This document shows positions 1 through 64,000 of a stretch of DNA of 64,000 bases, piece after piece. The number at the start of each line of letters is the position of its first letter. Position 1 is the stretch's first letter. This DNA comes from Pelosinus propionicus DSM 13327 (GTDB taxonomy: Bacteria > Bacillota > Negativicutes > DSM-13327). The translations under genes were made by a program, and so were the position numbers. The stretch lies in assembly GCF_900114615.1 (NCBI RefSeq), contig NZ_FOTS01000003.1:62001-126000 (forward strand). The letters run 5' to 3'. The notes under the pieces are model-generated. The model saw only the letters and a program-made list of their open reading frames with translations. It searched no databases and was not told the DNA's origin.

Positions 1-1
1 T

Positions 2-745
2 GTACCGATCAAACGTCCAGTATCTGGAGTTGCTATGGGTTTAGTTAAAGATGGAGAAGATTTTTCTATACTAACTGATATTCAAGGCTTAGAAGATGCT
101 TTAGGCGATATGGATTTTAAGGTTGCTGGTACAACATCTGGCATTACAGCCATTCAAATGGATATTAAAATTGCTGGTATTACAGAAGAAATTTTAACTG
201 CAGCACTTTCTCAAGCTCATCGAGGCAGAATGCATATCATGAGTAAAATTGTAGAAGTAATTCAGGAACCAAGAGCTGAGTTATCACCTTTTGCTCCTCG
301 CATTATTACAATGGAAATCCATCCAGATAAGATTAGAGATGTAATCGGACCTGGTGGTAAAACAATTAAAAAAATTATCGAAGAAACTGGCGTTAAAATT
401 GACATTGAAGATGACGGTAAAGTATTTATTGCTGCTGTAGATATGGAAGCAGGTCAAAAAGCTGTAAAAATCATTGAAACACTGGTTAGAGAAGTAGAAG
501 TAGGCAGCTCTTATACCGGCAAAGTTACGCGTTTAATGAACTTTGGTGCTTTCGTCGAGATTCTCCCTGGTAAAGAAGGACTTGTCCACATCTCTCAATT
601 AGCTCGTGAACGCGTGGAAAAGGTAGAAGATATTGTAAAAGTTGGAGATGAAATTCTAGTTAAAGTTACAGAAGTGGATCGTCAAGGGCGTATTAACCTT
701 TCACGTAAGGAACTTTTACCTGTAGAATCTGAAAAAAAAGAATAA
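2..745 (+). CDS. pnp: Polyribonucleotide nucleotidyltransferase, 3' part (cut by window edge)
   Basis: Last 247 residues of PNPase, the phosphorolytic 3'-5' exoribonuclease of RNA decay. The reading frame is open from base 2, so the gene begins outside the window. The end of the second RNase PH domain is followed by a KH domain ([10 protein letters not shown] loop) and a C-terminal S1 domain ([15 protein letters not shown] and GLVHISQLA). The family also has these two RNA-binding domains in this order. A strong terminator follows at 764-792. The pnp-ylxY order matches B. subtilis. Confidence 0.97.
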
Positions 746-763
746 TATAAATCAAACTTTTTA

Positions 764-792
764 AACATAAACCACTTGGTTTATGTTTTTTT
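764..792 (+). terminator. Rho-independent terminator of pnp
   Basis: Perfect 11-bp stem AACATAAACCA/TGGTTTATGTT around a 2-nt centre, followed by a run of T. It lies 19 nt after the pnp stop codon. Confidence 0.9.
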
Positions 793-860
793 GTTTCATA
801 AAATCACTTCTTGATTAATAGATTAAACAAAGAATAGTATGAAGTTTGAGGTGATTCCCT

Positions 861-1577
861 TTGAAATGGTGTTTCGTTATTCGTATTCAGCAATGGTATG
901 TGTTGTTTTCTGCTGGAGTTTTTTTTGCCATTATCATTTTATCAGGATTATTACAACCTATTTTTAATAATACACAGCCTGTAAATAAACCAGCTCCTAT
1001 CTTTCATGGCAACTCAACTACACCGAAGGTTGCTTTTGCGTGCAACGTCTTTTGGGGTGAAGAATATCTGCCTACTATGCTAAGCACCCTTAATGAAAAT
1101 AACATAAAAATAACATTTTTTATTGGTGGTAGTTGGGGAAAACGATTCCCTGCTTTAGTTACAGAACTAGCAAATCAAGGTCATGAATTAGGCAATCACA
1201 CTTACAGTCATCCACACCCTAATACTATCAGCAAAGAAAAGAACAAAGAACAAATAGTGCGAACTGAAGAGCTCGTGAAAGAGCTTACCACTATAAAAAC
1301 ATCACTATATGCGCCACCTTATGGTGAATATAATGACACTGTATTATCAGCAGCCAACGAACTTGGCTATACAACTATTATGTGGAGTATTGACACAATT
1401 GACTGGCAACGTCCTCCAACGGAAATCATCATTAATAGGGTTATGAAAAAACTACACAATGGAGCAATTATTCTTATCCATCCTACAGAAGTTACAAGCA
1501 AAGCTTTACCAGACTTAATTCAGCAAATTCAAGGAAAAGGTTATACGATATCAACAGTATCTGATATCATTAAATAA
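861..1577 (+). CDS. ylxY: YlxY-family polysaccharide deacetylase-like sporulation protein
   Basis: 238-residue NodB-fold protein with an N-terminal membrane anchor or signal segment (about residues 12-32). The HxxxH metal motif (HTYSH) and the later PPYG and DTIDW motifs are present. The usual TFDDG motif reads ACNVFWGEEY, so the catalytic Asp pair is replaced. As I recall it, this NVxWG form is a YlxY family trait rather than decay. It is probably a spore cortex or cell-wall protein whose catalytic status is uncertain. The start is TTG at 861, with a GAGGTG ribosome site 8 nt upstream. It sits directly after pnp, as in B. subtilis. Confidence 0.85.
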   Translation: MKWCFVIRIQQWYVLFSAGVFFAIIILSGLLQPIFNNTQPVNKPAPIFHGNSTTPKVAFACNVFWGEEYLPTMLSTLNENNIKITFFIGGSWGKRFPALVTELANQGHELGNHTYSHPHPNTISKEKNKEQIVRTEELVKELTTIKTSLYAPPYGEYNDTVLSAANELGYTTIMWSIDTIDWQRPPTEIIINRVMKKLHNGAIILIHPTEVTSKALPDLIQQIQGKGYTISTVSDIIK

Positions 1578-1578
1578 T

Positions 1579-1606
1579 AAAACAGGCATACAATTGCCTG
1601 TTTTTG
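1579..1606 (+). terminator. Terminator of ylxY
   Basis: 10-bp stem AAAACAGGCA/TGCCTGTTTT with loop TACAAT, running into T residues directly after the stop codon. Confidence 0.9.
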
Positions 1607-1690
1607 TTATTGCTACCTACTTTTATTTGTGTTATCATGTTTACATAACTATGAAAATTTTATATTGTAGTACTTCTTGGAGGTTGATAC

Positions 1691-2926
1691 ATGAAAAAAT
1701 ATAACCAATCTATCTCATGGCTTCTCATTTTTATGATGTCTCTCACATTTCTACTTCCTATAACATCATCAGCATATGCATCTTCTTTTACTGATATGTT
1801 GCAATCGGCGATTACTGCCAACTCTACCACTCCTAATGAAGCACCATCCGGCAATGGATTAATGGACATGTTGCTTGGTATAATGGGAAATTTTTTTGGA
1901 GATATACTGGCTCTTCCACAAGATATCCAAAAAAAGATTAAACTCCCTTCGGGAATAAATACTAGCTCTACCAAAGAACTAATCGGCTTTTATGCTGAGT
2001 GGTGGGCAACTGATACCTCTTCTTTTAATTCCCTGTATAAAAATACCGATATAATTAAAACGATTGCTCCCTTTTGGGCTACGTTAGAAGAAGATGGTAC
2101 ACTTACAGATCGTGGTGGTAATGACCATGAATCTGTAATTGATTTTGCTCACAAAAATAATGTATCTGTCTTGTTATTAGTAAATAATGCTAAACAACAA
2201 GACAATCAATCATCCATTCATAAAATTTTAGCTACTCCGTCATTACGAGAAAAAGCTATTAATAGTTTAGAATCTTATATAAAAAAATATAAGCTGGACG
2301 GTATAAATGTGGACTTCGAAATGGTTGACGCCCAAGACCGAGATAACCTATCTGCTTTTATGCAAGAGCTTTCAGCGCGTCTTAAACCCCAAGGATATGT
2401 TATATCGATTGATGTATTCCCTAAACAAGATGAATCAAACGATGTATCAATTGCATATGATTATGCACAATTAGCCAAGTATGCAGATAAGATCATTCTT
2501 ATGACCTATGATAATCATGGTACTTGGAGCGATGCTGGACCAATCGCTGATATCAATTGGGTCGAAAAGAATCTAAAATATGCATTGAAATTTATCCCTA
2601 AAAATAAACTGTATATTGGACTAGCAGCTTACGGTTATGATTGGTCTAGTAAAGGTGTAGAAAGCCTAGAACACAAGGCTATCACAAAACTAATGCAAGA
2701 CTTTGATAGCCCTGCAATATGGGATACTTCTTCTAAATCTCCTCATTTTAATTATACAGATTCAAATGGAATCAAGCATCAAGTTTGGTTTGAAAATAGC
2801 GAAAGTCTTAAATATAAAATCAATTTGGTTACCAAGTATGACATTGCCGGTGCTGCGATGTGGAAATTAGGTGAAGAAGATCCTAATGCTTGGAACGTAT
2901 TGAAAAATGTATTTTTGAAAAAATAA
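1691..2926 (+). CDS. Secreted glycoside hydrolase family 18 (spore cortex/peptidoglycan glucosidase-like)
   Basis: 411 residues. A signal peptide (residues 1-30, ending SSAYA) is followed by a linker with a glycine-rich hydrophobic stretch (about 55-75) and a GH18 barrel from about residue 95. The catalytic signature DGINVDFE ends in the acid E210. The domain resembles the YaaH/SleL and chitinase-like proteins that cleave N-acetylglucosaminyl bonds in spore cortex peptidoglycan. No LysM repeats are visible. The start ATG has AGGTTG upstream. It is followed after 21 nt by an amidase gene, suggesting a two-gene lytic operon. The exact substrate is not shown by sequence. Confidence 0.85.
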   Translation: MKKYNQSISWLLIFMMSLTFLLPITSSAYASSFTDMLQSAITANSTTPNEAPSGNGLMDMLLGIMGNFFGDILALPQDIQKKIKLPSGINTSSTKELIGFYAEWWATDTSSFNSLYKNTDIIKTIAPFWATLEEDGTLTDRGGNDHESVIDFAHKNNVSVLLLVNNAKQQDNQSSIHKILATPSLREKAINSLESYIKKYKLDGINVDFEMVDAQDRDNLSAFMQELSARLKPQGYVISIDVFPKQDESNDVSIAYDYAQLAKYADKIILMTYDNHGTWSDAGPIADINWVEKNLKYALKFIPKNKLYIGLAAYGYDWSSKGVESLEHKAITKLMQDFDSPAIWDTSSKSPHFNYTDSNGIKHQVWFENSESLKYKINLVTKYDIAGAAMWKLGEEDPNAWNVLKNVFLKK

Positions 2927-2947
2927 CTTACTTTAGGAGGTATTAAA

Positions 2948-3814
2948 GTGCATAAAAATAAATTATTAACATATTGTATTTTATGCTTACTTTTAATTAG
3001 CATAATAGTACCGATTCCAATAACACATGCTGCCTCCTTTGATTCTGTGGTAAATACTCTAGCAGCTAATACCTTAGAGACAAGCAACGCGCAAACAGGT
3101 AGTGGATTTTTCCAACAAATATTCGATTTAGTGTTTAATAAGATTCTAGGACCAGTATTCAATATCTTTGGTGGCAGTAGTAGTACATCCAGTCCATCGA
3201 AAAATAATCCTGTTACCGTAAAGCCCTTACCACCAACAAGTGGTACGACTTTAAAAAATAAAATTATTGTTGTCGATCCTGGACATGGCGGAAGTAATCC
3301 TGGAGCAGTCGCCAATAATACAAAAGAAGCTGATAACAATTTAGCCGTAGCCTTAAAATTACGCGATAAATTAGTACAAGCTGGCGCGAAAGTAATAATG
3401 ACTCGTGAAACGGATCGAACAGTTGCACCTGAAGGCAGCTCTTTGAGTAAAGAGCTGGAGGCTCGAGTTTCTCTGGCTAACTCTAACCAAGCAGATGTAT
3501 TTGTCAGCATCCATTCCAATTCTAATTCTGATCCTAATATTAAAGGTGCCATGACATTCTATCCTACAGGAAAATCATCTGCATTGGCATCTGCTGTGGA
3601 AAATGCTGTGGTCGTGCAAACTGGAGCAATTGATAAAGGAACATCTGCTGCCAATTTCCACGTTCTACGCAATACTTCTATGCCAAGTACTTTAGTTGAA
3701 ATGGGATTCGTATCCAATCAAGAAGAAGCAGCTCAACTAAACAGTGATTCTTATCGTAATAAATTGGCACAAGGAATTTTCACGGGGATTGTAAATTATT
3801 TCAATAACAACTAA
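2948..3814 (+). CDS. Secreted N-acetylmuramoyl-L-alanine amidase (Amidase_3)
   Basis: 288 residues with a signal peptide (1-28), a hydrophobic/low-complexity linker (about 50-100) and an Amidase_3 domain from about 105. The zinc ligands H113 (DPGHG), E127 (KEAD) and H189 (SIHSN) and the catalytic E251 (LVEMGF) are all present, so it should be active on the peptidoglycan amide bond. It is CwlD-like in domain type, but CwlD itself is encoded elsewhere in B. subtilis. The start is GTG at 2948, with a near-perfect AGGAGG site. It forms a pair with the GH18 gene, and the two proteins share a similar N-terminal spacer. Confidence 0.9.
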   Translation: MHKNKLLTYCILCLLLISIIVPIPITHAASFDSVVNTLAANTLETSNAQTGSGFFQQIFDLVFNKILGPVFNIFGGSSSTSSPSKNNPVTVKPLPPTSGTTLKNKIIVVDPGHGGSNPGAVANNTKEADNNLAVALKLRDKLVQAGAKVIMTRETDRTVAPEGSSLSKELEARVSLANSNQADVFVSIHSNSNSDPNIKGAMTFYPTGKSSALASAVENAVVVQTGAIDKGTSAANFHVLRNTSMPSTLVEMGFVSNQEEAAQLNSDSYRNKLAQGIFTGIVNYFNNN

Positions 3815-3912
3815 GAATGAACAATTCTTTGATTCTTACCAATAAACTATTTTCTTAGGAATGCATCTTAGTATTCAATATGATAGTAACGGCATTTTAC
3901 CGTAATTACGAT

Positions 3913-3950
3913 TAAGATTCAGGTAAGGTTTAAACTTTACCTGAATCTTA
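3913..3950 (+). terminator. Hairpin after the amidase gene
   Basis: Near-perfect 38-nt inverted repeat (TAAGATTCAGG on the left, CCTGAATCTTA on the right) with one G-T pair. It is followed by a weak T/C tract, so it is a probable terminator. Confidence 0.6.
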
Positions 3951-4039
3951 GTCTCTTCTCTCACAAAACCTAATAATCATGCAGGAATTCGTAGATTATA
4001 GCCGAAAGTTAAGTATATATTAAGTTAAAGGAGTATTAT

Positions 4040-5275
4040 ATGTATTGTAAATCATTATTGCCAAATGGTATTCGAGTAGTATCAGAAGCTAATCCTTACA
4101 TCAAATCCGTTACTCTAGGAATATAGATAGGTACGGGATCACGTTTTGAACAAAAATACAATCATGGCATCTCTCACTTCATTGAACATATGGTCTTTAA
4201 AGGTACTGAAAAGCGCTCTGCTAAGGATATCGCAGAGACAGTTGATGGGGTAGGAGGGCAAATTAATGCTTTTACTACCAAAGAACATACTTGCTATTAT
4301 ATAAACATCTAGAATTAGCTCTTGCTATCCTCAGCAATATGCTGCGGTCTTCCATTTTTGCCGAAGAAGATATAAAGCATGAGAAAGAAATAGTATTAGA
4401 AATTTGCATGTATGAAGATACGCCTGATGAATTGGTTCATGATCTACATTATAATAATGTTTGGGCTGAGCATCCTTTAGGGCATAATATTATTGGAACT
4501 GCTCCAACTGTTGAAAATTTTAATAAGAATATGATTGTGGAATACTATCAAAATTTTTATACTCCTGATAATATTGTTATTGCTGGATTCGGAAATTTAA
4601 ATCATAAAAGACTAGAAGCATTAGTAGAGTACTATTTTGGCAATATGTGTGGGAAAAAAGCAGTTTTAAGTTCAGGTCCACCAAATCTAGTTCCTGCCCA
4701 AATTATACAATCGAAAAATATTGAGCAAGTACATATTTGTCTTGGAACTAGCAGTGTACCTCAAGCATCACCGGATATTTACGGTGAATATATTAAATAC
4801 CATAATAGGTGGTGGTATAAGCTCACGTCTATTTCAATCAATTAGAGAAGAACACAGACTGACCTATTCAATATATTCTTATCAAACAAATTATAGCAAT
4901 GCTGGGTTATTTACTATTTATGCTGGTACAAGACCTAGCAATGCTTCTCAAGTAATGGAACTGATAACCAAAAATATCAATACCTTAAGAGCTACAGGTA
5001 TTAGTGCCTATGAATTTGCAAAAACCAAAGAACAGTTAAAGGGAAGTTTATTGTTAAGCCTTGAAAGCTCTAGTAACCGTATGTTTAGAATTGGTACAAT
5101 GGAACTTTCATTTGGAAATTATATTACTATTGATGAAGTAGTTTCTAAAATTGATAAAGTAACTTTAGAAAAATTACATGACATCCTACACACATTATTG
5201 ATTCCGGATAAATTTGCTTCTACAGTATTAGGACCAATAAATGAGGAGATACATAATGCAATTAAGAGGTTTTAA
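4040..5275 (+). pseudogene. mlpA: Decayed M16 zinc peptidase (MlpA/YmxG family)
   Basis: A coherent M16 protease can be read across three frames, with at least three lesions. The ATG at 4040 has an AAGGAG site. An in-frame TAG at 4124-4126 replaces what is normally a Trp codon in the GIWIGTGSR block. A frameshift with lost codons lies near 4290, after TCYY. A second frameshift lies near 4780-4795, between DIY and NTIIGGG. The zinc motif HFIEH and the downstream helix are still recognisable. In B. subtilis this gene follows ylxY. The distal frame overlaps the start of dut by 20 nt, so any translational coupling has probably been lost. Confidence 0.85.
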
Positions 5276-5708
5276 ATTAATTTCTAGTTATGAAAATAAC
5301 GACATATTACTACCTACTAGAAAAACCCAATATAGTGCAGGATATGATATAGCTGCTGCTGAAGATGTAATATTAACATCTTCTAATGCTACGCTAGTAC
5401 CAACAGGAATCAAAGCATATATGCAATCTGATGAATATCTTGGCATACATATTCGCTCAGGCTTATCAATTAAAAACAAATTAAGTTTAGTAAATGGGCA
5501 AGGTATTATTGATGCTGACTATTTCAATAATAGCGACAATGAAGGACATATTTTTATTGCCATTTTTAATCATAGCTCTCAGAGCATTCCTATAGCTAAA
5601 GGAACTAGAATAGCCCAAGGAATTTTTTATAAATATTTATTGGCAGATCATGATGAAAAAAATATTTTTATCACTAGATCAGGTGGTTTTGGTAGTACAG
5701 GAAAATAA
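5256..5708 (+). CDS. dut: Deoxyuridine 5'-triphosphate nucleotidohydrolase (dUTPase)
   Basis: 150 residues. All five trimeric dUTPase motifs are present in order: SAGYDIAA, RSGLSIKNK, NGQGIIDADY, RIAQGIF and the C-terminal RSGGFGSTGK that closes over the nucleotide. It hydrolyses dUTP to dUMP, keeping uracil out of DNA and feeding dTMP synthesis. The ATG at 5256 is chosen because GAGGAG lies 7 nt upstream; an earlier in-frame ATG at 5241 would place that site inside the gene. It overlaps the remains of mlpA by 20 nt and appears intact. Confidence 0.93.
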   Translation: MQLRGFKLISSYENNDILLPTRKTQYSAGYDIAAAEDVILTSSNATLVPTGIKAYMQSDEYLGIHIRSGLSIKNKLSLVNGQGIIDADYFNNSDNEGHIFIAIFNHSSQSIPIAKGTRIAQGIFYKYLLADHDEKNIFITRSGGFGSTGK

Positions 5709-5770
5709 TATGTTAAAAAGTTCTATAGAGAGTATACATAACTCTTCATAGAACTTTTTAACATATTATT
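5704..5770 (+). terminator. Long hairpin terminator after dut
   Basis: Extended inverted repeat whose outer arms are AATAATATGTTAAAAAG and its complement. It begins at the dut stop codon. The symmetric arms could stop transcription in both directions. Confidence 0.85.
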
Positions 5771-5817
5771 GACTTTAACTTCATACTATTAAAGTAGAAG
5801 ATATCTGGAGGTTTACC

Positions 5818-6138
5818 ATGTGTTCCTGGAGTATTTTGATTGTCTTCTCTTTATTACTAATCTTATCATTACTGGAAAGGGTAAAATACTTCCGTCAATC
5901 ATATGATGCTGGTGAAGTAAAAAATTCGCCATTATCATTAGCAATTCAAGAGTTAATTGCAATTGCTGGCGGTATATACTTATCATTAGTGATGTTAATT
6001 TCTTTTTTAAAATTAGATGTCCCTAATAAGATACAACTTTTTCAAATATGGATAGATCCAATAGCTTGTATAGCCATTCTATTATCCATTATTCAACCTT
6101 TTTTTATAAGATTTTTTTGCAAAAACAATAAGGGGTGA
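5818..6138 (+). CDS. Small membrane protein of unknown function
   Basis: 106 residues with three predicted membrane segments (about 3-20, 42-63 and 78-100) and a short basic tail. GGAGG lies 8 nt before the ATG. It ends 4 nt before ymxH and is probably cotranscribed with it. I do not recognise the family. Its place beside sporulation and cell-envelope genes gives only a weak hint of an envelope role. Confidence 0.7.
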   Translation: MCSWSILIVFSLLLILSLLERVKYFRQSYDAGEVKNSPLSLAIQELIAIAGGIYLSLVMLISFLKLDVPNKIQLFQIWIDPIACIAILLSIIQPFFIRFFCKNNKG

Positions 6139-6142
6139 TAAA

Positions 6143-6424
6143 ATGCGTTTAAGCAATTTATCTGGAAAGGAAGTTATAAATTTAAGTGATGGGGCTCGTT
6201 TAGGAATTATTGAAGAATGTGAGTTAACATTTGACCATAAGTCTGGAAAAATACTCACAATTGTACTTCCAAAGAGACACGGACTATTTAATTTTTTTAA
6301 TGATATAAAGTCTTCTACCATTCCTTGGCAAACTATAAAACGAATTGGCGATGAAGTAATTATTGTCGATATAAACAATGCTTATACTAATTTTAATCGA
6401 GAACGTCATGAAAATACATATTAA
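6143..6424 (+). CDS. ymxH: YlmC/YmxH family PRC-barrel sporulation-associated protein
   Basis: 93 residues forming a single PRC-barrel-like beta domain: MRLSNLSGKEVINLSDGARLG start, central LPKRHG, and PWQTIKRIGDEVIIVD end. These are the hallmarks of the YlmC/YmxH family that is widespread in spore formers. The molecular role is unknown. The ribosome site is AAGGGGTGA. In B. subtilis the order is mlpA-ymxH; here dut and a small membrane gene lie between them. Confidence 0.88.
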   Translation: MRLSNLSGKEVINLSDGARLGIIEECELTFDHKSGKILTIVLPKRHGLFNFFNDIKSSTIPWQTIKRIGDEVIIVDINNAYTNFNRERHENTY

Positions 6425-6489
6425 TGATTATCATGGAGACACTAACGTTAAATTGCATGATATGCATTTAATGTTAGGAGGTTTTACTC

Positions 6490-7098
6490 ATGAAAAATCA
6501 AACGAATGATCAAGCATCAAATGTAGAAAATGAAAATTCACTAAGCAGTTATAGTCCAGAAAATGCGAGTACTACTGCTATGGCACCGCCAGCTAATAAC
6601 AATACCGCAAATACACAACACGCTAATCAAACTGTTATTGGTGTATTTGAATCAAGAGCTAGAGCTGAAAATGCTGTGAATACATTACGCAAACAAGGTT
6701 TTACTACTGAAGAAATTAATATTGTCTCTAAAAAACAAAACCATCAAGATCAAGACAAAACCTATGATGATGACATTACTGATGGTACTTTAACAGGGGG
6801 TACTTTAGGTGGAATTGGTGGCTTGCTTATGGGAGCAGGGGCCTTAATGCTTCCAGGAATTGGCCCGATCATTGCAGTAGGTCCAATTACCGCTGCTGTA
6901 GGTGGAGCAATCGCAGGTGGCATTGCAGGGGGATTGATTGATTGGGGCATTCCTGCTGAAGCGAGCCACCGTTATGAGCAAGAAGTTGCTGGTGGAAGCA
7001 TCCTAGCAATTATCCGGACAGACACAACTAAGGTCAATTCTGCAGCAGAAATCCTACGGCAAAATGGTGCTAAAGATGTGCAGAATCATAGTAAGTAA
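6490..7098 (+). CDS. General stress-type protein with glycine-zipper membrane segment
   Basis: 202 residues. A polar, Asn/Ala-rich N-terminus (1-50) is followed by a YflT/GsiB-type stress domain (VIGVFESRARAENAV...), a Gly/Ala-rich hydrophobic zipper of about 60 residues (about 95-155) and a C-terminal IIRTDTTKV...GAKDV module. This architecture is common in Bacillota proteins called heat-induced or general stress protein. Its function is not known precisely; the zipper suggests membrane insertion. AGGAGG precedes the ATG. Confidence 0.75.
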   Translation: MKNQTNDQASNVENENSLSSYSPENASTTAMAPPANNNTANTQHANQTVIGVFESRARAENAVNTLRKQGFTTEEINIVSKKQNHQDQDKTYDDDITDGTLTGGTLGGIGGLLMGAGALMLPGIGPIIAVGPITAAVGGAIAGGIAGGLIDWGIPAEASHRYEQEVAGGSILAIIRTDTTKVNSAAEILRQNGAKDVQNHSK

Positions 7099-7142
7099 AA
7101 TAATTGAATAAAATAAAATTTCATTTTTTCTCTATTCAAATA

Positions 7143-7172
7143 TTGACACCTTAATGGACACTAGTATACAAT
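7143..7172 (+). promoter_or_regulatory. Sigma-A promoter of the lysine-biosynthesis operon
   Basis: A consensus -35 TTGACA at 7143-7148 and a -10 TATACAAT at 7165-7172 have a 16-18 nt spacer. It reads into the lysine riboswitch leader. Confidence 0.8.
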
Positions 7173-7199
7173 GTATGTAATTCAATAGACTTCATCCTG

Positions 7200-7385
7200 C
7201 GCAGGATGGAATAGAGGTGCAAACAACAAGAGTACTTTCAGGGAGATTGGTCTTTATGATCTGAAAGAAAAGGGTTGTTTGCCGAAGTGCAAAAGACGCC
7301 AAATCTTTTGTGCTGGTCTTTCATTTAATAGATGTAAGACTGTCACTAGAATTACCTTCTAGTGGAGTGCTATCTTATCTAAGGC
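7200..7385 (+). ncRNA. Lysine riboswitch (L box)
   Basis: Conserved L-box blocks appear in order: AGAGGTGC (7213-7220), AAGAGTA (7228-7234), GCCGAAG (7281-7287), GCTGGTC (about 7312), GACTGTCA (7338-7345) and the closing GGAGTGCTATC. The P2 stem CAAACAAC/GTTGTTTG is visible. It lies between a sigma-A promoter and a terminator upstream of dapB, so lysine binding should attenuate dapB-asd-lysC-dapA transcription. Confidence 0.92.
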
Positions 7386-7446
7386 GTGGGAAAACACTTT
7401 ATTTTGTTTTCTCACCATCCTTATACTGTCTTACCTACTATTGACA

Positions 7447-7478
7447 GCCGATGAGATTTACTCATCGGCTATTATTTT
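7447..7478 (+). terminator. Riboswitch-controlled terminator before dapB
   Basis: AGCCGATGA/TCATCGGCT stem followed by ATTATTTTTG, 60 nt before dapB. This is the expected expression platform of the lysine riboswitch. Confidence 0.85.
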
Positions 7479-7540
7479 TGTTTCATTATTAACATTCAAC
7501 AGTTTGAATGAATACATTGCTACTATTAGGAGGTGCACAG

Positions 7541-8335
7541 ATGATTAGAGTTATAGTTTGCGGAGCTTACGGTAAAATGGGTCGTGAAGTGCTCAAAGCC
7601 ATACATAACGATACTCAATTAAGTATCGTAGGTGCTGTGGATACTAAATCAGATTTTGCTGATATTGGTGATTTAATCGGTGTAGGAAAAACGGGAGTTG
7701 TCATAGGTAATGATTTACAAACTGTTATTAATGAAACAAAACCGCAAGTAATGGTTGATTTCACGCGACCGGAAGTAGTGCTGAATAATATTCATATTGC
7801 CATTAATAATGGAGTCTGTCCTGTCGTGGGAACTACTGGCTTATCTGAAGAAAACCTAAAAGAGATTAGACTATTATGCATAGATACTAAAGTAAATGCA
7901 TTAATTTCTCCAAATTTTTCAATTGGTGCTATTTTGATGATGAAATTGTCTCAAGATGCCGCCAAATTTTTTCCGCATGTGGAAATTATTGAATTACATC
8001 ATGATCAAAAACTTGACGCACCATCTGGGACTGCCTTGCAGACTGCAGAACTAATAGCTAAAAAGCGCGGTTTTCTACACCAAGGACATCCAGATGAGAT
8101 TGAAAAGCTCGCTGGTGCCCGCGGTGGCGACTTCTCAGGGATTAGAATGCATAGTGTTCGTCTTCCTGGCTATGTAGCACACCAAGAAGTTATCTTTGGT
8201 GGACTTGGTCAAACCTTAACAATTCGTCATGATTCTATATCACGAGAATCGTTTATGCCCGGAGTTTTACTAGCTTGCAAACACGTACTTAATGCAAATG
8301 GTCTTGTTTTAGGGCTTGAAGAAATTCTAAATTAA
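7541..8335 (+). CDS. dapB: 4-hydroxy-tetrahydrodipicolinate reductase
   Basis: 264 residues. The N-terminal Rossmann motif GAYGKMGREV binds NAD(P)H. The substrate-binding loop ELHHDQKLDAPSGTA carries the catalytic His-His and Lys residues. GGDFSGIRMHSVRLPG and GQTLTIRHDS are further family blocks. It reduces the DapA product in the diaminopimelate/lysine pathway. The ATG at 7541 is preceded by TAGGAGGTG; an in-frame ATG at 7508 has no ribosome site. It is the first gene behind the lysine riboswitch. Confidence 0.95.
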   Translation: MIRVIVCGAYGKMGREVLKAIHNDTQLSIVGAVDTKSDFADIGDLIGVGKTGVVIGNDLQTVINETKPQVMVDFTRPEVVLNNIHIAINNGVCPVVGTTGLSEENLKEIRLLCIDTKVNALISPNFSIGAILMMKLSQDAAKFFPHVEIIELHHDQKLDAPSGTALQTAELIAKKRGFLHQGHPDEIEKLAGARGGDFSGIRMHSVRLPGYVAHQEVIFGGLGQTLTIRHDSISRESFMPGVLLACKHVLNANGLVLGLEEILN

Positions 8336-8516
8336 TCTTTTGATGCTCTTAAATGCAGGTTATTAAAATGAGATCTGCTAAAGAATAATATTATCATTAC
8401 TAGCTTAATAGCATCTTTTGCACTAAATTAAGCATTCTAAGCAAGAATTATAGTAAAAAATATGAATATAATAAAGCATATAGAATCTTATGAGAAAACA
8501 AAAGGGAGCGATATAT

Positions 8517-9548
8517 ATGAGAAAATATAATATAGCAATACTCGGAGCTACTGGAGCAGTTGGTCAGGAATTTTTGAACTTAATTGAAGAACGTAACTTT
8601 CCATATGACAATTTAAAATTACTTGCATCTAAACGGTCAGCTGGTAAAATTATTAGTTTTATGGGAAAAGACTTTACTGTAGAAGAAGCTACTGACGACT
8701 CTTTTAAAAATATAGACATCGCTCTATTCGCTGGTGGGTCTGCCAGTACAAAATTTGCACCTGCAGCTGTAAAATATGGTGCAGTAGTCATTGATAATTC
8801 CAGTGCTTTTAGAATGGACCCTTCAGTTCCATTAGTCGTGCCAGAAGTAAATCCAGAAGCTATACAACAGCATAAAGGAATCATTGCTAATCCTAATTGT
8901 TCTACCATTATAATGGCCATGGCTTTAAAGCCACTATATAATCAGGCAAAAATTAAGCGAATAGTGGTATCCACATATCAAGCAGTTTCAGGTGCCGGTA
9001 AGGAAGCGATTGATGAATTAGATAGCCAAGTTCAAGCCATTGTTGAAAATCGCCCTGTAGAGGCTAATATTTTACCAAGTGCTAGCTTGCCAAAGCATTA
9101 CCAGATCGCCTTTAATGTGATTCCACATATTGATGTGTTTGTAGAAGACAATTACACAAAAGAAGAAATGAAAATGGTACATGAAACACATAAAATCTTC
9201 AATGATTATACAATAGGAATTACAGCAACTACTGTTAGAGTGCCTATTTATCGTAGCCATTCAGAATCTATAAATATAGAATTTGTAGAGGAAGTCTCTG
9301 TTGACAAGGCAAAAGAACTGTTGGCAGCATTCCCTGGAGTTATTTTGCAAGATAATCCTGCAGAAATGTTGTATCCAATGCCATTATTCACTTCAAATCA
9401 AAATGAAGTTTTTGTTGGACGTATTAGAAAAGATAATTCCGTTCAAAATGCGCTTAATTTATGGGTTGTGGGCGATCAGATACGTAAAGGTGCTGCTTTG
9501 AATGCTTTACAAATTGCTGAGCATATGATTGAGCATAACTTAATTTGA
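8517..9548 (+). CDS. asd: Aspartate-semialdehyde dehydrogenase
   Basis: 343 residues. The N-terminal GATGAVGQ motif binds NADP. The catalytic cysteine is C128 in NPNCST, and the VPIYRSHSE block supplies the active-site His. It makes aspartate semialdehyde for lysine, diaminopimelate, threonine and methionine. The ATG at 8517 is chosen for its GGGAG site 8 nt upstream, over an in-frame ATG at 8490. It ends 10 nt before lysC. The 180-nt gap after dapB shows no convincing promoter. Confidence 0.95.
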   Translation: MRKYNIAILGATGAVGQEFLNLIEERNFPYDNLKLLASKRSAGKIISFMGKDFTVEEATDDSFKNIDIALFAGGSASTKFAPAAVKYGAVVIDNSSAFRMDPSVPLVVPEVNPEAIQQHKGIIANPNCSTIIMAMALKPLYNQAKIKRIVVSTYQAVSGAGKEAIDELDSQVQAIVENRPVEANILPSASLPKHYQIAFNVIPHIDVFVEDNYTKEEMKMVHETHKIFNDYTIGITATTVRVPIYRSHSESINIEFVEEVSVDKAKELLAAFPGVILQDNPAEMLYPMPLFTSNQNEVFVGRIRKDNSVQNALNLWVVGDQIRKGAALNALQIAEHMIEHNLI

Positions 9549-9558
9549 GGTGTAAATA

Positions 9559-10779
9559 ATGGGAATAATAGTTCAAAAATTTGGTGGAACATCTGTTGCA
9601 ACTTCTGAGGCTAGAGAATTAGTAGTAGAAAAAATAAAAATTGCAGTTAATAACAATTTGAAGCCTGTCATAGTCGTCTCTGCTATGGGGCGCAAAGGAG
9701 AATGCTATGCAACTGACACTTTTATCGAATTAGCACGAAAAGCATATAGGGACATAGCAAGTCGTGAACTTGATCAGATCTTATACTGCGGCGAGATGAT
9801 CTCCGCTGTTATTATGACTGGCACACTACAAGCCGCTGGACTTGATGCTATTATGCTTACAGGCGGTCAAGCTGGCATCATAACTGATAACAATTTTAAT
9901 AATGCTCGTATTTTAAAAGTAGACCCATCTCGCTTATGTAACTTAATAAAAATGGGTAAGATTCCTGTAGTATGTGGTTTTCAAGGTATTACTATTGATG
10001 ATGAATTTACTACATTAGGCCGTGGAGGTAGTGATACTACTGCAGCCGCTTTGGGATCTGCTCTCGATGCTGAAATGATAGAGATCTATACAGATGTAGA
10101 CGGTATTATGACTGCCGATCCTAGAATCGTTAGTACAGCTAAAATCCTCGACTGTATTACTTATGGAGAAGTATGTCAATTAGCCCATCAAGGAGCTAAA
10201 GTTATCCATCCTCGCGCTGTAGAAATTGCTATGCAAAAAAATATTCCTCTAGTTGTAAAGTCAACGTTTTCTAATGAACCTGGTACACTTATAACTAGTA
10301 TTACTAAAGAAGATACAACAGACACATACGTTGCTGATCGTGTCGCAACCGGTGTAACTTTTATATCTAATATTGCCCAGATTAAAATTAATTTACATGA
10401 TTCTTTAAATAATATTGCAAGTTTTAATATCTTTAAATCGATGGCGGACAATGGAATCAGCGTAGATTTGATTAATGTTCATCCTGGGCAAATTATGTTT
10501 ACTATAGCAGAAGACCTTGCGGATAAAGCAACTGCCCAACTTCAAGAATTTGGTTGCGATGTGCACACCACTCTTGACTGTGCTAAAGTTTCAGTTGTGG
10601 GTGGAGGAATTAATGGCGTCCCAGGAGTAATGGCCAGTTTTATCGAAGCCCTGTCTATAAATGACATCCCAATATTACAGACAGTAGACTCTCATACATC
10701 AATCTCCGTTTTAATAAAGAAATCATTTGTACAATCAGCCGTTACAGCATTACATGAAAAGTTTAATTTATCATGTTAA
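9559..10779 (+). CDS. lysC: Aspartate kinase
   Basis: 406 residues. The kinase domain has KFGGTSVA at the start, [10 protein letters not shown] and the EIYTDVDGI block. Two ACT domains from about residue 265 suggest feedback control by an amino acid; the family is typically inhibited by lysine, threonine or diaminopimelate. It phosphorylates aspartate in the first pathway step. Position between asd and dapA matches B. subtilis dapG. Confidence 0.94.
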
Positions 10780-10798
10780 TAAGGAGAAAAAGATTACT

Positions 10799-11680
10799 AT
10801 GAAGACTTTTGGACGGATTTTAACAGCCATGGTGACCCCGTTTAATGATGATTTTAGTGTCAATTATGATGCAGCGGGTAATCTTGCAAAATATTTAGTT
10901 GCAAATGGTTCAGATGGTTTAGTTGTTGCTGGTAGTACTGGGGAATCAGCAACTTTAGATAAAGAAGAAAAGCTCAAACTATTTGCCACAGTACTTGATG
11001 CTGTTGGCGATAAAGCTACCGTTATCGCTGGTACTGGTTCAAACGATACTATGGCTTCTATAAAACTAACGCAAGAAGCAGAGAAATTAGGCGTACATGG
11101 TGCTATGCTCGTGGCCCCCTACTACAATAAACCACCGCAAGAAGGATTTTATCAACATTTCAAATCCATTGCTAATGGTACTAATTTACCATTAATCATA
11201 TACAATGTACCTGGGCGCACTAGTTCTAATATTTTACCTGGAACAATTGCTCGTTTAGCAGAATTTAAAAATATTGTTGCTATTAAAGAAGCTAGCGGAA
11301 ACCTGGAACAAGTTGCTGAAATTGCTCGAACAACTCCTAATGATTTTATGATATACAGTGGTGATGATAGTCTTACATTGCCAATCTTATCTGTCGGTGG
11401 TGTTGGCGTTATTAGTGTAGCAGCTCATATTGTAGGAAATCGCATGCAAGAAATGATAGCAGCTTTTCTTAATAGTGATATTGCTCGAGCACAAAATATA
11501 CAATCTGAGTTAATACCATTTTTTAGAATGATGTTTATCACAACCAATCCTATACCAGTAAAAACAGCTGTAAATCTAATTGGGCAGCAAGGTGGTACAT
11601 TTAGGCTACCTTTAATACCACCGACAATTAATGAATTAGAACAAATAAAAAACTATTTGCATAAAATGAATCGCATATAA
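10799..11680 (+). CDS. dapA: 4-hydroxy-tetrahydrodipicolinate synthase
   Basis: 293-residue class I aldolase-fold enzyme condensing pyruvate with aspartate semialdehyde. The Schiff-base lysine K163 lies in AIKEASG. Tyr135 is in IIYNVPGR, and the GSTGESATL and YYNKPPQEG blocks are typical. The ATG at 10799 follows AAGGAG; an in-frame upstream ATG at 10727 lies inside lysC. It is the last gene of the riboswitch operon. Confidence 0.95.
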
Positions 11681-11685
11681 GGATA

Positions 11686-11720
11686 AGAGCCTCATTCATA
11701 ATTTGGATGAGGTTCTATCT
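11686..11720 (+). terminator. Probable terminator after dapA
   Basis: Imperfect hairpin with AGCCTCATTC and GGATGAGGTTCT arms (G-T pairs), followed by a short T-rich tract. Confidence 0.5.
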
Positions 11721-11768
11721 TTATCAAGAGAATCTTACATATAATCCCTTTAAAAGAAGCATCATATA

Positions 11769-11798
11769 TTGCAAATGCACTTTAAAATAAGCTATAAT
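11769..11798 (+). promoter_or_regulatory. Sigma-A-type promoter upstream of rnj
   Basis: TTGCAA, an 18-nt spacer, then a perfect TATAAT at 11793-11798. The transcript would carry a leader of about 110 nt. Confidence 0.65.
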
Positions 11799-11912
11799 TA
11801 CAATAAGTAAATGAACGGGCCGGTTTTTAGCTCATTTCTAATGAACGGCAATTTTCTAGAAATAATGGTTTGTTTTTCTTGCTTTACAAAATAAGTGGAG
11901 GTGTGATTTTTT

Positions 11913-13577
11913 TTGGTAAAAACACAACAAAAAATTCAAATTATCCCTTTAGGCGGATTAGGGGAAATTGGCAAGAATATGACAGTAGTTCGTTATGGAG
12001 ACGATATTATTGTTATTGATGCTGGTTTAATGTTTCCAGAGGATGATATGCTCGGAATTGATTTAGTGATTCCAGATATATCGTATCTACTAGAAAATCG
12101 TGATTTAGTACGGGGGATAATACTTACTCATGGTCATGAAGATCATATCGGTGCATTACCATATGTTTTGAAACAGCTTAATGTGCCCGTATACGGTACA
12201 AGGCTTACATTGGGAATACTTGAAGGCAGGTTAAAAGAAAACAATGTTCCGTTAACTAGCTTGATTTCTGTCAAAGCAAGTGACGAAATTGAAGTTGGAT
12301 CTTTTAAGGTTGGTTTTATTCGTATTAGTCACAGCATTGCAGATGCAGTGGCCCTCTCCATTAAAACCCCTGCTGGTACAATTGTACATACTGGTGATTT
12401 TAAGTTTGACCAAACACCAGTTGATGGTAAAGTTACCGATTTTCATAAATTGGCAGAATTAGGTGATCAAGGAGTGCTCGTAATGCTCGCCGACAGTACG
12501 AATGCCGAACATCCAGGATATACTATGAGTGAAAAATCCGTTGGTGTTACATTTGATGAGATGTTCTATAATGCTAGCGGACGAATCATTATTGCTAGTT
12601 TTTCTTCTAATGTACATCGTGTGCAACAAGCTATTGACACTGCCTGTAAATATAAGCGCAAGGTAGCAGTTTTAGGGCGTAGCATGATTAATGTAGTTAC
12701 GATTTCATCTGAATTAGGCTATCTAAATATTCCAGACGGTGTGCTTATTGATATTGATCAAATTAACAATTATCCAGCATCAGGCGTGGTTATTATCACA
12801 ACCGGTAGTCAAGGTGAACCTATGTCAGCATTAACTAGGATGGCAATGTCTGACCATCGTAAAGTTGACATTATTCCTGGTGATACTATTATTATTTCTG
12901 CCACGCCAATTCCAGGTAATGAAAAGTTAGTATCTCGTACTATTGACTATTTATTACGTCAGGGTGCAGAAGTACTTTATGAGAGAACCTCTGGTATTCA
13001 CGTGTCAGGACACGCTAGCCAGGAAGAATTAAAAATGATGCACAACTTAATTCGTCCTAAATTTTTTATTCCAGTCCATGGTGAATATCGTCATTTGGTT
13101 AAACATTCAAAATTGGCTCAAGAGCTTGGCATGGCTAAAGATCATATTTTTATTGCTGAGAATGGACAGGTACTTGAATTTACTCCTGACAAAGGTAGTA
13201 TTACAGGAAAAGTGGCTTCTGGCATTGTCTTAATTGACGGATTAGGCGTCGGCGATGTAGGGAATATTGTGCTACGAGATCGTAGACAGCTTTCTCAAGA
13301 AGGGATTTTAATTGTTGTTATTACGATGGACAAGCAAGGTGGTTGTGTTGTCGCTGGTCCCGATATTGTTTCTCGTGGTTTTGTTTATGTAAGAGAATCA
13401 GAACAATTAATGGATGAAGCTAAGAACAAAGTAAGGCAAACGCTTGATAAATGTGAATTGAACAATGTCACCGAATGGGCTATGATTAAATCAAGTGTTC
13501 GTGATACTTTAGGTAAATATTTGTATGAAAAAACACGTCGCCGGCCCATGATACTACCAATTATTATGGAAGTTTAA
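11913..13577 (+). CDS. rnj: Ribonuclease J
   Basis: 554 residues. The metallo-beta-lactamase motif HGHEDHIGALP, the later HTGDFKFD, and the beta-CASP and C-terminal RNase J domains are present. It is an endonuclease and 5'-3' exonuclease of mRNA decay and rRNA processing. The start is TTG at 11913, preceded by GTGGAGGTG; translation from TTG gives the usual short lead-in (MVKTQQKIQIIPLGGLGEIGKN begins it, quoted in part). In B. subtilis rnjB lies after dapA, as here. Confidence 0.93.
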   Translation: MVKTQQKIQIIPLGGLGEIGKNMTVVRYGDDIIVIDAGLMFPEDDMLGIDLVIPDISYLLENRDLVRGIILTHGHEDHIGALPYVLKQLNVPVYGTRLTLGILEGRLKENNVPLTSLISVKASDEIEVGSFKVGFIRISHSIADAVALSIKTPAGTIVHTGDFKFDQTPVDGKVTDFHKLAELGDQGVLVMLADSTNAEHPGYTMSEKSVGVTFDEMFYNASGRIIIASFSSNVHRVQQAIDTACKYKRKVAVLGRSMINVVTISSELGYLNIPDGVLIDIDQINNYPASGVVIITTGSQGEPMSALTRMAMSDHRKVDIIPGDTIIISATPIPGNEKLVSRTIDYLLRQGAEVLYERTSGIHVSGHASQEELKMMHNLIRPKFFIPVHGEYRHLVKHSKLAQELGMAKDHIFIAENGQVLEFTPDKGSITGKVASGIVLIDGLGVGDVGNIVLRDRRQLSQEGILIVVITMDKQGGCVVAGPDIVSRGFVYVRESEQLMDEAKNKVRQTLDKCELNNVTEWAMIKSSVRDTLGKYLYEKTRRRPMILPIIMEV

Positions 13578-13599
13578 AAACACAAACTTTTGTTTTTTA

Positions 13600-13642
13600 A
13601 AATGGTTTATGCTGATTTTCTAATAGCATAAACCATTTTTTT
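13600..13642 (+). terminator. Terminator of rnj
   Basis: Perfect 14-bp stem AAATGGTTTATGCT/AGCATAAACCATTT with a 10-nt loop and a T7 tail. Confidence 0.92.
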
Positions 13643-13716
13643 ATATAAAGCTGTATGAAAGTTTATACATAGCTAATACTATAAAGAATAAAAAGTACTA
13701 TATTGGAGGTAATACA

Positions 13717-14490
13717 ATGTTAGAAAATGATAATCCTACTATAGAGCCACCTGGAATAAATCCGGAGCCCCCTAAACCACCAATTGAACATACAAAGAAA
13801 ACGGTGACAGCTCGAAAAGCTGATACCGTAGATAATATTCAAGAGTTAGGTACAACTGAAGTTCCTACGGCTAAAACCAACATACATGTGATGACAATTA
13901 TAGGCCAGGTGGAGGGACACATGATATTGCCACCACAAAACAAAACTACTAAATATGAACATATTATGCCTCAGCTAGTAGCCATTGAACAAAATCCTGA
14001 TATTGAAGGTTTACTATTGCTTTTAAATACAGTTGGTGGTGATGTCGAAGCAGGATTAGCAATTGCAGAAATGATCGCTAGTATGTCTAAGCCTTCTGTT
14101 TCTATAGTACTTGGTGGCGGGCATAGTATTGGCGTACCAATTGCCGTATCTGCAACTTATTCTTATATTGTAGAAAGTGCTACCATGACAATCCATCCCA
14201 TACGGCTTACAGGATTGGTTATCGGTGCTCCTAGTTCATTTGATTATCTAGAAAAAATGCAAGATCGGGTTAATAAGTTTGTTGTAGATCATTCTAGTGT
14301 TTCTGAAAGAAAGTGGAAGGAGCTGTTATTTAAAACCGGAGAGCTTTCTCGTGATATTGGTACATCTGTCATAGGCAGAGATGCTGTATCTTATGGAATC
14401 ATCAATGAAATAGGTGGATTATCCCACGCACAAACCAAACTAAACCAATTAATTAAAATACAAAAAGAAACTAAGGGGTTGAAACAATGA
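13717..14490 (+). CDS. tepA: ClpP-like serine protease TepA
   Basis: 257 residues. A proline-rich, polar N-terminus (1-60) is followed by a ClpP/crotonase-fold domain. The nucleophile serine is in GGGHSIGVP, the His in TIHPIR and the likely Asp in VVDHS. TepA is implicated in protein export and spore outgrowth in B. subtilis. Its stop overlaps the ylzJ start by 4 nt. Both genes sit between rnj and the usual place of spoIIIE. Confidence 0.88.
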
Positions 14491-14711
14491 TTTTCTGGAG
14501 TATATTACCAGAAGAATACGTTTTTAGTACAAATAACCTACTAGATAGTTCGCCTCTTTATGAAGAAATTCAATGTAATAACATAAAGTTACTAGTCGAG
14601 AAAATGGGTCCTACTCAATGTAAGATTAGTCGCTTATTAACAACAAACCCCCAAGATTACCTACTTCCAGATATACAGCCAGGAAATATTTTAACATACA
14701 AGCCAATATAA
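14487..14711 (+). CDS. ylzJ: YlzJ-like protein
   Basis: 74 residues beginning [10 protein letters not shown], with an [14 protein letters not shown] end, as in the YlzJ family encoded between tepA and spoIIIE. Function unknown. It is translationally coupled to tepA through an ATGA overlap, and a terminator follows. Confidence 0.8.
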
Positions 14712-14751
14712 TAAAGTTACTATATATAACATAGTATTATTAGACCGTTGC

Positions 14752-14780
14752 AAGAAGTTTTAACCTTGGCGGTCTTTTCT
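14752..14780 (+). terminator. Terminator after tepA-ylzJ
   Basis: AGACCG/CGGTCT outer stem with CAAG/CTTG inside, followed by TTTTCT. Confidence 0.75.
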
Positions 14781-14896
14781 GCTCTATATGCAATGCCAAA
14801 AAGTTATCTTTTATCGGTATTAAAATACAAAATTCTACTATTTAGTATTTAAAACGCTTTTTATTTATGACTATATACGCAAAATAAAAAGAAACT

Positions 14897-14925
14897 TTGA
14901 AAAATACTCATATAAATGGTAAAAT
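14897..14925 (+). promoter_or_regulatory. Sigma-A promoter upstream of the rodZ-like gene
   Basis: TTGAAA at 14897-14902, a 17-nt spacer, and TAAAAT at 14920-14925. Confidence 0.65.
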
Positions 14926-15046
14926 ATATCTATTGTTAATGTGGGGAAATTTGGAACTGATATTACTATCCTAAATATTGTGAGTCTATAAGCTAATTTA
15001 AAACAAACTTTATTACCAAATAGAGAAGTTGGAGGAGGTATCTTGA

Positions 15047-15781
15047 GTGCAAACAATTGGTGAAATTTTGCGTAGTGAGCGAGAAAAAAAAGGACTCTCC
15101 GTTAAAGAGATTGAAAATGCCACCAGTATAAGGACTGTATATATAACAGCTATTGAAGAAGGTAATTATGGTATTATACCTGGTGAGGTATATTTAAAAG
15201 GATTTATCCGTAATTATGCAAATTTTTTAGGGTTGGATAGTCAACAAATTATTGAATTATATCGCCAATCTCAAAATCCTGCAATAGTAGCTGATGAAAT
15301 TAAAATGGATGCACCTCAAAAAGAAAAACCCATGAAGAATTTGAATACGACTCATTCTAGTAAATGGTTAGCCATTGGTATAGCAGTAATATGTATAGCT
15401 GGTGGTGTATGGTGGTTTCAAAGTTCAAAATCAATTCCAGATTCTAAGATAGACAAGCAAGTCCAACAACCTTCTCCAGTAATGCCAAGTCAAGAAATAA
15501 AAGAGCAAGTATCAATTCCTTCTACTCCAATTCCAGGAAAACCAGTAGTTCTTAATGCAAAATATACCGATCAATGCTGGACATTAGTCACTGCTGATAA
15601 TAAAATAATTTATGAAGGAACTCCACAAGCTGGTGAAACACTTACCTGGGAAGCGGAGCAAAATATTACAATAAAAGCTGGTAATGCTGGTGGAATTGAT
15701 ATAATATATAATGGACAATCGTTAGGTAAGTTGGGAACAAAAGGTGAGGTACTTGTCAAAACATTTACTGCCAAAAGATAA
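15047..15781 (+). CDS. rodZ: RodZ-like membrane protein with N-terminal helix-turn-helix
   Basis: 244 residues. An HTH_25 domain (about 1-75; MQTIGEILRSEREKKGLS start, PGEVYLKGFIRNYA) is followed by a linker, one membrane segment (about 105-125), a Pro-rich spacer and a DUF4115 beta domain at the C-terminus. RodZ links MreB to the cell wall elongation machinery. The start is GTG at 15047, preceded by GGAGGAGG. This corresponds to ymfM in B. subtilis, which lies further along the same block. Confidence 0.85.
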   Translation: MQTIGEILRSEREKKGLSVKEIENATSIRTVYITAIEEGNYGIIPGEVYLKGFIRNYANFLGLDSQQIIELYRQSQNPAIVADEIKMDAPQKEKPMKNLNTTHSSKWLAIGIAVICIAGGVWWFQSSKSIPDSKIDKQVQQPSPVMPSQEIKEQVSIPSTPIPGKPVVLNAKYTDQCWTLVTADNKIIYEGTPQAGETLTWEAEQNITIKAGNAGGIDIIYNGQSLGKLGTKGEVLVKTFTAKR

Positions 15782-15833
15782 ATGTTTTACAAATATCGAA
15801 GAAAAGACTAGCGTTGTTGTTTAATTTAAAAAG

Positions 15834-15860
15834 CTTGGCATGAGCCAAGTCTTTTCTTAT
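15834..15860 (+). terminator. Terminator after rodZ-like gene
   Basis: CTTGGC-ATGA-GCCAAG hairpin followed by TCTTTTCTTATTTT. An outer stem AAGAAAAGACT/AGTCTTTTCTT (15799-15858) can enclose it. Confidence 0.8.
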
Positions 15861-15973
15861 TTTAGATAATGCATTAATTTTTCTGTTTTCGAAATAATAC
15901 AAGAATAGTCTACAATTATACACTCTTATTTTTTCAATGGAGTGTGCTACGATTGCATAGGGGAAATATAATT

Positions 15974-17887
15974 ATGAAAAATGACTTTTTACCAATTTCT
16001 AAAGAAGATATGATCCAACGAGGATGGGATAGACTCGATTTTTTGTTTGTTAGCGGTGATGCATATGTAGATCATCCCAGTTTCGGACCTGCTATTCTTT
16101 GCCGTTTATTAGAAAAATATGGCTATCGAGTAGGTATGATATCTCAACCAGACTGGCGTTCAACATTAGATTTTAAAAAAATGGGAAAACCACGTTTAGG
16201 CGTATTAGTATCCGCTGGAAATTTGGATTCTATGTTGAATAAATTTACTGCTGCAAAAAAGTTTCGTAGTACAGATAATTATTCTCCTGGTGGAAAAGCA
16301 GGCTGTCGTCCTGATAGGGCTACAATTGTTTATTGCAATCGAATTCGCGAAGCCTGGAAAGACATACCGATTATTATTGGAGGAATTGAAGCAAGTCTTA
16401 GAAGATTTGCTCATTATGATTACTGGTCAAATAGTATCCGACGCTCTATTTTAATTGATAGCAGAGCTGATATTTTAATATATGGCATGGGGGAAAAACA
16501 ATTAAAAGAAATTGCTGAACAATTACAGCAAGGATTCAAAATCTCCGATATTCGTAACATACAAGGTACTTGTTATAAAGCTGATTCCATTGAACATTTA
16601 TGGAACTATATTGAAGCTCCTGGATATGATGATGTTAATACTAGTAAACAAGCTTTTAGTCAAGCATTTAAACTTCAATACCAAGAACAGGATGCTATCC
16701 GCGGTAAAACGATTGTACAGAAGCACGGTGAATACTTCGTCGTACAAAATGCACCAGCTTTTCCACTAACCACAGAAGAAATGGATGAAATTTATGATCT
16801 TCCTTATCAACGGACTTATCATCCAATTTATGAAAAATCTGGTGGAGTGCCAGCAATTCAAGAAGTAAAATTTAGTTTAGTCAGCCATCGTGGCTGCTTT
16901 GGAGGATGTTCATTTTGTGCAATTGTTTCACATCAAGGGCGTATTATTCAAAGCAGGAGTCACGAATCTATCTTAAATGAAGCTAAGTTAATCATTGCTA
17001 TGCCTGATTTTAAAGGTTATATTCACGATATCGGTGGTCCAACTGCTAATTTTCGTATACAATCCTGTCAAAAACAATCTGAGCGCGGTACTTGTAAAGC
17101 AAAGCAGTGTTTAGCTCCAACACCATGCAAGGAATTAATGACAAATCATACTGATTACTTAACATTATTGCGGTCGTTACGAGCTTTACCAGGTGTAAAA
17201 AAAGTTTTTATTCGATCTGGACTGCGTTACGATTATTTAATGGCAGATCCGCACAACGAAGAATTTTTACGTGAATTATGTGAGCATCACATTAGCGGTC
17301 AACTAAAAGTAGCACCCGAACACATTTCACCTAAAGTTACTAATCTAATGGGAAAATCAGGAAAAGGCGTTTACTTAAACTTTATGCAAGCCTATAAGCG
17401 GGCAAATGAAAGAATAGGAAAAGAACAATACCTAGTTCCGTACTTTATGTCTAGTCATCCTGGATCTGGGATTAAAGAAGCCATAGAATTAGCAGAGTTC
17501 ATCCGAGATCTGAATTATCGACCAGAACAAGTACAAGATTTTATTCCAACTCCAGGCAGTTTATCCACTTGTATTTATCATACTGGTATCAACCCATTTA
17601 CAAATGAAAAAGTATATGTAGCTAAAGATATACACGAAAAGAAAATGCAACGAGGGTTAATGCAATACCGTGATCCTAAAAATTATAATTTAGTATACGA
17701 AGCACTAATAAAGGCGAATCGTCAGGACCTTATTGGATATGGACCTAAGTGCCTCATTCGTCCACCGCATAATGCAAATTGTAAGCAACATACTAAAACT
17801 AATAATATTAAAAGCAGAAACATACAAAAAAAATCCACTACACAGCTTAAGAAGAATACTAAAAAATATTCTAGGAGTCGCTCCTAA
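15974..17887 (+). CDS. YgiQ family radical SAM protein
   Basis: 637 residues. The family start block [15 protein letters not shown] is followed by a B12-like N-terminal region, a radical SAM domain with CFGGCSFC (Cx3Cx2C) near residue 300, and further cysteines downstream ([12 protein letters not shown]). The C-terminal tail is very basic. The reaction is unknown. The ATG at 15974 has AGGGGA upstream; a GTG at 15944 is in frame but lacks the family start. Confidence 0.88.
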
Positions 17888-17892
17888 TGTGA

Positions 17893-17933
17893 GTAGAAGC
17901 AACTATAATTTGCTATAGCTGCTTCTACTTTTC
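17893..17933 (+). terminator. Terminator after the YgiQ-family gene
   Basis: 15-bp stem GTAGAAGCAACTATA against TATAGCTGCTTCTAC (one mismatch), loop ATTTGC, then TTTTC. Confidence 0.85.
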
Positions 17934-18053
17934 TTTCGTTCATCCCGGCTCACATAAGTCCATTATTTTCAGATAATACTAAGACATAAGAAACCTAAAT
18001 GACTTAAAACAGCATTACAATTGTGTTTTGTCTATACTTTATAGAAATTTGAC

Positions 18054-18082
18054 TTGCATACCGAACCAATAAGAGGTATAGT
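18054..18082 (+). promoter_or_regulatory. Sigma-A promoter of the solute-binding protein gene
   Basis: TTGCAT, a 17-nt spacer, and TATAGT, 33 nt before the ATG at 18115. Confidence 0.65.
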
Positions 18083-18114
18083 ATTATTGGTCTAATTTGT
18101 ACTGGAGGTAGAAT

Positions 18115-19152
18115 ATGCGTCGTTATCTGCCAATTTTATTAATCTCCTTCTTTGTACTAGTTACTATCATCACTGGAAGTACATCCCTCCAAGGCTATGC
18201 TGATAAACAAAACCCTGAGAAAAACATTAAAAGCATTAATGTTTATACTACGTTGCCAATAGAACAACTATTAATATTAGCTCAGGAATATGAAAGAACG
18301 CAAAAGGTACGTGTGAACCTTGTACCTCTTTCAGAAGCAAATTTACTAACAAAGATTAGAACAGAAATGGCTGCGCCTAATGCCGACATTATTATTGCAA
18401 ACAGTGCACTTTTAGAGCAAATAAAAAAAATGAATGTATTAAAGCCATATGCTTCTGAGCAAACAGATATCATACCAGAACGATTTAAAGAAGAAAACAA
18501 TTATTGGACAGGTATCTGGTATGATCCTATGGTTTTTGCAGCGAATCGCGATTTTTTAAAAACTCTTCCTAAGGTACCGAGTAAATGGAATGATCTTACT
18601 CAAGATAGTAAATATCGTATTGGTATAACTGATTTCTTAGCAGCAGAAGCCTCTGCTAATTTATTTTATACTTTAGTATCTACGAATGGAGAGTCCGAAG
18701 CATTTTCTTATCTGAAAAAGCTTCATCCCCAAATTGTTCAATATGCTAAATTTTTAGCTACCCCTGTACGCATGGCTGGAATGGGAGAGGTAGATATTGC
18801 CATTGCGACCCAGAGTGAAACAATACGCTATATGAATGACAAATTTCCTATAACATTATTATATCCGGAAGATGGTACCTCTTTTGTATTAACTGGATCT
18901 GCATTAGTTACGGGCGCAAAAAATGAAACAGAAGCTAAGCAATTTATGGATTGGTTGCTGCAAGATGCTGCCCACAGCATATTGTATACAAGCAGTTTTT
19001 ATTTGATTCCCACAAATCCAGAAACGCTCATTTATAAATATTATGATACGAAAAATATCAAGCTTTTGGATAAGAAAGAAACTTTTTCTATTGAACAAAA
19101 AAATCAGTTACTTGATAAATGGGTAACAACAGTGCGGCTTGCTCCAAAATAA
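18115..19152 (+). CDS. Extracellular solute-binding protein, iron/sulfate/polyamine ABC-transporter type
   Basis: 345 residues with an N-terminal signal/anchor (about 5-28) and a two-lobe periplasmic-binding fold (INVYTTLPIEQLL, ADIIIANSALLEQIKK, WTGIWYDPMVFAANRDFL). It looks like the FbpA/AfuA class that binds ferric iron or anionic ligands. No lipobox cysteine is visible. No permease or ATPase gene is adjacent, so it is an orphan binding protein and the ligand is not predictable from context. Confidence 0.78.
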   Translation: MRRYLPILLISFFVLVTIITGSTSLQGYADKQNPEKNIKSINVYTTLPIEQLLILAQEYERTQKVRVNLVPLSEANLLTKIRTEMAAPNADIIIANSALLEQIKKMNVLKPYASEQTDIIPERFKEENNYWTGIWYDPMVFAANRDFLKTLPKVPSKWNDLTQDSKYRIGITDFLAAEASANLFYTLVSTNGESEAFSYLKKLHPQIVQYAKFLATPVRMAGMGEVDIAIATQSETIRYMNDKFPITLLYPEDGTSFVLTGSALVTGAKNETEAKQFMDWLLQDAAHSILYTSSFYLIPTNPETLIYKYYDTKNIKLLDKKETFSIEQKNQLLDKWVTTVRLAPK

Positions 19153-19182
19153 AAATCTTATCTATATCTAGGAGGAACACTC

Positions 19183-20517
19183 ATGTTAAAAGCCGGGTTT
19201 ATAAGCCTGGGATGTGCTAAAAATCTGGTAGACACAGAAGTTATGCTAGGACTATTAGCCACCAATAATATTAAAATTACCGATAATCCCCATGAAGCTG
19301 ACATTCTTATTATCAATACTTGTAGTTTTATTGATTCGGCAAAAGAAGAATCGATATCCACGATTCTCCAAATGGCCGATTACAAAAAACATGGGAATTG
19401 CAAATGTTTAATTGTAGCCGGGTGTCTTGGACAACGCTACCAACAAGAGCTATTAGATGAATTACCAGAGGTTGATGCTATTGTTGGTACAGGGGCTTGG
19501 CATCGTATTATTGAAGCGATCAACGATACTCTTGTTGATCATAAACGTGTACTATTAGTTGGAGAAACAGATACGCTTTATGATGAAACAATGCCACGCA
19601 TAAGTACAACACCATTTTATAGCGCTTATGTTAAGATTGCTGAAGGATGTAATAACTGTTGCTCTTATTGTGTTATACCTAAAGTAAGAGGCACTTTTCG
19701 CAGCAGAACAATGGAATCAATTATAGCTGAGGTGAAAAATCTTGTAGCCAATGGTGTCAAAGAAATCAATTTAATTGCACAAGATACAACTAGCTATGGA
19801 CGTGATTTATATGGTTCTCCAAAATTAACTACTCTATTAAAAGAGTTAGTCCAAATTGATGAGCTTATTTGGGTGCGATTGTTATATTGCTACCCTAAAT
19901 ATTTTTCTAATGAACTAATTGAGCTAATCGCTACTGAATCAAAAATTTGTAATTACATTGATTTGCCTTTACAACATGCACATGATGATATTTTAAAAGC
20001 GATGCTACGGCAAGATGACCGTAAGGATATAGAGAATCTTTTGGCTACTTTACGAGACAGAATTCCTGGTATTGCAATTCGCACTTCTTTCATTGTGGGA
20101 TTCCCTGGTGAAACAGAAGAACATTTTGAAGATTTAAAACAGTTTATAACAGAGCAGAAATTTGACCGAGTTGGAGTCTTCACCTATTCACAAGAAGATG
20201 ATACTATAGCAGCAAATCTTCCTCATCAGATCTCTGATGAGATTAAGCAAGAGCGCTATCATAGTCTTATGGCATTGCAATGCCAAATATCTGAACAACT
20301 TAATCAGGAATTAGAAGGCTCCGTTTTAGATGTATTAATTGAGCAAATTAATACCAACGAGTCAGAAATTGTTATTTCTGGGCGCTCTTATCGTGAAGCA
20401 CCTGATGTAGATGGACAAATCTATGTTGAAAAAGCATTGGGCTCTAAACCTGGGGATGTTATTAAAGCAAGGATTGTCCAAGGATTTACCTATGATGTCG
20501 TTGCAGAAAAATTATAG
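19183..20517 (+). CDS. rimO: Ribosomal protein uS12 methylthiotransferase RimO
   Basis: 444 residues. An N-terminal MTTase domain with Cys in GCAKNLVD, NTCSF and AGCLG is followed by a radical SAM domain (GCNNCCSYC motif) and a C-terminal TRAM domain. It adds a methylthio group to Asp of ribosomal protein S12. AGGAGG lies upstream of the ATG. It follows the solute-binding gene by 30 nt without a terminator. Distinguished from MiaB (also in this window) by the LGCAKNLVDTE start. Confidence 0.92.
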   Translation: MLKAGFISLGCAKNLVDTEVMLGLLATNNIKITDNPHEADILIINTCSFIDSAKEESISTILQMADYKKHGNCKCLIVAGCLGQRYQQELLDELPEVDAIVGTGAWHRIIEAINDTLVDHKRVLLVGETDTLYDETMPRISTTPFYSAYVKIAEGCNNCCSYCVIPKVRGTFRSRTMESIIAEVKNLVANGVKEINLIAQDTTSYGRDLYGSPKLTTLLKELVQIDELIWVRLLYCYPKYFSNELIELIATESKICNYIDLPLQHAHDDILKAMLRQDDRKDIENLLATLRDRIPGIAIRTSFIVGFPGETEEHFEDLKQFITEQKFDRVGVFTYSQEDDTIAANLPHQISDEIKQERYHSLMALQCQISEQLNQELEGSVLDVLIEQINTNESEIVISGRSYREAPDVDGQIYVEKALGSKPGDVIKARIVQGFTYDVVAEKL

Positions 20518-20602
20518 AGGTATTATTGAAAGAATAATAATTTAGAAATATTTGTTTAAAATAATGACTATACATTATTCAATGTCTAGGGAGTGAGTTT
20601 AT

Positions 20603-21844
20603 ATGATCGTCGAAATAGTGACTACTGGGACTGAACTACTCTTGGGTGAAATTCTGAATACCAATGCACCTTTTTTATCAGAACAACTTAATGAATTAGG
20701 ATTTGATGTTTTATATCATTCTACAGTTGGTGATAATAGAGTACGCATGACACAAGTTTTCAATACTGCGTTAGAACGATCAGATATCATTATAACTTCT
20801 GGTGGCTTAGGACCAACTCAAGGTGATATTACCAAAGAAGTAACTGCAAAACTATTAAATCGGCCTCTATTTTTGCATGAAGAAAGTGTAACTCACATGA
20901 CAAACCTTCTTGCAAGGCGTAACCTTTCTATGACTGACAGCAACTTACGGCAAGCGATGATTCCTGAAGGGGCTCAAGTCTTAGCAAATGAAAATGGTAC
21001 AGCCCCCGGTGTTATTGTAGAGCATGATAAAAAAATAATTATTCATTTACCTGGACCGCCTCACGAATTAAAAGCTATGTTTGAACATGCAGTAGTTCCA
21101 TATCTTAAAAGTCATTTTAATTCGCAAGGAGCAATTGTATCTAGAATATTACATACATATGGGATAGGTGAATCCTCACTAGAAGAAAAAATCAAAGAAT
21201 TTATTTTATCCCAGTCCAATCCAACAATTGCATTGTTGGCACGACAAGGCGAAATCATTGTTCGTCTTACTGCTAAAGCCACAAGTAAAAATGAGGCGCA
21301 AGCCTTAATTGATAACTTAGAAAATAAACTTAGGCATAATATTGCCGATTACATTTGGGGTCAAGATAATGATACTCTCGAAGCAAATATTGGGAGAATT
21401 TTAACTAAGAAACAGTTAACTGTTGCATTAGCCGAATCATGTACAGGTGGACTGATTACTAGTCGCATTACCGACATTTCTGGTAGCTCAGATTACCTTA
21501 TAGGTTCTATAGTTTGTTACACCAACCGAATAAAGACTGACTTTGTTGATGTAACACCGCAAATCATTACTGAACTTGGTGCAGTAAGCCAAGAGACAGC
21601 ATGCCTTATGGCTACTGGTATTCGTAAGAAATTTGCTGCTAGTATTGGATTAGGAATTACTGGCATAGCTGGCCCAACTGGCGCTACTCCAACAAAACCT
21701 GTTGGTACGGTATTTATTGCAATTGATGGTCCTGCTGGTATACAATACCAACATCATGTATTTAATGGTCAGCGTACTGACATTAAATATCGTATATCGC
21801 AAGCCGCTTTACATATGCTAAGGCAGTATACATTATCGTTATAA
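20603..21844 (+). CDS. cinA: CinA nucleotide-processing/competence-associated protein
   Basis: 413 residues. A MoCF-like domain (TTGTELLLGEILNTNAPFL, SGGLGPTQGD) covers about 1-170, with a CinA C-terminal domain from about 255 (ALAESCTGGLITSRIT, GITGIAGPTG). The family has NMN deamidase and ADP-ribose pyrophosphatase activities. It precedes recA in many Bacillota, as here with one helicase gene between. pgsA, which usually precedes cinA, is absent. Confidence 0.92.
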   Translation: MIVEIVTTGTELLLGEILNTNAPFLSEQLNELGFDVLYHSTVGDNRVRMTQVFNTALERSDIIITSGGLGPTQGDITKEVTAKLLNRPLFLHEESVTHMTNLLARRNLSMTDSNLRQAMIPEGAQVLANENGTAPGVIVEHDKKIIIHLPGPPHELKAMFEHAVVPYLKSHFNSQGAIVSRILHTYGIGESSLEEKIKEFILSQSNPTIALLARQGEIIVRLTAKATSKNEAQALIDNLENKLRHNIADYIWGQDNDTLEANIGRILTKKQLTVALAESCTGGLITSRITDISGSSDYLIGSIVCYTNRIKTDFVDVTPQIITELGAVSQETACLMATGIRKKFAASIGLGITGIAGPTGATPTKPVGTVFIAIDGPAGIQYQHHVFNGQRTDIKYRISQAALHMLRQYTLSL

Positions 21845-21880
21845 TATAAATTAAACTAAATTAAACTAGGGGGCTATACA

Positions 21881-23461
21881 TTGAACGATACTCAATTATT
21901 TGGTACTATTCCATTAAGCAAAAAACTACTTTCAGCAATTGCCGAAATGGGTTTTGAAGAACCCTCACCAATTCAAAACCAAACCATTCCTTTGGTGCTT
22001 GAAGGGAACGACGTTATTGGACAGGCACAAACGGGTACTGGCAAAACTGCTGCATTTGGAATACCTGCCATAGAAAAAATTGCTGAAAGCCGTCAAATAC
22101 AAGTACTGGTACTTACTCCAACCCGTGAACTTGCGATTCAAGTATCTGAAGAGTTAGCCAAAATAGGTAAGTTTAAGAGAATAAAGACTTTACCTATTTA
22201 TGGTGGACAACCGATTGACCGACAAATTAAAGCTCTTCGTATGGGCGTACATGTTGTAATTGGTACTCCTGGCAGACTTTTAGATCACATTCGCCGCAAG
22301 ACAATAAAACTTGATGCTGTAAAAACACTTATCCTTGATGAAGCTGATGAAATGCTTGATATGGGCTTTGTGGAAGATATTGAAACCATTATGCAAGAAG
22401 TCCCTGTTGAAGGAAGACAAACACTCTTATTTTCTGCTACTATGCCTGGTCCGATTGCTACTTTGGCAAGAAAATATATGAATAATCCAAAAACAATATC
22501 TATCAATAGAGAACAGCTTACAGTACCTCTTATTGACCAGATTTATTATGAAACGCGAGAAAAACTAGAAGCATTATGCCGTGTTTTAGATGTGGAGACA
22601 ACAGGTAAATCAATTATCTTCTGCCGTACTAAAAGAGGTGTAGATGATTTGGTTGTGTCACTACAAGGACGCGGTTATATGGCTGATGGATTACATGGTG
22701 ATCTAAGTCAAGCACAGCGTGATAGAGTTATGAAAAAATTCCGAGATGGAAAACTTGAATTACTAATCGCCACAGATGTTGCTGCTCGCGGTATAGATAT
22801 TGACGATATCACCCATGTTTTCAATTATGATATCCCTCAAGATAACGAAGCGTACGTGCACCGTATTGGACGTACAGGACGTGCTGGTAAAAAAGGTGTA
22901 GCAATTACATTTATTAACCCTCGCGAATATCGCCAACTTAAGCTTATTGAAAAATTGACTAAATCACGCATTATACGTAAGCAATTACCTTCCGCTGCTG
23001 ATATTTTAGATCGTCAACGCGAAATTATTAAAAATCGCTTAGTGCAAACAATCGAACAAGGAAAATTTGAAGTCTATCAGGATATTATTGTGGATTTAGC
23101 CGCTGATTATGATCCAATAGAAATCGCAGCTGCTGCTTTAAAACTTGCACAAGAAGGATTTAAAGAAAAGTTTACAGTTGAAGAAGAAAAACCTGACTTT
23201 GCTAATACTGGCGCTGAAGCAGGAATGGTACGTTTATTTATTAATGCTGGTAGAGCACAGAAAATCCGCCCTGAAGATATTGTACGCACAATAGCAGAGG
23301 GGGCTGACATTTCCGGGAGTACAATTGGTGTAATCAACATTTATGAAAAATTTACTTTTGTAGAAGTTCCAATGGATGTTGCAGAACGTGTAATTGCTGT
23401 ACTACATAAAAGCTCGATTAAAGGATATAAGATTAATGTTGAACCTGCTAAAAGCAGATAA
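21881..23461 (+). CDS. DEAD-box RNA helicase (CshA/DeaD type) with DbpA C-terminal domain
   Basis: 526 residues. Motifs: AQTGTGKT (I), PTRELA, DEAD with SAT (III), and HRIGRTGRAG (VI). A C-terminal DbpA-like RNA-binding domain (about 450-525, VRLFINAGRAQKIRPEDI) follows a linker. It remodels RNA and may assist RNase J and RNase Y encoded nearby. The start is TTG at 21881, preceded by AGGGGG. Between cinA and recA is an unusual place for this gene. Confidence 0.92.
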   Translation: MNDTQLFGTIPLSKKLLSAIAEMGFEEPSPIQNQTIPLVLEGNDVIGQAQTGTGKTAAFGIPAIEKIAESRQIQVLVLTPTRELAIQVSEELAKIGKFKRIKTLPIYGGQPIDRQIKALRMGVHVVIGTPGRLLDHIRRKTIKLDAVKTLILDEADEMLDMGFVEDIETIMQEVPVEGRQTLLFSATMPGPIATLARKYMNNPKTISINREQLTVPLIDQIYYETREKLEALCRVLDVETTGKSIIFCRTKRGVDDLVVSLQGRGYMADGLHGDLSQAQRDRVMKKFRDGKLELLIATDVAARGIDIDDITHVFNYDIPQDNEAYVHRIGRTGRAGKKGVAITFINPREYRQLKLIEKLTKSRIIRKQLPSAADILDRQREIIKNRLVQTIEQGKFEVYQDIIVDLAADYDPIEIAAAALKLAQEGFKEKFTVEEEKPDFANTGAEAGMVRLFINAGRAQKIRPEDIVRTIAEGADISGSTIGVINIYEKFTFVEVPMDVAERVIAVLHKSSIKGYKINVEPAKSR

Positions 23462-23488
23462 GTAATCTTCATTTCAAAATAGCTTTAA

Positions 23489-23530
23489 ATGCATAATAAA
23501 AGGGACTAAGTAGTCCTTTTTATTATGCAT
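23489..23530 (+). terminator. Terminator of the helicase gene
   Basis: Long stem ATGCATAATAAAAGG / CCTTTTTATTATGCAT. The T run is embedded in the second arm. Confidence 0.85.
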
Positions 23531-23624
23531 TTCTTTAAATATTCAGCTGCTTTTATTGATCTGCAGACAATTAAATTACCATAAATCTCTTATTTATAAG
23601 GAGAATCATGATAATTGATGACTA

Positions 23625-23653
23625 TTGACATTGCGAACAAATGTTTGTACAAT
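23625..23653 (+). promoter_or_regulatory. recA promoter with LexA (SOS) box in the spacer
   Basis: TTGACA at 23625-23630, a 17-nt spacer and TACAAT at 23648-23653. The spacer holds CGAACAAATGTTTG (23634-23647), a perfect match to the Gram-positive SOS box CGAACRNRYGTTYG, so LexA binding would block RNA polymerase directly. Confidence 0.93.
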
Positions 23654-23680
23654 AATATTTATAAGGGGGATGATAAACAC

Positions 23681-24733
23681 ATGGAGAAATCAACAACATC
23701 AGATAAACTACAAGCATTAGAAAGTGCTGTACGCAAAATTGAGAAAGATTTTGGTAAAGGCTCTATTATGAAATTGGGTGAAGCTGCTACCAGAATGAAT
23801 GTCGAAGTTATTCCAACAGGTGCCTTACCACTTGATATTGCCCTTGGCATTGGTGGCGTGCCTAGAGGTAGAATGATAGAAGTATACGGTCCTGAATCAT
23901 CTGGTAAAACAACCGTTGCATTGCATATGATAGCCGAAACCCAAAAGTCAGGTGGCTTAGCGGCATTTATCGATGCAGAGCATGCCTTAGACCCTGGATA
24001 TGCTAAAAATCTTGGTGTTGATATTGATAATTTGCTCATCTCGCAACCAGATAATGGTGAACAAGCTTTAGAAATCTGTGAAGCTCTGGTAAGAAGTAAT
24101 GCGATTGACATGATCATAATTGATTCGGTTGCCGCTTTAGTACCCAAAGCAGAAATAGATGGCGAAATGGGTGATTCTCATGTGGGTTTACATGCGAGAC
24201 TGATGTCACAAGCATTACGCAAATTGACTGGTATCATTAGCAAATCACGTACAATAGTTGTATTTATTAATCAAATTCGTGAAAAAGTAGGCGTTATGTT
24301 TGGTAATCCAGAAACCACTACTGGTGGACGCGCTCTAAAGTTCTATTCTACAATAAGGTTAGAGGTAAGAAGAGCCGAGAGTCTGAAGCAAGGTAATGAT
24401 ATTATTGGTAACCGTACTAAAATAAAAGTTGTTAAAAATAAAGTTGCTCCACCGTTTAAGCAAGCTGAATTTGATATTATGTATGGTGAAGGAATCTCCC
24501 ACGAAGGATGTTTAGTCGATATTGGAACTTCCTTTGAAGTTATCAATAAAAGTGGAGCATGGTATTCCTATAAAGATACTCGTCTTGGACAGGGACGAGA
24601 AAATGTTAAGGAATTCTTTAAACAAAATCCTGACATCGCAAATGAAATTGACAATAAAATTCGAGAATTGCTCTTGGTGGGGAAAGTTCAAGCGGCTGTG
24701 GTTGACTCATTGGATGATTCATCTCTTGAATAG
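23681..24733 (+). CDS. recA: Recombinase RecA
   Basis: 350 residues. Walker [29 protein letters not shown] and loop 2 [10 protein letters not shown] are all present. It drives strand exchange and LexA autocleavage. The ATG at 23681 follows AAGGGGG and is downstream of the predicted transcription start near 23660; an upstream in-frame start at 23615 would precede the promoter and is rejected. recX follows with a short overlap. Confidence 0.96.
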
Positions 24734-25181
24734 TCATAATGATATCTGGCAATACTCATTACACTTAGTAACTAGACGTTCCCACAGCGAAAAAGAACTA
24801 CAGCAAAAATTAGAATGCAAAGGTTATAGTTGTGACGCCATCGAAAAAGCTCTTAGACGTTTAAAAGAATATGGTTACATAGATGACATAAAACTTGCAA
24901 ATCATTTATTTTATAAATATGTAGAAACACATAAATATAGTACCAAGCAAATTTTTTACAAATTAAAGTTGCGTGGTTTACAAGATAGAGTTTTACTTGA
25001 AATAGCAAAGGATTTTGACGATGTTGAAGAATGGAAATCTGCCCTTAAAATAATTACGGCTCGTTTTAAAAGCTTGGATACGACTAGTAAAGAAAAGATA
25101 TATCGCTATTTATCCTCTAGAGGTTTTTCAGCGACTAACATTCATAAAGCCTTACAAACTTTTTACTACAGTGATAAATAA
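24714..25181 (+). CDS. recX: Regulatory protein RecX
   Basis: 155 residues from ATG 24714, overlapping recA by 20 nt; TTG at 24726 is an alternative and neither has a clear ribosome site. The three-helix repeats are visible: [30 protein letters not shown] and the C-terminal [14 protein letters not shown]. RecX modulates RecA filaments. Overlap suggests translational coupling. The open frame runs farther upstream inside recA, but that part is not RecX-like. Confidence 0.88.
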
Positions 25182-25186
25182 GTTGT

Positions 25187-25228
25187 AAACATAAAATGAT
25201 TTGGCATTAGCCAAGTCATTTTATGTTT
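25187..25228 (+). terminator. Terminator of recA-recX
   Basis: 19-bp stem AAACATAAAATGATTTGGC / GCCAAGTCATTTTATGTTT, loop ATTA. Confidence 0.88.
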
Positions 25229-25335
25229 ATTACAATTTATCGTGTGATATAAACTATTCCCAAAGTTATTTTCTTTTCCTTTAAACTCAACTACGAGACA
25301 TAAGGGATAACTTGACACTACTTTGAAAAACATTT

Positions 25336-25374
25336 ACAATTGAATTAATCAATTGTGTAGACAATTGTTATACT
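25336..25374 (+). promoter_or_regulatory. Promoter region of rny with three CAATTG palindromes
   Basis: CAATTG occurs at 25337, 25350 and 25362, spaced 13 and 12 nt, directly upstream of a TATACT -10-like box (25369-25374). The spacing of just over one helical turn suggests a regulator site; the -35 is weak. Confidence 0.45.
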
Positions 25375-25458
25375 TATCCAATAAAATCAGTTACTTTAGG
25401 GGAGTAATTGCGAAATGCTTTAAAAGCTGATTTACGATTTCAGCTTTACCCTTAAAAA

Positions 25459-27021
25459 ATGGAAATAAAAGGAGGTGTAAGGATTATATTTGAATTTATT
25501 TTAACTACTGCACTTGTTGCGTTCTTCAGCTTTGGCATAGGCTATTGGATACGCAAAAAAACTGCTGAAGCAAAAATAATCTCAGCTGAAGAAGCTGCGA
25601 AGAAAATAATTGTTGAGGCAGAGCGTTCAAGTGAGGCTAAGAAAAAAGAAGCATTGGTGGAAGCCAAAGAAGATATTCATAAACTTAGGAATGAATTAGA
25701 ACGAGAAACTAAAGAACGTCGTTCTGAGCTCCAACGTTTAGAAAGACGCCTAATGCAAAAAGAAGAAAATCTTGACAGGAAAGTTGACTCTCTTGAGAAA
25801 AAAGAGGAGATTATCAGCCATAAAGAAGCTGAATTAGATAAAAGTCAAGAAATAATTAATACTTTATATGCCAAACAATTAGCTGAGTTAGAAAGACTTT
25901 CGGGGTTAACCTCTGAAGAAGCTCGTAATTTATTATTAGCGAATGCTCGAGAAGAAATTAAACTTGAAACAGCAATGATGATTAAAGAATTAGAACAGCA
26001 AGCAAAAGAAGAGGCTGATAAAAAGGCGCGTAACATCATCTCTTTAGCAATTCAGCGATGTGCCGCAGATCATGTTGCTGAAACTACTGTTTCAGTTGTA
26101 GCATTACCTAATGATGAAATGAAGGGTCGCATTATCGGACGCGAAGGACGTAATATTAGGACTTTAGAAACTCTTACTGGCATTGATCTTATTATTGATG
26201 ATACTCCCGAGGCCGTTATCTTGTCTGGCTTTGATCCGATACGTAGAGAAGTCGCTAGAATTGCACTGGAAAAATTAATTGCTGACGGAAGAATTCATCC
26301 TGCGCGTATTGAAGAAATGGTTGAGAAGGCACAGAAAGAAGTTGAGCAGCGAATTAAAGAAGCTGGTGAGCAGGCAACCTTTGAGACTGGTGTTCATGGA
26401 CTTCATCCAGAAATAATTAAGCTTCTAGGCCGCTTAAAGTATCGCACTAGCTATGGGCAAAATGTACTTAAACATTCTATCGAAGTCGCTCACTTAGCAG
26501 GTGTCATGGCCGCTGAATTAGGTGTAGATGTAATGCTGGCAAAACGTGCTGGTCTTTTACACGATCTTGGTAAAGCAGTCAATCATGAGATGGAAGGATC
26601 TCATGTAGAATTAGGCATGACTTTAGCAAAAAAATATCGTGAATCACCTGAAGTGGTGAATGCAATTGGTGCTCATCATGGTGATGAAGAACCGATTACA
26701 GTACAGGCAGTCTTGGTTGCTGCTGCCGATGCTATTTCTGCTGCTAGGCCTGGTGCTCGCCGTGAAAGTCTTGAAAGTTATCTAAAACGTTTAACCCGCT
26801 TAGAAGAAATAGCAGAATCTTTCGAAGGCGTAGAAAAATCCTTTGCGATTCAAGCTGGTCGTGAAATTCGTATTATGGTTAAACCAGATAAAATTGATGA
26901 TCTAGCATCTGTTAGATTATCAAGAGATATTGTCAAAAAAATTGAAAATGATCTTGAATATCCAGGACAAATTAAAGTAACTGTAATTCGTGAAACACGT
27001 GCTGTTGATTACGCAAAGTAA
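25459..27021 (+). CDS. rny: Ribonuclease Y
   Basis: 520 residues from ATG 25459. An N-terminal membrane anchor, a long coiled coil (about 45-190), a KH domain ([15 protein letters not shown]) and an HD domain (HDLGKA) are visible. It is the membrane-bound endoribonuclease initiating mRNA decay. The start is uncertain: ATG 25459 has no ribosome site, whereas AAAGGAGG (25468-25475) sits just before ATT at 25483 in the same frame, which would give 512 residues. ymdB and spoVS follow, as in B. subtilis. Confidence 0.93.
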
Positions 27022-27027
27022 ATAGAA

Positions 27028-27069
27028 AGAATATAAAAACGACCTTGTTAAGGTCGTTTTTATATTCTT
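27028..27069 (+). terminator. Terminator of rny
   Basis: Long stem AAGAATATAAAAACGACCTT against AAGGTCGTTTTTATATTCTT with a 3-nt loop. Confidence 0.9.
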
Positions 27070-27160
27070 CCATATATTTTAAAAAGGAGTTCTTATGCTG
27101 CTTAGAGAATAACATAGATCATATTTAAATTTTATTATACTATTGGACGGTGATTTTTTT

Positions 27161-27679
27161 ATGCCCAAATACAAGCAATACGATGACCAAGTTTCTGATG
27201 GTGTCAATTTATTGATTTCTATTCTTGTTCGTTATCCTGAAATCGGAAGAATTGGTTTTGACCCGCAAAGTAATTCTTTGAAATTGACATTTTTGTTATC
27301 TACTTTGCCATCAAACATTGAATTCGGCAATGTTAAGAACTTATTATTAAATAGTCTAGTTGCTTATACCACATTAGAAGATGTATCCTTAAGTACTTTT
27401 GATGTACAATTAGATACCTATGATCAAGTTGCTATGCTAAGCATCTATAGAGATGTACATACTATCTCTAAAGGTGAAATTACTCTGCTAATTGCATTAT
27501 TGAGAGGTAAGTTTAAAAACCACCTCATCACGGATTTCAATGACTCTTTATTAGAAGAAGACCTACTAATTCAAGAAGAAGTTATTGAAGATATGCTAAT
27601 AAATATTAAAAAGCATCATACAGAAAATAGATTAATCGGTATTCGTGAAGATGGTAGAGTTTTGGTCTTTAACAAATAA
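27161..27679 (+). CDS. Hypothetical protein between rny and ymdB
   Basis: 172 residues, acidic, with no signal peptide or membrane segment. I do not recognise the family. Regular alternating hydrophobic residues suggest a mixed alpha/beta cytosolic fold; the C-terminus ends ENRLIGIREDGRVLVFNK. ATG 27161 is chosen over TTG 27143 because GGACGGTGA lies just upstream. It ends 40 nt before ymdB, so it may be cotranscribed with it. Confidence 0.75.
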   Translation: MPKYKQYDDQVSDGVNLLISILVRYPEIGRIGFDPQSNSLKLTFLLSTLPSNIEFGNVKNLLLNSLVAYTTLEDVSLSTFDVQLDTYDQVAMLSIYRDVHTISKGEITLLIALLRGKFKNHLITDFNDSLLEEDLLIQEEVIEDMLINIKKHHTENRLIGIREDGRVLVFNK

Positions 27680-27719
27680 TATAACAATATAATCTATTTC
27701 TCATATGGAGGGTAAACAA

Positions 27720-28505
27720 TTGAATGTAATGATAATCGGTGATATTTGTGGGCAACCAGGCAGGCGTACAGCAGCTCATTATATTCCTTTAGTAAAAGAG
27801 AAATATAACCTTGATTTAATTATTGCTAATGGTGAGAATTCAGCTGGAGGTGTAGGAATTACAGCAAATGTCTTAGCAGAATTATTGGATCTTGGTATTG
27901 ATTGCATTACAACCGGGAATCATATTTGGGATAAAAAGGAAGTTTTTGATTTTATCGATACTGAAAAGCGATTACTTCGTCCTGCAAATTATCCACCAGG
28001 TGCACCTGGCAAAGGCTATAATATTATCTCTATACACAATTGCAATATTGCTGTCATTAATCTTTTAGGTAGAGTGTTTATGCCTCCTGTCGACTGTCCA
28101 TTTCGTACCGCTGATCAAATTTTATCCGAAGTGAAAGATCAATGCGAAATTATTATTATTGATTTTCATGCTGAGGCTACTTCTGAAAAATTAGCTTTAG
28201 GATATTATTTAGATGGCAAAGTTTCTTGCATAGTAGGAACACACACACATATTCAAACTGCAGATGAGCGCATTTTACCAGAAGGAACCGCTTTTATTTC
28301 AGATATTGGTATGGTGGGAAGCTGGAACTCAATTTTAGGTGTCGATAAAGAACCTGTTATTAAAAAATTTATAACAGGATTGCCAACTAAATTTACTGTA
28401 GCATCTGGTAACGAGACAATCTTCTGTGGCATAGTTATTAAAATAGATAATTCCACTAATAAGATCAGTAAAATTATCCGAATACAAGAAAATTTTAAAT
28501 TTTAA
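27720..28505 (+). CDS. ymdB: YmdB family metallophosphoesterase
   Basis: 261 residues of the TIGR00282 calcineurin-like family: IIGDICGQPGRR, ANGENSAGGVG, TTGNHIWDKKE, DFHAEATSEK and VGTHTHIQTAD supply the metal ligands. B. subtilis YmdB is a phosphodiesterase (cAMP hydrolysis in vitro) affecting motility and biofilm choice and interacts with RNase Y, whose gene is close by. TTG at 27720 is chosen since GGAGGG (27708-27713) overlaps the upstream ATG. Confidence 0.93.
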   Translation: MNVMIIGDICGQPGRRTAAHYIPLVKEKYNLDLIIANGENSAGGVGITANVLAELLDLGIDCITTGNHIWDKKEVFDFIDTEKRLLRPANYPPGAPGKGYNIISIHNCNIAVINLLGRVFMPPVDCPFRTADQILSEVKDQCEIIIIDFHAEATSEKLALGYYLDGKVSCIVGTHTHIQTADERILPEGTAFISDIGMVGSWNSILGVDKEPVIKKFITGLPTKFTVASGNETIFCGIVIKIDNSTNKISKIIRIQENFKF

Positions 28506-28613
28506 ATTTATTTATTTTAGATAAAAAAGGAATTTTTTGGGTTAGCAACGAATACTGATATAATAAGGACTTTATCATTTGCTTTTCTAACTTAAAGGAG
28601 GGTACTAAAAAAC

Positions 28614-28874
28614 ATGGAAGTCTTGAAAGTATCAGCAAAATCTAACCCGAATTCTGTAGCAGGTGCATTGGCCGGAGTGCTAAGAGAACGTGGTGGTGCT
28701 GAAATGCAAGCCATCGGTGCAGGAGCACTTAACCAGGCAGTAAAAGCAGTAGCAATTGCAAGAGGATTTGTAGCACCACATGGTGTTGATCTTATTTGCA
28801 TCCCTGCCTTTACAGATATTCTAATTGATGGTGAAGAACGAACCGCGATGAAACTAATAGTCCAACCAAGATAA
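28614..28874 (+). CDS. spoVS: Stage V sporulation protein S
   Basis: 86 residues, nearly invariant family: MEVLKVSAKSNPNSVAGALA start, GAGALNQAVKAVAIARGF core and DGEERTAMKLIVQPR end. It affects spore coat assembly and septation timing in B. subtilis. AAAGGAGGG precedes the ATG. A terminator follows. Confidence 0.97.
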   Translation: MEVLKVSAKSNPNSVAGALAGVLRERGGAEMQAIGAGALNQAVKAVAIARGFVAPHGVDLICIPAFTDILIDGEERTAMKLIVQPR

Positions 28875-28880
28875 ATGATT

Positions 28881-28918
28881 AAAACCTGTTCTTTAGAGCA
28901 GGTTTTAGCTATTTTTTT
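28881..28918 (+). terminator. Terminator of spoVS
   Basis: 12-bp stem AAAACCTGTTCT/AGAGCAGGTTTT with one G-T pair, then a T7 run. Confidence 0.9.
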
Positions 28919-28985
28919 GGGTATAATAATAATATAATATATGTGATACACACTTATACTTAAATATGAAATAAGGAGTCTGACA

Positions 28986-30488
28986 ATGAAAATAGCTACA
29001 ATAGATAAGTCAATTATTAAAATATCATGTGATACTTTAATAATTAACGTATACAAAAATATCAAAGATACAACTCCAATTGTCGATATACTTGACCAGG
29101 CATTATCAAACTACATCAGTTCAATTATACTGGCTCAACCTAATTGTAGTGATTTTGGAGAAACTACTATTATTTATACTTTAGGAGCAATAGAGGCTAA
29201 ACATATCATACTCGTGGGCATTGGGAATAAAGAAGAGTTAACAACTGATAAAATTCGCTCAGCAGCAGCAATTGCTATACGTGCAGCAAAAAAGATTCAT
29301 TCTTCATCAATTGCATTTCGCCCTTCTGATCTACTTACACGTACAAATGATTTCCAGATGGTTACACAAGCTATCGTTGAAGGAGCATTACTAGGCGCCT
29401 ATCAATTCGACCATTATAAAACAAAGAATATGACTCCTATGCCCCTTAACTCTTTGTTTTTGATTGAAAGCAATTCAAATAATATTACAGCGATACAAAA
29501 AGGGATCCATATTGGATCTATAATAGGTCCGAGCGTAAACTTTGCTCGTGATTTAGTAAATCATCCATCTCAATATATGACACCATCTAAAATGGCAGCA
29601 CACGCGCAAGAAATATCAAAAAAATATAACTTGGAATTATTAATATTAGAGAAGGAAGATATGATCTGTGAAAAAATGCATGCCTTACTTTCAGTCTCTC
29701 AAGGTAGTATCCAGCCTCCTAAAATGATTATCCTAAAATATATAGGAGATCCGGCTAATAAGTATCTTACAGCATTTGTAGGAAAAGGCGTCACTTTTGA
29801 TAGTGGCGGAATCTCCATAAAACCCAGTTTAAACATGAGTGAAATGAAAGATGATATGGCTGGAGGAGCTGCAGTCTTAGGCGCAATGGCTGCTATTGGG
29901 CAATTAAAACCGAAAGTCAATATAATAGGTGTTATTCCTTGTGTCGAAAATATGCCTTCAGGTAAGGCTTATAAACCTGGAGACGTAATTTATTCTATGA
30001 GCGGCAAAACCATAGAAATTATTACTACAGATGCTGAAGGAAGGTTAATTCTTGCTGATGCTATTACCTATGCGAATAAGTTAGGAGCTACTCACATTAT
30101 TGATATAGCGACATTAACTGGTGCTTGCGTGGTTGCTTTAGGAAATGTGGCCTCCGGTATCATGACAAATGATGCTACACTTTGTCGACAAGTTCTGCAA
30201 GCAGCGGCTGAAACAGGAGAAAAGATGTGGGAACTTCCTAATTTCAGTGAATATAAAAAGGATATACAAAGCAATATTGCTGATCTAAAAAATTCTGGTG
30301 GCCGCATGGCTGGAGCTATTACCGCAGGTTCATTTATTGAAGAATTTGTTGAGAATGCATCATGGGTACATATCGATATTGCTGGCACTGCAAATGTTGA
30401 GAAAGATGACGGATATATTCTTAAAGGTGGTACTGGGGTTGGAACAAGAACTTTAATTCAATTAGCACAGAATATGAGCCAAATATGA
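28986..30488 (+). CDS. pepA: Leucyl aminopeptidase (M17)
   Basis: 500 residues. An N-terminal macro-like domain precedes the catalytic M17 domain: GKGVTFDSGG, the NTDAEGRL-type signature (TTDAEGRLILADA) and the DIATLTGA block with the metal and catalytic residues. It removes N-terminal residues from peptides. It overlaps the following PHP gene by 4 nt. Confidence 0.93.
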   Translation: MKIATIDKSIIKISCDTLIINVYKNIKDTTPIVDILDQALSNYISSIILAQPNCSDFGETTIIYTLGAIEAKHIILVGIGNKEELTTDKIRSAAAIAIRAAKKIHSSSIAFRPSDLLTRTNDFQMVTQAIVEGALLGAYQFDHYKTKNMTPMPLNSLFLIESNSNNITAIQKGIHIGSIIGPSVNFARDLVNHPSQYMTPSKMAAHAQEISKKYNLELLILEKEDMICEKMHALLSVSQGSIQPPKMIILKYIGDPANKYLTAFVGKGVTFDSGGISIKPSLNMSEMKDDMAGGAAVLGAMAAIGQLKPKVNIIGVIPCVENMPSGKAYKPGDVIYSMSGKTIEIITTDAEGRLILADAITYANKLGATHIIDIATLTGACVVALGNVASGIMTNDATLCRQVLQAAAETGEKMWELPNFSEYKKDIQSNIADLKNSGGRMAGAITAGSFIEEFVENASWVHIDIAGTANVEKDDGYILKGGTGVGTRTLIQLAQNMSQI

Positions 30489-31321
30489 CAGCAGATCTAC
30501 ATATTCATACTACAGCTTCTGATGGACGATTTACCCCTGAAGAAATTTTAAAACACGCTATTGATGCAAAACTATCTTATATTGCCATTACGGATCACGA
30601 TACTGTAAATGGTTTACTAGAGCTATATGAAGACAACAATAGGATTGATTCCATTTGTCTAATCCCCGGCATTGAATTCACTACAGATTTGCCCAAAAAT
30701 GAAGTTCATATTCTAGGATACCATATTGATATCTATAATGAAGAGCTACGCAAACAATTAGATATTTTAGTAACCCATCGCCATGAACGCACAAAAAAAA
30801 TTATTAAAAGACTCAAACAATTGGGTTATACAATTGATTACTTACGTGTAATCGAATTAGCACAACACGCTACCTCTATCGGCAGACCACATATTGCTAG
30901 AGCATTAGTAGAAAAGGGGTATTTTTCTACAGTATCTGAAGTCTTTACCACCTTACTAAATAAAGACGGAGCTGCGTATGTACCCCACTATATGCTAACG
31001 CCATTACAAGTTATTACTTTAATAAAAAATGCTGGTGGCATCCCAATATTGGCCCACCCTGGTTTAGTTGGTAATGATACTATTATTCCAGATTTAATTC
31101 ATCATGGTCTTTTGGGCCTAGAAGTTTATCATCCTACCCATGATCAAATGCAAACACAGAAATATTTAGATATGGCAAAACAGTTTCAGTTATTAGTAAC
31201 AGGTGGGTCAGATTTTCATGCTGTTCCTAATCGATTCCCTGAAGAACTAGGTTTATTCACAATCCCCGCAATATTAGCTAAGGAAATAAATAAATATAAA
31301 TTAAACAATCGTTCATACTAA
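30485..31321 (+). CDS. PHP domain phosphoesterase
   Basis: 278 residues. PHP metal motifs HIHTTASDG, ITDHDT, GIEFT, the late ILAHPG and GGSDFH are intact. Related to YciV/RNase AM and nucleoside 3',5'-bisphosphate phosphatases, so a nucleotide or short-RNA 5' phosphatase/nuclease is likely. ATGA overlap with pepA indicates one transcript. Confidence 0.88.
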   Translation: MTADLHIHTTASDGRFTPEEILKHAIDAKLSYIAITDHDTVNGLLELYEDNNRIDSICLIPGIEFTTDLPKNEVHILGYHIDIYNEELRKQLDILVTHRHERTKKIIKRLKQLGYTIDYLRVIELAQHATSIGRPHIARALVEKGYFSTVSEVFTTLLNKDGAAYVPHYMLTPLQVITLIKNAGGIPILAHPGLVGNDTIIPDLIHHGLLGLEVYHPTHDQMQTQKYLDMAKQFQLLVTGGSDFHAVPNRFPEELGLFTIPAILAKEINKYKLNNRSY

Positions 31322-31333
31322 CGAATTATAAAA

Positions 31334-31369
31334 ATATTCCTAGCCACTGAATCGGGTGACTAGGAATAT
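31334..31369 (+). terminator. Terminator after the PHP gene
   Basis: ATATTCCTAG/CTAGGAATAT stem enclosing a 16-nt apical region. Confidence 0.7.
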
Positions 31370-31524
31370 CCATATTGACTTCATCCTTGCTTCTTACGAT
31401 ATTTCTTCAAAATAACATTGCAATTATTTTTTTCTTGACAACATCTCGAAAGATGTTTATTTTTATTTATGAACCCTTGTATCAATATATAAAAAATATA
31501 ATATAAAAAGTAGGAGGCTACCCG

Positions 31525-32349
31525 ATGGATATCATCGCATTAGTGGGGCCAAGCGGGACTGGAAAAAGTCACCGAGCATTAATTGTAGCACATGAACATC
31601 ATATTGATACAATTATTGATGATGGTTTACTAATTAAGGATAGTAAAATTATTGCTGGTCATTCTGCGAAAAAAGAAGCTAGTAAAATAATGGCCGTAAA
31701 ACGAGCAATTTTCATGGAAGCCGACCATGCTCAAGAAGTGAGAGAAGCTATTCAGAAGGTAAAGCCAACCCGTATTTTAGTATTAGGCACTTCAGTAAAT
31801 ATGGTAGAAAAAATTGTTCATGTATTAGAACTACCAGAAATACAACAAATTATTATGATCGAAGATATCGCTACAGCCGCAGAAATTGCAAAAGCTAGAG
31901 AAAGTAGATTAAAAGAAGGCAAGCATATAATTCCTGTACCAACAATTGAGCTAAAACCACATTTTTCAGGTTATTTGATTGATCCATTAGAAATCTTTTT
32001 TAAAAAGCCTAAGAAACGAAGGCATAAAATTGGTGAAAAATCAATTGTACGCCCAACCTTTAGCTATTACGGAAAGCTACTTATCTCAGATGCCGCAATA
32101 GCCACAATTGTCGGGTATGTGGCCACAATTGATCCGGAAATTCCCACCACAGGTCAAATCAATATCAAAAATTCTCACGACAAAGAAACTGGAATTTCGA
32201 TTCAACTTGATATAACTGTTCGTTACGGTAATTCCCTCAAGATCATTGCACACGAAGCTCAAAAACGTATTAAAAGTATGGTAGAACATATGACTGGACT
32301 ATTAGTAAAAGAAGTAAACATTTCTGTCAAACGACTTAGTTTAGAATAA
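31525..32349 (+). CDS. P-loop protein fused to an Asp23/Gls24-type domain
   Basis: 274 residues. An N-terminal P-loop NTPase-like region has Walker A GPSGTGKS at residues 8-15. A basic linker (about 165-180) leads to a C-terminal Asp23/Gls24-like domain (about 185-274: ISDAAIATIVGYVATID, DITVRYGNSLKIIAHEAQ, ISVKRLSL). Asp23-type proteins are envelope-stress or membrane-surface proteins; the ATPase fusion is unusual. AGGAGG precedes the ATG. Function not assigned. Confidence 0.75.
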   Translation: MDIIALVGPSGTGKSHRALIVAHEHHIDTIIDDGLLIKDSKIIAGHSAKKEASKIMAVKRAIFMEADHAQEVREAIQKVKPTRILVLGTSVNMVEKIVHVLELPEIQQIIMIEDIATAAEIAKARESRLKEGKHIIPVPTIELKPHFSGYLIDPLEIFFKKPKKRRHKIGEKSIVRPTFSYYGKLLISDAAIATIVGYVATIDPEIPTTGQINIKNSHDKETGISIQLDITVRYGNSLKIIAHEAQKRIKSMVEHMTGLLVKEVNISVKRLSLE

Positions 32350-32361
32350 CTTATTTTCTTC

Positions 32362-32775
32362 TCACTTTTTATTTTTTATTTTTGGAAAAAAGTAAGCTGG
32401 ATAACTTTCTTGATTGCGGAATAATTCTGGACAAAAACCGATTGGATTCTTTGGCTCTTCTGGATTTTTACGTTGTACGGCAGTGAGCAGGAAACTAATT
32501 TGATTGACATGTTGAACTAATTGAATGGCAGATCCCTCTGGAGTTTCACCATAAAAACAAATCAGTTTTGGATTAAAATAACCAATATTATGTACTGTAA
32601 ATTGTACAGTTTGACCAAAGTTTACTAACTTAATGCCAACTTCATGTTCCTGATTAAGTCCTTTATCAAACTCATCCATATAGTGACTTAGTTGTCTAAA
32701 AAAATCACTGGCAAGTTCTAAGTTTTCTCCGTCTAATATTACATTTTCACTAATATTACTTTCTGAAGAATTCAT
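32362..32775 (-). CDS. Hypothetical protein, possibly DUF6173
   Basis: 137 residues from the ATG at 32775, which has an A/G-rich GGGGGGG site; the frame stays open 51 nt further upstream. The GIKLVNFGQTVQFTVHNIGY and IQLVQHVNQISFLL blocks recall the DUF6173 family as I remember it, but this is tentative. No signal peptide or membrane segment. It is convergent with the Asp23 fusion gene and cotranscribed with nothing obvious. Confidence 0.65.
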   Translation of the reverse strand: MNSSESNISENVILDGENLELASDFFRQLSHYMDEFDKGLNQEHEVGIKLVNFGQTVQFTVHNIGYFNPKLICFYGETPEGSAIQLVQHVNQISFLLTAVQRKNPEEPKNPIGFCPELFRNQESYPAYFFPKIKNKK

Positions 32776-32835
32776 TTTATTGTTCCCCCCCTTAATCACA
32801 TTATATGGATCACATAAGATCAACATGCTATAAAT

Positions 32836-32884
32836 AAATATAAAAAATAAGAGTGCTTGAAAAGCACTCTTATTTTTTATATTT
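32836..32884. terminator. Bidirectional terminator between integrase and hypothetical gene
   Basis: Perfect 23-bp inverted repeat (AAATATAAAAAATAAGAGTG on the left arm) with a 3-nt loop, directly after the integrase stop codon. A and T runs at both ends allow termination on either strand. Confidence 0.88.
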
Positions 32885-32888
32885 ATAC

Positions 32889-33860
32889 TTATAGCCCTAA
32901 CTTTGCTGAAGCATTATTTTTAAAAAGATTCTGCTTTCTAATATATTCTCGTACCATCTCAACACTCCGATGACCTGTTTGCCTCATGATATCATCTAAA
33001 GATGCTCCATTAGCAGATGCTTCGGTAGCAAAACCAGCACGCAGACTATGCCCGGAATATTCCCCTGCTGGTAGTCCAATTTTCTGAACATACTCCTTTA
33101 CAATCCTGGCTACAGAATGGGAAGATGCTAATCTCTTTTTCGAGACTTGACCATATTTATTGATTTGGCGAAAAAGCGCTCCCTCTTTAATTTGAGCCGC
33201 TTCGATCCAATCTTGTAAAATTCGAACTGGACAAGTATCTGGATTGGAACCATAGGCAATCCCTTTTTCCATCCCTGCACCTTCCTGATCTGTTTTCGAT
33301 TTACGAAGAAGAACCCTAATTCCTTCTCTTGTAAAGCGAACATCCTCAATATTTAAGGAAATTAACTCAGACCGACGAAATGCTCCAGAAAATCCGATTA
33401 ATAATAACGCACAATCGCGAAGATCTCTTATGTCATCTTTTTTCTCACAAAAATGCTGTATGTCTTCAGCTAAAATAGGATTTTTTTTATTACGCATAAT
33501 ACCTAATTCACGCTTAATGCCTTTCATTGTATCCATTACAATTTTAGCCGACGTCGGAGAATCATAACCTGCTGTTGCATGCGCTTGGCTAATTGTGCTC
33601 TTTTTACGAGCTATAGTGCTAGGCCTCTTATTTCCTGCAAATAAGTACGACAAATACGCCACGACTGTCTCCGATTCCGCTGGCAATGAAGATACTTTAT
33701 TCTTCTTACACCAATCAGAAAATTCCTTCCAATCGGAAAAATATGCTTTTCTAGTATTTTCCGCTTTAGAATTAATAATTAATCTTTTTCCTTGTTCTAT
33801 GTATGAATTATATAATTCAACTGAAATTTCCTTTTTAGTATCCATTATACTATTTTTCAC
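32889..33860 (-). CDS. Tyrosine recombinase/phage-type integrase
   Basis: 323 residues. A SAM-like N-terminal core-binding domain (TRKAYFSDWKEFSDWCKK) precedes the catalytic domain with Arg in FSGAFRRSEL, HSLRAGF, TGHRS and Tyr in VREYIRKQN. It is not XerC/XerD-like in context and resembles integrases of small mobile elements. The start is GTG at 33860, preceded by AAGGAG. No phage or conjugation genes are nearby; a toxin-antitoxin pair lies upstream. Potential att sites were not identified. Confidence 0.88.
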   Translation of the reverse strand: MKNSIMDTKKEISVELYNSYIEQGKRLIINSKAENTRKAYFSDWKEFSDWCKKNKVSSLPAESETVVAYLSYLFAGNKRPSTIARKKSTISQAHATAGYDSPTSAKIVMDTMKGIKRELGIMRNKKNPILAEDIQHFCEKKDDIRDLRDCALLLIGFSGAFRRSELISLNIEDVRFTREGIRVLLRKSKTDQEGAGMEKGIAYGSNPDTCPVRILQDWIEAAQIKEGALFRQINKYGQVSKKRLASSHSVARIVKEYVQKIGLPAGEYSGHSLRAGFATEASANGASLDDIMRQTGHRSVEMVREYIRKQNLFKNNASAKLGL

Positions 33861-33884
33861 ATTTAATCTCCTTTTTCGTATTTA

Positions 33885-33919
33885 TCAATATACGATAATC
33901 TTAAATTATCGTATATTGA
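33885..33919. repeat. 15-bp perfect inverted repeat upstream of the integrase gene
   Basis: TCAATATACGATAAT / ATTATCGTATATTGA with a 5-nt centre, ending 25 nt before the integrase start. Without a T run and in the promoter region, it looks more like a protein-binding operator or recombinase site than a terminator. Confidence 0.75.
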
Positions 33920-33978
33920 GTTTTTATTTTATTTTATCCCAATAAAGAGGAGTCGTCAATTTCTTTTTAGCAATTTGC

Positions 33979-34007
33979 TTGAGATTTCTTCTTATTTGTA
34001 GTAAAAT
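33979..34007 (+). promoter_or_regulatory. Promoter of the toxin-antitoxin operon
   Basis: TTGAGA (33979-33984), a 17-nt spacer and TAAAAT (34002-34007). Confidence 0.75.
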
Positions 34008-34036
34008 TATAAAATCCTAATTTTACTACAAATAAG
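33991..34036 (+). promoter_or_regulatory. Palindromic operator over the toxin-antitoxin promoter
   Basis: Perfect 19-bp arms CTTATTTGTAGTAAAATTA and its complement, with an 8-nt centre. It covers the -10 box and the first transcribed bases, the expected place for autorepression by the AbrB-type antitoxin. Confidence 0.75.
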
Positions 34037-34052
34037 AAAGAAGTGATATACA

Positions 34053-34292
34053 GTGAATTATTCTTGTAAAGTTAACTCCAAAGGACAAATAACCATTCCG
34101 TCGCAAATTAGAAAACTATTATCAATTCAAGAAGATGACGTATTGCTCGCAGAAAAGACCGATGAAGGAGCTATTGTGTTAAAAGGTGGAAAAAGCGTTA
34201 ATTTTGATAAAGATACAAACAGTTTACTACGAGTTCTGGAAGAAACATTTTCTGTCATGAAAAAGAGGGAGAAGATCACTGAAGCTCAATGA
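34053..34292 (+). CDS. AbrB/SpoVT-type antitoxin
   Basis: 79 residues. A swapped-hairpin AbrB domain (CKVNSKGQITIPSQIRKLL, LSIQEDDVLL) is followed by a charged tail that probably binds the toxin. The start is GTG at 34053. It is 35 nt upstream of a PIN-domain gene and under its own palindromic operator. This is the VapB/MazE-type DNA-binding antitoxin. Confidence 0.88.
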   Translation: MNYSCKVNSKGQITIPSQIRKLLSIQEDDVLLAEKTDEGAIVLKGGKSVNFDKDTNSLLRVLEETFSVMKKREKITEAQ

Positions 34293-34327
34293 GCTTGAAT
34301 TCTTAAAAGATATGGAGGTTATTTAAT

Positions 34328-34708
34328 ATGAATCAAATTCTCATGGATGTATCTATTTTGAAATCTCATCTAAATGGGTGTAAAGCCACTATTGATTTTT
34401 TACGCACAGTGGCGCAAAGTAATGCTCCTTTGCCTGCCATCTCCGCAATTACAGAAATGGAGCTTCATACAATTCCTCAACTCGACCCTGCAGTAATTAC
34501 CAAGCTTCTCACTACTACGAGAATTTTCCCTTTATCTTCTTCCATTGCCCAAAAAGCAGGAAACCTAAAAATACAATATCCTGAAACAACTACCGAACAT
34601 GCAATTGTTGCTGCTACCGCTTTAGAAAATGGCTTTCCTCTTATTACCTTTGATGTCAATGCATATAGAATTTTCCCAGGGTTAATTATTTTTAATATAC
34701 CGGAGTAG
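34328..34708 (+). CDS. PIN-domain toxin (VapC-like)
   Basis: 126 residues. The acidic PIN residues are D7 (LMDVS), E43 (ITEMEL), E90 at the position normally Asp (TEHAIVAATA) and D109 (ITFDVNAY). VapC toxins are Mg-dependent tRNA/rRNA endonucleases. The D-to-E change at residue 90 may weaken metal binding but is conservative. AGGTT lies upstream of the ATG. It pairs with the AbrB-type antitoxin. Confidence 0.85.
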   Translation: MNQILMDVSILKSHLNGCKATIDFLRTVAQSNAPLPAISAITEMELHTIPQLDPAVITKLLTTTRIFPLSSSIAQKAGNLKIQYPETTTEHAIVAATALENGFPLITFDVNAYRIFPGLIIFNIPE

Positions 34709-34864
34709 TAGTAACATATATGTAACGATGGTTATTACTCTTGATTTAGAAAGTTAAAAACCTTTTTATAATCTTAAATAAGTTTTGCATAATACCTGAG
34801 GAAGAATAATAAAATACATCAATGAATAATCTTATAATTCTGAATTTCAGGAGGGCATTTATTT

Positions 34865-35038
34865 ATGTATAAACAAATATGGTGTGAGCATGTAGAAAAA
34901 ATTGCAAAGTATATCACTGTAGAATATCATTTTGAAAGTGAAACGAAGAAACTACGAATACAATCGTGGCTTTGTCCAGAATGCGGAGTCCACGGAGCGA
35001 ACTCAGAAATTATAGTTCCCATTACGATAAATAGATAA
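34865..35038 (+). CDS. Small Cys-containing protein (57 aa)
   Basis: 57 residues with WCEH near the N-terminus and a WLCPECG motif, so possibly a one-site zinc-binding protein. CAGGAGGGC lies 7-8 nt upstream of the ATG. I do not recognise the family. It stands alone between the toxin gene and the yneA/lexA pair. The ribosome site and the even codon use support a real gene. Confidence 0.65.
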   Translation: MYKQIWCEHVEKIAKYITVEYHFESETKKLRIQSWLCPECGVHGANSEIIVPITINR

Positions 35039-35093
35039 CGGTTCTTATCATTAAAACAAATTAGCAATTTAACATAACTTGTGTATAATAATT

Positions 35094-35148
35094 TTAGCAA
35101 GAGAAACGAACTAAGTTCTGACTACACTTAGTTCGTTTCTCTTGCTAA
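35094..35148. terminator. Terminator overlapping the end of yneA
   Basis: Perfect 22-bp inverted repeat (TTAGCAAGAGAAACGAAC begins the left arm) with an 11-nt loop. One arm is formed by the last codons of yneA, so the coding end doubles as terminator stem. Confidence 0.8.
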
Positions 35149-35436
35149 TCTAATGTTATCTGATGCAACAGGTATTTTCAAAAGTTGCCCGGGATATATT
35201 TGTGTATTATTGTCTAATCGATTCACTTGCTTAATCGCTGCAATCAAACTACGAATATCATCTTTATCTGTAACATATCTTGCAGAAATAGTCCACAATG
35301 AATCTCCTTTATTAACATCAATAATTTGATATGTGGCACATGACAAATATTTGTTAGAAAACTCAAAACTAGTATCATATAAAAATATAGACGCAATTAA
35401 CAATATTATAAGCCAAACGGTATCTATTTTATGCAC
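35128..35436 (-). CDS. yneA: YneA-like LysM protein (SOS cell-division inhibitor type)
   Basis: 102 residues with a membrane segment near the N-terminus (about 5-22) and one LysM domain (GDSLWTISARYV...PGQLLKIPV). GTG at 35436 follows GGAGG. It is divergent from lexA and has SOS boxes in between, exactly the yneA/lexA layout of Bacillota, where YneA delays division after DNA damage. Identification rests on context as much as on sequence. Confidence 0.82.
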   Translation of the reverse strand: MHKIDTVWLIILLIASIFLYDTSFEFSNKYLSCATYQIIDVNKGDSLWTISARYVTDKDDIRSLIAAIKQVNRLDNNTQIYPGQLLKIPVASDNIRLARETN

Positions 35437-35448
35437 TATACAATCCTC

Positions 35449-35462
35449 CGAACGTATGTTTG
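35449..35462. promoter_or_regulatory. LexA (SOS) box, yneA side
   Basis: CGAACGTATGTTTG matches the SOS consensus CGAACRNRYGTTYG exactly. Confidence 0.92.
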
Positions 35463-35486
35463 TTTTTTGTAATCTCATTTTAACAC

Positions 35487-35500
35487 AGTACATATGTTCG
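35487..35500. promoter_or_regulatory. Imperfect LexA box
   Basis: AGTACATATGTTCG; the right half-site is perfect and the left half deviates. It is the middle of three boxes between yneA and lexA. Confidence 0.55.
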
Positions 35501-35524
35501 GTCAAGAGTAATGATTAATAAAAA

Positions 35525-35538
35525 CGAACAAACGTTTG
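35525..35538. promoter_or_regulatory. LexA (SOS) box, lexA side
   Basis: CGAACAAACGTTTG, a perfect SOS box about 90 nt before lexA; it implies autoregulation. Confidence 0.92.
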
Positions 35539-35627
35539 CGATTTTAATTAATTATTGTTATAATGATAATAATATTGAAATTATACTCATTATAACCAAT
35601 GTTTATTTTGATTTAGGAGATGAAGTT

Positions 35628-36248
35628 GTGAATAAAGAAGATTTATTAACATCTAGGCAAAGCCAGATTTTAACCTATATTAAAAACACATTACGCGCAA
35701 AGGGTTATCCCCCCTCAGTAAGAGAGATTGGTAAAGCTGTTGGTTTAAGTTCTAGTTCCACTGTACATAGTCATTTAGCAAAAATCGAAGAAATGGGTTT
35801 TATACGCCGTGATCCTACTAAACCTCGAACGATTGAAATCTTGGGAGAAACACCATGGAAGCAGGAAACATTTGTTTCAGTACCATTAGTTGGTCGTGTT
35901 ACCGCAGGGCAACCTATTTTAGCTATTGAAAACATCGAAGAAACATATGCGCTTCCCAAAAATTTAATTGGTAATAACGAAAATATCTTTATGCTTACAG
36001 TCCAAGGAAATAGCATGATCAATGCAGGTATTTTAGATGGAGACTATGTTTTAGTTAATAAACAGAAGACCGCTAATAATAATGATATTGTAGTTGCTTT
36101 ACTTGATAATGAAGAAGCTACTGTAAAACGCTTTTTTAAAGAGAAAGAGTTTATACGATTACAGCCCGAAAATGACAGTATGTCTCCCATTTATTCTCGC
36201 AATGTATCAATACTAGGTAAAGTAGTTGGTATATTCCGCAGTATGTAA
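35628..36248 (+). CDS. lexA: LexA repressor
   Basis: 206 residues. A winged-helix DNA-binding domain ([33 protein letters not shown]) is joined to an S24 autoprotease. The cleavage site is A93-G94 (VTAGQP), with S129 (GNSM) and K167 (TVKRFF). It represses SOS genes and is inactivated through RecA. The GTG at 35628 follows AGGAGATGA; the frame is open upstream but lacks LexA sequence. Confidence 0.95.
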
Positions 36249-36265
36249 CAATATAGGTTCCGATA

Positions 36266-36325
36266 AAGAATAGTCAAAGGCAACTACTTATTAATATAGG
36301 TAGCTGCCTTTGACTTATTCTTATT
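36266..36325. terminator. Terminator shared by lexA and ynbB
   Basis: About 20-bp stem (GTCAAAGGCAACTA against TAGCTGCCTTTGAC, one mismatch and one bulge). It serves two convergent genes. Confidence 0.85.
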
Positions 36326-37572
36326 CAATTATTAATTTTTAATATTTCAGCAGCAGCTCCCATCGTTCCAACTATAGCATGTTCTAAGGTTAATCCACCT
36401 TGTAAGTAAACGATGTACGGCGGACGCAAAGGACCATCAGCACTTAATTCAATCGATGCACCTTGCACAAAGGTACCTGCAGCCATAATAATCGCATCCT
36501 GGTACCCTGGCATTGCACTAGGCTCCGGCCGTACATGAGCATCTACCGGAGAATATTTTTGAATCCCCTGACAAAATGCTATTAATTTTTCTGGTGAGTC
36601 AAGTTGGATCGCTTGAATAATATCACTACGTTCTTCAATAGGAAGAGGTAATGTCTTATAACCTAATAAAGAAAAAAATACAGAAGCAAATATAGCCCCC
36701 TTAACAGCTTGGGCTGTAGTATGTGGCGCCATAAACATTCCTTGAAATAGAAGGCGATTATCAACAAGTGACGCACCTAACTCACTTCCAATACCTGGCG
36801 CAGTCATTCGATAAGCAGTTTGTTCAACCAATTCTTTTTTTCCGACTATATATCCACCTGTTGGAGCAATACCACCTCCAGGATTCTTAATCAATGAACC
36901 TGCCATAATATCAGCACCAACAGCAGTTGGTTCTAAGACATCAACAAACTCACCATAACAATTGTCAACAAAACATATACATTCAGGATCAATCTTCTTT
37001 ACGTTAGCGCATAATTCCTTTATGTCATCAATCGTTAAAGGTGCTCGCATACTATACCCTCGAGACCTTTGAATCAAAACCATTTTAGTATTAGGTTTCA
37101 TAGCTCTAGCAATATTTTTTATATCTACTCCGCTATCAATCATAGGAAGTTCTGAATAACCGATACCAAATTCTTTTAAAGAACCAGGCGAGGAACAAGT
37201 ATGCCCAATAACAGTTTGCATGGTGTCGTAAGGCGCTCCTGTAAGGGATAATAGTTCCTGTCCAGGACGTAGTAAACCAAAAAGCACAGTAGCTAATGCA
37301 TGGGTTCCAGATACAAATTGAGTACGCACCAATGCTTTTTCTGCTCCACAAATGTCAGCCCAAACCTCTTCTATCTTTTCTCGTCCAGCGTCATTATAGG
37401 CATAACCTGAGGTGGTACGAAAGTGATAATCAGATACTCTGTGTTTACGAAATATTTCTAGAACTCTAGTAGTGTTTTTTTCGGATATTTCATCTACTCG
37501 AGTAAATGAAGAAGTTGCCTGCTGTAATGCTTGTTTACGTATTTCTAGTATTTCTTCACTAAATTTAGTCAT
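36325..37572 (-). CDS. ynbB: YnbB, methionine gamma-lyase-family PLP protein
   Basis: 415 residues of the PF06838 family (often named aluminium resistance protein). The PLP lysine region is [25 protein letters not shown]-like and FVSGTHALA blocks are typical. The true substrate is unknown. It overlaps hflX by 4 nt, and hflX-ynbB is the B. subtilis order (ynbA-ynbB). Confidence 0.9.
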
Positions 37573-39368
37573 TCTTGCTCTACTCCTATAGTATATCGAT
37601 TAAAATAATTAGTTTGGTCCGGAGACAGTGAAATAATTACATAGATACCATCTTCGCGATACTCCGTAGAATGAACATTTGATATGTCATATAGCTTAGA
37701 TATCACATTACTTTCGTCATATGGTATCAGCAAATGCATCTCAATGGTTTTCTGCTTTATAGCGTCTTCAATTAATAATAACAGTCCTTCAACACCATGA
37801 CCACGCAAAGCAGAAATCATGACACTATTTTCTGTTTTTAAAAGAGCACTTACGCTATTCGGATCTCCTATTTTATCTGCCTTATTAAAAATTGTAATTA
37901 ATTGTTTTATATCTACATTCAATTCGTGTAAAACCTGAAAAACAGCATGACTTTGTTCTTGATATTGAGGATGACTAACATCAACAACATGCAGGAGAAT
38001 ATCAGCTTGTACAACCTCCTCTAAGGTAGCACGAAATGCAGCAATTAATTGGTGTGGCAACTTTTGTATAAAGCCAACTGTATCAGTAATTAAGGCTTGC
38101 TGGCCATTTGTTAACGTAATGTTCCTAGTTGTTGGATCAAGCGTTGCAAATAATTTATCCTCGGCCAATACTTCCGATGCCGTAAGCAGGTTAAGCAAAG
38201 TCGATTTCCCTGCATTTGTATAGCCAACTAAAGCGATCGTAGGAATGCGAGTAATTTCTCTACGTTTACGATGCAAATTACGCTGTTTTTTTATATATTC
38301 AATTTGTCTTGTGATATCATTTACGCGGTCTCTAATTCGACGTCTATCTACTTCAAGTTTGGTTTCGCCAGGACCTCTAGTACCAATACCACCGCCTAAA
38401 CGAGATAATACTAATCCTTGTCCACCTAATCTGGGTAAATTATAGCGAAGCTGGGCTAATTCAACCTGCAATTTCCCTTCATGAGATCGAGCACGCTGCG
38501 CAAAAATATCTAAAATTAGCGCCGTACGGTCTAAAACTTTAACCCCCAAAGCTTTCTCAAGATTGCGCTGCTGCGCAGGTGATAACTCATCATCAAAAAC
38601 AATGAGATTTGCATTCTTTTCCTGACTCAGCAAGCTAAGCTCCTCCACTTTTCCACGTCCAATAAATAATGCTGAATCTGGGCGATCCCTCTTTTGCCAA
38701 GTCATACCTAAAACTTCTGCACCAGCCGTCTCTGCTAATTGTGCCAATTCCTTTAATGAATCAGTAATTTGCCACTTTCCTTGCCTCTCTAGACCAACCA
38801 ATAGAGCCCTTTCAGTTTCTGCAATAGCACTCGTTTTATTATTTAAATCGAGTTGACGCTCAATTTGCGCAGTTAAATATGTAATGTCCAGCTCTATGAA
38901 GTCTTCCATGGACAAAGGGCCAATCATTTGAGTATTAAATTGATCATTTTCAATATTGGTAATAATACCAAAACTTGCTTGTATCTTCCCCTCTTTGCGT
39001 CCCAGTGTAGCCATTAGATCAAAGCGCATTTCCTTTAATGAAGCTACGTCTACCCCACTAAGTTCCGTCTCCCCGCTAGGATGAGTATGAATACATCGAA
39101 TACCACTTAATCGATTGACAGAACGCCGCCCATCAATTTCTGGCAATGTTACGGTATATACATCGCCAACTGCTACACAAGTAACTTGTCCTTTTCTGGT
39201 AATATATACAACCAGTTCTCGATTCAGGTCATCTGTCAGATCGATTAATTTTTGAGCTAATTCACTTGTTATGACTTGCCCAAAGGGAATAGTAAATTCA
39301 TATAATTCTTCAAGTCTATTAATAGTACTTTTTCGTATACCATTGACCTCTCCATATATAGTCGCCAA
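37569..39368 (-). CDS. hflX: GTPase HflX with N-terminal JAMM/RadC-like domain
   Basis: 599 residues, about 180 longer than a minimal HflX. The canonical HflX part starts near 185 (ERALLVGLE), with the ribosome-binding domain ([21 protein letters not shown]) and the G domain (GYTNAGKST 382-390, DTVGFI, NKAD). The first 130 residues carry HTHPSG-x4-S-x2-D (H94, H96, S104, D107) and an upstream E51, which is the JAMM metal signature as in RadC. HflX rescues stalled ribosomes. Start TTG at 39368 after AAGGAG. Confidence 0.92.
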
Positions 39369-39541
39369 TTTATTTCACACTCCTTCGGACCTATTCCATT
39401 TTACTAGATGAATAAGTCCAGTAATTCACTTTTTTGAGGACACTATTGATTATACTACATATTACCACAGACAAATAGGAAAAGGTATCTCTCCTAACTT
39501 TCTTATTATGAATAGCTCCTTTTGTTGTTATGCACAAATAA

Positions 39542-39580
39542 AAAAGTAATACCTTCTATTTGCAGAAGGTATTACTTTTA
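39542..39580 (-). terminator. Terminator of the VanW gene
   Basis: Perfect 16-bp stem AAAAGTAATACCTTCT/AGAAGGTATTACTTTT with a 6-nt loop. Confidence 0.9.
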
Positions 39581-39584
39581 TTCA

Positions 39585-40961
39585 TTACTTGGTTAACTGA
39601 TTTGATAACATTTTAGTACCAATACGCACTATTTTATCTTCCGCCTTAAATTCATCATAAGCCAAATGCTCTCGTTTAACTTCCTGTCCATTAGCAAACA
39701 CAAGCCTATAGGTTGTAATCTGAAAACCTTTTTCTCCTGCGTACTCTACTACTTGGCTTCCTAATTCAAGAGCAGGATCTTGCTTAATAATCGTATTAGG
39801 TTCTAATACTTTTTTATTTGTACCGATAATCCGTATATCTGAAAGAGTAGGATTATTTTTCCCAAAAAATTGGACGATAATCTCCTTTTCTAGAATCTCT
39901 GTCGTAATATAAATATTAGAACCTGTTGTATTTTTAAATTTAAAATCCAAAAGGTTATCTGCAACAGCGGCATCTTGCCCTAAAGGAACATAGGCTGGCG
40001 GGCGAAAATGCGATGTTCGTTCTTCAATACTCATATTCGCTAATAACGCCGCGTTATATAAAGTACTACTTACTTGACATACACCTCCACCCCAATCTAA
40101 AACTAGCTTACCATCAACAAGAACAGGAGCTTCCTTGTAACCATTTTCAGATAGGCGCTCTCCTACATTTTTATTGAAAGAAAAAACTTCATCTGGACGA
40201 ACTAAAATGTGATTCACATTCTTAGCAGCAAGGCTAATATTTTTAGAACGATTTTCATTATAAGGATCAAACTCTGTTGTGTATATGGAAAGTAAACTAT
40301 CCACTTCAGCTAAATCCTTCGATGAAATTTTAGGAGCTATTTCATAGACCGTTAATTCAAGACTAAAAGGAATACGAGTATGTATAATAACATTCAAATC
40401 AAGCCAGGTCTTTTCTAAATCAACTTTATGACCATTCTTTTCAGGCTGAATATTGACATTTGAATTTTGATATATTAATGAAGCATCTTCTGGGCTGCTA
40501 TTGATAGTATCTGCAATTCTATTAAGAATTGCTTCTAACTTATCATGATTATAATTTAAAGATAATGGAATTGTATATCCATAATTTACTGCTATGAATT
40601 TTTCTTGTAAACGTTTAACTATATTGCCGAGGCGACCTATATTATAAGCTTGCTGCACAAGATCATCTGCTTTGATTTCTAGATCAATATCATTTGCATT
40701 AATCGACCATTTTTGCGCCTTATATGTTAAAAAATTGGGTGAATTAGCTGTTTGATTTTTGATATTTATAATTACTTTACTTTTTGCTTCATCAATTGAC
40801 AGTCCTCCCACAGGAATATCACCTATAAAAACTCCTTCATAGATACTATCACTGACATCAAACGCTGTAGTGGTGGCAATGAATCCAGTTAAACTAAATA
40901 GTATAATAATACTAAGGAACAGTATTATATTTTTAATACGTTGATTTATTGTAATACTCAT
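39585..40961 (-). CDS. VanW family protein (YoaR-like)
   Basis: 458 residues. A membrane anchor (about 12-32) is followed by peptidoglycan-binding-type repeats (about 40-215) and a VanW domain with FDPYNENRSKNI, KNVNHILVRPDEVFSFN, GVCQVSSTLYNA and the HFRPPAYVP motif. Extracellular cell-wall protein of unknown activity; some relatives carry a G5 domain, which is less clear here. ATG 40961 follows GGAG and is preferred to 40976. Confidence 0.85.
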   Translation of the reverse strand: MSITINQRIKNIILFLSIIILFSLTGFIATTTAFDVSDSIYEGVFIGDIPVGGLSIDEAKSKVIINIKNQTANSPNFLTYKAQKWSINANDIDLEIKADDLVQQAYNIGRLGNIVKRLQEKFIAVNYGYTIPLSLNYNHDKLEAILNRIADTINSSPEDASLIYQNSNVNIQPEKNGHKVDLEKTWLDLNVIIHTRIPFSLELTVYEIAPKISSKDLAEVDSLLSIYTTEFDPYNENRSKNISLAAKNVNHILVRPDEVFSFNKNVGERLSENGYKEAPVLVDGKLVLDWGGGVCQVSSTLYNAALLANMSIEERTSHFRPPAYVPLGQDAAVADNLLDFKFKNTTGSNIYITTEILEKEIIVQFFGKNNPTLSDIRIIGTNKKVLEPNTIIKQDPALELGSQVVEYAGEKGFQITTYRLVFANGQEVKREHLAYDEFKAEDKIVRIGTKMLSNQLTK

Positions 40962-41002
40962 AGTTAGTAACTCCATTCCAATTATTCAATTAGCTAACAA
41001 GA

Positions 41003-41035
41003 GAACAAATCCCCGCCAATAGAGGGGATTTGTTC
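41003..41035 (-). terminator. Terminator of the PRC-barrel gene
   Basis: Stem GAACAAATCCCC/GGGGATTTGTTC with a 9-nt loop. Confidence 0.85.
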
Positions 41036-41085
41036 ATAATTTGATAATAAAAACCACTATAATTGGAGAGATATCTATTTTAATT

Positions 41086-41859
41086 TTATTGAATATTCAT
41101 TGTCAATTCTACAAAACTACCCGTTAGTTTTGCTTTTTGCAACACTTCCTCAGTAATTTCACCACCTTCCTCTACGATTAACAAACCATTGTCTGTTTCA
41201 ATACGGCGACTAGCTTTTTTACCAAGTAAGTATTTACGATTTTTTTCGTCAAATTTTCTAGCAGAATCATCATTAGCAACGCTCTTTACCTCATCTGCTT
41301 CTTTAACTTGAGTAGCAGATGGTTTCGCTTCTAAATTAACAGAAGTACTTTCGGAAGATATTGCAATAGTAGCTGTTGTTGATCTTTCTACTACCGTTTC
41401 ATGATCATCTGAAACAAAAAGCACGTCTTTACCAAAAGTTAAAATTTGCTTAGCCTCAATGCTCGTAGTACCTCCATTAAGGTCTTCGATTTCACAAGAC
41501 ACAATTTTCCCTGAATTATCAACAAAAAATTCCGTCACCTTCCCTTGAATTCGACCGTTTTTAGTCAGTACTTTAGTTCCAATAATTTTTAGATCAGCCA
41601 CAATGAGCTTCTCAACTTCTGGTGCATCTGCTAACGTTAATATTGCATCGCTATTTTCTATAGTTATTGCGTATTCGCCTAATCCAGTAGCAGCTGCTAA
41701 AGGTAAAAATTTAGCCCCCCAATACCATTTAGAATCATCAATTAATATCGTTACAGAACCATCTGCAGGATTAATAAGAAGGCTTTTAACCGTCCCAAGC
41801 TCAGTACCTTCCACGATGCTAATAACTGGCAATCCAATAATTTCAACACTTTTCTTCAT
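41086..41859 (-). CDS. PRC-barrel domain protein under a c-di-GMP riboswitch
   Basis: 257 residues. Two PRC-barrel-like modules (about 1-75: GLPVISIVEGTELGTVKSL; about 85-155: LKIIGTKVLTKNGRIQGKV) are followed by a charged linker and a C-terminal tail. AAGGAGAGC precedes the ATG. It lies downstream of a c-di-GMP-I riboswitch and its terminator, so its expression depends on c-di-GMP. The two visible PRC modules suggest an adaptor with a membrane or nucleic acid partner; no function can be assigned. Confidence 0.82.
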   Translation of the reverse strand: MKKSVEIIGLPVISIVEGTELGTVKSLLINPADGSVTILIDDSKWYWGAKFLPLAAATGLGEYAITIENSDAILTLADAPEVEKLIVADLKIIGTKVLTKNGRIQGKVTEFFVDNSGKIVSCEIEDLNGGTTSIEAKQILTFGKDVLFVSDDHETVVERSTTATIAISSESTSVNLEAKPSATQVKEADEVKSVANDDSARKFDEKNRKYLLGKKASRRIETDNGLLIVEEGGEITEEVLQKAKLTGSFVELTMNIQ

Positions 41860-42061
41860 AAATAGCGCTCTCCTTATTTATCATTTAATATCCTCTTATC
41901 ATTCATCGAAGCGGTTAGTCGATTTCTTAACCTTTTATCACTCCACTTCGCAAAGAGCTTTGTTACCTCTATATTTTTATTAATTACTTTAATTCTTCCA
42001 ATATAGTATCTCTTCTTTAAATATAAATTTACTAATTTAAGTTATAAAATCATATAAAAAA

Positions 42062-42089
42062 TAGCACCTACCCATAATGCACTGTGCTA
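42062..42089 (-). terminator. Riboswitch-linked terminator
   Basis: TAGCAC/GTGCTA stem (minus strand) followed by TTTTTTA, about 15 nt after the end of the c-di-GMP aptamer. It is the likely expression platform. Confidence 0.8.
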
Positions 42090-42104
42090 ATTACAATTCT
42101 CAAT

Positions 42105-42190
42105 TGAATCGGCAACCTGGCAATCATAGGATTATCCCCCTTAGACCCATAGCTTTGCGTCCCCACCTTTGGATGAGTTTGCTAAATATT
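42105..42190 (-). ncRNA. c-di-GMP-I (GEMM) riboswitch
   Basis: On the minus strand the conserved blocks run GCAAAC, GGGGACGCAAAGC (42152-42163 region), CTAA, and GCCAGGTTGCCGA (42109-42120). These are the GEMM-I aptamer hallmarks (G-binding GGACGCAAAGC and GGTxGCCGA). It lies 245 nt upstream of the PRC-barrel gene. Whether c-di-GMP turns it on or off cannot be told by eye. Confidence 0.9.
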
Positions 42191-42277
42191 CATTTTTAAA
42201 ATATGTCAAATATCAAAAGAAGTTTATCATTATTTTTGTATTTTTTCTAATCGTGCTACTTAAAATATATGGTAATA

Positions 42278-43390
42278 TTATGTCAGGTTTCGCCATTCAC
42301 GAAATTCAGAATCAATTTCTTTTAGTACAGATCCCGGAATATTATTAAAAGAAATATCCCCTAAGCGATGCTGAAGTAAAATATTTTTTACAATACGTAA
42401 ATAGGCAATTGTTTTAATAAATTCCAAATCAAACATAGTGTTTTTTTGTACTCCTGGCAGCTTTCTGGCTTCGCAAAAAATATTAATTGCCTCATTGTAT
42501 TGTCCACTGTTTTTTAGAATAGTGCCAATTTCCATTACCAAGAATGGTGCCACTTCACTATTCGAGTATAAGCCCAAAGCTTGGCGAAAAACAATAAGCG
42601 CTTGAATAAAATTACGCTGTTCTTTATATGTAAATGCAGAATCGATTAAGCTATCTAAATCCTTGCAAGACGAATCAACCGCAGTAATGGATAACTGTAA
42701 TTCATCTTCTACTTGTACCATCTTATTTTTCTCCCCTAATGCAAACTTCCGATCTTCATCATTCAGCTCATAAAGCCTTTCTATTTCTCCCTTCTTGTAC
42801 ACTGGTTTGACAATTTGTTTCTCTGATTCAAAGTCAGAAGCTAACGGGTCTAATATTGATACGTCAGTAGCTGCTCTATCCGATGACACCTTATTTTCTA
42901 ACAGTAATACTTGATTAGTATCATTTTCTTCTGGTATCATTATCTGCTCTTTTAAATCAAACTCAATGTCAATCTCATTTTCCGCACTACTTGTAGAAGC
43001 TACAATGGATATTGGTACAGTTGTAATTTCTACAATTTTTATTTTTTCACACAACTCTCTATAATCTTTGGGTTCAACTTCATTTATTATACTTTTAGTC
43101 TCAGACTCTCCTCTACTCTCTTTAGAATACATTTTAAATTTTTCATTATATTGTGCAATGCTATATGCGAAGCCAATTGCGACGAACGCTAACGTGCCTA
43201 CAGTTCCTACTACACCAACAAATCCAATAATAATACGTGGTATAACGATATTGACTAGAAGTGCACAACATACACATAAAATAAGAGGTTTTAGATTTAG
43301 CTGAACATTCAGTAGCTTATTCATTAAGAAGTATAAAAGACATGCAGAAAAGATAATGGATAATGACGTAATTACGATATATTGCATCAA
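42278..43390 (-). CDS. Membrane protein with C-terminal TPR-like repeats
   Basis: 370 residues. Three hydrophobic segments in the first 75 residues, a long acidic disordered region (about 85-250) and a helical TPR-like end (ALIVFRQALGLYSNSEVAPFL, AINIFCEARKL). Family not recognised. It is the last gene of a run starting at spoVK. Probably a membrane-anchored scaffold. Confidence 0.72.
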   Translation of the reverse strand: MMQYIVITSLSIIFSACLLYFLMNKLLNVQLNLKPLILCVCCALLVNIVIPRIIIGFVGVVGTVGTLAFVAIGFAYSIAQYNEKFKMYSKESRGESETKSIINEVEPKDYRELCEKIKIVEITTVPISIVASTSSAENEIDIEFDLKEQIMIPEENDTNQVLLLENKVSSDRAATDVSILDPLASDFESEKQIVKPVYKKGEIERLYELNDEDRKFALGEKNKMVQVEDELQLSITAVDSSCKDLDSLIDSAFTYKEQRNFIQALIVFRQALGLYSNSEVAPFLVMEIGTILKNSGQYNEAINIFCEARKLPGVQKNTMFDLEFIKTIAYLRIVKNILLQHRLGDISFNNIPGSVLKEIDSEFREWRNLT

Positions 43391-43523
43391 ACCCCACCAT
43401 AAATAAAATTATTTGAATTTAACATTCTAATTATGAATATTTTGTAGAATATTAGGATATCTGCTTATATTATATACTCATCTAATAAATTCCTCTTTTT
43501 GCTATTAATAAATACTAGGAAAT

Positions 43524-43742
43524 TCAAATACGGCCACCTTGCTGTCCCTTTATCTTATAAATAATACGTTTCTTTCTAGGCTTATGACATAATATACAAT
43601 AACCTTTTTCAAAAGATTCTTGTCTTAATAATAAAGGAGTACTTAATAGGTTTTGTTGACTAACAGATATTATCCCATCACGCTTTCCCCATATGTACCC
43701 ACTTAACAATGCCATAATCACAATTATTCCAGTCCATAACAT
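43524..43742 (-). CDS. Small membrane protein with CxxC motif
   Basis: 72 residues: one N-terminal membrane segment (about 3-17) and a basic tail with CILCHKPRKK, possibly a small zinc or redox site. Start overlaps the stop of the preceding gene by 1 nt (ATG within TAATG), so it is coupled. Function unknown. Confidence 0.7.
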   Translation of the reverse strand: MLWTGIIVIMALLSGYIWGKRDGIISVSQQNLLSTPLLLRQESFEKGYCILCHKPRKKRIIYKIKGQQGGRI

Positions 43743-44323
43743 TATAATCTCCCTTTCTGATAATACAATATTGTAGTATATAAAACAACAGCACCTACAA
43801 ATACTGCAGGAAATACTTCTTCGTTAATTAGCCAAGAAATTAATAAAGTTAAAACAAATAATAAAAAGCATTCTACCTTGCCGATACGATGAGCCCAATT
43901 ACGTTGCCCAACTAACTCATCTTTATAATCATCGATATAATCATCTATTAATTGTATTGAAATAACAAAAAAAAATGAAAATAACATCATCTTCCATCCT
44001 AAAAGAAAAGCACCCGCGATAAATATTATACTAGACTCTTGAAACCCATTAAGCCGACTGGGAAAATAACTTCTTAAATCATGGAACATACCAATTATAT
44101 AACTAGCTAAAAACAGGGAAATACTGATTGAAGTATTTAAACTTGCTGCCAAAGCAATTGATACCATCGCATATAACATACTACCGCTTCCTAAATTTCT
44201 TGCGAGATTTTTTTCAGACTTATCCATATCTTGATCCAAATAATCATCAGCTATTTTAATTGCAATGCCAGAAAATATTACAGAAAACATTATACTAATA
44301 AATTCACACATTACGTGCAACAC
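43742..44323 (-). CDS. Polytopic membrane protein, UbiA-like motifs
   Basis: 193 residues with about six membrane segments. Two acidic clusters, DDYLDQDMD (from residue 26) and DDYIDDYKDE (about 125), recall the two Asp-rich motifs of UbiA-type prenyltransferases but the protein is shorter. GTG start at 44323 after AGAGGTG, overlapping the GTPase gene by 20 nt. No function assigned; placed in the spoVK operon. Confidence 0.7.
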   Translation of the reverse strand: MLHVMCEFISIMFSVIFSGIAIKIADDYLDQDMDKSEKNLARNLGSGSMLYAMVSIALAASLNTSISISLFLASYIIGMFHDLRSYFPSRLNGFQESSIIFIAGAFLLGWKMMLFSFFFVISIQLIDDYIDDYKDELVGQRNWAHRIGKVECFLLFVLTLLISWLINEEVFPAVFVGAVVLYTTILYYQKGRL

Positions 44324-44909
44324 AGGACTTCACCTCTTTTAAACCCTGACTTAGCAATGCTGATATCGGAATAATCGTAGCTTTTGGAAAAGTCGAAGTC
44401 AACTGTACGAGATTCTCTTTAGCAAAAGGTACATCAATCTTATTTGCTAAAATTGCATATGAATTGCGAAATAAACCATAATTGTATATTTCACGATCTA
44501 CAGTACTAGGATTATTTACATATTCGTTAGTGATATAAGATAAATCAACAACATGAAATATAAAATCTGCACAGCGCATTAAACTGATTGTTTGAGCCAT
44601 ACCACGACGAATTTTCTCTTCCTGATGTATTTTTTCACCTATCCCACAAGTATCTGTAAGTTTGAAATTTACTGTTGTTTTTCCAAGAGTAATTTTAAGC
44701 AATAGTGATTGCAAAGTTTTTGTTTTATGTATTGCACTGCCACAGAGCTCTTTCTTTGCATCTTCAATAGAAAAATGTCGACATGTGATTAAATCATCAT
44801 ATGTACGAAAGGTCACGTCTACTGTTTTTATGCCAATATAAGAAGCAAAATTGAGAGTAAACATAGTTTTACCTGAATTGGGTCTACCAACCACAGTAAG
44901 TTCTCTCAC
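44304..44909 (-). CDS. Small Ras-like GTPase coupled to spoVK
   Basis: 201 residues. G1 GRPNSGKT (8-15), G3 DTCGIG, G4 NKID and G5 ISAL are present, so GTP binding is likely. The GTG start at 44909 overlaps the spoVK stop (GTGA) with GGAGG upstream inside spoVK. Family not recognised beyond the P-loop GTPase fold. Its coupling ties it to spoVK, so a role in sporulation is inferred. Confidence 0.78.
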   Translation of the reverse strand: MRELTVVGRPNSGKTMFTLNFASYIGIKTVDVTFRTYDDLITCRHFSIEDAKKELCGSAIHKTKTLQSLLLKITLGKTTVNFKLTDTCGIGEKIHQEEKIRRGMAQTISLMRCADFIFHVVDLSYITNEYVNNPSTVDREIYNYGLFRNSYAILANKIDVPFAKENLVQLTSTFPKATIIPISALLSQGLKEVKSCVARNV

Positions 44910-45301
44910 ACTTTTACCTCCTTCAAATCAATAGGTTCAATTAATATTAGCTCTTGCCGAGTTATACTCGTTTTTGACATTAATCTAACAGCCTGATGAC
45001 GAATTGCTTTTTCAATCATATTGCGAACAGTCCTAGCATTACCAAAGTTGTCGTTATTACTGCTGTGCTGTAGTAATAACTTTAATAACAATGTTTTAGC
45101 GTCTGCCGATAAGGTATATTGTCGCTTGACACATAGTTGTTCTGCTATATGTAAAAGCTCTTCTTGATTATAGTCTGGAAAATCAATATGTAATGGAAAT
45201 CGCGATCGTAAACCCGGATTGGTTTGTAAGAAGAATTCCATTTCCTTTTGATAACCAGCTAGAATTAAGATTAATTCCTCTTTATGATCTTCCATTGATT
45301 T
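44906..45301 (-). pseudogene. spoVK: spoVK 3' part, interrupted by a DNA element
   Basis: 131 codons encoding the C-terminal AAA+ half of SpoVK: KSMEDHKEELILILAGYQ (sensor 1), NPGLRSRFP with the Arg-finger region, and the lid helices. The frame continues upstream only to a stop just past 45301 and has no ribosome site; the first ATG is at 45295. After precise excision of 45302-49303 it joins the 5' part at 49304 in frame. It is a reversible interruption, not decay, as both halves are otherwise intact. Confidence 0.92.
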
Positions 45302-45327
45302 TACGAAAACGAATTATTAAAGACCTA
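45292..45327. repeat. Left recombination junction (att site) of the spoVK element
   Basis: Contains host half-site CCATTGAT (45292-45299), the shared core TAC (45302-45304) and element half-site GACCTA (45322-45327). The core TAC matches the one at the right junction. Confidence 0.82.
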
Positions 45328-45630
45328 TAAATATAGATAAATTCCATCATATATGTATAAAAAAATGACGTTTTAAATATATAGTTTTGAGCTTATATTC
45401 TTTGATGTACTTTTATTAATTTTCTTATTGTATTTTTACTATATCGTGTTGAATACTTATCAAATACTCATACAGAAACAAGAACAGTCTTTTTTTATTA
45501 TTATCCAAAAGTTTGCTAAAGGTATCCCAAAGGTTCTTTTATAAATTAATAAGTATTTATCCTTCATGATACTCACCCTTTTATTCAACTATCATATAAT
45601 GTATTAACCGACGATAAAGGAGGAGTACTT
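45305..45630. other. Left end of the element
   Basis: AT-rich sequence without ORF. It holds the left att half-site and a promoter-like TCACC-N17-TATAATGTAT (45573-45604) before the YjcZ-like gene. Nothing else recognised. Confidence 0.6.
45573..45604 (+). promoter_or_regulatory. Promoter of the YjcZ-like gene
   Basis: TCACC (45573-45577), 17 nt, TATAAT (45595-45600) continuing GTAT. CATATAAT also resembles a sigma-E -10 (CATACAAT). The same TCACC-N17-TATAATGTAT occurs before spoVK. Confidence 0.5.
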
Positions 45631-45747
45631 ATGGGTCTAGGTTTTGGAGGCGGTCGTAATGGCTTCGGCGGTTCCGGCTGTATTATTATCATAATTATTA
45701 TTTTATTATTTTTCTGCTGTGATAACGATTGTTCTCCAAGCTGTTAA
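45631..45747 (+). CDS. YjcZ-like small sporulation peptide (38 aa)
   Basis: 38 residues: glycine-rich start MGLGFGGGRNGFGGSGC, an Ile-rich membrane segment and a Cys-rich tail (FFCCDNDCSPSC). This pattern matches the YjcZ-type small hydrophobic sporulation proteins. AAAGGAGGAG gives an excellent ribosome site and a strong terminator follows at 45784, so it is a genuine gene. It is cargo of the spoVK element. Confidence 0.85.
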   Translation: MGLGFGGGRNGFGGSGCIIIIIIILLFFCCDNDCSPSC

Positions 45748-45783
45748 ATTCTTCAAGCTAATCCGCCAAACCATTTCCTCTGC

Positions 45784-45818
45784 AACCACGTTTCCACCAA
45801 AACGTGGTTCATTTTTTT
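45784..45818 (+). terminator. Terminator of the YjcZ-like gene
   Basis: Perfect 10-bp stem AACCACGTTT/AAACGTGGTT, 6-nt loop, T7 run. Confidence 0.93.
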
Positions 45819-45828
45819 ACATTGTTAA

Positions 45829-45848
45829 AAGCGCCCTACGGGGCGCTT
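45829..45848 (-). terminator. Terminator of the Cys/His-repeat gene
   Basis: Perfect GC-rich stem AAGCGCCC/GGGCGCTT with tetraloop TACG, followed by T residues on the minus strand. Confidence 0.9.
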
Positions 45849-45861
45849 GGCAACGATGATA

Positions 45862-46191
45862 TTAATACCAATCATGATTACATTTATTACACTTACATTC
45901 CTGATCAAAGTCATAACTACACCATGGGCACTTATGACAATCTTTGTGGCATTTATTATGACATTTAGGACACTCACATTGATCATGCGCATCATGACCG
46001 CATTTAGGACATTTATGCCAATCTTTCTTACAATCATGATGGCACTTTGGACATTTGCATTCATCATGGATATCATGATCGCATTGAGGGCATTTATGCC
46101 AATCTTTCTCCCACTCATTATGACACTTTGGACACTGATGGTGTATTTCAACATGACATTTGCAATCACGCTGGGACTCAAAGCTACTCAT
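45862..46191 (-). CDS. Cys/His-repeat protein (zinc-knuckle-like, element cargo)
   Basis: 109 residues made of CPxC pairs about every 13-16 residues: CPKCHNEWEKDWHKCPQC, CPKCHHDCKKDWHKCPKC, CPKCHNKCHKDCHKCPWC, CNKC. About 23 Cys and 18 His imply many metal-binding sites, like multi-zinc proteins or Cys-rich spore coat proteins. ATG 46191 follows GAGGTGAGATA; the GTG at 46209 contains that site. A sigma-K-like promoter lies upstream. Other frames here are repeats of the same DNA. Confidence 0.78.
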   Translation of the reverse strand: MSSFESQRDCKCHVEIHHQCPKCHNEWEKDWHKCPQCDHDIHDECKCPKCHHDCKKDWHKCPKCGHDAHDQCECPKCHNKCHKDCHKCPWCSYDFDQECKCNKCNHDWY

Positions 46192-46220
46192 TATCTCACC
46201 TCTTTCCACAGTATTTAATA

Positions 46221-46248
46221 TATACTATGTAAATTGAGCGAAATGAGT
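46221..46248 (-). promoter_or_regulatory. Sigma-K-like promoter of the Cys/His-repeat gene
   Basis: Minus strand: AC (46247-46248), 17 nt, then CATAGTATA (46221-46229), a perfect match to CATANNNTA with the sigma-K spacing. In AT-rich DNA chance matches are possible. Confidence 0.5.
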
Positions 46249-46688
46249 GCCAATTATTAAAATAAACGTCCACTACAACGTGTACCTTACCTTTTACATA
46301 TTTACTTGCACTATCATCATGAAACTTACTTTTACGGTAGTTCTCGTATTTTTCATGTATTTATTCTTTATACATCCCCTTTAATAAAATAAAAATACCG
46401 GCACTCATATTAGTAATACTCGATAGTATCAGCTTCCTTTCATGGGTAGCCATTTATTTTTTTCACCATATATATACTTGTTTAGCTGGTGTCAAAGTAC
46501 TTTTTCACAATAGCAGTACCATCTCATTACAACAATGTTTATTAAAACTTTTTAACCAATAAACCTACAGAGGAGACTTCGCTATCAACAACATATGAAT
46601 TACAAAGCCTGCCAGAGTATCTATATTTCATAATAACTGGTATTTTCAACATATCAAAACCTGTCTACTTTTTTAGCTGGAGCACCAG
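46249..46688. other. Gene-free stretch in the element
   Basis: AT-rich sequence between the Cys/His-repeat gene and the 57-aa gene, apart from the upstream promoter. I see no ORF, strong repeat or RNA motif. Confidence 0.5.
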
Positions 46689-46862
46689 CTACTGACGTCC
46701 AAATACTTCGTAGTAAATCCTGAGTTGAGCCCTTGCTAAGTGCCGGTTGTAGTTATTTACCGCTTCTTTTCCGGGCTGATTTAGCATTTTCCAATGTACT
46801 TTTATTTCTTTTAGTTTTTCTGGCGATATTTTAGTTCGATTAGTATTTTTGGTACCTTCCAA
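46689..46862 (-). CDS. Small basic protein (57 aa), candidate accessory factor of the recombinase
   Basis: 57 residues, helical and Lys/Arg-rich: MEGTKNTNRTKISPEKLKEI start, KVHWKMLNQPGKEAVNNYNR and RAQLRIYYEVFGRQ end. TTG at 46862 with TCGGAGG 8 nt upstream. It is shorter than typical gene-finder limits. Small basic proteins of this size act as directionality factors for some serine integrases (SprB of SPbeta); assigning this role here is inference only. Confidence 0.6.
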   Translation of the reverse strand: MEGTKNTNRTKISPEKLKEIKVHWKMLNQPGKEAVNNYNRHLARAQLRIYYEVFGRQ

Positions 46863-47715
46863 AATCTTCGCCTCCGATTCAAATTGTGCTCATTACAGTT
46901 TATGCTGGATAAGATTGTCCGTTTTACAGTTTTTTTACTTTATATCCTTAGGTAGCAGAACCTTACTTAAAGAAGATAGAGCATTAACAAATGTTTCTTT
47001 ACACTAAAAACAAAGTAAAGACACGTCTAGCGTAGTTCTTTTAAAACGTAGTTGAGCAAACAATTCTTGCTCACAATGAAAACTAGAATTTTAAAAACAT
47101 AAACAAACATATTTTTACTCTCTATAAACTGAATTGTACCTTCTTGAATTGGTTATTTTATAAAACGTCCAATTCAAGAAGATACAATTCAATAATAGGT
47201 AGGCTATATATTTAGCATTTATTTACACTTTTCTCATTAGTAATAGCACCACTACTAGTTTTAGAACCTATCAATTAGGAGTAACTGATGCGTATCAACC
47301 TCATGTGATACTTTCTGTAAAAAAATCGTTTTCTATGCTTGTGTCAATATAACTAGACAATGATTTATTGGCTGTAACTAAAATCATTAGGGAACTTTTA
47401 GATTTAAAACTCGAATTCTGTTATATTAATTAAATTATAAAAAATACTGCTAGCGTTTGCCCTTTGCAATTCTTAGTTATTAAGTAATTTTGATGTTTAT
47501 CTTTGCATATCTTTAATATTGGAATAGTTTTAAAAAACTTATTACTCAATAAATTCTCTTTATTTTATGCTATGCATAAGATACTATACTGCGCAACAAT
47601 AAAGTTAATTTACAATCATTTTTTTTCAAGTTAAACTAATAGACAAAAACACATAACACTATTCCAATAATAATAGATGATATTATGAAATACATGTTTT
47701 AGGAGGTTCATATAT
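46863..47715. other. Long non-coding stretch upstream of the recombinase gene
   Basis: AT-rich with no ORF that I trust. It contains a short hairpin TGAGCAA/TTGCTCA near 47055 and a 22-bp hairpin at 47131-47190. The recombinase ribosome site is at 47701. It may hold a promoter for developmental control, but I find no convincing sigma-E site. Confidence 0.5.
47131..47190. repeat. 22-bp hairpin inside the element
   Basis: GAATTGTACCTTCTTGAATT-GG against CCAATTCAAG-AAGATACAATTC, 21 of 22 pairs, loop 16 nt. No T run follows, so it is a stable RNA hairpin or DNA-binding site rather than a clear terminator. Confidence 0.75.
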
Positions 47716-49245
47716 ATGATTGCAGCACTTTACATACGTGTATCTACAGCTGATCAAGCAGAAAAGGGATATTCTCTTGAAACTCAGTTAACAGAAAACC
47801 GTAAGAAAGCAAGTGAATTGGGAGCAACAAATTTCGTAGAGTTTATTGATGATGGCTATAGTGGTGAATATATTGATCGCCCTGCCCTCACTCAACTGCG
47901 GGATGGATTAGAAAGAAAAGAATTTGACATAGTTGTTATATACGACCCCGATCGATTAGCCAGAAATCTAGCGCACCAGCTTATCATTACAGATGAAATA
48001 GAAAAGTCTGGGGGGAAATTGTTCTTCGTCTCGGTCACCTTTGAATCATCGCCCGAAGGAAAATTATTTTATTCTATGCGTGGTGCCATATCCGCCTATG
48101 AAAAAGAGAAAATTAAAGAACGTACAACTCGTGGTAAGAAGGGAAAGGCTCGCCAAGGTAAGCTAGTAAATAACGGTCACTGTTTTGGATATGAGTATGA
48201 TAAAGCTAATAGTATGTATATTATAAATGAAGATCAAGCTGTTATTGTGCGTCAAATCTTTAATTTATGCATCAAAGATAAATTAGGTACCGCCCTCATT
48301 AGCAAAGAATTGAATCGTGAAGGGATTCCTGCTCCTCGTGGTAATCACTGGATAGTTTCAAGCATCCATCGAATACTCACGAATACAGCTTATCGAGGTA
48401 TTATTTACAGCATGAAGCACAAATCCACTAAAACAGGTTTTAATACTCGTAAAATTGAGACTCGCCCTGAATCCGAGTGGATTCCCATCCAAGTACCTGC
48501 TATTGTTGATGAAATCACTTGGCACTTTGCGCAAAAACAATTGCAACTAAATAAGGATTTATCTAAAAGAAACTTAAAATTTGACTATCTTTTAAATGGT
48601 TTAGTCTACTGTAAACTCTGCAACAGAAAAATGACCATCAAACATTCTGGCAATGGTGATAGCCCTATCAGCTATTACGTTTGCTTAACGCAAGTTAGCA
48701 CATCCTATATGTATTTAGAAAATGAAAAATGCACAGTTAGGCGTATTCCTGCTGTCATACTAGATGAATTGGTATGGGATAAGTTAAATGAATTAGCAGA
48801 AAACCTTGAACTAATAGATCAATATGCACAAGATATTGGCAATCCTAGCGCAGCAGCTAAAGTTAAAAACACTTTAATAAAGCTAAAAGAAACTGAGAAA
48901 AAAATAAAAACCCAAAAGGACACTGTTATGCGATGGTTTCGACGACAAATCATTAGTGGCAGCGATGCTGAAAAACATTTAGATGATATCAACAAGCAAC
49001 TTATTAATATCGAGGTTACAAAAAAACGTTTAAATGATGAGTTGAATCTTCTTACACTTCAAATTAGTCCAGTAAATACTATAAAGAAACTTAAAAATCA
49101 TTTTAAAGATTCTCAATACTACTCAAATGACGAGCGAAAGGGAGCAGTGCGCACAGTGCTCGAAAAGGTAATTGTTGAACGAATTGACACTACCTATGCC
49201 AAAAATAGCAAGCCTGAATTAACGATTGATTTAAAATTTTTATAA
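47716..49245 (+). CDS. Large serine recombinase (SpoIVCA-like)
   Basis: 509 residues. A resolvase-type catalytic domain (nucleophile S10 in IRVSTADQ; YDPDRLARN; SYEKEKIKERT-like SAYEKEKIKERT), a recombinase domain (REGIPAPRGNHWIVSSI), a zinc ribbon (CKLCNRKM and distal CLTQ... C) and a coiled coil (about 390-470) are in the canonical order. It belongs to the family that excises skin and integrates phages such as phiC31. AGGAGG lies 9 nt upstream. Its stop is about 60 nt from the right junction of the spoVK element. Confidence 0.95.
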   Translation: MIAALYIRVSTADQAEKGYSLETQLTENRKKASELGATNFVEFIDDGYSGEYIDRPALTQLRDGLERKEFDIVVIYDPDRLARNLAHQLIITDEIEKSGGKLFFVSVTFESSPEGKLFYSMRGAISAYEKEKIKERTTRGKKGKARQGKLVNNGHCFGYEYDKANSMYIINEDQAVIVRQIFNLCIKDKLGTALISKELNREGIPAPRGNHWIVSSIHRILTNTAYRGIIYSMKHKSTKTGFNTRKIETRPESEWIPIQVPAIVDEITWHFAQKQLQLNKDLSKRNLKFDYLLNGLVYCKLCNRKMTIKHSGNGDSPISYYVCLTQVSTSYMYLENEKCTVRRIPAVILDELVWDKLNELAENLELIDQYAQDIGNPSAAAKVKNTLIKLKETEKKIKTQKDTVMRWFRRQIISGSDAEKHLDDINKQLINIEVTKKRLNDELNLLTLQISPVNTIKKLKNHFKDSQYYSNDERKGAVRTVLEKVIVERIDTTYAKNSKPELTIDLKFL

Positions 49246-49255
49246 ATCTTCAGTT

Positions 49256-49852
49256 TTATACTATGTATGTATGTATTTTTTTAGGTCCTTGTATACTGGT
49301 TACTACCAATACATCAATGGATTCTTTCCCAAAATCTTTTTCACCGCCCCGAGCCAAAGAGTATGCTTCGTCAATAAATAAGATGCCACCATATGCTTTC
49401 TTTAATTGTTCACGAGTCTTCTGGGCTGTATGCCCTATATATTCTCCAACCAAATCAGCTCTCTCAACCTCAATAAGATGACCACGTTGTAAGATTCCAA
49501 TCTCACGAAAGATTTGCCCAAGTAGCCTCGCCACAGTGGTTTTCCCTGTACCTGGATTTCCTTTAAAGATCATATGCAGCACTAATGGTTCGGTATTTAA
49601 TTTTTCTTGTACACGGCGACGCTGAATTTCAATAAATGCATAAATCTCTCTTACCAAGTTTTTCACTTCTGATAATCCGATTAAATGGTCTAATTCATAT
49701 AAAATTTCTTCTATTCGCTTTTGCCGATTATCGATTTTAGTATGACAAGTAGTTATATTATCTAATTTGCGCAAAGACTTAAACGCCTGAGTTGGTGATA
49801 TTTCACCATTTCCAACAGCTGTAAAAACATCTTGTGGATAAACATAGGTCAT
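49256..49852 (-). pseudogene. spoVK: spoVK 5' part, interrupted by a DNA element
   Basis: Encodes SpoVK residues 1-183 (to 49304): a divergent N-terminus, then AAA+ Walker [20 protein letters not shown] and Walker [11 protein letters not shown]. The frame then enters element sequence and stops at 49256 after an unrelated VTSIQG tail. It lacks sensor 1 and the Arg-finger region, so it would be inactive until rejoined. Total after excision is 314 residues (B. subtilis SpoVK is 322). ATG 49852 follows GGGGTGA. Confidence 0.92.
49282..49320. repeat. Right recombination junction (att site) of the spoVK element
   Basis: Contains element half-site TAGGTC (49282-49287), core TAC (49304-49306) and host half-site ATCAATGG (49313-49320). 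Confidence 0.82.
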
Positions 49853-49884
49853 TTAAATCACCCCACCCTATGGTTATAGATGAT

Positions 49885-49916
49885 ATACATTATACTCAGA
49901 ATGCAAGAAACGGTGA
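49885..49916 (-). promoter_or_regulatory. Promoter of spoVK
   Basis: Minus strand TCACC (49912-49916), 17 nt, TATAAT (49889-49894) continuing GTAT. Sigma-A-like -10; identical fixed positions precede the YjcZ-like gene in the element. Confidence 0.5.
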
Positions 49917-49918
49917 TA

Positions 49919-49950
49919 AAAAAATTCTAGGCAAATGCCTAGAATTTTTT
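49919..49950 (-). terminator. Terminator of hfq
   Basis: AAAATTCTAGGC/GCCTAGAATTTT stem, loop AAAT, with A and T runs either side. Confidence 0.9.
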
Positions 49951-50215
49951 ATAATAATTTATCAGATTTATTATCTTCTTTTTTTTCATGAGATGTTGAT
50001 GATAGAGGTCTCAGAGGCGTAATCGTTGATATGGCATGTTTATATACCAACTGCTGTTTACCATCATTTTCTATAATTACAGTAAAATTATCAAACCCCT
50101 TAACGACACCTCTCAATTGGAAACCGTTAATAAGATAAATAATTACAGGCAGATTGTTTTCTTTGCGGATTTGGTTTAGAAAACTATCTTGTAAGTTAAT
50201 AGCTTTATTTAGCAT
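49949..50215 (-). CDS. hfq: RNA chaperone Hfq
   Basis: 88 residues: Sm1 ([19 protein letters not shown]) and Sm2 (YKHAIST) motifs. Post-transcriptional sRNA-mRNA matchmaker. The charged C-terminal tail (EKKEDNK) is short. CGGAGGGG precedes the ATG. It follows miaA by 25 nt, as in many bacteria. Confidence 0.96.
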
Positions 50216-50240
50216 AGTTAAACCCCTCCGATTTTTATTT

Positions 50241-51194
50241 TTATCTTAATGATTCGATTCTAAGGTTACGTTTTCCTGCAATTTCTTTGTAAATTGTTTC
50301 CATCATCTCATTTGTTGTATCGAAATTTTTTACATCAAACCAGATAATATATGGCATTTTCCGATACCAAGTTAATTGACGTTTGGCAAAATTCCTTGTA
50401 GCTTGTTTAATGCTGCTAATCGCCGTAGCTAAATCGATTTCTTTTTGCAAGTACTTAACGATTTCTTTATAACCAATACCTTGCATCGCCTGGCAGTTAG
50501 CTGGTATACCACTGTTCAACAATTTTTCTACTTCATATACCAAGCCTTGAGACATCATCAAATCGACTCGTTGATTAATCCTTTCATATAATAACTTTCG
50601 CTCCATTGTAAGCCCAATAACAACAGCATCATATAAAAGTATATGCTGCTCCATTAGCTTATTTTGGGATACGGTTTCACCACTAAGATAATAGATCTCT
50701 AAAGCACGAATGATACGACGTAAATCATTAGGATGCAAACGTGCAGCTGTATCGGGTGATACTGCTGCTAATCGATCATGAAGATATTGATTACCATGTT
50801 TTTTCGCTAAATCATCTAATTGTATACGTAATTTCTCATCACTAGGCGTGGGATTAAATTGATAGCCTTCCAATAAGGCTTTTACATATAACCCAGTACC
50901 ACCTGCTAAAATAGGTATTACTCCTTTTTGATTTATATTCGTAATATGTTGGCTAGCAAGCGCTGTAAAATCAACTACACTAAAATCTGCCTGGGGTTCC
51001 AAAATGTCGATTAAATGATGAGTTATATTAGATCGTTCGTCACTAGAAGGCTTAGCAGTTCCAATATTCATATCTTTATAAACCAACATCGAATCACCAG
51101 AGATAATCTCAGTATTCAACTTTTTTGCAAGCTCAATGCTCACTTTTGTTTTACCTACAGCAGTTGGTCCTATGACAGCAATCAGCTTTTCCAT
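50241..51194 (-). CDS. miaA: tRNA dimethylallyltransferase MiaA
   Basis: 317 residues. P-loop [26 protein letters not shown] and [13 protein letters not shown] blocks are typical. It isopentenylates A37 of UNN-decoding tRNAs; MiaB, encoded upstream on the same strand, then methylthiolates it. hfq follows. Confidence 0.95.
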
Positions 51195-51197
51195 AAT

Positions 51198-51983
51198 TTA
51201 GTTCTCCACCTTAATAACACCATATTGAATGCTACTATATTTTCCACCGTAAATAGTACTAATGCCTAAACGATCAAACTCATTATTGTTGGACGATTCT
51301 TTAATAACTACCCTTTTTCTTGCTACTCGGCAGGCTTGTGCAAAAGTACTTTCTGCTATGGGACTATTATCAGCCAAATAACGCAAAGGTTTTAAGTTTG
51401 AACTACTATAAATTGGCTGACGGAACATAGGATCAAAGAATACAACATCAAAGCTATTATCAGGCAAATTAATAAGAATGTCATGACAATGTTTACTTTT
51501 CACTTGAATACGACGTAATGCCTGATTAACATCTTCTTTTTCATGGGTAAAATGTTGTAAACCGTAACTTGCGACAACGGCAAGAAGAGGTGAAGCTTCA
51601 ATACCAATGACCTTCCCTGTCTGACCAACTGTAAAACTGGCAACAACTGCATCCGTAGCTAATCCTAATGTGCAATCTAACACGGACATACCTGCAGATA
51701 ATGACATAGCAGTTATCATATGGTCATTTTTACCATTTTTCAGATTTTCTATTCGCAATTCAGCCATATTTAAATGAAAAAAATACTCACCGCCTATTGT
51801 ATGGACAATCGGGCCGTTTTTCGTAATGACAACTATATTTTCAACTTGATAGTTGTTTCTTAGTGCGGTAATTGAATGACGATCCCGAGAGATTAAAGGA
51901 GCTTGTAATTTTTTTGCTATTTCTTGTGCTAATTCTTCTATTTCGCAGGGAGGAGATTGTATTGTTGTTACTAGTAAGTCCAT
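51198..51983 (-). CDS. RsmJ/YhiQ-like SAM-dependent methyltransferase
   Basis: 261 residues. The SAM-binding fold (SVLDCTLGLATDAVVAS, VIGIEASP) and the active motif DPMFRQP are the hallmarks of the RsmJ-like class I methyltransferases, which modify 16S rRNA G1516 in E. coli. The target here is unverified. It lies 3 nt before miaA and 83 nt after mutL. Confidence 0.85.
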   Translation of the reverse strand: MDLLVTTIQSPPCEIEELAQEIAKKLQAPLISRDRHSITALRNNYQVENIVVITKNGPIVHTIGGEYFFHLNMAELRIENLKNGKNDHMITAMSLSAGMSVLDCTLGLATDAVVASFTVGQTGKVIGIEASPLLAVVASYGLQHFTHEKEDVNQALRRIQVKSKHCHDILINLPDNSFDVVFFDPMFRQPIYSSSNLKPLRYLADNSPIAESTFAQACRVARKRVVIKESSNNNEFDRLGISTIYGGKYSSIQYGVIKVEN

Positions 51984-52066
51984 TACATCACCTATTATCT
52001 AATACAAATATTTTGATCTTAATTTATAACAAAGTATCTTTAATGTATAGTCAAGTTGCTTAGAAT

Positions 52067-53887
52067 TTATGTACGTTTAAACATTTTATATAAGTCTTTT
52101 GGAGTAAAACGTATCATTGCAGGCCGCCCATGAGGACAAGTATAGGGTAAATTGGTATTACATAATTCTCCAATTAAAGCCTGCATTTGCCGCATATTCA
52201 GTGTTTCTCCAGCCTTAATCGCAGCACGGCAGGATGCTATTTGCAGGCAGTGATGACGTAATTCCTGGGGATTCGGATCATGCATGTTTTGAATATATTC
52301 TAATATCTGCCTAATCGACGCCTCGGTTTCTGCCAATGGAATATCACTAGGTAATTCAGATAAACGCATGGTATTCGGTCCGGCTAATTCTAACGTGAAT
52401 CCTAATTTATAGAAAGTATCATGATATTCTGAAATAATATTGATTTCAGTAGTATCAAAATCCAAAAATAAAGGTACTAGTAATTGCTGCGAAGGAATAC
52501 GCTCTGTATGTTGACTCATTTTATCATAAAGGATACGTTCATGAGCTGCATGTTGATCAATAATGTACAAACCATCAGGACCTTTACTGATAATAAAGCA
52601 GTCATCGACTTGTCCTAGAGGATATAACGTAAACTGAGAATCCTCTGTAATTGTTGATATCAGATTAGGAGATGGTGCATCGAATGACATCATTTCTTCC
52701 TTCTCTAATGTATCTCGCACTACATTTAGGGGAAGCGGAGTCTCTTGCCAAGAACTTACTACAGGAATAGAAGCAGCATGATAAGAAGCTTTTTTATAGT
52801 CATTATTCGTATATGGATTCAAAACAGATTGAGAATACGAGTTGGGAGTAGGTTTAAATTCAACCGTAGCTGCGAGTTGATCAGGAGCATGTGGTGCCGA
52901 CAAAACCTCTATGACAGCCTTATATACAGCTCTAAAAATTTTTTGTTCATCACTGAATTTAACTTCACTTTTCTGCGGATGAACATTGACATCAATCGTA
53001 TCTGTGGGAACGCTAAGATCTAAAACTGCCAAAGGATATCCGCTCTTAGGTAATAAAGAATGATACGCATTATCCAGAGCTTTCGCTATTGAACGACTAT
53101 TGATCACTCTCGCATTGACAATAACAGTTTGCCACTGACGACTACTTTTTAGCAAGGTCGGTTTGGATAAATAACCAGATATTTTTATGTTATCAATTGT
53201 ATTTTCATAATGAACCGGCAGCAAATCAGGAGCAATTTTTTGTCCATATATATTAGTTAATGTGTCCTGTAACTGATTATTACCAGGAGTAGAAAGAACC
53301 AATCGATTATTATTAATCAACTTAAAGGCAATGTTAGGATTGGCTAACGCAATTTTCGTTAAAATATCATGAATATGAGAGCTTTCAGTAGAGGGCGTTT
53401 TTAAGAACTTCTTGCGAGCAGGAGTATTAAAGAATAAGTCTTTAACGACAATACTTGTACCTACACTTCCACCTGCTTCTCGGATGTCAGTAGTAATTCC
53501 TCCTACCACTTCTACATACGTTGCTAATGATTGATTATCATGAAGACGGGTGGTTAAGGAAAACCTAGACACTGCTGCAATACTAGGAAGAGCCTCCCCA
53601 CGAAAGCCCAAAGACGTAATTGTTGCTAAATCTTCTGCTGCACTAATTTTACTCGTAGCATGACGTAAAATAGCAAGTTGTGCATCCTCAGAACTCATAC
53701 CAATACCATCATCTGTTATTCGAATAAAGCCAATACCGCCTTCAGCAATTTCAATTTCGATATTTTTGCTTTGTGCATCAATAGAATTCTCAACCAGTTC
53801 TTTTACAATAGAAGATGGGCGTTCTACCACTTCTCCTGCAGCAATTTTATTCGCTGTATTTTCATCTAAGACATGAATAAAGCTCAT
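52067..53887 (-). CDS. mutL: DNA mismatch repair protein MutL
   Basis: 606 residues. GHKL ATPase motifs (ELVENSIDA, DDGIGM, RGEALPSI) and a C-terminal endonuclease-type motif DQHAAHERILYD are visible; the last acidic position is Asp rather than the usual Glu of DQHA(x)2E(x)4E. Nicking activity is therefore likely but not certain. It overlaps mutS by 4 nt. Confidence 0.95.
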   Translation of the reverse strand: MSFIHVLDENTANKIAAGEVVERPSSIVKELVENSIDAQSKNIEIEIAEGGIGFIRITDDGIGMSSEDAQLAILRHATSKISAAEDLATITSLGFRGEALPSIAAVSRFSLTTRLHDNQSLATYVEVVGGITTDIREAGGSVGTSIVVKDLFFNTPARKKFLKTPSTESSHIHDILTKIALANPNIAFKLINNNRLVLSTPGNNQLQDTLTNIYGQKIAPDLLPVHYENTIDNIKISGYLSKPTLLKSSRQWQTVIVNARVINSRSIAKALDNAYHSLLPKSGYPLAVLDLSVPTDTIDVNVHPQKSEVKFSDEQKIFRAVYKAVIEVLSAPHAPDQLAATVEFKPTPNSYSQSVLNPYTNNDYKKASYHAASIPVVSSWQETPLPLNVVRDTLEKEEMMSFDAPSPNLISTITEDSQFTLYPLGQVDDCFIISKGPDGLYIIDQHAAHERILYDKMSQHTERIPSQQLLVPLFLDFDTTEINIISEYHDTFYKLGFTLELAGPNTMRLSELPSDIPLAETEASIRQILEYIQNMHDPNPQELRHHCLQIASCRAAIKAGETLNMRQMQALIGELCNTNLPYTCPHGRPAMIRFTPKDLYKMFKRT

Positions 53888-56478
53888 AATTTACCAGACT
53901 CCTGTTTTGCCTGATTTTGTAATTGATAGAGAATATTGATCGCTTCAATGGGAGTAATTGTTGTAATGTCTATTGCTAATAATTCATCTACCGTCGATGA
54001 CGTGAATAGAGACATGGGAGTGGTGGCAGCAGCAGATTCCGCTACAGAAAGAGAAAGATTTTGTGATTGTACATGATTTTGTTCCAATTCTACTAACAGC
54101 TCTTGCGCTCGTTTAATTACCTTTTGTGGTAAGCCTGCTAACTGGGCTACATGTATACCATAGCTTTTATCTGCGCCACCAGGGATTATGCGGCGTAAAA
54201 AAACTACATCACTCCCTCTCTCTTTTACTGCCACGGAATAATTTTTAACGGTTTTATGATTATCAGCTAGTTCTGTAAGCTCATGATAATGAGTCGCAAA
54301 TAATGTTTTAGCTTTAACACGTTCTTTGATGTATTCAATTACAGCGCGAGCAATACTCATCCCATCAAAGGTACTCGTTCCTCGTCCAATTTCATCTAAA
54401 ATAATTAAGCTTTGCGATGTAGCATGCTTTAGTATTTGTGCAACTTCATTCATTTCTACCATAAATGTACTTTGCCCAGTTGATAAATCATCACTGGCTC
54501 CTACCCTGGTAAAAATTCGGTCAACAGGGCTAATGATCGCTTCTCGGGCGGGAATAAAGCTACCGATTTGTGCCATAAGCACAAGTAGTGCGACTTGGCG
54601 CATATAAGTGGATTTACCTGCCATATTAGGTCCAGTAATAATCATGATTTCATTACTATGGTGGTTCAAATCACTATCATTAGGAACAAATAACTCCCGT
54701 TTTAATAGTCGCTCCACAATCGGGTGACGACCATCTTTAATAGTAATTTCTCTTGTTTGGGTTATTGTAGGTCTAATATAATTATGACGAAAAGCAACTT
54801 CACTTAAACTAATAATAACATCCAGCTGCGCTAATTGTCTGGCTGTTTCTTGAATTTCTTTCATATATACTTTAATATGATCCCGTATTTTAGAAAACAG
54901 ATGATATTCAATCGTAACAATTTTTTCTTGAGCACCAAGAATCTTAGACTCAAATTCTTTTAACTCAGGCGTAATGTAGCGTTCCGCATTGGCTAGGGTT
55001 TGTTTTCGAACATAGCTAAGTGGAACTGAAGCTGTATGAGAATGAGTAACCTCAATATAATAGCCAAAAACTTTATTATATCCGACTTTGAGAGACTTAA
55101 TACCGGTGTTTTCTCTTTCTCTCGTTTCAATATCCTGCACAAATTGTTTACTGTCTCGCGCTATCGTATGTAATTCGTCTAATTCTAGATCATAGCCTCG
55201 TTTAATTAATCCACCCTCACGCACAGAGAATGGTGGATTATCTACGATAGCAGTATCGACTAAGGTAACAAGATCGATATGAGTATGCAGATAAAAGTGT
55301 AAATTACTTAAAAATATCGTATTGGTTTTTTGTAGCTGCTCTTTGATCGTAGGTAATACCACTAATGAGGATTTTAAGGCAACTAAATCACGAGCGCTTG
55401 CAGTACCTACTTCAATACGAGTTAAAATTCGTTCAAGATCATAAATATTAGCTAATGTTTCATGGATGGTTTGACGCAATGTAGGCTTTTCTAAAAGTTC
55501 TGCAATAGAGTCTTGCCGCTGTATAATATGAGTTGTATTCATTAATGGGTATTCCAACCACTTTTTGAGCAAACGACCACCCATTGCCGTTTTTGTATCA
55601 TCTAACACATAAAGCAGGGTATCTTTTTTACCCCCATCTCTTACGTTGCGTGTCACCTCCAAATTACGCATACTGGTCGAATCAATTGTCAAATATTCAA
55701 ATGTATTATAATTTATAAGTCGATTGATATGTGACAAATCGGTTTTTACAGTCTGGTGTAAATAATATAATAAACAACCAATAGCAGTAAGAGCCACGTC
55801 TTCTTGAGGCAAATCATCCGTCATAAAATGCTGCTTTGGTAAATCGCTAACTAGCTTTAGATTATCAATTGCTAACGTTGTATGAGTACAATGAGGTATG
55901 CGATTACTAATAAAAGTATTTAACTTTTCGATGCTTTCAATTTTGCTTGCTAAAACTAACTCCGTAGGCATTAATCGAAATAATTGGTCATACAATGCTG
56001 TTAATCGCTGAGAGCCTAAAAAGGTTGCCCAGAGACATTCACCTGTAGAAATATCGGCAGCAGCAAGAATTAGCTCTTCCTCTTCTTCATATAACACTGC
56101 CAGATAATTATTATTGTTATCTGGTAAAAGATTTTCAGCAATTATGGTACCAGGAGTAATAATTTTGATAACCTCACGCTTAACGATCCCCTTAGCTTGC
56201 TTTGGATCTTCGACTTGTTCACATATGGCTACTTTATAGCCTTTGCTAATCAACTTCGCAATATAAGTATCTGCTGCATGATAAGGTATACCACACATGG
56301 GAACACGTTGCCCGCCATCTCTTGCTGTAAGTGTAATTTCTAATTCACGTGATGCCAACTCTGCATCCGTAAAAAACATCTCATAAAAATCTCCCATACG
56401 AAAAAATAAAATTTCATTTTCATGCTGACTTTTAATCTCTAAATATTGTTCCATCATAGGGGTATACTTTATCGTCAT
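53884..56478 (-). CDS. mutS: DNA mismatch repair protein MutS
   Basis: 864 residues. The N-terminal Phe-x-Glu mismatch motif region (EILFFRMGDFYEMFF), Walker A GPNMAGKS, and the ABC signature TFMVEMNE with DEIGRGTS are present. It recognises mispairs and recruits MutL. ATG 56478 follows GAGAGG; the frame is open 48 nt further upstream but lacks a ribosome site. Confidence 0.96.
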   Translation of the reverse strand: MTIKYTPMMEQYLEIKSQHENEILFFRMGDFYEMFFTDAELASRELEITLTARDGGQRVPMCGIPYHAADTYIAKLISKGYKVAICEQVEDPKQAKGIVKREVIKIITPGTIIAENLLPDNNNNYLAVLYEEEEELILAAADISTGECLWATFLGSQRLTALYDQLFRLMPTELVLASKIESIEKLNTFISNRIPHCTHTTLAIDNLKLVSDLPKQHFMTDDLPQEDVALTAIGCLLYYLHQTVKTDLSHINRLINYNTFEYLTIDSTSMRNLEVTRNVRDGGKKDTLLYVLDDTKTAMGGRLLKKWLEYPLMNTTHIIQRQDSIAELLEKPTLRQTIHETLANIYDLERILTRIEVGTASARDLVALKSSLVVLPTIKEQLQKTNTIFLSNLHFYLHTHIDLVTLVDTAIVDNPPFSVREGGLIKRGYDLELDELHTIARDSKQFVQDIETRERENTGIKSLKVGYNKVFGYYIEVTHSHTASVPLSYVRKQTLANAERYITPELKEFESKILGAQEKIVTIEYHLFSKIRDHIKVYMKEIQETARQLAQLDVIISLSEVAFRHNYIRPTITQTREITIKDGRHPIVERLLKRELFVPNDSDLNHHSNEIMIITGPNMAGKSTYMRQVALLVLMAQIGSFIPAREAIISPVDRIFTRVGASDDLSTGQSTFMVEMNEVAQILKHATSQSLIILDEIGRGTSTFDGMSIARAVIEYIKERVKAKTLFATHYHELTELADNHKTVKNYSVAVKERGSDVVFLRRIIPGGADKSYGIHVAQLAGLPQKVIKRAQELLVELEQNHVQSQNLSLSVAESAAATTPMSLFTSSTVDELLAIDITTITPIEAINILYQLQNQAKQESGKL

Positions 56479-56544
56479 AGGTGTTCGCCTCTCTTTCTTG
56501 GTGTAGTCGAGATTATAAAAAAGCATGTCGCTATATAAGTAATA

Positions 56545-57921
56545 TTAATCGATTAAGTCTCCCTTTAGTATCCAGGTTTGTGCAGTTGTAATTTTAATAT
56601 TTGCAAGCTGACCAACTTCCTCTGTTCCTTGCTTGTCCCATAGAACTATCTTATTAGTGGTGGTACGCCCCATAAGCCTGTTCTCATCTCTTTGACTAGG
56701 ACCTTCCACTATAACAGTTACTGCAGTATCTGTAAATTGTTGATTAATTTCTAAACTTATATCATTCTGTACATCCATTAATTTTTGCAGCCTTTCTTTT
56801 TTGACTGCCAAAGGTACTTGATCAGCCATTGCAGCTGCTGGTGTACCAGAACGTTTGGAATACAAAAATGTATAGGAAGCATCAAAGCGAATTTCTTTAA
56901 GAAATTCAAGAGTTTCTTGAAATAATTCATCAGTTTCACCAGGAAAACCTACAATAATATCAGTAGTAAGGCTCGCATGAGGAATAGCTTTGCGAATTTT
57001 TCTAACTAATTCACGATAATAGTCAGTTGTATAGCCTCTATTCATCATTTTTAAAATGGTATCACTACCTGACTGAACAGGTAAATGAAAATGATCACAG
57101 ATTTTTTTACTGTTTAAAATCGTATCAATTACCTTATCATTTATATCACGTGGATGAGATGTCATATAGCGAACACGTTCAATGGTTTCCACTTGATCAA
57201 CAGCCTTAAGTAAATCAGCAAAATCGCCATATTCATTTGTATCATTGCCATAGGAATTAACATTTTGCCCTAATAATGTAATCTCTTTAAATCCGTCTAG
57301 TCCTAATTGATGAATTTCCTCTATAATATCAGGTAAGGGGCGGCTCCGTTCACGTCCTCTCACATAAGGTACAATACAATATGTACAAAAATTATTGCAA
57401 CCATACATAATAGGTACCCACGCTGAAATCTTTCCGCGACGTATTGTTGGTACGTCAGGCGCTAAACGTTCGGCTTGATCCCAAACGGCTAAAACATGAT
57501 CTTTTGATTCTTCAAACTCTTTTATAACCTCTACTAGCTGATGCACATTGTGAGTGCCAATAATTAAATCGATATGTGGGGCTTTTTTAAATATCTTTTC
57601 TTTATCCTTTTGAGCCATGCAACCCGCAATAGCAATAATGAGATTCGGATTACTTACCTTTAAGTTTTTTAGTTCTCCAATTTTACCATAGATTTTTTTC
57701 TCAGCGCTTTCTCGTACGCAACAAGTATTAATTAAAATAAAACTGGCCTCCTCTAGACTTTCAGTATATTCATAACCAATACTTTTAAGTTGACCAGCTA
57801 ATCGCTCAGAGTCATGATGGTTCATTTGGCACCCATAAGTATACGTCGTAAAATATTTAACATTTGAATCTTTCATGTCATTTGATGTTACTTCTACATT
57901 ATATTGATCTGGTTTTGACAT
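56545..57921 (-). CDS. miaB: tRNA-2-methylthio-N6-dimethylallyladenosine synthase MiaB
   Basis: 458 residues. N-terminal MTTase cysteines (TYGCQMN, NTCCVRESA, GCMAQ), radical SAM GCNNFCTYC, and a TRAM domain at the C-terminus. It methylthiolates i6A37 in tRNA; MiaA is encoded downstream. ATG 57921 follows GGGAG. Confidence 0.95.
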   Translation of the reverse strand: MSKPDQYNVEVTSNDMKDSNVKYFTTYTYGCQMNHHDSERLAGQLKSIGYEYTESLEEASFILINTCCVRESAEKKIYGKIGELKNLKVSNPNLIIAIAGCMAQKDKEKIFKKAPHIDLIIGTHNVHQLVEVIKEFEESKDHVLAVWDQAERLAPDVPTIRRGKISAWVPIMYGCNNFCTYCIVPYVRGRERSRPLPDIIEEIHQLGLDGFKEITLLGQNVNSYGNDTNEYGDFADLLKAVDQVETIERVRYMTSHPRDINDKVIDTILNSKKICDHFHLPVQSGSDTILKMMNRGYTTDYYRELVRKIRKAIPHASLTTDIIVGFPGETDELFQETLEFLKEIRFDASYTFLYSKRSGTPAAAMADQVPLAVKKERLQKLMDVQNDISLEINQQFTDTAVTVIVEGPSQRDENRLMGRTTTNKIVLWDKQGTEEVGQLANIKITTAQTWILKGDLID

Positions 57922-58023
57922 ATATATCAACTCCCATAAATTCTACATTATTCTTCAATATTATAGCTTAAATGATTCAGTTTATCAAACAAGCTTGAGA
58001 TGGTAATCCTCAGATTTTAATGA

Positions 58024-58209
58024 ATGCCTAGTTTTTATCTTATTCTATTATTATTTTGCGAACTGGTTTTATCGGTAACATTTTACAAATTATCCTGTTT
58101 TTTTAATAACTACCAACTTCACATATCTATCGTCTTAATTCTATTAATTATTGCCTCTTTACTAATAGGGTTGATAATGAGAAGATTTACTGTAAAAACA
58201 ATTGAGTAA
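58024..58209 (+). CDS. Possible small membrane protein (61 aa)
   Basis: 61 residues with two hydrophobic segments and a basic end (MRRFTVKTIE). No ribosome site is visible, so it may not be expressed. It lies in a non-coding stretch between miaB and the next gene. Confidence 0.3.
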   Translation: MPSFYLILLLFCELVLSVTFYKLSCFFNNYQLHISIVLILLIIASLLIGLIMRRFTVKTIE

Positions 58210-58341
58210 ATTACATTTTTTACAGTAATAACTTTGTAACATAAAATATAATAAACAACAACTTGCTATGCAACATTTACTATAATCTGCAAATAATATA
58301 CAACAGGTTATTATTGAAAAAAGATTGAAGGGCCAGAGAAG
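58210..58341. other. Non-coding part of the miaB to patatin interval
   Basis: AT-rich without recognised features. The whole interval 57922-58769 holds only a doubtful 61-aa ORF and a decayed reading frame. Confidence 0.4.
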
Positions 58342-58660
58342 ATGAATGATCCAAAAGAAAAGGTTTCGATCCTACTAGTGGGTTAATTGCAAAGAAAGTA
58401 CTAGAAGAATACTCTTTAACTGGTATATTTTTAGGAGAAATAGAGAACCAATAATATTCTAAAGATCCATCTTTTGCTAGTATAGAGAAGAATTCCAAAA
58501 TTATCCTATTACAATTAACATGTCCAGTAGATGTTATCAATGGACCAGAATTTCCATAGGCACAATTATTGTTGTTAATGTAGAACAAATCTTATTTATT
58601 GCTGGCAACTGCAATAAATATGCTATCGCCATTACTTCTAGTGATTCAAGTAAATCCTAG
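58342..58660 (+). pseudogene. Decayed reading frame of unknown origin
   Basis: Coding-like peptide blocks in successive frames: MNDPKEKVSILLVG from the ATG at 58342; then FDPTSGLIAKKVLEEYSLTG in another frame until TAA at 58452, LLQLTCPVDVINGPEF until TAG at 58557, and GTIIVVNVEQILFIAGN in a further frame to TAG at 58658. Each block looks like real protein, so this is probably a broken gene. Family not recognised. Confidence 0.5.
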
Positions 58661-58769
58661 GTCCAAAATATACATTAGGTTTTTAATTTTTCCTTTCCTA
58701 TATCTTTTAATAATATTACTTTGCATTTAATAAAAATCCTTGGGAAAACTAAATCAGGAGGTGATAATT

Positions 58770-59011
58770 GTGGGTGAAAAACATCCTGACCGCACTGATG
58801 AATGGAATAAACAACAACAAGCATTGAAAAATATGAAAACTACTACTATCTCATCCAAAGAATCTAAGGAAGAAAAAAAAACTCATTAAAAGCTATATTA
58901 TCTCTATTCTCTTTTGAAAAATTTTTAGAAAATATTACTCTATCGGCTGCTCTATCTGGAGCAGCTATCTTTATTATCGTTATATTTTGTTGGCATAAAA
59001 AGACCGCCTAA
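58770..59011 (+). CDS. Small protein with an A9 run between its two halves (possible frameshift)
   Basis: GTG at 58770 has a perfect AGGAGGTGAT site. The first frame gives a 39-aa hydrophilic peptide ending EEKKTH at 58889. It ends on a run of nine A. Shifting by -1 on that run continues as NSLKAILSLFSFEKFLENIT and a membrane segment, ending HKKTA at 59011 (80 residues in total). This could be slippage, a recent single-base indel or a sequencing error. Family not recognised. Confidence 0.6.
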
Positions 59012-59039
59012 TTAAAAGCGGTAACTAGTAACTATAGAT

Positions 59040-59972
59040 TTATGTTTGATTATTCAATAAACCTTTTATCAAGGATAACTTATCCTTTGCCGCCTGTTCT
59101 CCTTGACCTATACATAGCAAAGCTTGTTTAGCGTCTTTGAGTTTTGTTTCAAAAGTATTAGGTCGAATAATAATATCAGCATATTGCTCTGCTTTAAGCA
59201 AGGTTACTTCACGTCCCATTATTTCAATACATTGCATTAATATTTCTCCTACAGTCTTAATATCATAGTTAAACTGACCATCATAGCCTAAATCCACTCC
59301 GATGACTAAATCAGCCCCCATATGACGCAAAATGTCAGTAGGTAAATTATTTTTAACTGCCCCATCTACTAATGTCATACTTCTATATTTCTTTGGAAAG
59401 AATATTCCTGGTATTGAAATACTAGCACGAACAGCCTCTGTTAATGAGGTGTTATGATAATACCTTGCATTTAAAATACCACGACGATCAAAGACTGGGG
59501 TAGTAAAAAATATAGTATCTGCAGAATGTAAATCAACAGCTGTAATAGCAATTGGAATTTGAGTATCTCTAACAGTCTTATTTTGCCATAAATGATAAAA
59601 AAATTGTTCCACCTTATCCCCTTTTATGAAACCAGTAGGTAAAACAGACCAAAAACGAAATGCACCATTAAACAACCATTTCATGCCATGCTTGAAGAGA
59701 TCACCAACAGTAACATTTAAATCAATCAGTTCATCCATTTTAACATTTTGTATCATATTTTGCATTTGTTGTGGAGTATAACCACAAGCATACATACTCG
59801 CTACAATCGCACCTGCACTGGTACCACTAATCATATCAATCGGAATGTTATGTTCAACTAATACTTTTAGTACTCCTATGTGAGCCATACCTCGAATGCC
59901 ACCTCCACTCAAGGCTACTCCTACCTTTTGTCGCCTGTTATTTAACTTGAATTCATTACTTTTCCCATTCAT
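59040..59972 (-). CDS. Patatin-like phospholipase (RssA/YchK type)
   Basis: 310 residues. Oxyanion hole GGGIRG, nucleophile serine in GTSAG and Asp in DGAVKNN form the Ser-Asp dyad of patatins. Probable acyl hydrolase on membrane or lipid substrates. ATG 59972 follows GGGGTGTGATG; the frame is open slightly further upstream. Confidence 0.92.
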   Translation of the reverse strand: MNGKSNEFKLNNRRQKVGVALSGGGIRGMAHIGVLKVLVEHNIPIDMISGTSAGAIVASMYACGYTPQQMQNMIQNVKMDELIDLNVTVGDLFKHGMKWLFNGAFRFWSVLPTGFIKGDKVEQFFYHLWQNKTVRDTQIPIAITAVDLHSADTIFFTTPVFDRRGILNARYYHNTSLTEAVRASISIPGIFFPKKYRSMTLVDGAVKNNLPTDILRHMGADLVIGVDLGYDGQFNYDIKTVGEILMQCIEIMGREVTLLKAEQYADIIIRPNTFETKLKDAKQALLCIGQGEQAAKDKLSLIKGLLNNQT

Positions 59973-60124
59973 AACATCACACCCCATATACACACTTACT
60001 ATATTCTATGAATAGCAGATGCAATACGGTGTCACATAATATGTAAAAAAACTAACATCATGGTGTATTTAGTCTATTCACTTAATGGCAACAAAACACA
60101 CACCCAGTAATAAACCTCCGGCTC

Positions 60125-61408
60125 TTACTGCGGTAAAACAATTATAAATGTTGATCCCTTTCCTATCTGGCTTTCTACGCTTACACTACCTCCATGAGCT
60201 AACACAATCCATTTTGCAATAGACAACCCTAATCCAGTTCCGCCAATTTCTCTTGAACGCATTTTATCAACACGATAAAATCGTTCAAAAATAAGTTCTT
60301 GATCTTCTGCAGAAATTCCCATTCCAGAATCTTTTACTATGATCTTAATATCAGGTTTTTTGGTTAAAAACTCCAGTTCAACAGATACTGTTCCTCGAGG
60401 TGGAGTATATTTTATTGCATTATCTAACAGAATTAAAAGTAACTGATGGATACGGTTCTTGTCAGCAAAAATTACTCTTTGCATTTGGTATTTAAAACTA
60501 AGTTGAATATCTTTTTTATTAGCCAAAGGCTGCAATGAACGTATAACTTGTTCAATAATGTCTATGATATCGAATTTTTCTTTTAGTATTGTTGTTGCCT
60601 CAGCATCACTTCTTGCTAAAGTTAACATATCACTAAGAATCTTAGACATGTTCCTTATCTCATCTTTCATATCAACTAATACTAACTCAGCAAAAGGAGA
60701 TATTTTACTCTCCTTATCTCTTTGTATTGTCTCTACAGAAGCCATGAATATACTCAATGGTGTCCGAAGTTCATGAGATGCATCTGCAACAAACTCTCGC
60801 TGACGATCATAAGATTTCTTGATGGGTATAATAGCACGGCCTGCCATTATGTAACCGCCTCCGGATGCAAGAAAAAGAAAGAGTAAAGATATAATTGTCA
60901 AAATGACAAAAACATCCTTTAATACTTGATAAAATGCCGTAACATCTCGCCCTACATATATCTTCCCCAATCGATCCTCACCATGCATAATCGGAAGTGA
61001 GGCCATTAGAATAATGGCCTTATCATTATTACGTACATCTGGTAGTAATAATACTACACGCCCATCTTCCGCATCCCACGTAGTGATTTTTTCTACAATA
61101 CGATCTCGAATTATAGAGGAGGAACCTTCTGTATTAGCAAGCTTTCCATCATTGTCAAATGCATAGAAAAACATTCTTCCTTCGCGATACTCCTCTCCCT
61201 GAGGCATCTGTTGCAGTAGTTCTTTGTGCTGCAAAAACAAAGAATGCTCCTGAGCTTCTTCTTCCGCAAAAAGAAGTAATTCCTGCTTTTCTTCCGAATA
61301 AACTGCCCATGTTAATCCAATATAGGTAAATCCTACAAAAGTCAGAAGAAAGAAGATCATAAATCCCGAATATAAAAAAGTAAGATGTTTTCTAATTCTA
61401 CTAAACAC
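60125..61408 (-). CDS. Sensor histidine kinase of a two-component system
   Basis: 427 residues. Two membrane segments (about 10-33 and 165-185) flank an extracytoplasmic sensor of about 130 residues. The H box ASHELRTPL, N box LLDNAIKYT, and G boxes KDSGMG and GTGLGLS are intact. No HAMP is obvious. GTG start overlaps the regulator stop by 1 nt (TAGTG). Signal unknown. Confidence 0.92.
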   Translation of the reverse strand: MFSRIRKHLTFLYSGFMIFFLLTFVGFTYIGLTWAVYSEEKQELLLFAEEEAQEHSLFLQHKELLQQMPQGEEYREGRMFFYAFDNDGKLANTEGSSSIIRDRIVEKITTWDAEDGRVVLLLPDVRNNDKAIILMASLPIMHGEDRLGKIYVGRDVTAFYQVLKDVFVILTIISLLFLFLASGGGYIMAGRAIIPIKKSYDRQREFVADASHELRTPLSIFMASVETIQRDKESKISPFAELVLVDMKDEIRNMSKILSDMLTLARSDAEATTILKEKFDIIDIIEQVIRSLQPLANKKDIQLSFKYQMQRVIFADKNRIHQLLLILLDNAIKYTPPRGTVSVELEFLTKKPDIKIIVKDSGMGISAEDQELIFERFYRVDKMRSREIGGTGLGLSIAKWIVLAHGGSVSVESQIGKGSTFIIVLPQ

Positions 61409-62079
61409 TATTCCTCCAACCTATAACCAACTCCCCGAACGGTATGAATAAAGGTTTTACCGTCAGGCGGATCGATCTTCTTTCGTAAAAGTCGGACATA
61501 GGCATCCAAATTATTTGATGTTACCTCAGATTCAAGGCCCCACACGCGATCCAATATAACTTCACGTGGAACTACTTGGCCTCTATTTTGAATAAGTAAA
61601 TCCAACATTTGAAACTCTCTTCCAGAAAGACAGATTTCCCTAGAATCATATTTAATAATTTTAGTCGTTCTATTAAAAATAAGCTTTCCAATTATAATAA
61701 TATCCTCTATCAATTTATTATTACTGCGTCGTAAAAGAGCACGAATTCTAGCCATTAATTCAGAAAATTCGAAAGGTTTGACAAGATAATCATCAGCACC
61801 TGTATCAAGGCCTGAAACACGATCTTCTACGGCATCCTTAGCCGTTAACATTAAGATGATTCCTTGATATCCATGCTTTCTTAATCGATCACATACACTT
61901 ATCCCACTTTCTCCCGGCATCATCCAATCTAGAATGATAATATCATAAGAAGAGTAAATTGCATACTCAAATGCAGATTCACCTTCCACTACCCAATCTA
62001 CGTTTGCTCCTTCCTTCTCAAACATATATTTAATTAATTTACCAAGACGAAGATCATCTTCAGCAAGTAAAATTTGCAT
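61408..62079 (-). CDS. OmpR/PhoB-type response regulator
   Basis: 223 residues. The receiver domain has the phospho-acceptor in IIILDWMMPG and LVKPFEF. A winged-helix DNA-binding domain follows (SGREFQMLDLL, NLDAYVRLLRKKI, HTVRGVGYRLE). It pairs with the downstream kinase. Regulon unknown. Confidence 0.94.
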   Translation of the reverse strand: MQILLAEDDLRLGKLIKYMFEKEGANVDWVVEGESAFEYAIYSSYDIIILDWMMPGESGISVCDRLRKHGYQGIILMLTAKDAVEDRVSGLDTGADDYLVKPFEFSELMARIRALLRRSNNKLIEDIIIIGKLIFNRTTKIIKYDSREICLSGREFQMLDLLIQNRGQVVPREVILDRVWGLESEVTSNNLDAYVRLLRKKIDPPDGKTFIHTVRGVGYRLEE

Positions 62080-62380
62080 TTTCTTTTATCCTTCCTATTT
62101 GTTGGCTCCACTTAACCTAATCGCTGAATTATTTTTAAGCAAGTATCTATTAACTACTTTAATCCATTTTATCATAATCTGTCCAATATAAAGTAAAAGA
62201 TATATTATAAAAAGTATCAACAAAAAGCATTAATTATTCTTTTATTATTATGACGATTAAAATCTTTAATTTTGAAAGAGAATCGAAATTCAGCCACTAT
62301 TATAATAGTATTGCACTATTGAATCGTTTACAATGCTAAAAGACTCGATCAACTTAAAAAAGTTAATCGAGTCTTTTTTG
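62080..62380. other. Intergenic region between the response regulator and pduL
   Basis: Contains the pduL terminator at 62338-62377. The rest is AT-rich and must hold the promoter of the two-component operon, which I could not place with confidence. Confidence 0.5.
62338..62377 (-). terminator. Terminator of pduL
   Basis: Stem AAAAGACTCGAT...AACTT / AAGTT...ATCGAGTCTTTT around a 4-nt centre. Confidence 0.9.
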
Positions 62381-62956
62381 TTACTTAATGATTTCAACAG
62401 TACAGCCATTTTTACACATTGCTGCATTTGCTTCATCAGTGTCAATATGCATTTCTAAGCGAAAGTTTTCATGAACTCTTATTAAAACATTATCAAAAAT
62501 CAAACCTCTTTCTCCATCACAACGAACTTTGACAATTTCATTATCCTGCACACCAAATTTTTTAGCATCATCGATACTCATATGGATATGGCGTCCTGCG
62601 GCAATAACCCCCTCTTCAAGCGTCACTGTACCTTTAGGTCCAACAACAGTAATGCCTGCTGATCCTTTAGTATCTCCTGACTCACGTACTGGAATACCTA
62701 TTTTAAGCTTTAAGGCATCTGTAAGAGCTATTTCCACCTGAGTTTGTTTACGTACAGGTCCTAAGATTCGAACATTTTTAAAAGAAGATTTCTCTGTAAC
62801 CAAATCCACGGTTTCATTAGCCGCAAACTGCCCTACCTGCAATAGGTCTTTCTTAACAGTAAGCTGATACCCCTCTCCATATAAAATATCCAAATCTCCT
62901 TGGGATACATGAATATGCCTTGCCGAAATACCTACTGGAACTTTTGTTTCTAACAT
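62381..62956 (-). CDS. pduL: PduL-type phosphate propanoyl/acetyltransferase
   Basis: 191 residues. The two PduL domains carry the zinc-site motifs ISARHIHVS and AGRHIHMS, and EMHIDTDEANAA near the end. It exchanges acyl-CoA and acyl-phosphate. No microcompartment genes are nearby, so it is probably a housekeeping phosphotransacetylase for acetate formation. ATG 62956 follows GGAG; a TTG 18 nt upstream is less likely. Confidence 0.92.
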   Translation of the reverse strand: MLETKVPVGISARHIHVSQGDLDILYGEGYQLTVKKDLLQVGQFAANETVDLVTEKSSFKNVRILGPVRKQTQVEIALTDALKLKIGIPVRESGDTKGSAGITVVGPKGTVTLEEGVIAAGRHIHMSIDDAKKFGVQDNEIVKVRCDGERGLIFDNVLIRVHENFRLEMHIDTDEANAAMCKNGCTVEIIK

Positions 62957-63030
62957 GCTACAAACACTCCTCAAAAATAAATATATTTATAATATAGTTT
63001 ATATTATACACATAAAAATTCAGTAGAATA

Positions 63031-63381
63031 TTATTCAATAACTTCTGAAAAATACACTACAGTTACAGTATCACTTAATGTAAATGTTTTATCATAGATA
63101 CTTTGCAAAAAAATCATCAAATCATCAACATTTGTAATTTCAGGATTTTCCCCTTGTAAATCTTCTTTTGTCAGCTGAGATATGGGCTTAACTAAAACTC
63201 GATCAATGACAGCGGTATATATTTTTTTCTTTTGAGCAAAGCGTTTCCCAACTGTTACCCATATAATATCACCCTCATTATATTTATGAGTTTTATCTCC
63301 ACGACGAATGGTGCAAGTCTTGCGCCTACAGATTAATTGGCTATGATAATTGGATGAATAAAAATTTAAAGCACGCATCAT
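63031..63381 (-). CDS. ASCH domain protein
   Basis: 116 residues. The N-terminal TIRRGDKTHKYNEGDIIWVTVGKRF and C-terminal TVTVVYFSEV strands fit the ASCH/PUA-like RNA-binding fold. No catalytic motif is visible. AAGGAGG precedes the start. Function unknown. Confidence 0.72.
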   Translation of the reverse strand: MMRALNFYSSNYHSQLICRRKTCTIRRGDKTHKYNEGDIIWVTVGKRFAQKKKIYTAVIDRVLVKPISQLTKEDLQGENPEITNVDDLMIFLQSIYDKTFTLSDTVTVVYFSEVIE

Positions 63382-63634
63382 TCATACCTCCTTAAAATAA
63401 CTACTCCAATTCCTGTTATTGTTATGTATTCGTGATATTTTGCTTTAAATCCTTTAGATTTATTTTAACTTATAAAAGAAAACTTATATTTTAATCTTTA
63501 ACACATTAACGTTAATACTAATTTACCAATAAAGGACCTTTTTACAAGGCGAAAGAATGAAGCTATACTGGGCTTTGTTAATTGACCTTAATACAGGTTA
63601 CGAAAATAACCCCTACACGGTTAGAGAATTAGGG
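63382..63634. other. Intergenic region before the amidohydrolase gene
   Basis: AT-rich; I see no feature other than a probable promoter region for the ASCH gene. Confidence 0.4.
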
Positions 63635-64000
63635 TTAAGGTTTTACTAGGCGCCTGCCACGTCTATCAGCCTCATACATGAGCCGCTCTTCATCAAGAGT
63701 CGTTAAACATTTGTTTTCTAATAGAATTTTACCATCCACCATTACTGTATGAACATCCCCAGATCCAGCTGAATACGCTAGTAGTGATACTCTATCATGA
63801 CGTGGATACCAGTGAGGTGCATGCATATTAAATAATGTAATGTCAGCTTTAAATCCAGGTGCAATTCTGCCCACTACATTGCCAAGTCCCAAAGCCTGAG
63901 CACCATTAGCTGTAGCCATACTTACTGCAGTATTGGCAGGTATTAATAATGGATCCAAAGCATGAACCTTATGTAACATGGCTGCTAATCGTAGTTCTTC
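63635..64000 (-). CDS. mtaD: Amidohydrolase, MtaD/SAH-deaminase type (3' part, cut by window edge)
   Basis: C-terminal 121 residues of a metal-dependent amidohydrolase. The MATANGAQALGLGNVVGRI and PGFKADITLFNMHAPHWYP blocks are typical of the 5-methylthioadenosine/S-adenosylhomocysteine deaminase group. The metal-binding part lies beyond 64000, and the frame is open to the edge. Substrate assignment rests on resemblance only. Confidence 0.82.
   Translation of the reverse strand, partial: EELRLAAMLHKVHALDPLLIPANTAVSMATANGAQALGLGNVVGRIAPGFKADITLFNMHAPHWYPRHDRVSLLAYSAGSGDVHTVMVDGKILLENKCLTTLDEERLMYEADRRGRRLVKP

Follow-up and report, generated by a model that had tools for sequence, protein, structure and literature searches.

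A candidate skin-like intervening element within the sporulation gene spoVK of Pelosinus propionicus

The interrupted gene and the limits of the element

In the 64,000-nt stretch of the Pelosinus propionicus DSM 13327 genome analysed here (the window, to which all positions refer), spoVK is present as two separated parts on the minus strand. The 5' part, which codes for the N-terminal portion of the protein, occupies 49305-49852 through the crossover dinucleotide, and the 3' part, which codes for the C-terminal portion, occupies 44906-45304; between them lies an element of 4,002 bp (45305-49306, one AC dinucleotide included), whose limits were defined by the junctions and by the empty site in relatives. 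The left junction reads CCATTGATTTTACGAAAACGAATTATTAAAGACCTA (45292-45327) and the right junction TAGGTCCTTGTATACTGGTTACTACCAATACATCAATGG (49282-49320), with copies of TAC at 45302-45304 and 49304-49306, respectively. When 45304 is joined to 49307 and one TAC is kept, an open frame of 314 codons is obtained on the minus strand; the site of interruption is a Val-Lys codon pair of spoVK, and these codons and the 314-aa protein are restored when the junctions are joined through TAC.

The joined protein matches TIGR02881 (stage V sporulation protein K) over positions 3-261 of 261 with 419 bits, which is 4 bits below the curated cut-off of 423 and far above the next family, and AAA_lid_6 is recognised in its C-terminal part. 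Left unjoined, the N-terminal part reads into residues of the element and meets a stop soon after, while the C-terminal part has in-frame stops ahead of its frame. The intact spoVK genes of relatives, including that of Pelosinus G002, have the same layout as the joined gene and, at the level of sequence, the gene is interrupted precisely and its frame is restored by joining.

The recombinase and the other genes of the element

Large serine recombinases are proteins of about 450-700 aa in which Resolvase, Recombinase and zinc-ribbon domains are combined. The element codes for its own site-specific recombinase of this kind, a 509-aa protein (47716-49245, plus strand) in which PF00239, PF07508 and PF13408 all score above their cut-offs and in which the catalytic Ser and Arg and the zinc-binding Cys residues are conserved (R8, S10, R80, R83, C299, C302, C323 and C339 are invariant in the recombinase alignment, A1). 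Its relatives are 79-86% identical in six other Pelosinus genomes and about 50% identical in other families, and its dN/dS is 0.07-0.13. The closest full-length relatives of solved structure, found with a 14-sequence profile, are those of the SPbeta integrase YokA/SprA (9dxh, 9dxd; about 94 bits); the protein is assigned to phrog_95, a family of phage integrases, and its match to NF041201 (XisF), 102.6 bits, is far below the cut-off of 375. The gene is antiparallel to spoVK and its 3' end adjoins the 5' part of spoVK. A simple scan for sigma-E and sigma-K promoters upstream of the recombinase performed no better than on shuffled sequences, and in a footprint comparison of the Pelosinus upstream regions the ribosome-binding site alone was conserved.

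A 57-aa ORF (46689-46862, minus strand) is a candidate recombination directionality factor, a role suggested by its occurrence, its constraint and its predicted fold rather than by any sequence-based link. It is found in one copy, always inside the element, in all seven Pelosinus genomes that carry the element, whereas a search of Pelosinus G002, in which spoVK is intact, and of some 22 further genomes did not find it. Most of its dN/dS values fall at 0.13-0.3, rising to 0.43 in a pair of low divergence, and a two-helix hairpin is predicted with a mean pLDDT of 82; searches against PDB, Pfam, PHROGs and NCBIfam returned no meaningful match. In the sister clade, a different small ORF is located directly upstream of the recombinase. 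An overlapping factor ORF resembling skr of the Bacillus subtilis skin was also considered and discarded: some relatives have such an ORF out of frame, but none corresponding to it is listed for the window element.

The cargo includes a Cys/His-rich, double-zinc-ribbon-like protein of 115 aa (45862-46209, minus strand; Pfam DZR), with a related ORF in the element of Pelosinus fermentans JBW45, and a Gly/Ile/Cys-rich small protein of 38 aa (45631-45747, plus strand), with a 97% identical ORF in the same JBW45 element; the remaining cargo varies between elements. Among the window-element proteins tested, only the recombinase had a PHROGs match below E 0.1, and no phage structural or replication genes were found.

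Distribution of the split gene

When a first sample of genomes was searched with joined SpoVK, 13 had the gene interrupted at the same residues and about 15, Pelosinus G002 among them, had it intact. The same arrangement occurs in P. fermentans JBW45, Sporomusa ovata, S. silvacetica, S. acidovorans, Propionispora and several MAGs and, overall, at least 22 Negativicutes loci have spoVK interrupted at this Val-Lys pair; the scan of named genomes overlaps the first sample, with some genomes identical, and the count of 22 is one of distinct loci. All the recombinases of Negativicutes spoVK loci that were placed in the tree, 21 in number, form one clade with a moderate SH-aLRT of 81. Elements can be very small and still keep the recombinase and the att sites, as in G041 (2,969 bp). 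In an even sample of the phylum (119 genomes), a spoVK-like match was found in 88 genomes and the split gene only in the window genome and in one Clostridiales genome (PH28_bin88).

Beyond the Negativicutes, spoVK is split at the same Val-Lys codons in PH28_bin88, where the element measures 75 kb, and in two Paenibacillus genomes (L146 and L148), with recombinases just 27-40% identical to that of the window. In five IMG/VR contigs of 29-135 kb (L203-L207, two of which do not differ within the stretch read), the C-terminal half of spoVK adjoins a recombinase of 27-28% identity. Since such distant recombinases reach the same codons, spoVK looks, from these comparisons, like a recurrent integration site (attB), and the small spoVK elements may plausibly stem from prophages.

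Further recombinase genes were noted in the course of this survey. At L081 (G046 contig C92, 765-3927), an asparagine synthase gene coding for 527 aa, against 615 aa in its homologues, directly adjoins a recombinase that is sister to the spoVK clade; an element of the same recombinase family may have split this gene too. The other recombinases of the P. propionicus genome (L083-L087) fall outside the spoVK clade. One of them (L083, contig C57, 1290-4738), 45% identical, lies with HTH and ImmA-like genes against a 193-aa ComF-family ORF, possibly a competence gene cut short by a prophage-like element. A lone large serine recombinase gene stands beside full-length spoIIR in Pelosinus and Lucifera (L084, L107, L104), in the spoIIGA-sigE-sigG-spoIIR locus, where no split gene was seen. 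Serine recombinase genes with similar neighbourhoods across Pelosinus genomes are also found at L085, L112, L115, L086, L123, L087 and L126.

The crossover point and the attachment sites

Serine recombinases require a 2-bp overlap that is invariant between the recombining sites. In the 18 elements with both junctions fully read, GT on the coding strand (AC on the plus strand, with its left-junction copy at 45303-45304 and its right-junction copy at 49305-49306) is the sole pair of letters always common to both junctions (18/18); the junctions disagree at the base before GT in 15 elements and at the base after it in seven (G058, G039, G043, G020, L094, L099 and L153). In L146, one of the Paenibacillus cases, GT itself is not common to both junctions. 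The same dinucleotide is the centre of an inverted repeat in attP. Its half-sites occupy the two ends of the element, the left one at 45305-45332 (including GACCTA at 45322-45327) and the right one at 49277-49304 (including TAGGTC at 49282-49287), and the predicted circle would carry TAGGTC-N16-TAC-N17-GACCTA, with the centre between A and C of TAC. With the arms read outward from GT, 16 of 28 positions are paired in the window attP, compared with 9.6 +/- 2.3 in shuffled sequences (p = 0.007). For the 18 elements taken together, which are related and hence not independent draws, the paired positions number 294 at the GT centre versus 129-186 at other centres within 8 bp. The arms are nearly perfect in G043 (26/30 paired), and the dyad is at chance level in the Pelosinus elements G005 and G006 and in L092. 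The crossover dinucleotide and the attP-like repeat centred on it, both of which the first-pass annotation had put forward, are thus borne out, and the shared overlap and the dyad together support its reading of the junctions as att sites of a serine recombinase.

It had also been stated that the junctions share only TAC. The register holds, as relatives settle it; the word "only" does not, as TTAC (45301-45304 and 49300-49303) matches over 4 nt and, if used, would insert an extra Val codon. A crossover in this TTAC register, or deeper into the shared GTNAAA stretch, would place the overlap elsewhere: TTAC is the longer match when this window is taken alone, and the sharing of GTNAAA often extends past GT. 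In the junction comparison, however, the second GTA is absent from relatives, and for this reason the TAC register is preferred over TTAC, while the seven elements that disagree at the base following GT and the attP dyad, whose maximum falls at the GT centre and at no other, also speak against a displaced crossover, which we consider extremely unlikely.

The fate of a second proposed repeat, in attB, was different. Joining at TAC gives CCATTGAT-N11-ATCAATGG, exactly as had been claimed, with a left arm at 45292-45299 and a right arm at 49313-49320. That this repeat is a functional recognition feature might be argued from its perfection in this species (8/8) and from its rarity, since shuffling the 60-nt attB segment produces an 8-bp repeat about 1% of the time. 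Its centre, however, sits 1.5 bp from that of AC, only 4-7 of 8 positions are paired in the other occupied hosts, and the mean over all occupied hosts (5.4 of 8) is hardly above that of 15 uninterrupted spoVK genes (4.9 of 8). Because it is nearly as strong in uninterrupted genes, the comparison identifies the CCATTGAT/ATCAATGG repeat as coding sequence, derived from the codons for S-I-D and K-S/A-M; neither arm is an att feature, the repeat is dropped as a signature of the recombinase, and a role in recognition is very unlikely. The attP of serine integrases is about 50 bp long, and the structure of a Listeria phage integrase predicts that the zinc-domain motif lies 5 bp further inward in attB (PMC3783163). 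Of 19 shifts tried on the 3' attB arm, that of 5 bp was the best (identity 0.48 overall and 0.64 in the sister clade, in which attP TTTATG...CTTCC faces attB TTTATGATCTTCC at this shift); it was not seen on the 5' attB arm, nor in the Pelosinus clade. The inward shift of the zinc motif would be a better attB signature than the inverted repeat, clear in the sister clade only and on the 3' arm only.

Selection on spoVK and excision of the element

For pairs with this genome, the dN/dS of joined spoVK is 0.04-0.05, equal whether the relative is split or intact; against JBW45, the N-terminal half has dN 0.014 and dS 0.37, and the C-terminal half dN 0.030 and dS 0.58. Judged by these rates, purifying selection acts on both halves of spoVK as well as on the recombinase. 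A box composed of TCACC, 13-14 nt and [CA][AG]TATAAT (about 49889-49916 in the window) precedes spoVK by about 62 nt in 19 of 29 Negativicutes, whether the gene is split or intact. Its chance rate, 0.2% for each sequence, is flattering, the box having been picked after some of the same sequences had been viewed; the box may be the spoVK promoter. The genome also carries spoIIGA, sigE, sigG and spoIIR, named by eye from their translations.

The insert might, on the other hand, be an ordinary mobile element or a decayed prophage that inactivates spoVK, the loss being tolerated and excision rare or never occurring. The pattern of an excised attB copy has no match in the genome assembly, which is expected for vegetative DNA and is no proof of either reading; prophage-sized elements end in spoVK in the IMG/VR contigs, and the recombinase falls in a phage integrase family. 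A dead gene split across many genera would decay, however, and in split genomes both halves of spoVK have dN far below dS; the recombinase is constrained as well, and even very small elements, such as the 2,969-bp one of G041, still keep it together with their att sites. Inactivation of spoVK is therefore improbable, and the 4-kb insert is very probably a skin-like intervening element that would be excised in the mother cell.

For such an element, the following course may be proposed, in which we infer from the sequences both excision itself and its timing in sporulation. The recombinase, probably together with a directionality factor encoded by the element, for which the 57-aa ORF is the candidate, would pair the junctions as attL and attR and make, in each of them, cuts staggered by 2 bp at GT (AC on the plus strand). 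Joining of the outer halves would restore the Val-Lys codons and SpoVK, and the element would be released as a circle carrying attP. As with skin, excision would take place in the sporulating mother cell alone, and the forespore would keep the element.

Relation to known systems and significance

The element resembles skin, which splits sigK in Bacillus subtilis and Clostridioides difficile, in that a large serine recombinase is encoded, a mother-cell sporulation gene is split and precise excision restores the frame (PMC5025042, PMC6957869). It differs from skin in its target, in its size, down to 3-4 kb, in the phage-like cargo, which was not found in the window element, and in the recombinase gene, which is here opposite to spoVK with its 3' end beside the 5' part. 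SPbeta, whose excision at the time of sporulation rebuilds spsM (PMC4191935), is similar in its symmetric att sites and in its integrase SprA/YokA (with the factor SprB/YotN), the nearest full-length solved relative, whereas it is a large active prophage in another gene. The elements gin (gerE), vfbin (spoVFB), yin (yabG), that of spoVR and phi3T in kamA belong to the same class of sporulation-gene intervening elements, in other target genes and other host groups (PMC5595907, PMC10747680, PMC6957869); in gin, which was assayed with the small factor GirX, attB symmetry is absent, as here (PMC5595907). Developmental excision by a serine recombinase is also shared with XisF of the fdxN element of heterocyst-forming cyanobacteria, in which both the development and the target differ and to whose family the window protein matches only far below cut-off.

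The split sporulation genes named in the literature consulted are sigK, spoVFB, spoVR, spsM, gerE, yabG and kamA (PMC6957869, PMC10747680, PMC5595907). In the literature searched, to which subscription journals were mostly external, spoVK was not found among split genes, which is no proof of novelty, and no split sporulation-gene system was found described in Negativicutes, spore formers with outer membranes. It is conceivable, if doubtful, that the interruption of spoVK is itself selected, as a developmental switch inherited vertically among bacteria of the Sporomusa and Pelosinus type, and that the distant recombinases of Negativicutes, Paenibacillus, Clostridiales and prophage type converge on the Val-Lys codons as a split gene helps to time sporulation or commit the cell to it, beyond the mere conservation of these codons.

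With the present element, spoVK would join the short list of sporulation genes that are split and mended by recombinases, and such a system would be placed in many Negativicutes. The loci described here, at least 22 with one fixed overlap, offer a natural series for the study of recognition rules and directionality in a clade of serine integrases, and the convergence of distant recombinases on the same codons means that one can test whether the splitting of sporulation genes is accidental or serves as a useful switch.

Follow-up and report, generated by a model that had tools for sequence, protein, structure and literature searches.

Is the spoVK gene of Pelosinus propionicus DSM 13327, which is found in two separated parts, reassembled during sporulation, or has it been lost? 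Intervening elements in sporulation genes are known in sigK, spsM, spoVFB, spoVR, gerE and yabG.

A 4,002-bp element divides spoVK in frame

The two spoVK parts lie on the minus strand of the 64,000-nucleotide stretch of DNA that was analysed (the window). The 5' part (49304–49852; codons 1–183) covers the AAA+ N-terminal region with the Walker A and Walker B motifs; it scores 240.8 bits on its own against TIGR02881 (spore_V_K) and is 68–97% identical to the 5' parts of other split genomes. The 3' part (44906–45301; codons 184–314 plus the stop) supplies the remaining AAA+ module and the lid, recognized by Pfam AAA_lid_6. An earlier note on this DNA had claimed that removal of 45302–49303 joins the halves precisely. 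Indeed, deletion of these 4,002 bp gives an in-frame 314-aa SpoVK, with GATGTATTGGTAAAATCAATG as the joined allele across the junction, which scores 419 bits against TIGR02881, slightly under the curated cut-off of 422.95. The cut, which the note placed between Walker B and sensor 1, falls within the AAA+ core. The note was right that the halves carry no further lesion: neither contains a stop or a frameshift. No second spoVK was found in the 5.4-Mb genome.

Both junctions share a core, GTA on the coding strand (shared TAC), located at 49304–49306 on the 5' side and at 45302–45304 on the 3' side (both minus strand). The cut point may be shifted by up to 3 bp inside this core, leaving the product unchanged. 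Upstream of spoVK lies a candidate sporulation-type promoter, CACC-N17-TATAATGTA (49886–49915, minus strand), whose position is kept across the class, the match being weak in any one genome. Note that the 3' part contains an in-frame ATG two codons past the junction.

The element carries a single large serine recombinase

The element was said to have a large serine recombinase (LSR) at one end, and it does: an intact 509-aa protein (47716–49245, plus strand) is encoded antisense to spoVK, and its end lies some 60 bp away from the junction with the 5' part. This sole LSR of the element has the Resolvase, Recombinase and Zn-ribbon domains of Pfam and the catalytic Ser10 in the context YIRVST, and it was assigned to a PHROG integrase family and placed in the LSR tree.

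Five spoVK elements of Pelosinus are complete, and the only clear non-recombinase ORF that all of them keep encodes 57 aa (46689–46862, minus strand). It is a candidate recombination directionality factor; it had no family match in Pfam, PHROG and TIGR searches. Small conserved ORFs also occur within the elements of other LSR clades, the candidate directionality factor differing between clades. A counterpart of the clade B/C small ORF was sought in the Pelosinus elements and rejected, the weak matches of its profile being translated low-complexity sequence. The cargo further comprises a 115-aa zinc-ribbon ORF (45862–46209, minus strand; Pfam DZR), present in one other Pelosinus element, and a 38-aa glycine-rich, hydrophobic ORF (45631–45747, plus strand; YjcZ-like by eye), kept in three Pelosinus elements. 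PHROG comparison revealed no phage genes in the 4.0 kb, and no close relative of the LSR was found in the phage collection (best match, 40% identity over 63%). We found no convincing sigma-E or sigma-K promoter 5' of the recombinase, and consensus scans for both sigma factors 5' of the recombinases gave no excess over shuffled controls in most genomes.

The same codon is split in about half of the related species

A true spoVK was identified in 48 species genomes of the class; in 25 of these, from seven families, the gene is split at the identical codon (Val183|Lys184). This count leaves out G669, whose matches are spread over different small contigs, and G293, in which the gene is contiguous with a frameshift; G732 was rejected as well, its apparent split being no more than a break between contigs that overlap by 18 bp. 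The skin-like layout proposed in the earlier note recurs throughout: in all 20 complete loci, that of DSM 13327 included, the insertion lies at the same codon and the in-frame junction is exact, and each element (2,969–23,103 bp) has exactly one full-length LSR, always of a single family and antisense to spoVK. Intact spoVK in relatives had been suggested as a check, and the intact orthologs do run continuously across the same codon. In six genomes of other genera with intact spoVK, no LSR of the element type was detected at E≤1e-100; one of the intact-spoVK genomes (G002) has only LSR paralogs of 38–43% identity. Intact and split genes are interspersed among relatives.

The split lies inside long contigs of independent genomes, several of them assembled into no more than three contigs (G001, G003, G006, G309, G311 and G312). 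Among the single-contig genomes are P. fermentans JBW45, which was sequenced by PacBio (PMC4582584), and a 5.115-Mb Pelosinus genome, probably UFO1, in which spoVK and sigK are both split. In one relative, the spoVK halves are inverted and about 292 kb apart, so that a large inversion would be needed to rejoin them.

Both halves evolve like parts of a working gene

Split spoVK is under strong purifying selection, with dN/dS values of 0.02–0.12 for both halves in several species pairs (0.035 and 0.044 for the two halves in the pair G000/G001), and none of the 20 rejoined genes contains a stop or a frameshift. The LSR gene is constrained as well (dN/dS about 0.10–0.13, about 0.10 for that of DSM 13327). 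Within Pelosinus, LSR divergence parallels that of the host spoVK, as judged from the tree and from dN/dS, a pattern that supports retention of the element in the germ line and its vertical inheritance in this genus.

Comparison with known intervening elements

Like the sigK skin of Bacillus subtilis and Clostridioides difficile, the element divides a mother-cell sporulation gene into two in-register parts and contains a large serine recombinase; the skin stays in the spore chromosome, as this element would. It differs from skin in its target gene, its distant recombinase and its lack of detectable phage genes. The sigK gene of DSM 13327 is also divided, into three pieces, by recombinase elements, and its sigK-skin LSR is only 27% identical to the spoVK LSR. 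With its location in spoVK and so distant an LSR, the element is not a sigK skin element proper.

The earlier note had regarded interruption of spoVK as outside the classical cases. This claim has to be given up, because a precedent exists: SPβ-like prophages of Bacillus occupy the same codon. In Goe14, for instance, the insertion lies within 3 bp of the same spoVK point, after the Val183-equivalent codon; the attachment site is marked at 1742–1744 in the Goe14 record, and the spoVK locus was reportedly given for this phage by Kohm et al. in 2022. Nevertheless, those prophages are large (125 kb for Goe14) and use the core AAG, as opposed to 4.0 kb and GT(A/G) here, and the Goe14 integrase is 29% identical to the spoVK-element LSR over 376 aa. 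The element is not an SPβ-like prophage, which would be a phage genome of some 130 kb carrying SPβ genes.

Three other systems bear a resemblance. The gin element in gerE of Bacillus cereus ATCC10987 is likewise free of phage genes, and a serine recombinase removes it when the cell sporulates, but it spans 28.6 kb, has three recombinases, interrupts another gene and is a single reported case, as against a class-wide occurrence here (PMC5595907). The yin element in yabG of Clostridium botulinum V73 is also a recombinase element in a sporulation gene, with a directionality factor that is merely predicted, but it is prophage-like, sits in another gene and is known from one strain only (PMC10747680). 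Finally, in heterocyst-forming cyanobacteria, the large serine recombinase XisF reassembles a developmental gene in a terminal cell by removing the fdxN element. Gene and development are different there, and the spoVK-element LSR scores 102.6 bits against the XisF model, far under the cut-off of 375.

Proposed mechanism and alternatives

We consider it highly probable that the 4,002-bp segment is a skin-like spoVK-intervening element, cut out by its LSR in the mother cell during sporulation: about one in two related spore-formers has the gene interrupted at the same codon, and the divided gene evolves like an intact one. In vegetative cells and in the spore chromosome, the element would remain integrated and the divided spoVK silent. 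During sporulation, the LSR in the mother cell, probably assisted by a small element-encoded directionality factor, would recombine both attachment sites at their GT(A/G) core, releasing a 4-kb circle and restoring the reading frame. The mother cell would then make SpoVK and die, so that the element would be transmitted via the spore. What we infer is excision itself, its timing, its restriction to the mother cell and which protein acts as directionality factor. The spoVK gene of B. subtilis acts in the mother cell, is dependent on sigma-E and SpoIIID (PMC517825) and, when lost, lowers sporulation about 10^6-fold (PMC10659427); yet Pelosinus UFO1, probably the source of the 5.115-Mb genome with spoVK and sigK split, forms heat-resistant spores (PMC6107796).

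The chief competing explanation is a generic mobile element which uses a conserved coding site and leaves it occasionally, outside any programme, with sporulation open to those cells that happen to have lost it. Related LSRs of this genome indeed adjoin or interrupt other genes, among them feoB, a non-sporulation gene, and comFC, beside phage-like genes; the alternation of intact and split spoVK among relatives implies gain or loss, and the recombinase lacks a recognizable sporulation promoter. Against this stand the presence of the element in roughly every second species, across seven families, the co-divergence of LSR and host gene in Pelosinus and the sporulation-regulated behaviour of the analogous Bacillus systems (PMC4191935, PMC5595907 and PMC6957869). 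Moreover, rare accidental excision would hardly maintain halves constrained as strongly as intact genes, and we regard this explanation as unlikely.

The same constraint bears on the idea that spoVK is a pseudogene left by a dead insertion, sporulation having been lost or SpoVK being dispensable. Spore formation is undocumented for JBW45 (PMC4582584) and spoVK is missing from some spore-formers (PMC3533761), but the low dN/dS of both halves, the 20 open rejoined genes, the junctions that are in frame everywhere and the intact recombinases largely refute this reading, which is very improbable. Could the two parts instead be expressed separately and assemble as SpoVK, leaving the DNA as it is? 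Both are conserved and the 3' part has its in-frame ATG; however, that part has no evident start codon, promoter or ribosome-binding site, the AAA+ core itself is cut, and junction codons and attachment half-sites are retained exactly, always together with a recombinase, making a split protein just as improbable. As for an assembly artefact, the DSM 13327 genome is a 134-contig draft, but the recurrence of the split in independent genomes, some of them closed, reduces this probability to almost nil.

Implications for sporulation in the Negativicutes

As far as our literature search found, small spoVK elements that occur class-wide and lack recognizable phage genes are new. Since loss of spoVK in B. 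subtilis lowers sporulation about 10^6-fold (PMC10659427), many species of the class would need a DNA rearrangement to form spores if the same is true here. A broader reading, to which we give even chances, is that spore-forming Negativicutes have long relied on the element's own recombinase to reassemble spoVK, a sporulation step that is often passed on vertically and is kept in roughly every second species by elements which share one LSR family and bear ordinary, non-phage cargo. At least two unrelated recombinase lineages would have converged on the same codon, the same enzymes would rebuild spoVK by large inversions after rearrangement (about 292 kb in one species), and the Pelosinus mother cell would need several rearrangements, one in spoVK and one or two in sigK.

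Split and intact relatives, together with three related recombinase clades, provide many natural replicates for asking what draws such elements to sporulation genes, and if they control sporulation or merely survive in it. They also offer a serine recombinase family with candidate directionality factors and readable attachment sites in one conserved target. The core of these sites is GT(A/G), GTA being common to both junctions in DSM 13327. In the DSM 13327 element, the palindromy of the attP arms does not exceed that of shuffled sequence (p about 0.21); in one LSR clade, the reconstructed attP is clearly an inverted repeat, with up to 22 of 24 pairs (p 0.0033, the floor of the test).

The spoVK gene is interrupted in frame at a single codon

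spoVK is split in two: codons 1–183 lie at 49304–49852 and codons 184–314 at 44909–45301, both on the minus strand. Deletion of the 4,002-bp segment between the two parts (45302–49303) joins them in frame, as the earlier note had claimed, and the rejoined protein scores 419 bits against the TIGR02881 (spore_V_K) profile, narrowly below its curated cut-off of 422.95, compared to 241 bits for the 5' part by itself. The trinucleotide TAC is present at both element ends (45302–45304 and 49304–49306), which pins the cut point to within 3 bp, and exchange anywhere inside this core gives the identical SpoVK product. No second spoVK was found across the 5.41-Mb draft genome.

True spoVK genes, called by identity and length, were recovered from 48 of 380 genomes of the class Negativicutes. 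The gene is split in 25 of these (seven families) and contiguous in 23, one of the latter being frameshifted. The contiguous genes provide the comparison proposed in the earlier note, namely intact spoVK at the same site in relatives: these orthologs are continuous across the break point, Val183|Lys184. All 20 complete loci, i.e. those with both element ends on one contig and in direct order (including the window's), are broken exactly at Val183|Lys184 and join in frame, the core at the break being GT with A, G, C or T as third base. The gap between the halves ranges from 2,969 to 23,103 bp; as its length is often no multiple of three, read-through is impossible. One of the split genomes, G006 (probably Pelosinus UFO1), consists of a single contig of 5,115,410 bp.

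Both halves of split spoVK exhibit dN/dS values of 0.02–0.12 (0.035 and 0.044 for the halves in the G000/G001 Pelosinus pair; the top value, 0.12, comes from the very close pair G005/G006), comparable to or below that of an intact pair; for the recombinase the value is about 0.10–0.13. A 3' part for which no separate start is evident could scarcely have been kept this clean unless expressed within SpoVK.

Content of the elements and inheritance of the recombinase

The large serine recombinase (LSR) that the element had been said to carry is indeed there, a 509-aa protein (47716–49245, plus strand) with Resolvase, Recombinase and Zn-ribbon domains. The element also holds a conserved 57-aa ORF (46689–46862, minus strand), a zinc-ribbon ORF and a very short one that is Gly-rich and hydrophobic; a PHROGs search of it matched the recombinase and no phage structural genes. 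The cargo of bigger elements, judged by sequence inspection only, resembles ordinary genes: an apparent thiamine operon (G105), a chemotaxis-like operon (G104), apparent pyruvate:ferredoxin oxidoreductase and kinase-type genes (G308), and an apparent enolase with transporters (G039). Its G+C content is near that of the flanking DNA. By eye, small ORFs resembling Spo0E-type phosphatases were seen in the spoVK elements of two Pelosinus genomes (G005 and G006; L045, L046).

Each of the 20 complete elements encodes one full-length LSR and no more, always antisense to spoVK, and those of the other elements are 47–86% identical to the window's. At E<=1e-100, an element-type LSR was found in none of the six intact-spoVK genomes of other genera (ten genomes checked), and the intact-spoVK congener G002 contains nothing nearer than paralogs at 38–43%. 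The LSR tree comprises three groups: Pelosinus; families f9, f12, f18 and f30; and families f27 and f31. The second group covers families whose spoVK genes do not cluster, which suggests that it moved horizontally. Within Pelosinus, LSR and spoVK co-diverge (dS 0.13–0.89 and 0.08–0.59, respectively, for the same close pairs), which suggests vertical inheritance.

Serine integrases require a recombination directionality factor to excise. A homologous 50–60-aa ORF lies near the LSR in two LSR groups (18/18 genomes); it is absent from Pelosinus, whose own 57-aa ORF is kept in all of its complete elements (five) and also in G007, where the element is partial. Both ORFs are candidates for this factor. 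The attP site, rebuilt from the outer arms of the elements, is strongly inverted-repeat in one LSR clade (17–22 of 24 pairs in several genomes, reaching the p floor of 0.0033) and less so outside it; the window's arms, with 14 pairs (p 0.21), show no palindromic excess. Upstream of spoVK, a CAC-N15-17-(C/G/T)(A/G)TATAATA-like site, weak in each genome, is conserved in position across the class and resembles a mother-cell promoter; no convincing promoter of this type was found upstream of the LSR.

A probable skin-like element in a sporulation gene

In Bacillus subtilis, spoVK is expressed in the mother cell, depends on sigma-E and SpoIIID and has a sigma-K promoter too (PMC517825). SpoVK, for which a hexamer model exists, acts there as an AAA+ chaperone of MurG, and strains from which the gene is deleted sporulate about 10^6-fold less (PMC10659427). 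Growth of UFO1 cultures resumes after heating to 85 C for 32 min, which was read as a sign of spores (PMC6107796). Should Pelosinus need spoVK to the same degree, its two parts have to be rejoined. The reading of the segment as a skin-like element, which we infer to be excised in the mother cell with a candidate helper protein, is well supported.

Sporulation genes known to be interrupted include sigK, spsM, spoVFB, spoVR, gerE and yabG (PMC10747680, PMC6957869, PMC5595907), and kamA, with phage phi3T, is an additional case (PMC8270828); spoVK is not named among them in these papers. Interrupted sporulation genes being already known as a kind, the surprise of the spoVK element is its class-wide reach and the convergence on its site.

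The same codon is used elsewhere. In G448, a genome of another class, a 75.6-kb insertion lies at this codon (C60:5634-82216; L162, L163), and its LSR is only 27% identical. Eight large IMG/VR contigs (129–154 kb; L231-L237, L239) carry a spoVK 5' part ending there, and the one tested is kin of SPβ-like Bacillus phages. In phage Goe14, the annotated attachment site AAG (1742–1744) aligns directly after the codon, and the integrase is 29% identical to the window's LSR over 376 aa. Kohm et al. are said to have described spoVK as the Goe14 locus in 2022.

In one genome of the class, G304, a single 819-kb contig carries the two parts of spoVK in opposite orientation, separated by about 292 kb (C4:442898 and 735196; L073, L074), with both attachment half-sites intact. 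By this geometry, recombination would invert the ~292-kb segment and rebuild spoVK.

Other interrupted genes in Pelosinus

sigK of P. propionicus is in three pieces (G000:C78:180423-180863, L077; 186141-186376; and the last residues, VSRIEKKAIGKLGKSLSAEDS, at 188748-188810), separated by two different LSR elements, with one LSR per gap. The first gap measures about 5.3 kb; the other, of about 2.4 kb, has a repeat of 17 bp (GTCTCGCGAATTGAGAA). All Pelosinus genomes checked have sigK in at least two pieces: three in G003 (P. fermentans JBW45) and G005, two in G001 and G006. A small ORF resembling a Spo0E-type phosphatase, again by eye, lies in the sigK element at G000:C78:183042-183230.

Further LSR genes were noticed at G000:C34:88194-89678, directly downstream of spoIIR, and at G000:C49:5539-7035, close to a small ORF; no split gene was recognised beside either. 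Outside the sporulation genes, feoB is divided by an element of ~3 kb that carries an LSR and a YitT-like gene (G000:C34:57520-62439, L079), and the feoB parts seem to join as GTMAVMV|TRTLETRRER. comFC is cut close to its 3' end, next to an LSR and regulatory genes of phage-like type (G000:C57:1-4738, L080), an interruption likened to the comK prophages of Listeria.
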